Shown: piece by piece, positions 1 to 35,835 of the stretch
Layout: every line of letters begins with the position of its first letter
How positions within the stretch are numbered: position 1 is the first letter of the stretch
Assembly: GCA_012730045.1 (NCBI GenBank)
Contig: JAAYBR010000105.1
Location: 1-35,835 of the forward strand
Length of the DNA stretch: 35,835 bases
Direction of reading: 5' to 3'
DNA from: Candidatus Hydrogenedentota bacterium
GTDB taxonomy: Bacteria > Hydrogenedentota > Hydrogenedentia > Hydrogenedentales > CAITNO01
Notes under the pieces: generated by a model
The model's database searches: none
Seen by the model: only the letters and a program-made list of their open reading frames with translations
Told to the model about the DNA's origin: nothing
Position numbers and translations under genes: made by a program

Positions 1-30
1 GAGCGAAGCGACTGAAGCAACCTCGTTCTC
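1..30. repeat. Fragment of a dispersed intergenic repeat at the window edge
   Basis: The first 30 bases match, in reverse complement and with a 3-base insertion, the repeat at 21190-21218. The shared core reads GCAACCTCGTTC next to a GAGCGAAGCG box. The unit is probably cut by the window edge, so its full extent is unknown. It lies just downstream of the photolyase gene. Confidence 0.55.
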
Positions 31-73
31 GCCCCGGCTTCGGTTCTCATGACGTCTTATCCGCTCAGAGCAT

Positions 74-1510
74 TCAGCGGCGTGTGAGGTGCGCATGCGC
101 CGCCAGCGCGCGGTCCCGGGCGGCGGCATGGTCCACGACCGGGTGCGGCCAAGTTCGGCCAAGTGTCACCCCGGCGGCGCGCAGCGTCTCCGCCGGGGCC
201 TCCCAGGGACGGTAAATCCAGCGGTTCTCAAGCCCCGCCAGCTCCGGCGCCCACCGCCGGACATACGCGCCGTCCGGGTCAAACTTCATCCCCTGGAGGA
301 CCGGGTTGAACACGCGGAAGTAGGGGGCGGCGTCGGGGCCGCAGCCCGACGTCCACTGCCAGCCCAGCGTGTTGTTCGCCGCGTCCGCGTCCACCAGCGT
401 GTCGAGGAACCACGCCGCGCCCGTCTGCCACGGGAGCAGCAGGTCCTTCACGAGGAACGAGGCCACAATCATGCGGACCCGGTTGTGCATCCAGCCGGTG
501 CGCCACAGCTCGCGCATGCCCGCATCCACAATCGGGTAGCCGGTGCGGCCGCGCCGCCAGGCTTCGGCGGCGTCCGGGTCGTCGCGCCAGGGAAAGGCCG
601 CGAAGGTCTCCCGCAGGGGGGCGGTCTCGGTGCGCGGGAAGTGGAACAGCATGTGGTGGCCGAAATCGCGCCAGTAGAGCTGGCGGATCCAGGCCTCGGC
701 GGCGGACTCGGCACCCCCGCGCGCGGCGGCGCGCGCCGCCAGTTCATGGACAATGCGCCGCCCGCTGATTTCGCCGAAGTGCAGGTGCGGCGACAGGCGC
801 GAGGTGCCCTCCACACCCGGCAGGTCGCGGGCCGTGGGATATTCGGAAAGGGCACCGTCGGCAAAATCCGCCAACGCTTGCGCCGCCCCCGCTTCGCCGG
901 GGCGCCACGCCTCCCGGAACCCCGCCGCCCAGTCGGGTGTCGGCAGGAGTCCCAGGTCTTCAACGGCGAGGGAGGCGGGCCAGGTGTCCGGCGCGGGGAT
1001 GCGCGCGGGGGCGGGCAGGGGAGGGGAGGGGGCCTGCGCGGACGCGGATTTCCAGAACGGCGTGAACACCTGGAACGGCCCGCCGGACTTGGTCAGGGTC
1101 GTCTCGGGGTCCGCCAGCAGGTTCGGGGCGCAGGCGTGGCACCGGGCACCCAGCGTCTCCAGCGCCTCCCGGACGCGCGCCTCGTCCCGCCGCGCGGACG
1201 GTTCCACTTTCCGCTCCCATCCCACGGACCCCGCGCCGGTCCTGCGCGCCAGTTCCTCCAGCACATGGGCCGGATCCCCGCGCCGCAGCACCAGCCGCGA
1301 CCCGCGCGCGCGCAGAGCCGCGTCCAGGCGCTCCAGCGAATGATGCAGCCACCAGCGGGATGCCGCGCCCGGCGCGCAGGGGGATAGGTCCGCGTCGGGA
1401 TGGATGAACACCGGAAGCACCGCGCCGCCCGCCCGGCAGGCCTCCGCCAGCGCCGGGTGGTCGTCCAGCCGGAGGTCATTGCGCAGCCACACGATCGCGG
1501 GGGAACCCAT
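74..1510 (-). CDS. phrB: Deoxyribodipyrimidine photolyase (class I cryptochrome/photolyase family)
   Basis: Predicted 478-residue flavoprotein that splits UV-induced pyrimidine dimers in DNA using blue light. The N-terminus (IVWLRNDLRLDDHPAL) is the start of the photolyase antenna domain. The C-terminal FAD domain shows TGYPIVDAGMREL, GWMHNR and DADAANNTLGWQW, the most conserved blocks of the family. Length is normal for class I CPD photolyases. The frame stays open upstream to 1624, but that part reads through an intergenic repeat. The ATG at 1510 has an AAGGAAG ribosome site eight bases upstream and starts right at the conserved N-terminal strand. It lies 225 bases downstream of the GH1-like gene on the same strand, so cotranscription is possible but repeats intervene. 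CPD versus 6-4 specificity cannot be told by eye. Confidence 0.93.
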   Translation of the reverse strand: MGSPAIVWLRNDLRLDDHPALAEACRAGGAVLPVFIHPDADLSPCAPGAASRWWLHHSLERLDAALRARGSRLVLRRGDPAHVLEELARRTGAGSVGWERKVEPSARRDEARVREALETLGARCHACAPNLLADPETTLTKSGGPFQVFTPFWKSASAQAPSPPLPAPARIPAPDTWPASLAVEDLGLLPTPDWAAGFREAWRPGEAGAAQALADFADGALSEYPTARDLPGVEGTSRLSPHLHFGEISGRRIVHELAARAAARGGAESAAEAWIRQLYWRDFGHHMLFHFPRTETAPLRETFAAFPWRDDPDAAEAWRRGRTGYPIVDAGMRELWRTGWMHNRVRMIVASFLVKDLLLPWQTGAAWFLDTLVDADAANNTLGWQWTSGCGPDAAPYFRVFNPVLQGMKFDPDGAYVRRWAPELAGLENRWIYRPWEAPAETLRAAGVTLGRTWPHPVVDHAAARDRALAAHAHLTRR

Positions 1511-1550
1511 TTGTCTGACTTCCTTTGGAGAGACCGATAACAAGGGAAGA

Positions 1551-1619
1551 ACATGGGCAGGATGCCCATGCCACCTCAAAGAGCCGGCCGGGAGGTGGCA
1601 CGGGCTTCCAGCCCGTGTC
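1551..1619. repeat. Cloverleaf-like palindromic repeat, copy 1
   Basis: Compact unit with three nested inverted repeats: CATGGGCA-gga-TGCCCATG (8-bp stem, 3-base loop), CACGGGCT-tcc-AGCCCGTG (8-bp stem, 3-base loop), and an outer pair TGCCACCTC / GAGGTGGCA joining the two hairpins. Copy 2 follows at 1641. It lies between the GH1-like gene and the photolyase gene. The structure resembles REP/BIME-type elements; no transposase gene is nearby. Confidence 0.85.
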
Positions 1620-1640
1620 TTCATCTCACTCGTGACCCGA

Positions 1641-1710
1641 ACATGGGCAGGATGCCCATGCCACTTCAGGAAGACCGTCAGGGAGGTGGCACGGGCTTCC
1701 AGCCCGTGTT
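1641..1710. repeat. Cloverleaf-like palindromic repeat, copy 2
   Basis: Second copy of the unit at 1551-1619, in direct orientation, 21 bases further on. Both hairpins are conserved exactly, while the spacer between them differs in sequence. That pattern points to conservation of the stems rather than of the whole sequence. Confidence 0.85.
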
Positions 1711-1735
1711 CTTGTCTTCTTCTAACACCCCGGCC

Positions 1736-3037
1736 TCAGCCCCGCATTTCCCCGCCGCAATACCTTGCCACCGTGCCGGGGCGGATTTCCCCGTGCTCCG
1801 CGATGTCGCCGAGGAAATAGGCCGTGGTGTTCGGGGTCCGGGCCATCGTGTCCCGGTTCACATGCAGGAGCCCCCCGCCCGTGGTGAACCCTTTCTCCCA
1901 GGCAAACCCGTCGAGCAGGGGCTGTGGAAAAAAGCCTTCGACACCCAGCGGCGGCTCCTCCGCCGCGCGGCGCAGGATACGCTCCAGATGGTCCCGGAGC
2001 CGCGTGCACCGGGTGGGGCCTTCACCCCCGGCACCCGGGATACCCGTCACGAGCACCGGCACACCGTGCGCGGCCATCGCCACCAACGCCCGCTCAAACC
2101 CGTCCGCGTCCGCCGGGGCGTCCTCCAGGCACAGCGAGAACCCCGCGCCGTGCCGCCCGACCTTGGCGTGGGAGAACCGCGCCGCCCCCGGGCTGAACCC
2201 GGCGCGCACCGCGCCGCCCCAGGAAAACGCGATGAAGTCAGGCTTTCCGCCCTCCTCCCGCGCCGCCGCCTCGAAGAACGCGTGGTTCAGCCGGTGGCGC
2301 AGGCGTTCGGCGGCCCGCCAGTCCCAGGGGCTGTCCGGGTCCCACGGATCCACCTCGAAGGCCCGCACCGACGCGCCGACCCGCGCGTCCGGCCGCAGGG
2401 CGCGCAGGATGCGCGCCGCCGCGCCGTGGGCCGCCGCGAGATGCCGGCGGATCGTCTCCGGGGCGCGGCGTCCGCGCGCGCGCCCGGGCCACACGCCCTC
2501 CGCCTGCGACCGCGTGATCCAGTGCTCCGGCTCCACCACGGGCACCCAGTCGCGGCACAGGGGCGCCAGCGCCTCCAGCGCCGTCCGCGCATAGGCCTCA
2601 AACCGTGCCGCCGCCCGCGCGCCCGCCCAGCCGCCCTCCTCCGCGAACCAGCGCGGCGCGGCCACCTCGTGCAGCGCCGCCACGGGCGTCAGACCCAGGT
2701 CCCGCATCCCGGCGAAAACTTCCGCGTAATGTGCCAGCGCCGCCGCGTCCACCGTGTCAGGCTCGGGACACACCCGCGCCCACGACAGGCTGACAAAAAC
2801 AGCGTTCAGCCCCAGCCTCCGCGCCAGGGCGAAATCCGCCCCGTGCCGGTTCCAATGGTCCGCGGCGGTCTCCGAGGTGGACCCGTCCGCGATCCGCTTC
2901 GGACGCTGCTCCCACCGCCACCAGTCGCTGTGGAAATCCCCCCCCTCCGTCTGGTGCGCCCCCACCGTCGCGCCGATGAGAAAACCCTCCGGCAGTTTCG
3001 GGCCCTCCTGCGGCTCCTGGGTGCGGCGGTGTTTCAT
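1736..3037 (-). CDS. GH1-like (beta-glucosidase fold) protein lacking the catalytic nucleophile
   Basis: 433-residue protein that follows the family 1 glycoside hydrolase plan from end to end: substrate-site start GAHQTEGG (residues 26-33), AADHWNRHGAD, SLSWARVCPE, and the C-terminal LLDGFAWEKGF and RTPNTTAYFL blocks. The acid/base region reads VPVVEPEHW, so the glutamate (E169) is kept but the usual Asn before it is Val. Where the family has the nucleophile in a TENG motif, this protein reads LVTGIPGAGG (329-338), with no glutamate. No signal peptide is seen, so it is probably cytoplasmic. The start overlaps the stop of the upstream membrane-protein gene as ATGA, which indicates translational coupling. 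Family assignment is firm. Hydrolase activity is doubtful: it could be a lectin-like or regulatory pseudoenzyme, or use another residue. Confidence 0.82.
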   Translation of the reverse strand: MKHRRTQEPQEGPKLPEGFLIGATVGAHQTEGGDFHSDWWRWEQRPKRIADGSTSETAADHWNRHGADFALARRLGLNAVFVSLSWARVCPEPDTVDAAALAHYAEVFAGMRDLGLTPVAALHEVAAPRWFAEEGGWAGARAAARFEAYARTALEALAPLCRDWVPVVEPEHWITRSQAEGVWPGRARGRRAPETIRRHLAAAHGAAARILRALRPDARVGASVRAFEVDPWDPDSPWDWRAAERLRHRLNHAFFEAAAREEGGKPDFIAFSWGGAVRAGFSPGAARFSHAKVGRHGAGFSLCLEDAPADADGFERALVAMAAHGVPVLVTGIPGAGGEGPTRCTRLRDHLERILRRAAEEPPLGVEGFFPQPLLDGFAWEKGFTTGGGLLHVNRDTMARTPNTTAYFLGDIAEHGEIRPGTVARYCGGEMRG

Positions 3038-3789
3038 GCGTCATTCTCTGCGGCGGCGGGAGACTTGCGGTCGCGCAAGGCATAGAAGGTCCAGCAGAGC
3101 AGGATCGGCCCCCAGAAGACAATGATCGGCCACCCTTCGCGAAGGAGAACACCCGACCAGATTGCATGGGCACGTTCGTCAAGCACACCTGACGTAATGC
3201 CTTTCTCAACAACCCCGCGGAGGGCCAAGCACTTTTGGGTGACTGCGAGGACTTCAATCAGCGAGAAGACCCCGTAAAAAATGCCCACCTTGGAGAATTT
3301 TGGCAGCAACATCCATAGGAGAGGGATCATGCCAGCGAAGGCGGCCTCCGAAGCAAAACGGGCCGTCAACTCTATCCAACTCACATCGAAGTCCGGCGGG
3401 TAGCTGATGGTTCCACCTAAGAAGCGATACAAAAGGCGGGCAAGAGAAAACACGCCCACAATTGTGAACCCGGTCCATGAACGATTGTGTCGGTTGAATG
3501 ATTTTGGCGGGCCTGTCACCTCCGGAGAGGGAGCGTCGTTCTGAGCCAAGGAGACGCGTTGGGAGGTGTCCGACGTCTGTCGGAAGTTCCATGGGAAGAA
3601 CGGGGCAACGTAGTTCCGAACATACCACACAACCGCGACCACGGTGAAGAAGAACATGAATGCCGCCAAGATCGTGTCTTTCTCCAGACCAAAGCGGCGC
3701 ATGACATAGACTGCCAGCGGGGAAAGAACGACGATCCCTATGCCCACATAGACCTTGATGAAGTAGCCCCGCCATTCCTTTTCGAGCAC
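3034..3789 (-). CDS. Polytopic membrane protein of unknown function
   Basis: 251-residue protein that I do not recognise. About six hydrophobic segments are visible, near residues 10-30, 39-60, 107-124, 147-165, 167-185 and 217-240, with a hydrophilic loop of about 40 residues between the second and third. The start is a GTG at 3789, preceded by a strong purine-rich site (GGAGAAGGAAGG) about six bases upstream. Its stop overlaps the GH1-like start by four bases, so the two form an operon. G+C is visibly lower than in the neighbours, and codon choice is more relaxed (many A/T third positions), which hints at more recent acquisition. No catalytic motif is evident. Confidence 0.75.
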   Translation of the reverse strand: MLEKEWRGYFIKVYVGIGIVVLSPLAVYVMRRFGLEKDTILAAFMFFFTVVAVVWYVRNYVAPFFPWNFRQTSDTSQRVSLAQNDAPSPEVTGPPKSFNRHNRSWTGFTIVGVFSLARLLYRFLGGTISYPPDFDVSWIELTARFASEAAFAGMIPLLWMLLPKFSKVGIFYGVFSLIEVLAVTQKCLALRGVVEKGITSGVLDERAHAIWSGVLLREGWPIIVFWGPILLCWTFYALRDRKSPAAAENDA

Positions 3790-3999
3790 TCGAGCCTTCC
3801 TTCTCCTGTTTCTTTGCCGGCATCAGGACATCCCGCCGGTCTCCACCGAGCAAGAGCATACCACCCTTTGCTTCGTGTTTGGAAAGACGCGATCAGCCAG
3901 GGCATCGCACCAAAGTGCCCCCCGGGAAGGGCCTGCGAGCAACATGACCGTCCCTGTGGTCCGTGACTTGGTTCTTGTTGTCCCGAAGGGACATCCGCC

Positions 4000-4090
4000 T
4001 ATAGCCCAGGCCAGGCCGCCGCCCGAAGGGCCAGGCCTGCCCTGGGGAGCAGGCACCCCAAAAAAGGTGCCCTGAAAGGGCAGCCGAAAT
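4000..4090 (+). repeat. Long hairpin repeat, copy A
   Basis: A nearly perfect stem begins with CCCAGGCCAGGCC and closes with GGCCTGCCCTGGG (one mismatch). A GCCC-gaa-GGGC hairpin sits at its tip. A second hairpin, TGCCCT-gaa-AGGGCA, follows. Copy B at 4206-4296 is the same unit in inverted orientation. Confidence 0.8.
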
Positions 4091-4205
4091 TCCTGTTTCG
4101 AAAGAAGACGGAGCAGATGGAATGCCTTCAGCACGGAACCACGACGTGCAGGTCTTCTTCGTGGCGCAGGCGTCCCGCCTGCCTTGTCTTTGGGCACCCG
4201 CCACA

Positions 4206-4296
4206 ATTTCGGCTGCCCTTTCAGGGCATGATCTGCTCTGGCCCGGACAACCCAGGGCAGGCCTGGCCCTTCGGGCGGCGGCCTGGCCTGGGCTAT
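4206..4296 (-). repeat. Long hairpin repeat, copy B (inverted relative to copy A)
   Basis: Reverse complement of copy A over almost the whole unit. It keeps the TGCCCT-ttc-AGGGCA hairpin and the CCAGGCC-rich stem, while the spacer between the two hairpins differs. Copies A and B face each other across 115 bases, so the region could fold as one very large hairpin. Confidence 0.8.
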
Positions 4297-4302
4297 ATTC
4301 GG

Positions 4303-4319
4303 CAACGCTTTCAGCGTTG
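4303..4319. repeat. Short REP-like hairpin
   Basis: Perfect inverted repeat CAACGC-tttca-GCGTTG, directly adjoining copy B. No T-run follows on either strand, so it is not an obvious intrinsic terminator. Confidence 0.6.
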
Positions 4320-4447
4320 AAGACATCGTGGAAAGGCAATGAACGGACTCCTTCCGGAAAGGACTCACGGATGTTGGTGCGATTGCCCTACCCGATCAGC
4401 AAGAAGACTTCTCACGACAATAGCGGAAGTGCGGCATCCGGAGGCCG

Positions 4448-4456
4448 TGCTATCAT
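4448..4456 (+). promoter_or_regulatory. Candidate extended -10 promoter for dprA
   Basis: TGCTATCAT fits an extended -10 element (TGnTATAAT, one mismatch in the hexamer). No convincing -35 hexamer is seen. Transcription would begin near 4463, which favours the dprA start at 4497 over the ATG at 4455 that lies inside this box. Confidence 0.45.
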
Positions 4457-4496
4457 GTGCGCGCGGGAGGTGGTCTCCCAGAGGCACGGCACGCTC

Positions 4497-5456
4497 ATGG
4501 CCCGGTGCGACACACCCTTGACGCGGATTACCTCCGCGCCGCTTGTTCTCCTGCTGCTTCAGCAGCCGGGGCTGGGGATCCGTTCGGCGAACCGGCTGCT
4601 GGACGTGTTTGGGGGGGACCCGGCGCGGTGGCGGCCTTTGGCGGGGTGGCCGATTGCGCGGGTGCTGGCGGCGCATCCGATGCTCACGCCGCACCAGGCG
4701 GAGTGGGTCGCACAGATGCCCTGGGCCGAGTGGGCGGCGTGCGAGGAGGGGCTGCGGAAGGCGGAGGCGGACGGGGTGCGCGCCGTGTGCCGGGGGCAGG
4801 AGGGGTATCCGGAGGCGTTTGAACCATGCCTCGGCGCGGACGCTCCGCCGCTGCTGTATCACACGGGTGATCTCGCGCTGGCATCTGCGGTGGCCGGGGC
4901 CGTGGTGGGCACGCGCTCGCCGAGCCGCACCGGCCTGCGCGCGGCGGGCCGCTGCGCGGCGTCGTTGGTGCGCGGGGGGGCGGTGGTGGTGAGCGGCGCG
5001 GCGGCGGGGGTGGACACGGCGGCGCACGAGACGGCTCTTCGCAACGGCGGCCGGTCGGTGGCCCTGTTTCCCCAGGGGCTCCTCACGCTGGCCCCGTGCG
5101 ACGCGTGGCGGGAGGCGGTGGCGGAGGGACGCCTGCTGCTGCTGAGCGAGTGCCCCCCCCACACGGGATGGCAGACCCATGCGGCCGTCGCGCGAAACCG
5201 CCTCATCGCCGCGCTGGCGCGGGTGGTCTGCGTGGTGGAGCCGCGCAAGATGGGCGGCAGCATCCAGACGGCGCGCCACGCGGCGGCGCAGGGCCGGGCC
5301 GTGTTCGGCGCGGGCCACACGCGGCTGCCCCAGGCCGTGCGGTCGCTGTTCCGTCCCCTGCCGGAAGACGATGCGGCATTGGACGCCGCGCTGGGCGCGG
5401 AACTGGAGAAACCGGTTGTTCCGTCCGCCGCCGGCGCGGGGGACAAACTTTTTTAA
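4497..5456 (+). CDS. dprA: DNA-processing protein DprA/Smf
   Basis: 319-residue protein expected to bind incoming single-stranded DNA and load RecA during natural transformation. The N-terminus has a helix-hairpin-helix-like segment (LLLQQPGLGIRSANRLLDVFGG). The Rossmann-like DprA core follows: VVGTRSPSRTG, VVSGAAAGVDTAAH, then LLSECPP, ARNRLIAALA and VVEPRKMGGSIQTARHA. These match the family's GTR, SG.A.G.D..AH and RNRxI blocks. A C-terminal winged-helix domain is not evident. The frame is open back to 4122, but that part is repeat sequence. An ATG at 4455 preceded by GGAG is an alternative, but it lies within the likely -10 box. No other competence gene is in the window. A terminator overlaps the 3' end. 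Confidence 0.9.
   Translation: MARCDTPLTRITSAPLVLLLLQQPGLGIRSANRLLDVFGGDPARWRPLAGWPIARVLAAHPMLTPHQAEWVAQMPWAEWAACEEGLRKAEADGVRAVCRGQEGYPEAFEPCLGADAPPLLYHTGDLALASAVAGAVVGTRSPSRTGLRAAGRCAASLVRGGAVVVSGAAAGVDTAAHETALRNGGRSVALFPQGLLTLAPCDAWREAVAEGRLLLLSECPPHTGWQTHAAVARNRLIAALARVVCVVEPRKMGGSIQTARHAAAQGRAVFGAGHTRLPQAVRSLFRPLPEDDAALDAALGAELEKPVVPSAAGAGDKLF
5423..5454 (+). terminator. Intrinsic terminator overlapping the dprA 3' end
   Basis: Nine-base arms GTCCGCCGC and GCGGGGGAC (one mismatch) around a CGGC loop, followed four bases later by six Ts. The last T is the first base of the dprA TAA stop codon. Confidence 0.6.
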
Positions 5457-5500
5457 CGCCAAGGCGCCAAGACGCAAAGGGAGGGACGCGCTCCCCGCTT

Positions 5501-5592
5501 CCGTCACCCCCGCGCAGGCGGGGGTCCATGCCTTCAATACGCGGCGCAACCCATAGCCACAAGATGGGTTCCCGCTTTCGCGGGAATGACGG
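5501..5592. repeat. MITE-like element with terminal inverted repeats
   Basis: A 92-base unit bounded by CCGTCA on the left and TGACGG on the right. Each end carries its own hairpin (CCCCCGC-gca-GGCGGGGG on the left, TTCCCGC-ttt-cGCGGGAA on the right), and the two ends align as imperfect inverted repeats of about 30 bases. It sits between dprA and the clan GH-A gene. The stretch just before it (about 5454-5480) contains a separate GCCAAGGCGCCAAGACGC direct motif. Confidence 0.8.
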
Positions 5593-5667
5593 ACAAGGGA
5601 CGGAAACCGAAGCGCGCTCTGACACGGTCTTCACACAGACCCAAAGCAACGGACAAGGAACCCGAAA

Positions 5668-7422
5668 ATGACCCTCCTCCCCATAATGATCCTCCTTGCG
5701 CAGGGCGCCGTCACTTTGACGAACCCCGACTTTGCGGCCGGGCTGGAGGGGTGGCAGGTGCCCGCCGCCGAGGGGGTGACCGTGGAGGCGGTTCGGGACC
5801 AGGAGCGTCCGGCGGTCCGGGTGGCTGTCGCCGATCCGGCCCCCAAGGGCTGGTGGATCGTGTCGCAGGCGTTTCCGGTCACCCCCGGCGATGCGGCGCT
5901 CGGTGAGGCGGACGCGCGCCCGGTGGCGGTGCGCGACGGCGCGGGGGCCTATCTGACCATCGAGTATCTGGGGGCGGACGGCAAACGGGTGTCCGTGGAG
6001 CAGACGGAGATGCCCCCCGCCGACGGGCTGACCACGCGGCTGCGGGTGCTCTCCATCGCTCCGGAGGGCGCGGCCACGGGGAAGTTTTGCCTGGTCTTCA
6101 ACGGTTTCGGCGAGGCCTTCTTCTCCAAGGCGGCCCTCAGCGTGAGCCCGCCGCCGCCGCCCCCGGCGAATGACGGGCCCGTGACGGTGCGCGTGACGGA
6201 CCAGACGGCCTGCGCGTCGCTCATAGGCTTCGGCGCGGAGGACGACGGGTGGTTCTACAACGCGGACAACCGCGCCAAAGGGGTGACGGAGGAGGACTGC
6301 CGGCTGCACGATGAACGCGTCGCCTGGATGGAGCCGGACTGGGTGCGCATGTTCTTCTGGTACCCCGACTGGAACCCGTCGGGGGACTGGGAAACCTTCG
6401 ACTTCGAGACGGACAACCTGCGCAGCCACCACCGCGCGCTGGACCTGTACCAACGGCTGGGCGCTCAGGTGAACGTGGTCGGCGTGGAGTGGGGCGTGAA
6501 GGACCCCTTCGGCGACCCGGCGAAACTCGCCCATGCCGTCGGCGCGCTCATGGAGCACCTCATCAGGGACCGGGGCTACACCTGCGTGCGCTCGTGGACC
6601 CTCACCAACGAGCCCAACGGCCACTTCATTCACTCCGGGTACGACTTCGCGCGGTTCCGCGACATCCATCTCGCCGTGCGCGCGGAGTTTCAGCGGCGCG
6701 GCCTGGACGTCTCCGTTGTCGGCTCCGACGACACGGGGGGCTTCGCGTTCTTCTCCCGCTGCGTGAACGACCCCGGTTACTTCGGCGCGGCGGACTACTT
6801 CGTGTCCCACCGCTACCTCCAGCATTCCAGCCGCCGCATGATGTCCGTCTTCCTCGACGAGCGCCTCGCACTGCTGCGGGAGAAGGCGCCGGAGAAGCCC
6901 TTCGTCGTGGGCGAGTTCGGGTTTCAGGACAAGCGGTCGGGCACGCTGGAAAACCCGCTCATGGAGGAGTACGACTACGCCCTGTGGACCGCGGCCTTCG
7001 TCATCGAGGGGCTGAACAAGGGCGTGGCCGGGTTCTCCGTCTGGTGCCTCTGCGAGATGTACTACCCCGGCAATGGGTTCATGAACTACGGCCTGTGGAA
7101 CTTCAAGGACGACGGCTTCCGCACGCGGCCCGTCTACCACGCGTGGGCGCCCTTCAGCCGCCTCACCCGCCGGGGCGACGCCGTGCGCCGCTGCGAGGCC
7201 TCGCCCGCCGGGCGCGTCACCGCCGCCCACGCCGGGGACACGCTCTTCTGGGTCAACGAGTCCGATGTTCCCGCCGAGGTGATCATTGAAGGCGCGTCGC
7301 CCAAGACCGTCCGCATTATGACCGAGGACACCCTGGCGGGCGACCGCGACTGCGGCAGCGAAGCGCCCCTGGAAAACAACCGCTTCACCGCACCCCCGCG
7401 CAGTTTCGGCTACGCGCGCTGA
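5668..7422 (+). CDS. Exported clan GH-A glycoside hydrolase with N-terminal carbohydrate-binding-like domain
   Basis: 584-residue protein. A short hydrophobic N-terminus (MTLLPIMILLAQGA) probably acts as a signal peptide. Residues about 15-160 look like a CBM4/16-type beta-sandwich (NPDFAAGLEGWQV, ending in FCLVFNGFGEAFF), then a poly-proline linker. The catalytic TIM barrel (about 180-500) has WTLTNEPNGHF with likely acid/base E315 and PFVVGEFGF with likely nucleophile E416, the strand 4 and strand 7 glutamates of clan GH-A retaining enzymes. A small beta domain closes the C-terminus. Which GH family (GH5, 30, 39, 79 or other) I cannot say, so the substrate is unknown. Start: ATG with AAGGAA upstream. 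It converges on the sulfatase gene, 60 bases away. Confidence 0.82.
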   Translation: MTLLPIMILLAQGAVTLTNPDFAAGLEGWQVPAAEGVTVEAVRDQERPAVRVAVADPAPKGWWIVSQAFPVTPGDAALGEADARPVAVRDGAGAYLTIEYLGADGKRVSVEQTEMPPADGLTTRLRVLSIAPEGAATGKFCLVFNGFGEAFFSKAALSVSPPPPPPANDGPVTVRVTDQTACASLIGFGAEDDGWFYNADNRAKGVTEEDCRLHDERVAWMEPDWVRMFFWYPDWNPSGDWETFDFETDNLRSHHRALDLYQRLGAQVNVVGVEWGVKDPFGDPAKLAHAVGALMEHLIRDRGYTCVRSWTLTNEPNGHFIHSGYDFARFRDIHLAVRAEFQRRGLDVSVVGSDDTGGFAFFSRCVNDPGYFGAADYFVSHRYLQHSSRRMMSVFLDERLALLREKAPEKPFVVGEFGFQDKRSGTLENPLMEEYDYALWTAAFVIEGLNKGVAGFSVWCLCEMYYPGNGFMNYGLWNFKDDGFRTRPVYHAWAPFSRLTRRGDAVRRCEASPAGRVTAAHAGDTLFWVNESDVPAEVIIEGASPKTVRIMTEDTLAGDRDCGSEAPLENNRFTAPPRSFGYAR

Positions 7423-7482
7423 GGGAGAGAAAGCACCTGCCCGGTGTTCGGCTGCGAAACAGCATGCCACCCCCCGAAAGGG

Positions 7483-8874
7483 TCAGGTGTCCGCGCGCGT
7501 CCCTGTTTCCGCCACCCATGCCTCGTGGAGGGCCAGAAGTTCCCGGACGGTTTCCGGGTGGTCGGCGGCGAGGTTGCGGGACTCGGACGGGTCGTCCGCC
7601 AGATTGGCGAGGAAGAGGGCGTCGTTTTTGGTCAGCGATTTGGGGTTGACGATGTCCACGGGGTTGCCGATGAGTTTCCAGTCGCCGCGGCGCACGGCCC
7701 ACTGGGCCTTGGCACCGGTGCCGGTCTGCCAGTGAAGCGCGTCGTGGGGCGTGGGCGCGGCGGGGTCCTGCAGCACGGGCACGAGGCTGCGCCCGTCGAG
7801 GGGCACGCCAGGCGGGTCCACGCCGCAGAGTTCGGCGAGCGTGGGCAGCCAGTCGCAGCCGTGGCCGGTCTGGCCGCGCACGGCGCCCTCGGGCAGGCGG
7901 CCGGGCCAGCTGATGATGGCGGGCACGCGGATGCCGCCCTCGAAAAAACTGAATTTCGCCCCGCGGTACGGCCCCGCGTTGCCGCCGCCAAAATGCGCCC
8001 GCTCCTCCACGGAGTGGCCGTTGTCAGACTGGAAGACGACGATGGTGTCCTGTGTCAGGCCCAGCTCGGCGACCTTGTCCAGGAGCCGGCCGATCCGCGC
8101 GTCGAGGGTGGACACAAAGGCGGCGTAGAGGTCGCGTGGATAGGGCACGCCGTCCTTCCGGTACTTCTCCAGCCATTCCGGGTCGCCCTGGTAGGGGTAG
8201 TGCGGCGTGTTCATGGCGAAGTACAGGAAGAACGGCGCGTCGCGGTGCGCCTCCAGGAACCCGGACGCCTCCTCGACCATCAGGTCGGGGAAGAAGCGCC
8301 CGTTAAGAAAAACCTCCTGGCCGTTGCGGTACAGGTCGTGGCGGTTGGGGCCCTGCCAGTAGAAGAAGTGCGAGTAGTTGTCTATGCAGCCGACCATGTG
8401 GCCGAAGGAGTGGTCGAAGCCCTGGCCGTTGGGCATGGTCTCCGGCGTGTGGCCCAGATGCCACTTGCCGACGTGCGCCGTGGCGTAGCCCGCCGCGCGG
8501 AACATCTCGGCCATCGTCACCTCGCCCGGCGGCAGCCCGTCCTTCTCGCCCACGTTGCCCGGCACGCCCGCCCGCAGGGGGAAGCGCCCCGTGAGCAGGC
8601 CCGCCCGCGACGGCGAGCATACGGACGACGGCGCGTAGAACTGCGTGAAGCGGACGCCGCGCGCGGCCAGCGCGTCGAGGTTCGGCGTGGCGAGGTCCTT
8701 CGCACCGTAGCACCCGGCGTCAATGCAGCCCTGGTCGTCCGTGTAGATGACGATCACGTTGGGCCGTCGCGGCGCGTCAGCGGCCCGCGCCGCCAGACCG
8801 GCCGCGCACACCGCCCCCGCGGCGGCAAGAAACCCCCTTCGGGTCATGCTGGGACGGCTGGAATTCCTGGGCAT
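7483..8874 (-). CDS. Tat-exported sulfatase (arylsulfatase A/formylglycine type)
   Basis: 463-residue sulfatase. The N-terminus has a twin-arginine signal (MTRRGFLAAAG, then an Ala-rich hydrophobic stretch). PNVIVIYTDDQG provides the metal-binding aspartates D46 and D47. VCSPSRAGLLTGR is the sulfatase signature, whose Cys86 would be converted to formylglycine. AHVGKWHLGH and a second metal site near FQSDNGHS follow. It should remove sulfate esters from glycans in the periplasm or outside. The modifying enzyme is not in the window. The frame is open upstream to 9576, but the ATG at 8874 has a textbook GGGAGGA site six bases away and begins the Tat signal. Substrate class cannot be fixed by eye. 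Confidence 0.93.
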   Translation of the reverse strand: MPRNSSRPSMTRRGFLAAAGAVCAAGLAARAADAPRRPNVIVIYTDDQGCIDAGCYGAKDLATPNLDALAARGVRFTQFYAPSSVCSPSRAGLLTGRFPLRAGVPGNVGEKDGLPPGEVTMAEMFRAAGYATAHVGKWHLGHTPETMPNGQGFDHSFGHMVGCIDNYSHFFYWQGPNRHDLYRNGQEVFLNGRFFPDLMVEEASGFLEAHRDAPFFLYFAMNTPHYPYQGDPEWLEKYRKDGVPYPRDLYAAFVSTLDARIGRLLDKVAELGLTQDTIVVFQSDNGHSVEERAHFGGGNAGPYRGAKFSFFEGGIRVPAIISWPGRLPEGAVRGQTGHGCDWLPTLAELCGVDPPGVPLDGRSLVPVLQDPAAPTPHDALHWQTGTGAKAQWAVRRGDWKLIGNPVDIVNPKSLTKNDALFLANLADDPSESRNLAADHPETVRELLALHEAWVAETGTRADT

Positions 8875-8994
8875 GGCGTGTCCTCCCGCGGCTGCGCCGC
8901 CGCGTTGGAGGCAGGGTAACACAAGCCCGGCGGCGCGCGCATGGGTGTGAAAGGGAAGGCGCGGACCGACACGGACCCCGCCATGGAGGGACAC

Positions 8995-9112
8995 GGACAG
9001 GATGGACGACATGGACTGGATGGACGGCATGGACAATGTGGAAGACTGCACGGGCTCGGCGAAACCACCCGCCGGACTTGCGTCCATCCAGTCCATGTCG
9101 TCCATCCTGTCC
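8995..9112. repeat. 32-bp perfect inverted repeat built from a 9-base tandem motif
   Basis: Arms at 8995-9026 and 9081-9112 are perfect reverse complements over 32 bases, separated by 54 bases. The left side is a tandem of the 9-mer ATGGACNNN (four units, 9002-9037). A related run is at 35650-35675. The element lies in the 333-base gap between the divergent sulfatase and SGNH genes, which otherwise holds only the SGNH promoter. Confidence 0.85.
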
Positions 9113-9149
9113 ATATCGTTCACGCAGCCTGTGGGGTTGGCTCGCCGGC

Positions 9150-9178
9150 TTGGCGCCTCCGCCGGGACGGTATATACT
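9150..9178 (+). promoter_or_regulatory. Sigma-70-like promoter of the SGNH hydrolase gene
   Basis: -35 TTGGCG and -10 TATACT separated by exactly 17 bases. Transcription would start near 9185, giving a 5' leader of about 23 bases containing the ribosome site. Confidence 0.55.
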
Positions 9179-9207
9179 TGCGCCAACATTGGTCGAGGAG
9201 CGGAACC

Positions 9208-10074
9208 ATGGACTTTCTGGCCACCTGGCTGGCGGTGCAGTTTCTCAGCGGACGTGTCTTTTTCTTTGGCTTGCTCGCGGCCGCCGTGGCGGTTTGCGTG
9301 TTTCATCTGATGGCCCGGCCTCGGGTCCGTTCCTGGCTGGGCATCGCCGCAGGCCTGTCCGCCCTGCTGGTCGCGTTCTCGGCGACGCCGCTTCCTTTGT
9401 GGGCCCATGGGTTCTGGTTTGTCGCCCTCGCCGCAACGCTCCTCCTGCGGCGTCCCCCGCGGCGACGGGGCATCACGCTGGCGGTGTTCTGCCTGCTGTC
9501 TGCGGGCCTGGCCGCATGGGAACTCCCGCGACAGTTCATACGACCGTTCCCGCTCGCCGCCGATGAAACGTTCCATGTGATCGGGGACTCACTGAGCATG
9601 GGGGCGGACACACCGGACGGCGACTGGCCCAACCTTCTGGGCGGGGCGCTGGGAATCCCCATTGTCCGCCACGCCCACGCGGGCGCGACGGTGGGCACCG
9701 CGCTTTCCTACGCCGATGAGATCCCGGAGGACCAGAAGGCCGCCGTGTTGGTCGAGCTGGGCGGCAACAACCTGCTGGGCGGCAAGGGCGATTTCGCGCG
9801 GGAGCTGGACGAGATGCTCGGCAGGCTCCGCCGGAGCGGGCGCCGCGTGGTCATGGTCGAGCTGCCGCTGCCGCCGTTGTACAACGCCTACGGCACCGCC
9901 CAGCGGCGGCTTGCCCGCCGCCACGGCGTGACGCTGATCCCCAAGCGGGTGCTTGCGGGGGTTTTCGCCGCGCCCGGCGCCACAACCGACGGCCTGCACC
10001 TCTCCGATGAGGGGCATCGCGCGCTGGCTGCCGCACTGGCAGAGTGCTTCACCGTTGCCCCTTCCGCTTCCTAG
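9208..10074 (+). CDS. Membrane-anchored SGNH/GDSL hydrolase
   Basis: 288-residue protein. Residues 12-104 contain about four hydrophobic segments. The rest is an SGNH hydrolase domain: FHVIGDSLSMGAD with nucleophile Ser128, HAGATVG as the oxyanion Gly block, VELGGNN with the block III Asn, and a C-terminal TTDGLHLSDEGH supplying the Asp-His pair. All four catalytic elements are present, so it is probably an active esterase or lipase, perhaps a de-acetylase of a glycan or lipid. The domain order places the hydrolase on one face of the membrane after the last helix; which face is unclear. Start: ATG at 9208 with GAGGAG seven bases upstream. The longer open frame from 8941 is repeat sequence. 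Confidence 0.85.
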   Translation: MDFLATWLAVQFLSGRVFFFGLLAAAVAVCVFHLMARPRVRSWLGIAAGLSALLVAFSATPLPLWAHGFWFVALAATLLLRRPPRRRGITLAVFCLLSAGLAAWELPRQFIRPFPLAADETFHVIGDSLSMGADTPDGDWPNLLGGALGIPIVRHAHAGATVGTALSYADEIPEDQKAAVLVELGGNNLLGGKGDFARELDEMLGRLRRSGRRVVMVELPLPPLYNAYGTAQRRLARRHGVTLIPKRVLAGVFAAPGATTDGLHLSDEGHRALAAALAECFTVAPSAS

Positions 10075-10125
10075 TCCTTCATTTCCCGCCTCTCTTCCGC
10101 CCAAGGTGGAAAAACTGCGTTTTGC

Positions 10126-10154
10126 TTTACTCCGGCGGCGGAATCGCGTACAAT
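10126..10154 (+). promoter_or_regulatory. Promoter of the tetR-family gene
   Basis: -35 TTTACT and -10 TACAAT with a 17-base spacer. Predicted start of transcription is near 10161, directly beside a palindrome at 10164-10177. Confidence 0.5.
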
Positions 10155-10163
10155 GGGGCAACA

Positions 10164-10177
10164 CTAACGAACGGTAG
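10164..10177. promoter_or_regulatory. Candidate operator for the TetR-family regulator
   Basis: Imperfect palindrome CTAACG-AA-CGGTAG (arms CTAnCG/CGnTAG) at the predicted transcription start and nine bases before the regulator's ATG. Position and symmetry suit autorepression by a TetR dimer; binding is inferred only. Confidence 0.35.
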
Positions 10178-10185
10178 GTATAACG

Positions 10186-10827
10186 ATGGAACAGACACCG
10201 CTCGAATCGGGGAACGAGGCCGAGGCCCGGCTGCTGGAAAGCGCCCTGAAAATCTTTTCGGAAAAGGGCTATGAGGGCACCAGCATCCGGGAAATCATTG
10301 AGGGGGCCGGGGTGACGCGCCCGGTGCTTTATTACTATTTTCAGAACAAGGAGGACCTGTTCCGCCGCCTCGTCGAGCCCCTCTTCAATGAGTTCATCAC
10401 GGGGCTGGACCAGGTGCCCGACCTGTACGCCGACTGTCTGGGCCGCCTGAAGGCGGTCATGCGGATGACCTTCGACTATTCCGAGCAGTATCCCCTGACC
10501 ATCCGGCTGGTGTTTCAGATGTACTTTTCGCCGCCGCAGTGCGGCCCGAAACTGGACAAGTCGGCCTTCCGCCGGAAACGGTTCCAGGTGGTCGAGCGGA
10601 TTGTGCGCGAGGGGCTGGAGCAGGGGGACCTCGCCGGGGGCGACGCGCAGAGCCTCGCGCTGGTGTTTGTGGGGGTGATGGACACGTACATCATGGCCAA
10701 GGGCCAGATGCCGGGCATCCGCCTGACCACGGAGCTGGCCGAGGGGCTGGTGGACCTCTTCTACTACGGCGCGTGCTTCAAGGACATCCCCATGACCGCG
10801 CTGGTGAGCCCGTTCCGGTACGTCTGA
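10186..10827 (+). CDS. TetR/AcrR-family transcriptional regulator
   Basis: 213-residue one-component regulator. Residues about 14-60 form the TetR helix-turn-helix: LLESALKIFSEKGYEGTSIREII, then GVTRPVLYYYFQNKEDLF, matching the family's G.(T/S)...IA...GV....(Y/F)YYF..K..L pattern. The remaining 150 residues are the helical ligand-binding and dimerisation domain, whose ligand is unknown. The ribosome site is weak (AGG seven bases before the ATG). It converges on hydG with only nine bases between stop codons. It stands next to the SGNH hydrolase gene, which could be a target, but nothing proves that. A palindrome at 10164-10177 could be its own operator. Confidence 0.92.
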   Translation: MEQTPLESGNEAEARLLESALKIFSEKGYEGTSIREIIEGAGVTRPVLYYYFQNKEDLFRRLVEPLFNEFITGLDQVPDLYADCLGRLKAVMRMTFDYSEQYPLTIRLVFQMYFSPPQCGPKLDKSAFRRKRFQVVERIVREGLEQGDLAGGDAQSLALVFVGVMDTYIMAKGQMPGIRLTTELAEGLVDLFYYGACFKDIPMTALVSPFRYV

Positions 10828-10845
10828 GCGGAGGGCTCAGACGTA
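10819..10845. terminator. Bidirectional hairpin shared by the tetR and hydG 3' ends
   Basis: Perfect 11-bp stem TACGTCTGAGC / GCTCAGACGTA around the loop GGAGG. It contains both stop codons: on each strand the arm reads TAC GTC TGA, so both proteins end in Tyr-Val. No T-run follows on either side, so termination would rely on the hairpin alone or on Rho. Confidence 0.65.
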
Positions 10846-12234
10846 GACGTCCCGCGCGCCGGCCTTCACCTTCTCCACCATGGTGGACGCCTTCTCCCGG
10901 AGGTTGGGCGGCATTTCCCCTAGGGCCTGCGCGATGCAGGCCTCGCCCGCGGCGCGGGTTTCCGGGCTGCCGTAGTGGACCAGGAACTCCATGAAGGTGC
11001 TCAGGGCGTTCACGCCGCAGTAGCTCTTGATGAGCCCCGGCTTCGCCAGGTCCATGAAGTCGGCGCCCGTGCGGCCCATGCGGTAGCACCCGGTGCAGAA
11101 GGACGGGATGTAGCCCAGCTCCGCCACGTCGCGGATCACCTCGTCCACCGGACGGTGGTCGCCGAGGGAGAACTGGCTGGCGTCGAACTTCTCCTCCTCG
11201 CAGTAGCCGCCGGGGTTCGTGCGGCTGCCCGCGGAGATCTGGGACACGCCGAGGGCGAGGGTCTCGCGCCGCATTTCGGGGGTCTCGCGGGTGCTCATGA
11301 TCATGCCGGTGTAGGGCACGGCGAGGCGCAGGATGGCGACCAGCTTGCGGAAGTCGTCGTCGCTGACGGGGTGGGGCGGGTTGTAGGACATGTCGGCGCC
11401 GACGGCGGGCTCGATGCGGGGCACGCTGATGGTGTGGCATCCGACGCCGAAGCGCTTTTCCAGGTGCGCGATGTGCTGCATGAGGGCCATGGCCTCGAAG
11501 CGCCAGTCGTACAGGCCGAACAGGACGCCCATGCCGATGTCGTCAATGCCGGCCTCCATGGCGCGGCCGGGCGCGGAGACGCGCCAGTCGTAGTCGCTCT
11601 TGCGGCCCGACACGTGCACCTGGGCGTAGGTGGGCCGGTGGTAGGTTTCCTGGAAGAGCTGGTAGGTGCCGATCTTTTTGGCGTGGAGGGCTTTGAACTC
11701 CTCCACCGTGAGCGGCGCGAGGTTCACGTTGACCCGGCGCACCTCGCCGTTGCCGTGCTTGACGGAGTAGATGGTGTCTATGCACTTGAAGATGTAGTCC
11801 AGCCCGTCCTCCTCGGGGTAGGACTCGCCGGCCACCAGCAGGATGCGCTTCTGGCCCTGGTCAATGATGTTCCGGGTCTCCTGCGCCACCTCCTCCTGCG
11901 TGAGCGCCCGGCGGGTCACCGCCGGGTTGTCGCTGCGGAAGGCGCAGTACTTGCACACGTTCTTGCAGAGGTTGGACACGTAGAGGGGGGCGAACATGAC
12001 GATGCGCCGCCCGTAAATCTCCTCCTTCACCTTCCGGGCCGCCGCGAAGAGCCGCTCCAGCAGCTCCGGATCCGTCACGGTGGTTAGGCAGCCGACCTCC
12101 TCCTCATTGAGCCCCTTCATCTCCAGCGCCTTGTCCAGCACCTCGCCGACCCGCGCGGGATCGGGCTCCCCGGCGGCGATGGCCGCCTCAATGCGCGCGA
12201 CATCCAGGGGGACGGTCTCCGAAAACACACCCAT
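10837..12234 (-). CDS. hydG: [FeFe]-hydrogenase maturation radical SAM enzyme HydG
   Basis: 465-residue radical-SAM tyrosine lyase that makes CO and cyanide for the hydrogenase H-cluster. The radical-SAM cluster motif is CKNVCKYC (C90, C94, C97; CX3CX2C). The C-terminal motif is exactly CX2CX22C (C380, C383, C406), the site of HydG's second iron-sulfur cluster, which separates it from the related ThiH. ThiH-like barrel blocks such as LFQETYHRPTY and GIDDIGMGVLFGL are present. The ATG at 12234 has AAGGA upstream. HydE, HydF and hydrogenase subunits are absent from the window, so it is either an orphan locus or the partners lie elsewhere. It is transcribed from a likely extended -10 promoter at 12305-12313. 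Confidence 0.93.
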   Translation of the reverse strand: MGVFSETVPLDVARIEAAIAAGEPDPARVGEVLDKALEMKGLNEEEVGCLTTVTDPELLERLFAAARKVKEEIYGRRIVMFAPLYVSNLCKNVCKYCAFRSDNPAVTRRALTQEEVAQETRNIIDQGQKRILLVAGESYPEEDGLDYIFKCIDTIYSVKHGNGEVRRVNVNLAPLTVEEFKALHAKKIGTYQLFQETYHRPTYAQVHVSGRKSDYDWRVSAPGRAMEAGIDDIGMGVLFGLYDWRFEAMALMQHIAHLEKRFGVGCHTISVPRIEPAVGADMSYNPPHPVSDDDFRKLVAILRLAVPYTGMIMSTRETPEMRRETLALGVSQISAGSRTNPGGYCEEEKFDASQFSLGDHRPVDEVIRDVAELGYIPSFCTGCYRMGRTGADFMDLAKPGLIKSYCGVNALSTFMEFLVHYGSPETRAAGEACIAQALGEMPPNLREKASTMVEKVKAGARDVYV

Positions 12235-12304
12235 GGCGATGAATCCTTAGAGTAATGCGGGCGGGGAAACATGACGAGCCAACCCCGGGCGCGATTGGAC
12301 CTCG

Positions 12305-12313
12305 ATTATAGCA
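12305..12313 (-). promoter_or_regulatory. Extended -10 promoter of hydG
   Basis: On the minus strand the sequence reads TGCTATAAT, a perfect extended -10 element. No good -35 is present, as is usual for this class. Transcription would begin near 12298, giving a leader of roughly 64 bases. The msrBA gene diverges on the other side. Confidence 0.55.
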
Positions 12314-12432
12314 ACATTCGCCTGAGAGGAATCATTCCGGGCAAGTTCAGCCGCTGCGGGGACTTCCGGAGCGCCCCCCCGCCGGGAATACAGGCACCGG
12401 CGCGGCGTGTCTCTGGGGCAGAGGAAATGACC

Positions 12433-13395
12433 ATGAACACCCCGGCCAAATGGATGCTCGCAGCGGCGGTCTTGATGTCCGTCGCGGGGTGGGGCGCGTC
12501 CCAGGAGAACGGCATGCGACCCTTGACCCCTGAGGAGGAGCACGTCATCGTGCAAAAGGGGACCGAGCGCCCCTTCACCGGGAAATATTACCGCCACACC
12601 GAGGCGGGCACCTACACCTGCCGGCGCTGTGGCGCGCCGTTGTACCTGTCCCAGAGCAAATTCGACGCGGGCTGCGGCTGGCCGAGTTTTGACGACGAGA
12701 TCCCCGGCGCGGTGACGCGAAAGCCCGACGAGGACGGCATGCGCACGGAGATCCTGTGCGCGAAATGCGGCGGGCACCTCGGTCATGTGTTCCTGGGCGA
12801 GAATTTTACCCCCAAGAACACTCGGCACTGTGTGAACTCGGTATCCCTCGACTTCGTGCCGCAGGGCGCGGATCAGGCCGCGCCGCAGGCAGTTCCGCAG
12901 CCTGTGGTCGCGGGCCCCCAGCGCGCGATTTTCGCCGGTGGGTGTTTCTGGGGCGTGGAGTACTATTTCCAGAACGCTCCGGGCGTGATTTCAACCCGCG
13001 TGGGATACATCGGCGGCGGCAAGCCCAACCCCACCTACGAGGAGGTGTGCAACCACGGCACCGGCCATGCCGAGGCGCTGGAGGTGGTGTTTGACCCGGC
13101 CAAGACCACTTTCGAGGCCCTCGCGCGGCTCTTCTTCGAGATACACGATCCCACCCAGGTCAACCGCCAGGGGCCCGACATCGGCGACCAGTACCGGTCC
13201 GTCGTGTTCTACCTCGACGATGCCCAGCGGCAGACCGCCGAGCACCTGATCGGCCTGCTGCGCGAAAAGGGCTTCAACGTGGCCACGCAGGTCGTCCCCG
13301 CCGGGGAGTTCTGGCCCGCCGAGGACTACCACCAGCAGTACTACCAGAAAAAGGGGTCCACCCCCTACTGCCACGTCCGCGTCAAGCGCTTCTGA
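12433..13395 (+). CDS. msrBA: Exported bifunctional peptide methionine sulfoxide reductase, MsrB-MsrA fusion
   Basis: 320-residue fusion that reduces both R- and S-methionine sulfoxide in oxidised proteins. A signal peptide covers about residues 1-22 ([18 protein letters not shown]). The MsrB domain (about 30-145) has zinc-binding pairs CRRC (63, 66) and CAKC (109, 112), the [11 protein letters not shown] block, and catalytic Cys133 in RHCVNS. A short Gln/Pro/Ala linker leads to MsrA, with catalytic Cys171 in AGGCFWG and the [22 protein letters not shown] block. The order MsrB then MsrA is less common than A then B. Export suggests envelope protein repair. ATG 12433 is chosen because GAGG is eight bases upstream; the ATG at 12427 is too close to it. 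Confidence 0.93.
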
Positions 13396-13471
13396 CCCCG
13401 CCTTTCCGGGTTCCGCATGTTCGGCGTCTCCACGGTGAATCCCCTCCGATGGGCCCGCCCCGCCGCCGGTG

Positions 13472-13480
13472 TGCTATGAT
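13472..13480 (+). promoter_or_regulatory. Extended -10 promoter upstream of the NAGS-like gene
   Basis: TGCTATGAT, an extended -10 element one base from consensus, with no clear -35. Predicted start of transcription falls at about 13487, the A of an ATG. Confidence 0.5.
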
Positions 13481-13486
13481 ATTTTG

Positions 13487-13504
13487 ATGCGAACCCGGTC
13501 TTGA
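13487..13504 (+). CDS. Possible five-residue leader peptide, two of five residues Arg
   Basis: ATG CGA ACC CGG TCT TGA would encode Met-Arg-Thr-Arg-Ser. It begins where transcription is predicted to begin, six bases after a TATGAT box, so it would be translated without a leader. Its stop lies two bases before a strong terminator hairpin, and the next gene makes N-acetylglutamate, the first arginine precursor. This fits an attenuation leader in position and content, but the ORF is tiny and could be chance. Confidence 0.25.
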   Translation: MRTRS

Positions 13505-13506
13505 GG

Positions 13507-13550
13507 ACGCCCCCGATCCGGCACGGTGCCGCGCGCGGGGGCGTGTTTTT
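13507..13550 (+). terminator. Strong intrinsic terminator in the leader of the NAGS-like gene
   Basis: Perfect 9-bp outer stem ACGCCCCCG / CGGGGGCGT enclosing an inner CGGCA-cgg-TGCCG hairpin, followed by GTTTTT. It lies 111 bases after msrBA and only 20 bases before the next ATG, downstream of a candidate promoter. It could end msrBA transcripts, attenuate the downstream operon, or both. Confidence 0.8.
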
Positions 13551-13570
13551 CATGGAGTGCCGTTGCCGTG

Positions 13571-14068
13571 ATGGATGAGGTGAGAAAACCCCGGCTGACC
13601 GAGGTGGTGGCGATGAAGTCCCTGCTGGACGAGGCCGCCGCCGCGGGTCAGGTGCTGCCCCGGCAGCTCCCGGAACTGTACGAGAACGTGCGCGATTTCC
13701 ACGTCCACGCCGACGACAGCGGCGTGGGCGGCCTGGTGGCGCTGCACATTGACATGGTGGACCTGGCGGAGGTGCGGTCGCTGGCGGTGCGCCCGGACCT
13801 GCGGGGGCGCGGCATCGGCCGGCGGCTGGTGGAGGCGGTGCTCGCGGAGGCGTCTGACCTGCACATCACGCGGGTCTACGCCTTCACCCGGATGCCGGAG
13901 TTCTTCAAGAGCCTCGGCTTTGCCGTGGTGGACCGGGCCGAGCTGCCGTACAAGGTGTACAAGGATTGCCAGCGCTGCCCGCTGTATCCCAACTGTGACG
14001 AAATCGCCGTGGCGCGGCGGCTTGACGCCCCCGAAGCCGCGCAGGGAATGGAGGTAATGCCATCATGA
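13571..14068 (+). CDS. argA: Short N-acetylglutamate synthase-like GNAT acetyltransferase
   Basis: 165-residue GNAT-fold protein of the short, stand-alone NAGS type, expected to transfer acetyl from acetyl-CoA to glutamate, the first step of arginine synthesis. Family blocks are clear: LPRQLPELYENVRDFHV (29-45), LAEVRSLAV (65-73), the acetyl-CoA loop RGRGIGRRL (78-86), PEFFKSLGF, and the C-terminal Cys-rich block KDCQRCPLYPNCDEIAV (131-147). No amino-acid-kinase domain is attached. GTG at 13568 is an alternative start, ten bases from GGAG. Its stop overlaps the proC start as ATGA, so the two form an operon of glutamate-derived amino-acid synthesis. A terminator hairpin in the leader suggests attenuation. 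Confidence 0.85.
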   Translation: MDEVRKPRLTEVVAMKSLLDEAAAAGQVLPRQLPELYENVRDFHVHADDSGVGGLVALHIDMVDLAEVRSLAVRPDLRGRGIGRRLVEAVLAEASDLHITRVYAFTRMPEFFKSLGFAVVDRAELPYKVYKDCQRCPLYPNCDEIAVARRLDAPEAAQGMEVMPS

Positions 14069-14877
14069 ACACATGCACGGGAACGCTCGGTTTTCTGGGG
14101 TTTGGCAACATGGGCCTCGCCATTGCGGCGGGTCTGCTGGACCGCAAGGTCTATCCGGCGAAACGCATCCTGGTGTTTGACCCCGAATCGGCCCGGCAGG
14201 CGGCGGCGCGGGAAATGGGCCTGCGGGTGGTGGAGACGCCGCGGGAGCTGGCGGCGGCGGCGGACACGCTGATGTTCGCCGTGAAGCCCCAGGTGTGGCG
14301 CGCGGCGGCGGAGTCTCTCGCCTCGGCGCTCCGGGGGGACGCGCTCGTCCTCTCCATCATGGCGGGCGTGCCCATTGCGGCGCTGCGCGCGGCCCTGGGC
14401 GGGAAGGCCAAGGTCATCCGCATCATGCCCAACACCCCGGCGATGGTGCGGGCGGGCGCTGCGGGCATCGCCCCGGGCCCCGGATGCGGCGAGGCCGACG
14501 CAGACCTTGCGCGGACGGTTTTCGAGGCCGTGGGCGTCGCGGAAATTGTGAAGGAAAAGGACCTGGACGCCATCACCGCCCTCAGCGGGAGCGGGCCGGC
14601 GTATTTCTTTCTGCTGGTGGAGTGCCTGACGAAGGCGGCGGTGGCCGAGGGGCTGGACGAGGCGGTGGCGGCGCGGCTGGCCGCGCAGACGGCGCTCGGC
14701 GCGGGGCGGCTGCTTGCGGAGTCGGGCGAGCCGGCCTCCGTGCTCCGGGAACGGGTCACCTCCAAAGGCGGCACCACCTTCGCCGCCCTGGAGACTTTCC
14801 GCGCCCGCAACTTCGAGGAGACCGTGCTGGCGGCGGTGCAGGCTGCCGCGGCGCGTTCAAGGGAACTCGGGAAATAG
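14065..14877 (+). CDS. proC: Pyrroline-5-carboxylate reductase
   Basis: 270-residue cytoplasmic enzyme that reduces pyrroline-5-carboxylate to proline with NAD(P)H. The N-terminus has the Rossmann motif GFLGFGNMGLAIAAGLL. AVKPQVW and RIMPNTPAMV are typical ProC blocks. The dimerisation domain contains ALSGSGPAYFFLLVECL and the C-terminal signature RVTSKGGTTFAALETF. Length is normal. It is translationally coupled to the NAGS-like gene (ATGA overlap). The next gene begins 67 bases on with its own ribosome site, so the run may continue into the carbohydrate cluster. Confidence 0.96.
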   Translation: MNTCTGTLGFLGFGNMGLAIAAGLLDRKVYPAKRILVFDPESARQAAAREMGLRVVETPRELAAAADTLMFAVKPQVWRAAAESLASALRGDALVLSIMAGVPIAALRAALGGKAKVIRIMPNTPAMVRAGAAGIAPGPGCGEADADLARTVFEAVGVAEIVKEKDLDAITALSGSGPAYFFLLVECLTKAAVAEGLDEAVAARLAAQTALGAGRLLAESGEPASVLRERVTSKGGTTFAALETFRARNFEETVLAAVQAAAARSRELGK

Positions 14878-14944
14878 CGCCTGTCCGCCGTCGGGGACGG
14901 GTGCAGCCGGGTGCGGCGGCGCCGCAACCGGGAAAGGAGCGGCC

Positions 14945-16069
14945 ATGGGACGGTTTGCACTGGCGGTTCTTCTGGTGTCGGGCTGCTGCGCCGCCTTCGG
15001 CGCGGGGGCACCCCTCTCCGGGGTCTATCTGCACCCCGTGGAGTACGCGGACGCGCCGGGGTCCGCGGAGGAGCGGGCGGCCCTGGTGGACGCCGCGCTG
15101 GACAAGGTGGCCGCCTGCGGGTTCACCACCCTCATCCCCTACGCCAACACCTCGGCGGGGCGGGACTTTTGGCCTTCCGGGGCGCCGGAAACCTCGGCGG
15201 GGGGGGACTGGGACGCGCTGGGGGTGCTGGCGGAGAAGGCGCGGGCGCGGGGGCTCCGGGTCATGCCCGGCTTCTGCCTGCTGATATCGGGGCATGAGGA
15301 GCCGCGCGGGATTCTTACGGCGCACCCCGAGTGGGCGCTGCGCGCCGCCGACGGCAAACCGCAGGGATACATTTCCCCCGCCAACCCCGCGGCGCGCGCG
15401 TGGGTGGTGGCCCACCTGCGGAGCATGGTGGAGCACATCCGGCCGGACGGGGTCATGCTGGACTACCTGCGCTATCCGAGCCAGGGGAACATCCGCCTGG
15501 ACCCGGAGGGGGAAAAAATGTTTGACAGCCAGGCGCCGGAGGGGGAGACGCCCGCAGCGCGCAAGGCCCGGTTCCAGCAGTTCAAGGAGGACGCGATCAC
15601 GGCCCTCATGACCGAGCTGAACGCCATGCTCCGCGAGACCGTCCCCGGCATCCGCACCGGCCTCTACACCTGGGGCGCCAGCGTGGCGTCCGGAAGCCCC
15701 GTCGGCCAGTGCTGGCCGCGCTGGGTGCGTGCGGGCATGCTGGACGTGCTGAACGTCTCGGGCTACTGCTACACGGAAAACTACGGCGAGAAGTACATGG
15801 AGGTCTTTGAGACGCGCCTGCGCGACGCGGCGGCGCTGGCCCGCGAGGCGGGCGGCAAGGTCGAGCTGACCTTCGCCCTCGGCGTGGTCACCAGCCACGG
15901 CGGGGTGAAGAAGCCGGAGGAGATCGGGGAGTACCTTGCCGTCGCACGGAAGGCGGGGTATGACGGCGTGGCGGCCTTTGCCTGGCGGACCATGGAGAAG
16001 TACACCGACGACGCCGCGCGCGCTGGGTGGTTCAAGCTGTCCCCCGCGCCCGGGGACACGGGCAAATGA
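14945..16069 (+). CDS. Exported GHL10-like (DUF187-type) glycosyl hydrolase-like lipoprotein
   Basis: 374-residue protein. The N-terminus (ALAVLLVSGCC) carries a lipobox-like VSGC at Cys14, so it is probably a lipoprotein or otherwise secreted. The rest resembles the GHL10 TIM-barrel family: LSGVYLHPVEYA at the start of the barrel, ACGFTTLIPYANTSAGRDFWPS, GLRVMPGFCLL, HPEWALRAADGK, then ISPANPAARAWVVAHLRSMV and DGVMLDYLRYP. The last is the conserved strand with the presumed catalytic Asp. A C-terminal FAWRTMEKYTDD segment closes the barrel. Members of this family are thought to act on envelope or capsule glycans, but the activity here is unknown. AGGAG lies five bases before the ATG. Its stop overlaps the next start (ATGA). 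Confidence 0.8.
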   Translation: MGRFALAVLLVSGCCAAFGAGAPLSGVYLHPVEYADAPGSAEERAALVDAALDKVAACGFTTLIPYANTSAGRDFWPSGAPETSAGGDWDALGVLAEKARARGLRVMPGFCLLISGHEEPRGILTAHPEWALRAADGKPQGYISPANPAARAWVVAHLRSMVEHIRPDGVMLDYLRYPSQGNIRLDPEGEKMFDSQAPEGETPAARKARFQQFKEDAITALMTELNAMLRETVPGIRTGLYTWGASVASGSPVGQCWPRWVRAGMLDVLNVSGYCYTENYGEKYMEVFETRLRDAAALAREAGGKVELTFALGVVTSHGGVKKPEEIGEYLAVARKAGYDGVAAFAWRTMEKYTDDAARAGWFKLSPAPGDTGK

Positions 16070-18063
16070 CCCGGATTTCCCTTCTCTTCCTGGGGGCCGC
16101 GTCTGCGGCGGTCCTGGCCTGCGCGGGCTGCGCCCGTGATGACCCCGGGTACGAGTATCTGGATAACGGCGTCATCCGCGTGGGAATCTCCAAGACTTGG
16201 GGCGGGGCCGTCGGTTATCTGGCCGAGAGCGGGCGTCCCGAAAGGAACTACATCAACCGTCACGACAGCGGCCGGCTGGTGCAGTACTCCTATTACGGGC
16301 TGCCCCGGTCCAACGACGGCGTGTATCCCGACTGGCCGTGGAACCCCGTGGCGGGGGGCGACGGGCACGGCAACCCCTCGCGTATCCTGAGCGTCAGCAA
16401 CGACGGCACGACCATTGTGGTGCGGACCAATCCCCTGGATTGGTCCGGTGACGGACGGCGGACAGGGACGGTCTTCGAGACCCGCTACACCCTGGAGGGG
16501 CGCTCGGTCCGGATACAGAACACGCTGTACAACGACGCCCAGGACCACCACTCCGGGGGACCGGGCTTTGACCAGGAAATCCCGGCGCTCTATGTGACCA
16601 CGGACCTCGAAACGCTCACCTACTACGGCGGCGACGCGCCGTTCACCGGCGGGGACCTTTCGCGGGCCGAGCCGGGGCCGCCCCCCGCGGGCATGCGGCT
16701 CCAGGCCACGGAATGCTGGGTGGCCTACGTCAACGCGGCCGGGTTCGGCGTGGGGGTGTGCGTGCCCGGCGTCACCCTGATCGGAAACGCCTTCCGGTCC
16801 GGGGAGCAGGGCGTGGCGGAGGATGACGCCGCCGACACCAACTACTTCGCCTTCTGCGGCAGGTTCAACATCACGCCGCACCTGGTCCGCACGGACACCG
16901 CCTATCTGGTGCTGGGAACGCTGGACGACATCCGCGGCCTGGCGGCGGAAAGGCGCGGGGAGACGGCCCCCGTCCTTGGGAGGGTGGTTGCTAAAGACGA
17001 TGCGCCCCCCTGGAAGAATCCCCTCTGGCGGGACGGGCCGGTCCAGGGGGAGAGCGTGGTGTTTGTTGAAAGAGAGGCCGGGCTTCCCCCCGCCGCCGAC
17101 CTCCTGTTCAGGCCGGAGTCCCCGGTCGAGCTCTGGAGTCCCACGACCGGGGAGGTGTTTGAGGAGGGGCGTGACTTCACGGTGGACTCCCGCAGGCGCC
17201 GGCTGGTGTGGGTGGAGGGGTCCCGCGTGCCCCACACCCCTTTGGGAACGGTGTTTCCCCCGCGCGGGCAGGGGGCGCTGCCCCACCGCAACGGCCGGAA
17301 CGACCTCTACTGCGCCGCCTGGCGCCCTTTTCATGACATGCAGTTGGCCGTCTCCTATGCGCACACCGGCGACTGCTGGGAAGACCTCACGGAGTATGTT
17401 CCCACCGTGGCGGATGAAACGCTGCCCCGGACTCTGGGACGGCTGCGCGCCGGGGCGGCCGTGCATGTTGTGGTGCTCGGCGACAGCATCTCGGTGGGCG
17501 CCGACGCGTCGGGGTGGTGGGGCGACCTCCCGCCTTTTCAGCCGCCGTACACCGAACTGGTCGCCGACGCCCTGCGGACGGCCTACGGGGCCGACGTCCG
17601 GCTCACCAACCTGTCCGTCGGAGGCACCACCGCCGCCTGGGGCGTGGAGCAGTCCGCGGGCGTGGCGGCGCTGGCCCCCGACCTGGTGATGGTGGCCTTC
17701 GGCATGAACGACCAGGCGGCCGGGGTGCCCGCCGGGGAGTACGGGGAGTATCTGCGCCGCATCCTGGACAGTGTCTCCGCCGCAAGCCCCGAAACGGAGT
17801 TCATCGTGGTCGCGTCCATGCCCTCCAGTCCGGAATGGGAAAACACCTCCCTGCGTCGCTTTGAGGCCTACGCCCGGGAAGTGCGGGCGCTCCAGGGGGC
17901 GGGCCGCGCGGCGGCCGACCTGACCACCATCTGGACGGCGCTGCTCACCCGGAAACCCTTTTTCGCCCTCACCGGAAACGGGGTGAACCACCCGAACGAC
18001 TTCGGCCACCGCATCCAGGCGCAGGCGGTTCTTGAACTGCTCGGAGCGTTTGGCACCCCGTAG
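16066..18063 (+). CDS. Two-domain lipoprotein: beta-sandwich domain plus C-terminal SGNH hydrolase
   Basis: 665 residues. The hydrophobic N-terminus ends in LACAGC, a likely lipoprotein processing site. Residues about 25-450 form a beta-rich region I cannot assign to a named family (YEYLDNGVIRVGISKTWGGAVGYL at its start); it may bind or cleave a glycan. Residues about 465-665 are an SGNH/GDSL hydrolase: VVLGDSISVGAD with the nucleophile Ser, SVGGTTAAWG, MVAFGMNDQ with the block III Asn, and NHPNDFGH with the catalytic Asp-His. That domain may be a sugar-ester deacetylase. The start overlaps the stop of the GHL10-like gene and the GH31 gene follows 40 bases later, so the three look like one exported glycan-degradation operon. 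Confidence 0.78.
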   Translation: MTRISLLFLGAASAAVLACAGCARDDPGYEYLDNGVIRVGISKTWGGAVGYLAESGRPERNYINRHDSGRLVQYSYYGLPRSNDGVYPDWPWNPVAGGDGHGNPSRILSVSNDGTTIVVRTNPLDWSGDGRRTGTVFETRYTLEGRSVRIQNTLYNDAQDHHSGGPGFDQEIPALYVTTDLETLTYYGGDAPFTGGDLSRAEPGPPPAGMRLQATECWVAYVNAAGFGVGVCVPGVTLIGNAFRSGEQGVAEDDAADTNYFAFCGRFNITPHLVRTDTAYLVLGTLDDIRGLAAERRGETAPVLGRVVAKDDAPPWKNPLWRDGPVQGESVVFVEREAGLPPAADLLFRPESPVELWSPTTGEVFEEGRDFTVDSRRRRLVWVEGSRVPHTPLGTVFPPRGQGALPHRNGRNDLYCAAWRPFHDMQLAVSYAHTGDCWEDLTEYVPTVADETLPRTLGRLRAGAAVHVVVLGDSISVGADASGWWGDLPPFQPPYTELVADALRTAYGADVRLTNLSVGGTTAAWGVEQSAGVAALAPDLVMVAFGMNDQAAGVPAGEYGEYLRRILDSVSAASPETEFIVVASMPSSPEWENTSLRRFEAYAREVRALQGAGRAAADLTTIWTALLTRKPFFALTGNGVNHPNDFGHRIQAQAVLELLGAFGTP

Positions 18064-18103
18064 CGTCCATGGTTTAGGCGGTCTGTGAAAAGGAGGTGTG
18101 TCC

Positions 18104-20257
18104 ATGATTCTGTGCGGAGTCCTTCTCGGCGCCGTGGCCCTGCTGACCACCGGCCAGACACCGGCCGGCGAAGCGCCCCCATCCGTTGAATCCGCCGCGC
18201 CGGGGGTGTGGAAAGTCTCCTGGGGAACCCCGGAGACGCACACCCCCGTGAGCGTCCTCGCACCTGTCCCGAGAACGGCGGCCCTCGGGGCGCTGCCGGA
18301 GGCCGCGGAACCGCCGCTGCCGCCGGAGGCGTTCCGGTTCCGCACCAACGCGCGGGGACTTGTCATCGAGATTCCGATGACCCCCTCAGAGCAGATTTTC
18401 GGCCTCGGCCTGCACCCCACCCTTTTCAACTGCACCGACACGCGCAAGGAGATGGTCGTCAACGACCACCAGGAGGACGGGGACGGATCGTCCCACGCGC
18501 CCGCGCCGTTCTATGTGTCCACGCGGGGCTACGGGGTTTTTGTGGACACGGCGCGGTATGCACGGTTCTACTGCGGCAACCTGGCCCCCGTGGCGGAGAA
18601 CGCCGCCGCGCCGGACGGCGGACCGGTGGACACCACGGAGGACCTCTACCGCCACCGCGCCCTGTCGGCCAAGACCATGACCGTCGAGGTGCCCGTGGCG
18701 AAGGGCGTGGACGTGTATCTCTTCGCCGGACCGGACATGAAGACGGCGGTTCAGCGCTACAACCTGTTCTCCGGCGGCGGATGCCTGCCGCCACTGTGGG
18801 GGCTCGGCGTCTACTACCGCGGCCACACCAAGTTCAGCGCCGCCGAGGTGCTCTCCACGGCGAAGCTGATCCGCGACAGCGGCATGCCCTGCGACGTGTT
18901 CGGCCTGGAGCCCGGATGGCACACCCACGCCTACTCCTGCACCTACGTGTGGAGCCCCGAGCGCTGGCCCGACCCGGACGGGTTCATCCGCGAGATGCGC
19001 GGCATGGGCTACGAGCTGAACCTGTGGGAGCACGCCTTTGTGCATCCCGACTCGCCCCTGCGCGCGCCGCTGCTGCCGCTGTCCGGCGACTACGAGGTGT
19101 GGCAGGGGCTGGTGCCGGACTTCTCCCTGCCCGAGGCGCGCGCCCTGTTCGCCGACTACCACGAGCGCGAGCTGGTGCGGAAGGGGATCACGGGGTTCAA
19201 GCTGGACGAGTGCGACAACCAGCCGAACAAGAAGGACCCCTGGTCGTTCCCCGAGCTGTCGAAGTTCCCCTCCGGCATGGACGGCGAGCAGATGCACGGC
19301 CTGTTCGGCAGCCTCTACCAGAAGACCCTGGGGGAGGTCTTCGACCGGAACCAGATCCGCACCTACGGCAAGGTGCGGTCGTCCCACGCCCTGGCCGCGC
19401 CGCTGCCCTTCGTGCTGTACAGCGACTATTACGACCACGCGGGATTCGTGCGCGCGCTGGCGAACAGCGGATTCTGCGGCCACCTGTGGCAGCCCGAGGT
19501 GCGCAACTGCGCCAGCGTGGCCGATCTCCTCCGCCGCACCCAGACCGCCGTTTTCTCCCCGCAGACGGTGATTGACTCGTGGTTCCTCAAGCTGCCGCCG
19601 TGGCTCCAGATAGACACGGACAAGAACAACGCCGGGGAGCTGATGCCGGACCACGAGGCGGTCACCGCCCGCGTGCGCGCGCTCCTGGAGATGCGCATGC
19701 GCCTCGTGCCGTACCTCTACGGCGCGTTCCTCGACTACCACCGCACCGGCACGCCGCCCTTCCGCGCCGTGGTCATGGATTATCCCGAAGACAAAAACAC
19801 CCACCAGCTCGACACCGCCTACATGATGGGCCCCTCCCTGCTGGTCGCCCCGCTCTTCGGCGACGCCACCACGCGGAAGCTCTGGCTTCCCAGGGGCGAC
19901 TGGTTCGACTTCTGGACCGGCGCGCGGTTCGAGGGGGGAAAGGAGCATGACATCATGGCGGACACGGACACCATCCCGGTGTTCGTCAAGGCCGGATCGC
20001 TGATCCCGCTGGCGGACCCCGTTTCGCACATCACCCGGGAGACGGTGTTTCAGCTGGAGGTGCGGGCCTACGGCGCGCCGCCCGCCGCCTTTGAACTGCC
20101 CGAGGATGACGGGGTTTCCACGCTGCCCGCCGATGGAACCATCAGCACGGTCCGTCTGGACTGGCCCAGGAAGGGGAAGCCCCGCATGATCCGGACAGGG
20201 GACGCCCCCGCCCGCCGCTACGAGGTCAGGGAGTGGCTGCGTTTCGACAAGCAGTAA
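18104..20257 (+). CDS. Exported GH31 glycoside hydrolase
   Basis: 717-residue family 31 enzyme (retaining alpha-glycosidase clan). A signal peptide covers about residues 1-20. The N-terminal beta-sandwich includes SEQIFGLGLHPTLFN. The (beta/alpha)8 barrel begins near LPPLWGLGVYYRGHTKFSAAEV. Its nucleophile strand reads ITGFKLDECDN with Asp368. A further conserved block, FVLYSDYYDHAGFVRALANSGF with LWQPEVR after it, is where the acid/base is expected. MRMRLVPYLYGAF, MGPSLLVAPLF and LPRGDWFDFWTG are classic GH31 C-terminal blocks. KLDECD instead of KxDFGE marks a subgroup distinct from classical alpha-glucosidases, so the substrate is uncertain. ATG 18104 has a perfect AGGAGG seven bases upstream. 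Confidence 0.92.
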   Translation: MILCGVLLGAVALLTTGQTPAGEAPPSVESAAPGVWKVSWGTPETHTPVSVLAPVPRTAALGALPEAAEPPLPPEAFRFRTNARGLVIEIPMTPSEQIFGLGLHPTLFNCTDTRKEMVVNDHQEDGDGSSHAPAPFYVSTRGYGVFVDTARYARFYCGNLAPVAENAAAPDGGPVDTTEDLYRHRALSAKTMTVEVPVAKGVDVYLFAGPDMKTAVQRYNLFSGGGCLPPLWGLGVYYRGHTKFSAAEVLSTAKLIRDSGMPCDVFGLEPGWHTHAYSCTYVWSPERWPDPDGFIREMRGMGYELNLWEHAFVHPDSPLRAPLLPLSGDYEVWQGLVPDFSLPEARALFADYHERELVRKGITGFKLDECDNQPNKKDPWSFPELSKFPSGMDGEQMHGLFGSLYQKTLGEVFDRNQIRTYGKVRSSHALAAPLPFVLYSDYYDHAGFVRALANSGFCGHLWQPEVRNCASVADLLRRTQTAVFSPQTVIDSWFLKLPPWLQIDTDKNNAGELMPDHEAVTARVRALLEMRMRLVPYLYGAFLDYHRTGTPPFRAVVMDYPEDKNTHQLDTAYMMGPSLLVAPLFGDATTRKLWLPRGDWFDFWTGARFEGGKEHDIMADTDTIPVFVKAGSLIPLADPVSHITRETVFQLEVRAYGAPPAAFELPEDDGVSTLPADGTISTVRLDWPRKGKPRMIRTGDAPARRYEVREWLRFDKQ

Positions 20258-20281
20258 TAGCGCGCCGGAACCCCGCGCCTA

Positions 20282-20290
20282 TGGTATCCT
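20282..20290 (+). promoter_or_regulatory. Candidate extended -10 promoter of the HAD hydrolase gene
   Basis: TGGTATCCT fits TGnTAnnnT. It lies 25 bases after the GH31 stop and would give a leader of about 75 bases before the ATG at 20372. Confidence 0.35.
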
Positions 20291-20371
20291 TTTCACCGTC
20301 CCCCCGCCCGGGGGGGCGAAGCCCCGGCAAACACACACCGCGCGCCCGGCGCGCGAACAAAGGATTTCATC

Positions 20372-21130
20372 ATGTCCAACCGCCCGATCGGCGCCGTCAC
20401 GTTTGACCTCTGGGACTGCCTGTTTCACGACGACTCGGACGAGCCGAAGCGCGCGGCGGCGGGCCTGCCGCCGAAACCGGTGGCCCGGCGCGACCTGCTC
20501 CACCGGCTGCTCTCCAAGCACGCCCACACGGACCGGGTGCTGTCGGACCTGGCCTTCGACGTCTCCGACGCCGCCTTCCGCAAGGTGTGGCACGACCAGC
20601 ATGTGACGTGGTCCGTCGCCGAGCGGATGCGGGTGCTGCTGGACGGGTTCGGGCGCGCGCTGCCGGACGAAGATTTCGCGGAGCTGGTGGACGCGCTGGA
20701 GCGGATGGAGCTGGAATACAGCCCCAATCCCGCCCCCGGCGCGGCGGAAGCCCTGCGCGCGCTCCACGGGAAATACAAACTGGCCATCGTCTCCGACGCC
20801 ATCTTCACGCCGGGCAAGAACCTCCGCACGCTGCTCGACAGCGCCGGAATGCTCTCCTGCTTCGACTACTTCGTCTTCTCCGACGAAATCGGCCACTCCA
20901 AGCCGCACCCCTCGGTCTTTGAGGCGGTGTCGGGGCATTTCGGCGTGACGCTGGACTCGCTGGTCCACATTGGCGACCGGCCGCACAACGACCTCGGCGG
21001 CCCGCACGCCGTCGGCGCGCGCGGGGTGCTCCTGACCGTGGTGAAGGACCGCCCGCTGGAGGGGCACGTCCCCGACGCCGTCTGCGCGAACTACGCCGAC
21101 CTGCCCGCGATCCTGGCGGGGATGGAGTAG
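20372..21130 (+). CDS. HAD-superfamily hydrolase
   Basis: 252-residue cytoplasmic protein with the four HAD motifs: I, VTFDLWDCLF with nucleophile Asp12; II, IVSDAIF with Ser; III, GHSKPHPSVF with Lys; IV, HIGDRPHNDLGG with the Mg-binding acids. A helical cap lies between motifs I and II. Position +2 of motif I is Trp (DLW) rather than the acid-base Asp of phosphatases (DxD), which makes a plain phosphatase activity uncertain; haloacid dehalogenases also lack this Asp. Start: ATG with AAAGGA seven bases upstream. It stands alone between GH31 and a repeat. Substrate unknown. Confidence 0.85.
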   Translation: MSNRPIGAVTFDLWDCLFHDDSDEPKRAAAGLPPKPVARRDLLHRLLSKHAHTDRVLSDLAFDVSDAAFRKVWHDQHVTWSVAERMRVLLDGFGRALPDEDFAELVDALERMELEYSPNPAPGAAEALRALHGKYKLAIVSDAIFTPGKNLRTLLDSAGMLSCFDYFVFSDEIGHSKPHPSVFEAVSGHFGVTLDSLVHIGDRPHNDLGGPHAVGARGVLLTVVKDRPLEGHVPDAVCANYADLPAILAGME

Positions 21131-21189
21131 GGCTGGGCAGGCTGTCCGCTGATTGCCGGTTAGGCTTTGGCGGAGGATTGAAGCGCTGG

Positions 21190-21310
21190 CGGGAACGAGG
21201 TTGCTTCGCTTCGCTCGCAATGACGCGTTGAAAACCGGTTCACCGCAAGACCGCCGCTTCCCGCGTCATTGCGAGCCGGCCGCCCCGGCCGACGCGGCAA
21301 TCTCTTGTCG
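21190..21310. repeat. Dispersed inverted-repeat element between HAD and hemolysin III genes
   Basis: Contains a perfect 14-bp inverted repeat, CTCGCAATGACGCG (21214-21227) and CGCGTCATTGCGAG (21262-21275). The left flank GAACGAGGTTGCTTCGC recurs at the window start in reverse complement. The right end is less certain. It lies between two genes converging on each other and may act in transcript ending, though no T-run follows. Confidence 0.75.
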
Positions 21311-21354
21311 GAACGCCTCCGTTTCGCGGCGGATTGCAGCCCTTCGCCGGCCCG

Positions 21355-22005
21355 TCAGACGGACGGAAGCAGCACCACGTAGAACAGCACGCCGAAGAAG
21401 TGGAAGGTGGTCCCCGCCAGCACGAAGCCGTGCCAGATGGCGTGGTTGTAGGGGATGCGGTCGCAGATGTAGAAGAACACCCCGACCGTGTAGGCCAGCC
21501 CGCCCAGGGCCATGAGAATGAGCCCGCCCGTCGGCACGGCGGCGATGACCGGCTTGATGGCCACGAGGGCGGTCCACCCCATGAGCAGGTACATGGCCGT
21601 CGAGACCTTGTCCCATTTGCCGACGAAAAATGCCTTGAAGGCGCACCCGACCACGGCCATGCCCCATATGACCCCGAAGAGGCTCCATCCCCACGCGCCG
21701 CGCAGGGACACCAGCAGGAAGGGCGTGTAGGTGCCCGCGATGAGCAGGTAGATGGCCGAGTGATCCAGCTTGCGGAAGAATCTCTTGACACTTCCGGCGG
21801 GGATGGCATGGTAGAGCGTGGAGCACAGGTACAGGAGGATCATGGAGACGCCAAACACCACGGCGCTCCAAATTTTCCAGGCGTCCCCCGTCCACGCCGC
21901 CAGCAGCGTCAGCGCCGTGAGCCCGGCGGCGCTCAAGAGCGCACCGGTTCCGTGTGTGACAGCGTTGGCCACCTCTTCCCGGAAGGAATAATGCTTTTCA
22001 GACAT
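21355..22005 (-). CDS. Hemolysin III family (PAQR-like) membrane protein
   Basis: 216-residue protein with seven hydrophobic helices. Family motifs are visible: EVANAVTHGTGA at the first helix, STLYHAIP (the Ser and His of the metal site), LDHSAIYLLIAGTYTPF, and NHAIWHGFVLAGTTFHFFGV with the two C-terminal histidines. These are the zinc-site residues shared with PAQR receptors. The bacterial role is unclear despite the hemolysin name; membrane homeostasis is often proposed. The frame is open upstream to 22095, but MSEKHYSFREE is the usual N-terminus and the predicted promoter lies between. The ribosome site is weak. Confidence 0.9.
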   Translation of the reverse strand: MSEKHYSFREEVANAVTHGTGALLSAAGLTALTLLAAWTGDAWKIWSAVVFGVSMILLYLCSTLYHAIPAGSVKRFFRKLDHSAIYLLIAGTYTPFLLVSLRGAWGWSLFGVIWGMAVVGCAFKAFFVGKWDKVSTAMYLLMGWTALVAIKPVIAAVPTGGLILMALGGLAYTVGVFFYICDRIPYNHAIWHGFVLAGTTFHFFGVLFYVVLLPSV

Positions 22006-22040
22006 GCGCACCAGTCTTTCTAGTAGCGAAACACGGGGGA

Positions 22041-22049
22041 AGTATACCA
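22041..22049 (-). promoter_or_regulatory. Extended -10 promoter of the hemolysin III family gene
   Basis: On the minus strand the sequence reads TGGTATACT. Predicted transcription start is near 22034, about 30 bases before the ATG at 22005, so this favours the shorter protein start. Confidence 0.45.
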
Positions 22050-22091
22050 AATTCCAGCATCCTTCGGCCCGGGGTCTGCCGGGCGGAGGGT

Positions 22092-23477
22092 TCATTCCGC
22101 GCGCACCTGCCCCGCGCGGGCGGAGGCTACGGAGTGGACGGCGTGGCAGCGGGGGCAGCGGACGCGGGGGTGGGCGTATTCCGGGGGAATTTTCAGTTTT
22201 GCGCCGCAGGGGCAGGTGATGAAGAGGAAATGGTTCATCCGGCGGACGAGGTCGCCGGCGTCGCGGGCGCGGGCCACCCGGATTTCCGGGGTGTCGGGCG
22301 CCGCCGCCGGGCGCGGCTGCTGGAACACGGCCGCCGCGGCCGCAGGCAGGGGAATGCGGTCGGCCCCGGACGCGGGACGGGCGGCGGGGCGCGCCGCAGG
22401 GGCGGCCCCGGACGCGGCGAGCAGGGAGGCGGGCATTTTGGCCCCGCCGCTGTCCAGCCGTCCCCAGGCGTCCGCGTAGGTCTTGTAGGAGACGCCGCCT
22501 GCCATGCCCCGGAGAACGGCGATGCGCTTCTCGACCGGCGGGTGGGTGCTGGTGAGCGAGGAGAACGCGGCCCCCTCGGGCGTGAGGGGGTTGATGATGT
22601 ACATGGGGGCGGTCACCCGGTTCTTGGACTCCAGCGCGGCGTTCCCGGAGATTTCCTCAAGCGCCGAGGCGAGCCCCTCGGGGTAGCGCGTGAGCACGGC
22701 GGCCCCGGCGTCGGCGAGGTATTCCCTGCGCCGGGAGCAGGCGAAGTAGATGAGCTGGGCGAGCAGCGGCGCGACAATCATCAGCACGAGGGAAACGAGG
22801 AACAGGACGAGCAGGTACGCGCCGCCGCCCTGGGACTTGGAGGAGCGGTAGCGGCGGGTGCCCGACATGCGCAGGCTGTGGGCCGTCATGCGGTAGAAGA
22901 GGTCCGTCAGCATGATGATCGTGCCCGCCATGACGCCCATCATGGTCATGTAGAGCACGTCGCGGTGGACGATGTGGCTGATTTCGTGGGCGATGACGCC
23001 CTGGAGCTGGTCGCGGTTGAGCCGCGCCAGAAGCCCCGCCGTCACGGCCACGGAGGCGTGCTGCGGGTCGCGCCCGGCGGCGAAGGCGTTCAGCCCCATG
23101 TCCTCGATCAGGTAAATCTCCGGCGGTTTCGGCAGCATGGCCGCGATGGACATCTCCTCGACCACGTTGAAGAGCTGCGGGCTGTCGGCCTTGGAGAGCT
23201 TTTTCGCGCCGCTGGCGGCCATGAGCATCTGGGCGCCCGCGGTGTAGGCGGTGAGGGCCTGCACGCCCCAAACGCCCAGGGCGACGGCCATGCCGATGAG
23301 GCCGCCGGGGGTGAAGGTGAGGCGGAGCGCGCGCGTCCCGTCCAGTGCGACGACCTGGTCGTCCACGGCGGGGTACACGGCGAAGCCGATGGCGTAGCCC
23401 ACGGCCAGCATGAGCGCCAGCATCACGAGCAACAGGACCACCGACCTGCGCTTGTTCGCCCGGATCAGTTCAAACAT
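22092..23477 (-). CDS. M48-family (HtpX-like) membrane zinc metalloprotease with C-terminal zinc ribbon
   Basis: 461-residue protease. Helices lie near residues 12-35 and 58-80. The M48 core has LNAFAAGRDPQHASVAVTAGLL, the zinc motif HEISH (164-168) and, after two further hydrophobic helices, RRREYLADAGAA with the third zinc ligand. THPPVEKRI is a conserved M48 block. A Pro/Ala-rich linker then leads to a C-terminal zinc ribbon (CPCGAKLKI and CPRCH, about 425-450), which ordinary HtpX lacks. The likely role is turnover of membrane proteins. It lies 29 bases downstream of lemA and is probably cotranscribed, the known LemA-HtpX pairing. GGGAG precedes the ATG. Confidence 0.92.
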   Translation of the reverse strand: MFELIRANKRRSVVLLLVMLALMLAVGYAIGFAVYPAVDDQVVALDGTRALRLTFTPGGLIGMAVALGVWGVQALTAYTAGAQMLMAASGAKKLSKADSPQLFNVVEEMSIAAMLPKPPEIYLIEDMGLNAFAAGRDPQHASVAVTAGLLARLNRDQLQGVIAHEISHIVHRDVLYMTMMGVMAGTIIMLTDLFYRMTAHSLRMSGTRRYRSSKSQGGGAYLLVLFLVSLVLMIVAPLLAQLIYFACSRRREYLADAGAAVLTRYPEGLASALEEISGNAALESKNRVTAPMYIINPLTPEGAAFSSLTSTHPPVEKRIAVLRGMAGGVSYKTYADAWGRLDSGGAKMPASLLAASGAAPAARPAARPASGADRIPLPAAAAAVFQQPRPAAAPDTPEIRVARARDAGDLVRRMNHFLFITCPCGAKLKIPPEYAHPRVRCPRCHAVHSVASARAGQVRAE

Positions 23478-23506
23478 GGGCGGTCACTCCCGGCGCGCCG
23501 CGGGGT

Positions 23507-24073
23507 TCAGGAAAAGCTCACCTTGGGGACCTCGCGCTCCGCGGGGACCTCGATCTCGAAGAACTCCGACTTGCCGAAGCCGAACATGCCCGCGACGATG
23601 TTGCCGGGGAACATTTCGACCTGGTTGTTGAAGGTCATCACGGCGTCGTTGTAGGCCTGCCGCGAGAAGCCGATGCGGTTCTCCGTGGAGGTCAGCTCCT
23701 CCTGCAGGGCGAGGAAGTTCTGGTTCGCCTTGAGATCGGGGTACTGCTCGACCACAACGAAGAAATTGCTCAGAGCCTGGCTCAGGCCGCCCTCGGCCTT
23801 GGACTGCGCGCCCACGCCCGACGCCCCGGCGGCGAGGTTGCGCGCGCGGGTCACGCTCTCCAGCGTCTCCCGCTCGTGGTTCATGTAGCCCTTCGCCGTC
23901 TCGATCAGGTTCGGGATCAGGTCGTGCCGCCGCTTCAACTGCACGTCAATCTGCGACCACGCGTTCTTCACCGCGTTGCGCAGGCGGATGAGGCCGTTGT
24001 ACACGCCGATGACCCACAGCGCCAGCACCAGCACAATGCCCCCGACAACCGCCAGTCCGATCAGCATGCTCAT
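23507..24073 (-). CDS. lemA: LemA family membrane protein
   Basis: 188-residue protein: one N-terminal membrane helix (MLIGLAVVGGIVLVLALWVIGVYNGLI), then a helical-bundle domain. VKNAWSQIDVQLKRRHDLIPNLIETAKGY is the hallmark LemA block, followed by LSNFFVVVEQYPDLKANQNFLALQEELTSTENRI and the terminal FNNQVEMFPGNIVAGMFGF. LemA usually accompanies HtpX-type proteases, perhaps as an adaptor, and does so here. The ATG at 24073 overlaps the stop of the zinc-ribbon gene (ATGA) and has GGGGAG eight bases upstream. The open frame further upstream is the shadow of that gene. Confidence 0.95.
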   Translation of the reverse strand: MSMLIGLAVVGGIVLVLALWVIGVYNGLIRLRNAVKNAWSQIDVQLKRRHDLIPNLIETAKGYMNHERETLESVTRARNLAAGASGVGAQSKAEGGLSQALSNFFVVVEQYPDLKANQNFLALQEELTSTENRIGFSRQAYNDAVMTFNNQVEMFPGNIVAGMFGFGKSEFFEIEVPAEREVPKVSFS

Positions 24074-24525
24074 GGTGTGCTCTCCCCTTGTTGGGTGTTG
24101 CCGGGACCGCCCGCTTTCGGGGTCGCCCCGTCCGTCTCCGCGTCCATCCCGGCGGCGAACACGCCGCCGAGCCATTCCACAACCTTCGCGCCGTCCGTCC
24201 GGCCCCGCGCCAGCACCGCCGCCAGCTCGTTCCGGTCAAACCAGACCCCGTGCCCGCGCGGGCACGCGTCCCACACGACCGGCGGCGCGGTGACCGTGGC
24301 GCGCTTCTCCATCCACGCGCGGCAGATGGGGCACTTTCTCCGGGCCTCGGCGCAGTCCGGCATCGCCCGTGACTCCGGGGGCGCGTCCAACCCGCCCGTG
24401 AGCTGCGACAGGTGTTCCAGCTCCCCGGCGTCGAGCCACACCCCGCCGCAGTCGGCGCAGTGGTCCGCCTCCACCTGGAGGTACTCCACCGAGATCAGCG
24501 GGCTCCTGCATGCGGGACAATTCAT
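24070..24525 (-). CDS. Zinc-ribbon (zf-TFIIB type) protein, first gene of the lemA operon
   Basis: 151-residue small protein with two zinc-ribbon units. The first is MNCPACRSPL...DHCADCGGVWLDAGEL (Cys 3, 6, 23, 26), the standard zf-TFIIB domain. The second is KCPICRAWM...DACPRGHGVWFDRNEL (Cys 65, 68, 88 and His 92 as probable ligands), a variant with GHGVWFD instead of CGGVWLD. The C-terminal 40 residues look disordered. It is translationally coupled to lemA by an ATGA overlap and opens the operon. The role is unknown; a link with the LemA/M48 pair is suggested by position, and the M48 protein also carries a zinc ribbon. Confidence 0.85.
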   Translation of the reverse strand: MNCPACRSPLISVEYLQVEADHCADCGGVWLDAGELEHLSQLTGGLDAPPESRAMPDCAEARRKCPICRAWMEKRATVTAPPVVWDACPRGHGVWFDRNELAAVLARGRTDGAKVVEWLGGVFAAGMDAETDGATPKAGGPGNTQQGESTP

Positions 24526-24607
24526 GCGGCGAAAACTCCCCGTCCGGCGACCCGCGCCGGAACGTGTTCATTCTACACGTTTTCCGGCGGGGCTTCGAGA
24601 TTTCCGT

Positions 24608-25267
24608 TCATTCCGCCTTTTGCGCGGGCAGGAGGGCGTCCATTTCCGCCCACACCTTCGCGCGCTCTTCCTCCGTGAGGGCGGCCCCCGCCAGCATGGA
24701 CCGGATGGTCTCGTCATCCGCCGGGAACCGGGCATAGGTTAGCGCGCCCGTCTTCTTTCCCGTGTCCGCGGCGGGCGGCGCGTAGTACGCCAGCGTGCGT
24801 ACCCCCTCCGCCTCCCAGCACAGAACGGGCACCTTAATCTCAACGGGGGAGTCCGGGTTCAGCCGGAGCGCCTCGCGGGTGAACCCCGCGCCGTGGCGCG
24901 CGACCGCGGCCGCGTAAAAGCGTTTCCGCGCCTCGTCCGGCGGGGCGGGGATGCCCGTCCACATCAGGACATACTCGTACAGTTTCCCGTCCTTGAACCC
25001 CAGGTCGGCGGTGCAGGACGTCCCCAGCAGCGGGTCCTTGTCCCAGTGCAGCAGCAGCCCGCCCGGCTGGTCGGGAACGGGCCTCTCCTCCGGTTTCGCC
25101 ACATCGCTGTACATCGCGTCCGGATGCGCCTTCAGCACATCCGCAAAGGGCGTGCCCGGTGCCAGGGCCGCCAGCATCGCCGCCAGCCCGTCCGCGGGCG
25201 CCGTGGCCGCAACGCCCAGCGCCGTCACCAGGGAAGCCGCAAGGCACAACATGATGTGGTGTTTCAT
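24608..25267 (-). CDS. Exported protein of unknown function
   Basis: 219-residue protein with a signal peptide (MKHHIMLCLAASLVTALGVAATAPA). The mature part has no motif I recognise. It contains two Cys (in GTSCTADLGF and VLCWEAEGV) that could form a disulfide, and reads as a small mixed alpha/beta domain. Only short hydrophobic stretches are present after the signal, so it is probably soluble in the periplasm. The ATG at 25267 has GGAG nine bases upstream. The frame is open to 25654, but that extension runs antisense to the neighbouring oxidoreductase gene and before the signal peptide, so it is rejected. It is divergent from the oxidoreductase gene. Confidence 0.75.
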   Translation of the reverse strand: MKHHIMLCLAASLVTALGVAATAPADGLAAMLAALAPGTPFADVLKAHPDAMYSDVAKPEERPVPDQPGGLLLHWDKDPLLGTSCTADLGFKDGKLYEYVLMWTGIPAPPDEARKRFYAAAVARHGAGFTREALRLNPDSPVEIKVPVLCWEAEGVRTLAYYAPPAADTGKKTGALTYARFPADDETIRSMLAGAALTEEERAKVWAEMDALLPAQKAE

Positions 25268-25330
25268 AGTGGACAGCTCCGGGAAGCCGCTAGGGTAACA
25301 GGCCGGGGCAGGGGATTTCATTTTCCCTGA

Positions 25331-25360
25331 TTGACTTCCCCCGGCGGGCGGCCTTATCGT
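25331..25360 (+). promoter_or_regulatory. Promoter of the Gfo/Idh/MocA gene
   Basis: -35 TTGACT (one mismatch) and -10 TATCGT with an 18-base spacer; TTATCG one base earlier gives 17. The predicted leader is short, about 25 bases to the GTG start at 25392. Confidence 0.45.
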
Positions 25361-25391
25361 GGTGTCCACCACAACCGAGAGGATGCACGCC

Positions 25392-26714
25392 GTGAAAGCC
25401 AGACATGCCGTTTCGCGCCGGAGGTTTTTGGGGACAAGTCTCGCCGTGGCCGGGTTTCCGACGATCATCCCGGGGTCGGCGCTGGGGCTGAACGGGGCGG
25501 TGGCGGCGTCGGAGCGGGTGGTGCTGGGGTCCATCGGCGTGGGGGACCGGGGCCGGGCGATTCTGGAGGGGGCGCTCCAGTGCAGGGAGGCGCAGGTGGT
25601 GGGGGTGTGCGATGTGAAGGCGAACTGCCGCGAGGCGGCGACGGCGCTCATCAACGACTTCTACGGGAACCAGGACTGCTTCGCCGTGAAGGACCATGCG
25701 GAACTGCTGGCGAAGCCGGACATTGACGGGGTGATCGTTGCGTAGTGCGACCACTGGCACGTGCTGCACGCCCTCGCGGCGACCCGGCTGGGCAAGGGGG
25801 TGTATGTGGAGAAACCCATGGGCTGCACGGTCGCCGAGGACCAGGCGCTGCGCGCGGCGGTCCAGAAACACGGGACCGTGTTCCAGTTCGGCACGCAGCA
25901 GCGGTCGGACGGCAAGTTCCACGATGCCTGCTCGCTGGTGCGGATGGGGGCCATCGGCGAGCTGCACACCGTCTATGTGTGGGCGCCGCCGAGCGTGGCG
26001 GGCGCGCCGACCCAGGAGGCCCCGGTGCCCGAGACGCTGGACTACGAGCGCTGGCTGGGGCCCGCGCCGTTCAAGCCCTACACGCTGGAACGCGACTCGA
26101 ACAAGTGGTGGTGGCACATCTCCGACTACGCCCTCGGGTTCATCGCGGGCTGGGGCATCCACCCGGCGGACATCGCCTACTGGGGCGCGGGGGACGCCGT
26201 GCGGACGCCGTTCATCGTGGAGGGCGTGGGCCGCTACCCGGTCGGGGAGGTCTGCGACACGGCGACGGACTGGAAGGCCACCTTTTCCTACGACAGCGGG
26301 CTGGTCATCGAGTTCCGCGCCGCCCCGGGACCCCGGGACTGGGTGGACCGGTTCCAGGCGCGCCCGGACCACGGAACGGCCTTTGTGGGCTCGGAGGGCT
26401 GGATCCAGGTGAACCGGAGCGGCATGACCTGCTTCCCGGAGAGCGTCGCCAAGAAGGACATCAAGGACTCGCCGCTGTTCAAGAGCACGCACCACATGCG
26501 CGACTACGTGCACGCGATCCGTGACAAGCGGCAGACCGTCGCGCCGATAGGGGAGGCGGTGCAGTCAGACCTCTTCTGCCAGGTGGCCGACATCGCCCTG
26601 CGCGTGGGGAAGCCCCTGCGCTGGGATCCCGCCGCGGAGCGCTTCGAGAACTCCGACGAGGCGAACGCCCGGCTCTCGCGGCCCATGCGCGCGCCCTGGT
26701 CGCTCGAGGGCTGA
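25392..26714 (+). pseudogene. Tat-exported Gfo/Idh/MocA oxidoreductase interrupted by an in-frame TAG
   Basis: The frame codes for a Gfo/Idh/MocA family NAD(P)-dependent sugar oxidoreductase of 440 codons, with one TAG at 25743-25745. Before it: a Tat signal (SRRRFLGTSLAVAG), the Rossmann start (LGSIGVGDRGRAIL) and IDGVIVA. After it, in the same frame: CDHWHVLHAL and YVEKPMG, the lysine-bearing EKP motif, then GIHPADIAYW and a normal C-terminus. In homologues the stretch reads continuously as roughly VIVAT-x-DHWH, so the TAG replaces a residue in the middle of the cofactor site. No frameshift is present. Other genes here use TAG as stop (proC, HAD, kinase), so reassignment is unlikely. A recent nonsense mutation, an assembly error, or amber readthrough are possible. 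Start GTG 25392 is nine bases after GAGAGG. Confidence 0.8.
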
Positions 26715-26722
26715 CCCCCGCG

Positions 26723-27844
26723 TCACTCGCCGTACAGCAGCTCCACCGGGAAGCGCAGCACCCAGGTGCGGGCGAGGCCGTTCTGCCGCCGGTCTCCGGC
26801 GCACTGCGCCAGCAGCACGCGGCCGTCCACAAACTCCAGGGCGGTGTAGCAGTACCAGCCGTTCGGGTCGGCGGAGAGATTGCGCCGGCCGGTCCAGGAC
26901 TTCCCGTCGTCCTTTGACAAGGCGACGGTGATGGGGGTGCGCGCCTTGGCCAGCTCGGGCGCGATGCCCTCGTGGTCGTTCCACACCGCCAGCAGATCAC
27001 CCGTGGCGGGGATGCGCTTGATGCTTGCGGGGGAAAGCGGCGATTTGAGGTCGCCGGGCACGGGGTCGGTCCATTTGGACCCGCCGTCGTCGGACCACGA
27101 CAGGTACTGGCTTCCCCTGTCCGTGCGGATGAACATCATGAGCCGCCCTTCCTTCAGCTCGACCACCCCCGGCTCCTGAAGCGTGACCCGCTTGTTGTAC
27201 ATCACGGACTCCGAGGGCCGCCACGTCGCGCCGTCGTCGTCGGAAAGAAAGCAGACCATGTGCGCCCGCGCGTCCATGCCCTTCCCCGCCCAGTCATGGC
27301 GCGCGGCGGGAATGACGATCCGCCCGCTCTTGAGGCGGACGATCCGGTCGTTGTTGACAACGTAGTAGCTGACCGGGGACTCCACGATGCACAGGGGCTC
27401 GCCCCAGGTGGCGCCCTCGTCGGCGGAGACGCGCAGATAGGGACGGCAGTCCTGCTCGGAGTTCTTGCGCAGGTAGAACAGGCCGATGCCGCCGCCGCCC
27501 ATCCGCAGGAGGGACACGGACATGATGTTCATGCCCCCCTCGTTGGGCAGGACCACCGTGTCCTCGCCGGTCCACGTTTTGCCGCCGTCGGCGGACACGC
27601 GGCCCGCCAGGAAGGCCGTGTCATGGTCGCCGCCGCCGCCGGTGAATTTGGTGTACACGAAGAGGATGCGCCCGTCCTTGAGGGGCAGAAAGGCCCCCTC
27701 AGAGTTGCGGGGGTTGTCCGGTCCCGGCGGCAGGTCAAGCACCCGCTCCACGCCGGGAAGAAGCTCCCAGTCCAACGCGGGGGCGGCGGGGGCGGCGAGC
27801 GCAAGCAGGGCCAGTGCGGAAAGAAGGAAGTGGCGTGCGGTCAT
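26723..27844 (-). CDS. Exported sialidase-like BNR/Asp-box protein
   Basis: 373-residue beta-propeller of the exo-sialidase superfamily. A signal peptide spans about residues 1-23 (MTARHFLLSALALLALAAPA). Five Asp-box repeats are visible: SADGGKTW, SADEGATW, SDDDGATW, SDDGGSKW and SKDDGKSW. EGAFLPLKDGRILFVYTKF fits the first strand. Sialidase active sites need an Arg triad; candidate arginines exist but cannot be assigned by eye, so the substrate may be another acidic sugar. It converges on the oxidoreductase, with eight bases between the stops. The cyclase gene lies 12 bases upstream on the same strand and is probably cotranscribed. Start: ATG with AAAGGA. Confidence 0.85.
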   Translation of the reverse strand: MTARHFLLSALALLALAAPAAPALDWELLPGVERVLDLPPGPDNPRNSEGAFLPLKDGRILFVYTKFTGGGGDHDTAFLAGRVSADGGKTWTGEDTVVLPNEGGMNIMSVSLLRMGGGGIGLFYLRKNSEQDCRPYLRVSADEGATWGEPLCIVESPVSYYVVNNDRIVRLKSGRIVIPAARHDWAGKGMDARAHMVCFLSDDDGATWRPSESVMYNKRVTLQEPGVVELKEGRLMMFIRTDRGSQYLSWSDDGGSKWTDPVPGDLKSPLSPASIKRIPATGDLLAVWNDHEGIAPELAKARTPITVALSKDDGKSWTGRRNLSADPNGWYCYTALEFVDGRVLLAQCAGDRRQNGLARTWVLRFPVELLYGE

Positions 27845-27856
27845 GGGGTGTCCTTT

Positions 27857-28480
27857 CTAAACGGTTGCGCGGACGAAGGCGCGGCAGGGCGCGCCGTCGC
27901 CCCCGGCGATGGGCAGGGGCAGCACGACAAACTCACAGGGGCCCGCCGGAACCCCCGCCAGACGCAGCCCCTCCACAACGGGAATGCCCGCGCCGAGGAG
28001 GATTTGGTGGGTTGGCCCGGTGTCGCCGTGGGCCCCGACCGAATAGCCGTCCACCCCGACCAGCCGAGCCCCGTCCGCGACCAGCCGCTCCGCGGCGTCC
28101 GGGGCGACGGCGACGAAATCTGTGTCGAAGGGGGCGTTCTCCGGCCGCAGGGAGTTTCGCGTCTTGAAGAGCACCCTGCGGGGCAGGGGGGATGCCGGAA
28201 GATGTTCGGCCCGCACGGCATCCGCATTCAGAACTTCCACCACCAGCGCCTCCCCGAAAAACAACTCCGGGTCCAGTTCATCCACCCGGAGGCCGTCCGG
28301 GCAGAAGTGCCAGGGGGCGTCGAGGTGCGTGCCCAGATGCGTCGAGAGAGTCAGCCGGGTCAGGTTGCACGAGTCCCCGTCCCCAATGGAGGCCACGGGG
28401 ACGGACTCAAACGCGGGGTCGCCGGGCCAGACGGGCATGCCCGGCGTGAGCTTCATGGAGACATCCATCCACTTCGGCAT
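27857..28480 (-). CDS. Cyclase family protein (KynB-like metal-dependent hydrolase)
   Basis: 207-residue protein of the putative-cyclase family that includes kynurenine formamidase KynB. The signature is THLGTHLDAPWHF, with the HxGTHxDxPxH metal ligands. MPVWPGDPAFE near the start and GVDGYSVGAHG and HQILLGAGIPVVEGLRL near the end are shared with KynB and isatin hydrolase relatives. No signal peptide is seen. The frame is open to 28549, but MPKWMDVSM with GGAAAGGG upstream fits the family N-terminus. Cotranscription with the sialidase-like gene suggests a role in its pathway. No other tryptophan catabolism gene is near, so KynB activity is unproven. Confidence 0.85.
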   Translation of the reverse strand: MPKWMDVSMKLTPGMPVWPGDPAFESVPVASIGDGDSCNLTRLTLSTHLGTHLDAPWHFCPDGLRVDELDPELFFGEALVVEVLNADAVRAEHLPASPLPRRVLFKTRNSLRPENAPFDTDFVAVAPDAAERLVADGARLVGVDGYSVGAHGDTGPTHQILLGAGIPVVEGLRLAGVPAGPCEFVVLPLPIAGGDGAPCRAFVRATV

Positions 28481-28602
28481 TGCGTCCCTTTCCAGCAGGC
28501 GAACCGGCCATCGGCCCCCTATCCTACGGGTCCGGCGGGCCGGGGTCAACCCGTCCGCCGGGGTCTTATTGTCTGGACAGCAGAGAAAGCCCGTCCAGAC
28601 GC

Positions 28603-28631
28603 TTGTTTTGGGGGGGCGTTTTCTTTAGAAT
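28603..28631 (+). promoter_or_regulatory. Promoter of the Ser/Thr kinase gene
   Basis: -35 TTGTTT and -10 TAGAAT with a 17-base spacer. The predicted leader is about 27 bases to the GTG at 28665. Confidence 0.5.
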
Positions 28632-28664
28632 GGGGTCGTCAAGCTGTGGAGTAGGGTTTCTATC

Positions 28665-30632
28665 GTGTCATTATGTCCAAAATGCACTTATGAAAACCCG
28701 CCCAGCGCGATTCGGTGTGAGCGGTGCGACACTTGGCTCCTTGCCTCCTCCCAGGGGGCCACGCGACCCGGATTGCCGCCGGACGGGGAACATCTGTACA
28801 AGCCCGGAGATGTAATCGCCGGTCGCTATGCGGTTGTGGAGATGATCGGCCGGGGGGGGGTCGGGTGCATCTACAAGGTTCAGGACAACATTCTTGAGGA
28901 GACGGTTGTCCTGAAGATACTCCTGCCGAGTTTCGTCAGCGACAAGTCCATGGTGGACCGGTTTCTGAACGAGGCGCGCATCGCGCGCAAGCTGACACAC
29001 CCCCACATTGTGCGCATCCACGACGTGGGCCGGGTGGAGCAGACGGTTTTCATCTCCATGGAGCTGATCGAGGGCCGGTCGCTGCGCGAGCTGTTGGACC
29101 ACCTGAAACCCGGGGAGCGCCCCCCGCTGCTGGACGCGCTCCGGATCGTGGACGAGCTCTGCTCGGCGCTGGAATACGCCCACCAGTTCACGGTGCACCG
29201 GGACATCAAGCCCGAAAACATCATGCTGAACAAGGGCGGGCGGGTGAAGCTGATGGACTTCGGCATCTCCAAGCTCAAGGGGAGCACGCAGTACACCAGC
29301 ATTTCGACGGTCATGGGCACCCCGTACTACATGTCCCCGGAGCAGCTTCGGGACAGCCACGACGTGGACCAGCGGGCCGATGTTTTCAGCACGGGCGTGG
29401 TGCTGTACGAGCTGCTGACAGGCTACCGCCCGACGGGGATCCCGAAGCCCGCGTCGGAAATGGCCCGGGACGTGCCCCCGCTGATGGACACGATCATCTC
29501 GCACTGCGTGGAGCCCGACCGCGACAAGCGCTTCCAGAACGCCACAGAAGTCCGCACGGCGATCCAGCCCGTCCTGCAGGTGCTGCGGGAGGGGAAGGAC
29601 CCCATGTTTGTGTTTGGCGGGCGGGTGCCCGCACAGGCAGGGTCCCCCGCCGGGCCCGCCCCGTCCCACGGGCCGATGCAGACACCCCCGTCGCTCTCCG
29701 CCGGGCCCCAGCACACGCCCCCACGGCCGGCCGGGGTGTCCGGGCCGCAGCATACGCCCCCGCAGCCGGCGACGATGCCCGCGTCCCATCTGCCCTCGCC
29801 CGCGCCGGGCGCGCCGAACGGCGGGGCAAAGCGCGATTCCAAGGAACGGGCGCCCGCGGCAAATGGAAAGAACAAGCCGGACAGCATGCCGCAGCTCGAC
29901 CCGGCCCTGCGCGAGGTCGCGCTGGCGTCTTTCGACAGCCCCTCCATCCGGATGAGCAAGCCCAAGAAGAAGCGCCGCGAGAAGGCGGGCCCCGGGAAGA
30001 TCATGCTGGCCGGGTGCATGGTGGTGGCGGCCCTGCTCATGACGTATTGGAGCGGGGAATACGTCGTGGCGCGTTTCAATGAGATACGGAAGCCGGCGCA
30101 GCCCAAGGTGGCCGTGCGGGTCAACCCCGCAGAGGCCATGCTTGACCGAAAAGACCCGCCCATGCAGGTGCTGGAGGCGGCCCTCGCCTTCGAGCGGGAG
30201 CATCACACGCCGGAAAGCGGCGAGATGCTGGCGCGGGCGCGGGCCTATTTCATCGAGGACGCGACACGCCGCCTTAACACGGTCCCCTTTTCGGCGAAGG
30301 CCATGAACGCCGTTTCGGCGGAGGTCGCGCAAGTCTCCCTTATGGACACGCATCCGGACACCCAGAACCTCCGGAACCATGTGGACGGCGAGCTTTCCTG
30401 CCACAAGTTCATGCTGAAAAGCGCGGAGGAGGGGAAAAGCGCCGTGTTCATCCTGAACAACTCCCGCATCCCCGAATCCGAGCAGACCGTTTCGGAGGGC
30501 GACCTGCTTCAGGGGCGCTTCCTGGTGAAGAAGGTCGGCCCCCGTCACGTCACGCTGGAGGACACCCTGGTGAAGTCCCCGTCCGGCACGCCGCGCGCGC
30601 TCATCGCGCGGCTCATGGCCCCCGTGGAGTAG
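28665..30632 (+). CDS. Membrane-anchored Ser/Thr protein kinase with N-terminal zinc ribbon
   Basis: 655 residues. Order: a zinc ribbon (Cys 4, 7, 18, 21), a Hanks-type kinase domain (about 55-310), a Pro-rich linker with repeated GPQHTPP (about 325-400), a Lys/Arg cluster, one membrane helix (446-462) and an extracytoplasmic domain. Kinase motifs: glycine loop GRGGVG (62-67), ATP Lys84 in VVLKIL, catalytic HRDIKPEN with Asp180, DFG with Asp198, and GTPYYMSPEQL. All key residues are present, so it should be active. The C-terminal segment SEGDLLQGRFLVKKVGPRHVTLEDT resembles GspC/PilP-like periplasmic domains (inference). It starts at GTG 28665, with GGAG further upstream. It converges on uppP. 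Targets are unknown. Confidence 0.92.
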   Translation: MSLCPKCTYENPPSAIRCERCDTWLLASSQGATRPGLPPDGEHLYKPGDVIAGRYAVVEMIGRGGVGCIYKVQDNILEETVVLKILLPSFVSDKSMVDRFLNEARIARKLTHPHIVRIHDVGRVEQTVFISMELIEGRSLRELLDHLKPGERPPLLDALRIVDELCSALEYAHQFTVHRDIKPENIMLNKGGRVKLMDFGISKLKGSTQYTSISTVMGTPYYMSPEQLRDSHDVDQRADVFSTGVVLYELLTGYRPTGIPKPASEMARDVPPLMDTIISHCVEPDRDKRFQNATEVRTAIQPVLQVLREGKDPMFVFGGRVPAQAGSPAGPAPSHGPMQTPPSLSAGPQHTPPRPAGVSGPQHTPPQPATMPASHLPSPAPGAPNGGAKRDSKERAPAANGKNKPDSMPQLDPALREVALASFDSPSIRMSKPKKKRREKAGPGKIMLAGCMVVAALLMTYWSGEYVVARFNEIRKPAQPKVAVRVNPAEAMLDRKDPPMQVLEAALAFEREHHTPESGEMLARARAYFIEDATRRLNTVPFSAKAMNAVSAEVAQVSLMDTHPDTQNLRNHVDGELSCHKFMLKSAEEGKSAVFILNNSRIPESEQTVSEGDLLQGRFLVKKVGPRHVTLEDTLVKSPSGTPRALIARLMAPVE

Positions 30633-30636
30633 CGCC

Positions 30637-31434
30637 TCAGCGCAGCAGCATCCAGGCCGTCACCGCCCCCCCCAGCGCGATGCGGTACCACGCGAAGGGC
30701 ACGAAGTTCCGGCGGCGGATGTAGGCCATGAAGGCGGCCACCACCGCGTAGGCGGAGACAAACGACACCGCCGACCCCGTGAACAGCAGCCCCCATTCCC
30801 GCGCGGAGAAGGCCAGGCCGTTCTCCATCAATTTGAGGCCGGCCGCGCCGGTCATGGTGGGCAGGGCCAGAAAGAACGAGAACTCCGCCGCCGCCGGCCG
30901 CCCCACCCCCAGCAGCATGGCGCCGATGATGGTGGCCGCGGACCGTGACGTGCCCGGGATCATGGCCAGGCATTGAAAGAACCCGATGAGCAGGGCGGTG
31001 CGGAAGCCGAGCAGGGCCGGGTCCGTGTGGCGGACGGGTATGCTCCGCCGCTCGATCACCAGCAGCACCACGCCGCCGGCAACGAGCGAGGCGGCCACCG
31101 TGGGCGGGTTGAAGAGCCGCGCCTCGATGAAGTCATCCAGCAGGAACCCAATCACGGCCGCGGGCAGGAAGGCCGTGAGCACCCGCGCCCACAGGCCGAA
31201 AATGGCGCGCGTGTCCGCCTCCGCGCCGAAGGGCCACAACCTCTTCCAGAAATAGAGGACCACGGCAAGGATCGCCGGAAGCTGGATCATCACCATGAAC
31301 GCGTCCGCAAAGCCGGGCTTCCCCTCCAGACGAAGCAGATCCTCGACCAGGATCATGTGGCCGGTGCTGCTGACGGGAAGGAACTCCGTCACACCCTCGA
31401 CGAGTCCCAGAATTGCCGCGAAAACATACTGCAT
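30637..31434 (-). CDS. uppP: Undecaprenyl-diphosphatase UppP (BacA)
   Basis: 265-residue membrane enzyme that dephosphorylates undecaprenyl pyrophosphate, recycling the lipid carrier for peptidoglycan and surface glycans, and confers bacitracin resistance. Motif 1 is LVEGVTEFLPVSSTGH (11-26) and motif 2 is PGTSRSAATIIGAMLLG, both diagnostic. About eight membrane segments are visible. The frame is open to 31596, but the ATG at 31434 begins the normal MQYVFAAILGLVEG N-terminus, with GGGAG eleven bases upstream. It is divergent from the WecA-like gene, which uses the same lipid carrier. Its stop is four bases from the kinase stop. Confidence 0.96.
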   Translation of the reverse strand: MQYVFAAILGLVEGVTEFLPVSSTGHMILVEDLLRLEGKPGFADAFMVMIQLPAILAVVLYFWKRLWPFGAEADTRAIFGLWARVLTAFLPAAVIGFLLDDFIEARLFNPPTVAASLVAGGVVLLVIERRSIPVRHTDPALLGFRTALLIGFFQCLAMIPGTSRSAATIIGAMLLGVGRPAAAEFSFFLALPTMTGAAGLKLMENGLAFSAREWGLLFTGSAVSFVSAYAVVAAFMAYIRRRNFVPFAWYRIALGGAVTAWMLLR

Positions 31435-31456
31435 GCCGACACCGTCTCCCGTGGTC

Positions 31457-31482
31457 CATGCGCCCCCCCTCATGCGCCCCCC
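31457..31482. repeat. 14-base direct repeat in the uppP-wecA intergenic region
   Basis: Two copies of CATGCGCCCCCC at 31457 and 31471. On the minus strand, just beyond, TGATAGACT (31485-31493) is a possible weak extended -10 for uppP, which would place the direct repeat right after the transcription start. Confidence 0.4.
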
Positions 31483-31543
31483 GAAGTCTATCAGATTCCC
31501 CCATCGGGCGGCGGAGTGGAGATGCGCGCGGCCCGTGCGGCGG

Positions 31544-31552
31544 TGATATGAT
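31544..31552 (+). promoter_or_regulatory. Extended -10 promoter of the WecA-like gene
   Basis: TGATATGAT, an extended -10. The ATG of the gene (31559) follows the TATGAT box by six bases, so transcription probably starts at the ATG itself and the mRNA would lack a leader. The same spacing occurs at 13475-13487. Confidence 0.45.
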
Positions 31553-31558
31553 GGGGGC

Positions 31559-32860
31559 ATGAGCTTGCCGGACTCCCAAAACCGCGCCGTCCGCACCGAT
31601 TCCGCGCTTTCGCCCGGCGCGCGCGCGGCGCTGTCGTGCGGGGCTGCGGCGGGGATGTTCCTGCTGTTCAGCCTCGCCTACTGGCCCCTGCGGCTGAACG
31701 CGCCGCCGCTGGGCGCGTTGCGCCCCTTCCGGCCCGGGGCGGAGGCCGGTCTCTTTGGCCTGGGCGGCCCCGGAGTCTACCTGCTGACGGGACTTGCCGC
31801 CTTCGCGGTGACCGCCGCGCTGACCCCCCTCTTCCGGCGCATGGCGCTGCGGATCGGCATGCTGGACGCCCCGTCGGAGGCCCGCAAGGTCCACCGCGAC
31901 CCCGTGCCCTATCTCGGGGGGCTCGCCCTCTACGGCGGATTCCTCGCGTGGGTGCTGGCGGTGCAGGCCCTCGCGCCGTGCTATGCGCACCCCTCCTTCC
32001 ACACCCTGGCCACCGTGGGCGCCGGGGTCGTGCTGCTGGGCGCCGCCGACGACGCCGTCGGCCTGCCCGCATGGTTCAAACTGGCGGTGGAACTTGCGCT
32101 GGGCGCCGCGCTGTATTTCTTCGGTTTCGGCGTGCGCGAGCTGATGGACCCGCTGGGCGGCATGGTGCATATCGGCTGGTTTGCCGTGGCGGTGGCGGCG
32201 CTGTGGGTGGCGGGCCTGATGAACGCTGTGAACTTCGTGGACGGCCTGGACGGCCTCGCCGCCGGGGTGACGGCCCTCTGCGCGCTGTCGCTGCTGGCTG
32301 TGGGCCTGCGCAACGACCAGGTCCTGTCCGTGATGCTCATGTCCGGCCTGCTGGGCATGGCCGCCGCCTTCCTGCTGTTCAACTTTCACCCGGCGAGCAT
32401 CTTCATGGGCGACGCCGGGGCGCTGTTCCTGGGGCTGGTGATCGGTGCGGCCACGCTGATCGAGGAGCAGAAGGGCGCGGCGGTGATCGCCCTGGCGGCG
32501 CCCATGACCGCGCTCGCCGTGCCGCTGGCCGACACGGCCCTCAGTTTCGCGCGGCGGCTGGCCCGCGCGCGCCGGGGCGGCTTCTTCGAGCCGGACCGGG
32601 CCCACCTGCACCACCGTCTGCTTGCCCTCGGACTGGGCCACCGGGGTGCCGTGCTGGTATTGTATGCCGTGACCGCCGCCATGGGGCCCCTGGCCTGGGT
32701 GGTGGACGGCATGTCGCCCGCGCGCCGCTATCCGCTGCTAGCGCTGCCGGTCGGCGTGCTGACGCTGTCGGTGCTGGCCCTGAGGCGGGCCGAAGGGCGG
32801 CGGCGGAACGCGGAAGGAAAACGGGATGACGCGGGAGACAACGGCAACGCGGGGGCTTGA
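31559..32860 (+). CDS. WecA/MraY-family undecaprenyl-phosphate sugar-1-phosphate transferase
   Basis: 433-residue polytopic membrane enzyme that moves a sugar 1-phosphate (often GlcNAc-1-P) from a UDP-sugar onto undecaprenyl phosphate, the first step of lipid-linked glycan synthesis. Family motifs: KVHRDPVPYLGGLAL; the Asp pair in GAADDAVGLP (D164, D165); NFVDGLDGLAAG (225-236); FMGDAGALFLG; and the His-rich cytoplasmic loop DRAHLHHRLLALGLGHR, which marks WecA/TagO rather than MraY. The first 30 residues before the first helix are longer than usual. It overlaps the next gene by 35 bases, so they are coupled. It is divergent from uppP. No good ribosome site precedes the ATG. Confidence 0.92.
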   Translation: MSLPDSQNRAVRTDSALSPGARAALSCGAAAGMFLLFSLAYWPLRLNAPPLGALRPFRPGAEAGLFGLGGPGVYLLTGLAAFAVTAALTPLFRRMALRIGMLDAPSEARKVHRDPVPYLGGLALYGGFLAWVLAVQALAPCYAHPSFHTLATVGAGVVLLGAADDAVGLPAWFKLAVELALGAALYFFGFGVRELMDPLGGMVHIGWFAVAVAALWVAGLMNAVNFVDGLDGLAAGVTALCALSLLAVGLRNDQVLSVMLMSGLLGMAAAFLLFNFHPASIFMGDAGALFLGLVIGAATLIEEQKGAAVIALAAPMTALAVPLADTALSFARRLARARRGGFFEPDRAHLHHRLLALGLGHRGAVLVLYAVTAAMGPLAWVVDGMSPARRYPLLALPVGVLTLSVLALRRAEGRRRNAEGKRDDAGDNGNAGA

Positions 32861-34190
32861 CGCGCCCGGTCTCGGATTCCGCCTCGGCGTGCTGGACTGC
32901 GCCGCGGCCGCGGGCGCGGTGTTTCTGCCCATGTTCCTGCGGTATGGGGGCGCGCCGCCCTCCGAACATCTCATGACCTCGCAGGCGTGGTTTCCCGTGC
33001 TGCTGGCCTGCCGGCTCGCGGCGGCGCAGGCCTTCGGCCTCTACGATCTCCGGCGCAGGCTCCAGGCGGCGGACCATGTGTTCGGCGGAATGGCGGCGGC
33101 CTGTTTCGGCGTGCTGCCGGGCTATCTGGTCATCGCCCTGGTCCAGCTGTATTACCTGCCCCTCGCGCAGTTCTCCCGCGCCGTCGTGCTGGGGGACCTT
33201 CTGCTCATGGCCCTGTGGTTCGGGGCGTCGCGCGCGGCGGCGCTGGGCCTGCTGCGCCGCGGGGGATACCGGCTGCGCATCGCCACCGCCGGGACCGGCG
33301 CGGACCGCGCCGCGCTGGCCGACGAGTTGAAGCGGCATGCCCCCGCGCTGGCGGCCCCCGCAGGCGCCTGGGAGCCGGGCAGGGACGGGGTCTTCGCCGA
33401 ATGGCTGGCGCGCGAGACGCCGGATGTCGTGCTGTTGGAGACGGGCGGTCTCGAGGACCGGCACATCACCGAGGTGATCACCGCGTGCGACGCGGCGGGG
33501 GTGGAGGTGTGGGTGTGCCCCGGCCTGCGGCTGGCCCTGTTCGGCGCGGCGGACGTGTTCAGCCTGGGCGGCATCCCGCTGGTCCGGCTGAACGGCGCCG
33601 GGGCGCGCCCCTGGCAGCGGGCCGTGAAGCGGTGGATGGACCTGGCCGGGGCGGCGGCGGGCCTGGTGCTGCTGTCGCCGCTGCTGGCGCTGGCCGCGCT
33701 GGCGGTGCGGCTCGAATCGGGCGGGCCGGTGCTGTTTGTCCAAGAGCGCCTGGGTCTGGGCTGCGCGCCCTTCCGGCTGGTGAAGTTCCGCAGCATGCGC
33801 ACCGATGCCGAGGCGGCCTCGGGCCCCGTGCTGGCGGAGGCGGACGACCCGCGCGTGACCCCGGTCGGGCGGTGGCTGCGCCGCACCCGGGTGGACGAGC
33901 TGCCGCAGTTGTGGAACGTGCTGCGGGGCGAGATGAGCCTTGTGGGGCCGCGGCCGGAGCGGCCGGAGTTCGCCGGGGAATTCCTGAAAGAGGAACCCCT
34001 CTACCGGCACCGCTTCGTGGTCAAGCCCGGTCTGACGGGCCTCGCGCAGATACACGGCCGCTATGACACGGACTACCGGCAGAAGCTCCGCTACGACCTG
34101 ATCTACATAGGCGGCATGTCCCTGGGCGCCGACCTGCGGCTCCTCGCCGCCACCCTCCGCAGCGTGCTCACGGCGCGGGGGGCGCGCTGA
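32826..34190 (+). CDS. Polyprenyl glycosylphosphotransferase (bacterial sugar transferase, WbaP/WcaJ type)
   Basis: 454-residue membrane enzyme. The N-terminal half has four or five hydrophobic helices and a Rossmann-like middle segment. The C-terminal catalytic domain (from about 265) shows KRWMDLAGAAAGLVLLSP, GGPVLFVQERLGLGCAPFRLVKFRSMRTDAE, the signature RTRVDELPQLWNVLRGEMSLVGPRPERPEF, and KPGLTGLAQIHGR. It transfers hexose-1-phosphate to undecaprenyl phosphate to start an exopolysaccharide or O-antigen unit. The start overlaps the WecA-like gene. The stop overlaps the flippase start by one base (TGATG). A second initiating transferase beside the WecA-like one suggests two lipid-linked glycans, or that one of them makes a modified unit. 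Confidence 0.93.
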   Translation: MTRETTATRGLDAPGLGFRLGVLDCAAAAGAVFLPMFLRYGGAPPSEHLMTSQAWFPVLLACRLAAAQAFGLYDLRRRLQAADHVFGGMAAACFGVLPGYLVIALVQLYYLPLAQFSRAVVLGDLLLMALWFGASRAAALGLLRRGGYRLRIATAGTGADRAALADELKRHAPALAAPAGAWEPGRDGVFAEWLARETPDVVLLETGGLEDRHITEVITACDAAGVEVWVCPGLRLALFGAADVFSLGGIPLVRLNGAGARPWQRAVKRWMDLAGAAAGLVLLSPLLALAALAVRLESGGPVLFVQERLGLGCAPFRLVKFRSMRTDAEAASGPVLAEADDPRVTPVGRWLRRTRVDELPQLWNVLRGEMSLVGPRPERPEFAGEFLKEEPLYRHRFVVKPGLTGLAQIHGRYDTDYRQKLRYDLIYIGGMSLGADLRLLAATLRSVLTARGAR

Positions 34191-35587
34191 TGGCCGGACC
34201 GGAGACCTCCGCCCGGCCGCTCCTGCGGCTGGGGATGCTCTGGTCCGCCGAGGCCGTCCAGAAAGCCCTCTCGTTCCTGCTCTTTGTCGCGCTGTCGCGC
34301 GGGCTGACGGTACCGGAGAACGGACTCTACGGGCTCTACCTGTCCCTGTTCCCCCTGTTCGCCGTGGTGATGAACTGGGGGGTGTCGGACATTCTGACCC
34401 GCGAGACGGCCTGCGCGCCGGAGCGGTCGCGGCGGCTCCTCGCGGCGGGCCTTTTCGGGCAGACCGCCGTCGCCCTGCCGGTGCTGCTGCTGGCGGCGGG
34501 CGCATGGGCGCTGCTGCGCGGGGACCGGGCCACGGCGGCGCTCGTGACCGCCTTGGCGGTGCTGCCGCTGTCCTGGGGCCGCTCTTCTTTGGGCGTTTTC
34601 ACGGGGCACGAACATTTCGGCGCGGTGGCGCTGGGGCAGGTGCTCCTGCGCGCGCTGGCCGTCGGCGCGACCCTGGCGATGCTCTGGGCCGGGGCGGGCG
34701 TGCCTGCGCTGGTGGGCGTGCTGGGCCCCGTGCATCTGCTGTGGGCGGGCGGGATGACCGTCTGCGCCTGGCGGTGGTTTGGCGGGGAGGACCGCGCGCC
34801 CTCTGCGGCGGACACGCGCTGGCTCCTGCGCGAGGGTGCGCCGGTGATGGCGGGCGGCTTCGCCGCCACGGCCTATTTCGCCGTGGACCTGCTGGTGCTC
34901 GGCCTCTTCTTGGACGGCGACGCCCTCGGGCGCTATGCCCTCGGCATGCGCTTCCTGTTCATGCTCATGCCCCTGACGGAGGCCGTGGGCGGCGTGGTGT
35001 TCCCCGGACTCAGCCGCGCCGCGCGCGAGGACGCCGCGGCGTCCGCCCGGGCGTTGGAGGATGCCTGGCGGCTTGCCGTGGAGGTGGGCCTGCCGCTGGC
35101 CGCGGGCGCGCTGCTGCTTGCGGAGCCCCTCACCGTTTTTCTCGGCGGCGACCAGTATGCGGGCGCGGGGTTCACCCTTTCCGGGCTCACCGTGGCCGCC
35201 GCCCTCTTTCTGCCCGCGCTGGTCGGGCAGGCCCAGCTTCGTGCCCGGGGCATGCAGGCCCTGGCCGCCGTCCTCTTTGCCGGAGCGGCGATCCTCAAGA
35301 CCGCCGGGGCGTTTCTGCTGTCCCCCGCCTTCGGCGGCAACGGTCTGGTCTGGCTCAACATCGCCCTTGGCGCGGGTCTGGCCGCGGTCCTTTTCGCCGC
35401 CTCCGCGCGCGGACTCGGCGTGTCCGTCCGGCGCATGGCCCTCGGCGCCCTGCCCGCCGCAGGCGCGACCCTCCTCATGGCCGCCGTGGTGTTTTCCCTC
35501 CGCGGGTTCCCCGTGCTGTTTCCCGTGTGCACTGGCGCCGTCGTGTACGGCGCCGCGGTGCTGCCCTTCCACAGGCACCGGAACTGA
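34190..35587 (+). CDS. Polysaccharide flippase, Wzx/MATE-like (MOP superfamily)
   Basis: 465-residue membrane protein with about twelve hydrophobic segments and few charged residues between them. The N-terminus (LGMLWSAEAVQKALSFLLFVALSRGLTVPENGLYGLY) matches the start of the Wzx/RfbX-type polysaccharide exporter family. YFAVDLLVLGLFLDGDALGRYALGMR is the second conserved block. Such proteins turn undecaprenyl-linked oligosaccharides across the inner membrane. It is translationally coupled to the sugar transferase gene by a one-base overlap, which makes a three-gene glycan assembly block. No polymerase (Wzy) or chain-length (Wzz) gene is visible here. Sequence conservation in this family is weak. 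Confidence 0.88.
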   Translation: MAGPETSARPLLRLGMLWSAEAVQKALSFLLFVALSRGLTVPENGLYGLYLSLFPLFAVVMNWGVSDILTRETACAPERSRRLLAAGLFGQTAVALPVLLLAAGAWALLRGDRATAALVTALAVLPLSWGRSSLGVFTGHEHFGAVALGQVLLRALAVGATLAMLWAGAGVPALVGVLGPVHLLWAGGMTVCAWRWFGGEDRAPSAADTRWLLREGAPVMAGGFAATAYFAVDLLVLGLFLDGDALGRYALGMRFLFMLMPLTEAVGGVVFPGLSRAAREDAAASARALEDAWRLAVEVGLPLAAGALLLAEPLTVFLGGDQYAGAGFTLSGLTVAAALFLPALVGQAQLRARGMQALAAVLFAGAAILKTAGAFLLSPAFGGNGLVWLNIALGAGLAAVLFAASARGLGVSVRRMALGALPAAGATLLMAAVVFSLRGFPVLFPVCTGAVVYGAAVLPFHRHRN

Positions 35588-35590
35588 GCA

Positions 35591-35690
35591 GGCGCGGACA
35601 GACACGGACCCGGCACGGACGGACACGGACAAAGCACCGGAAAGACGCATGCCCTGTCCATATTGTCCATAGTGTCCATGCAGCCCATTG
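35591..35690. repeat. Intergenic repeat related to the 9-base tandem motif
   Basis: Starts with GCGCGGAC then GACACGGACCC, which matches 8960-8978 with one base different. It ends in a reverse-strand run of ATGGACNNN units (ATGGACACT, ATGGACAAT, ATGGACAGG; about 35650-35680). It fills most of the 192-base gap between the flippase and the last gene. Confidence 0.65.
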
Positions 35691-35779
35691 CATGCCCGTC
35701 CCCCAGATGAAAACCAGTCAAACCAGCGGCTAGAATGGCACCAGACGCCCCACGGGCACGAACCAAGGAGGAACGGAAC

Positions 35780-35835
35780 ATGGCCAAGGTGCTGCTGCCG
35801 CTGGCGGACGGGTGCGAGGAGCTGGAGGCGGTGAC
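35780..35835 (+). CDS. DJ-1/PfpI family protein (5' fragment)
   Basis: Only 18 codons lie inside the window: MAKVLLPLADGCEELEAV. This is the typical N-terminus of DJ-1/ThiJ/PfpI-family proteins such as YajL, with the conserved Glu of the active site in GCEELEAV. AAGGAGG stands eight bases before the ATG. The active-site cysteine and the rest lie beyond the window, so the subfamily is open. Confidence 0.75.
   Translation, partial: MAKVLLPLADGCEELEAV

Follow-up and report, generated by a model that had tools for sequence, protein, structure and literature searches.

The stretch analysed here, called the window below, comprises 35,835 nt of contig JAAYBR010000105.1 (assembly GCA_012730045.1, a Candidatus Hydrogenedentota bacterium). 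It belongs to a draft genome of 4.46 Mb in 155 contigs (G000). Within it, a methionine sulfoxide reductase gene, msrAB, is followed on the same strand by a leader with an extended -10 element, a putative five-codon ORF and an intrinsic terminator, and then by an acetyltransferase gene whose stop codon is overlapped by proC (Table 1). Each leader element named in the original prediction (the -10, an ATG six bases on, the MRTRS ORF with its stop codon, a 9-bp stem, an inner hairpin and T5) is present where it had been placed, and the acetyltransferase ATG indeed lies 20 bases past the last T of the terminator.

Table 1. Features of the leader and its flanking genes, in window positions
Feature	Position	Strand	Remarks
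msrAB, methionine sulfoxide reductase	12271..13395	+	NF004042, 454.5 bits
Extended -10 promoter element, TGCTATGAT	13472..13480	+	Hexamer TATGAT 13475-13480; motif read from sequence
Spacer ATTTTG	13481-13486	+	Between -10 and mini-ORF ATG
Predicted transcription start	13487	+	Base 7 past the -10 hexamer, on the A that opens the mini-ORF; inferred from spacing
Mini-ORF ATG CGA ACC CGG TCT TGA (MRTRS)	13487..13504	+	Five codons; putative ORF, from sequence
Intrinsic terminator	13507..13550	+	Stem, inner hairpin, G and T5; fold -30.5 kcal/mol
Terminator stem arms, ACGCCCCCG / CGGGGGCGT	13507-13515 / 13536-13544	+	Perfect 9-bp GC stem
Terminator tail		+	Single G, then TTTTT 13546-13550
NAGS-like GNAT acetyltransferase	13571..14068	+	ATG 13571; in-frame GTG 13568 as alternative start
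proC, pyrroline-5-carboxylate reductase	14065..14877	+	TIGR00112, 253.6 bits (cut-off 196.75)

The acetyltransferase scores 173.8 bits against NCBIfam NF005840 (PRK07757 family; cut-off 154), a model named only N-acetyltransferase. Its nearest solved structures are PDB 5yge/5yo2 and 6add (amino-acid acetyltransferase; E ~1e-17), structures of the short N-acetylglutamate synthase (NAGS) ArgA of M. tuberculosis. The gene encodes a short NAGS-like GNAT protein, as had been proposed from the sequence alone, and is likely the first gene of arginine synthesis. Elsewhere in G000, argC and argJ lie adjacent to each other, and from this pair we infer that the NAGS-like gene could prime the cyclic acetyl pathway. 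No PF01316 (ArgR) match was found in G000 (97% complete), though argC and argJ are present.

Is there a promoter in front of this gene? Leaders were collected from 54 homologues of the acetyltransferase gene within the phylum, and the motif TGnTAn[AG][AC]T occurs no more than 230 nt upstream of the gene in 38 of them, against 1.6 +/- 1.3 in shuffled sequences. Genome-wide motif and terminator counts were made on 1.57 Mb of the 4.46 Mb of G000, with gene starts and 3'-end assignments from a rough gene caller plus reading by eye. In this sample 96 of the 135 copies of the motif are intergenic, while intergenic sequence makes up only ~12%. Conserved at the gene in the phylum and concentrated between genes in the host, the motif lends credibility to a promoter at 13472-13480, with transcription predicted to begin at 13487, which bears out that part of the original prediction. 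The arrangement TGCTATGAT-N(4-9)-ATG has a single occurrence in the genome. No second -10 of this kind was seen in the sequence between the terminator and the acetyltransferase gene, so polymerase starting at this promoter would have to read through the terminator.

The ATGs of long ORFs in the genome sample show a modest peak 6-8 nt past the -10 motif. In four homologous loci (L004, L005, L006 and L023) the acetyltransferase ATG itself follows TGCTACACT by 8-9 nt, and the gene appears leaderless. Taken together, these spacings suggest that leaderless starts are in use; our literature search found no paper linking Hydrogenedentes with leaderless starts. A conserved extended -10 of the form TGnTAnACT at this gene, with apparent leaderless starts in several relatives, should be useful for the annotation of Hydrogenedentota. 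In another locus, L030 (read as its reverse complement), a perfect 14-bp inverted repeat, GCGCCATGGAGGCG-CCTCCA-CGCCTCCATGGCGC, lies 113 nt ahead of the acetyltransferase homologue. Its first base coincides with the start predicted after TGTTACACT, and an in-frame ATG would fall inside it; it has no T tract.

Folding of 13502-13551 returns exactly the hairpin of Table 1 (z = -3.05). A strict search for perfect 9-bp stems with T5 within two bases, on both strands of the 1.57-Mb sample, found eight elements, the leader terminator among them. Six of the other seven stand just after a gene or tRNA, at 3' ends, so perfect stems of this kind appear to mark transcript ends in G000; the seventh lies in an rplJ leader. 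With only eight such elements in 1.57 Mb, the terminator is, judged by its sequence, more than a chance structure. Fold, rarity and position thus agree with the strong terminator that had been described between promoter and gene. Several other G000 terminators have T6, whereas this one has T5 after a one-base spacer, and termination may therefore be weak. The window has no match at the gathering threshold to Rfam riboswitch, T-box or leader RNA families. The rplJ element (L150, minus strand, near 9150), a perfect 9-bp hairpin with T6, is probably an L10 leader. At L167 (near 7861), a candidate second case of promoter, terminator and gene in succession, the -10 is weak.

How widespread is this arrangement? 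Counting the window's own, terminator-like structures occur in 3 of 43 leaders, against 1.2 expected. Mini-ORF and terminator together are absent from every other leader, including that of the nearest available relative, G002, which belongs to a different genus. There the -10 sits at nearly the same distance from the gene (91 versus 90 nt) and CATGGAGT precedes the gene in both, but the stretch between these two landmarks differs and holds neither mini-ORF nor terminator. The original prediction had named lack of conservation in relatives as grounds for refutation; on that point it fails, the closest comparison being with another genus, since G001, the genome from the same genus, has no copy of the acetyltransferase gene, proC or msrAB. 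Roughly 107 nt ahead of the acetyltransferase homologue in G060 (L073), the same -10 variant as in the window, TGTGCTATGAT has a hairpin and TTTT right behind it (CGGTGGA-ACTTG-TCCGCCG-TTTT), together with a GTG ORF, VAVELVRRFRDCMA, that holds three Arg codons.

Promoter, terminator and gene follow one another on the same strand, and we hold it slightly better than an even bet that the hairpin is a premature intrinsic terminator, specific to this lineage among the genomes compared, and that it limits read-through into the NAGS-like gene and proC. Transcription would start from the conserved extended -10 at about 13487, and RNA polymerase would meet the terminator some 50-60 nt later. Many transcripts would then stop near 13550, at a length of about 64 nt, leaving a predicted read-through fraction as the sole source of the NAGS-like acetyltransferase and ProC. 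On this view the hairpin, added in this lineage, would lower read-through in vivo, and would do so largely regardless of which amino acids the mini-ORF encodes. Against this reading, regulation would normally be expected of a terminator so close to a biosynthetic promoter.

The terminator may in addition form the 3' end of msrAB, a gene that tblastn against the homologous loci places upstream of the acetyltransferase gene only in G000. Could the hairpin be simply that, the msrAB terminator, with TGCTATGAT inactive or minor and the acetyltransferase transcribed by upstream read-through or from an unseen start? A terminator of such strength is likewise confined to G000, and the 3' location of six of the seven other elements of its class fits this role. 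Yet the stem begins 111 nt past the msrAB stop codon, as compared with roughly 30-60 nt for the others, and the conserved promoter lies in between. In G002, moreover, a hairpin with a T tract is lacking within 350 nt of the msrAB stop, as is any TTTT. Given the distance and the intervening promoter, we rank as second choice, and consider rather unlikely, that the terminator serves msrAB alone; it may have come with that gene or serve it.

If the premature terminator is active, the locus would represent an attenuated arginine/proline-pathway operon in a genome without detectable ArgR, and in a phylum where gene regulation seems to have received little study. What, then, of the mini-ORF? A five-codon ORF alone is not more than chance would give. 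Its CGA (0.18%) and TCT (0.12%) are among the rarest codons in G000, as expected of non-coding sequence; a rare-codon regulator is the less likely explanation.

Arginine makes up two of the four codons after the start (CGA and CGG, non-adjacent), next to a NAGS-like gene in a genome where ArgR was not found, and it had been proposed that ribosomes stalled on these codons at low charged tRNA-Arg would change the hairpin. Scattered Arg-rich upstream ORFs in some relatives, for example MRRGLLRRSVRNS in L016, MNKGRRRPWCVNPN in L020 and the L073 ORF shown above, point the same way; striking as they are, these three fall within the range of shuffled GC-rich leaders. Among upstream ATG ORFs (37 leaders), Arg accounts for 17.0% of codons against 14.2% in shuffles (p 0.08), and when GTG starts are admitted for 16.0% against 14.6% (p 0.12). 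Neither difference is significant, and the p-values ignore relatedness among the leaders and, if anything, favour the arginine hypothesis. The absence of ArgR is itself not evidence for an arginine attenuator. The argC leader, read by eye, contains neither an Arg-rich ORF nor a terminator. In several relatives the acetyltransferase gene itself appears leaderless, which leaves no space for a leader.

Stalling was modelled with a ribosome whose edge lies 11-13 nt past the A-site codon's first base (textbook values, from which the host's may differ). The RNA left uncovered folds at about -29 to -30 kcal/mol when CGA occupies the A site and at -20 to -26 kcal/mol when CGG does, and the terminator stays formed. 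Stalling at scarce arginine would thus bring more termination, not less, which is the wrong sign. The alternative anti-terminator pairing for which a fold had been recommended did not emerge: there are only weak alternatives, and until the 3' arm has been transcribed no fold is better than -12.5 kcal/mol, as against about -30 for the terminator. We regard arginine-specific ribosome-mediated attenuation as very improbable. Sensing of arginine through the five-codon peptide is not supported and should not be carried forward; what stands of the attenuator originally proposed is the promoter, the premature terminator and the NAGS-like gene.

The mini-ORF might still act without amino acid specificity, its translation coupled to attenuation so that read-through reports translation capacity. 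The stop codon of this predicted leaderless ORF ends 2 nt before the stem, and a ribosome that has reached Ser5 or that codon would cover the 5' arm and prevent termination; in that position the remaining RNA folds at only about -14 to -18 kcal/mol and lacks the 9-bp stem. The ATG at the predicted +1 recalls S. meliloti trpL (PMC7298713), and the rare CGA and TCT could slow the ribosome. The polymerase, however, would pass the terminator about 64 nt after the start, so that a ribosome would have little time to initiate on the emerging leaderless RNA, and the arrangement is not conserved in relatives. We judge this coupling distinctly unlikely. A minimal attenuator of this type, in which a rare-codon leaderless ORF sets a 70S ribosome on the 5' arm and read-through needs initiation and release with no antiterminator RNA, seems to us a shade less probable again.

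How does the leader compare with known systems? As in attenuators of the trp/his/leu type, a terminator lies between the leader ORF and the first gene, but we found no antiterminator that stalling at regulatory codons would release, and leader ORF and terminator are not kept in orthologous leaders. The trpLE(G) leader of S. meliloti (PMC7298713) shares a short ORF with its ATG at the transcript 5' end (here predicted), followed by a terminator that releases a small RNA. Its trpL, however, has 14 codons including Trp and a true antiterminator, whereas here we find five codons with two non-adjacent Arg and no antiterminator. The Pseudomonas carAB leader (PMC4997734) likewise precedes an arginine/pyrimidine-pathway gene and has been proposed to act by attenuation; carAB is a different gene from the NAGS-like gene, and that paper ascribed its attenuation to pyrimidines and its control by arginine to the transcriptional level. 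The closest parallel for the protein is M. tuberculosis ArgA, a homologous short single-domain GNAT (PDB 5yge, 5yo2, 6add). It is the PRK07757 model that the window protein passes, rather than PRK07922 (amino-acid N-acetyltransferase), and NAGS activity is predicted for it by homology. Finally, premature intrinsic terminators in bacterial 5' leaders were surveyed by Naville and Gautheret in 2010 (PMC2965389). In their families the same gene is attenuated in many species, whereas the terminator described here occurs in one genome; in both cases, promoter, short leader, intrinsic terminator and gene follow one another, in a poorly conserved leader whose sensor is not obvious.
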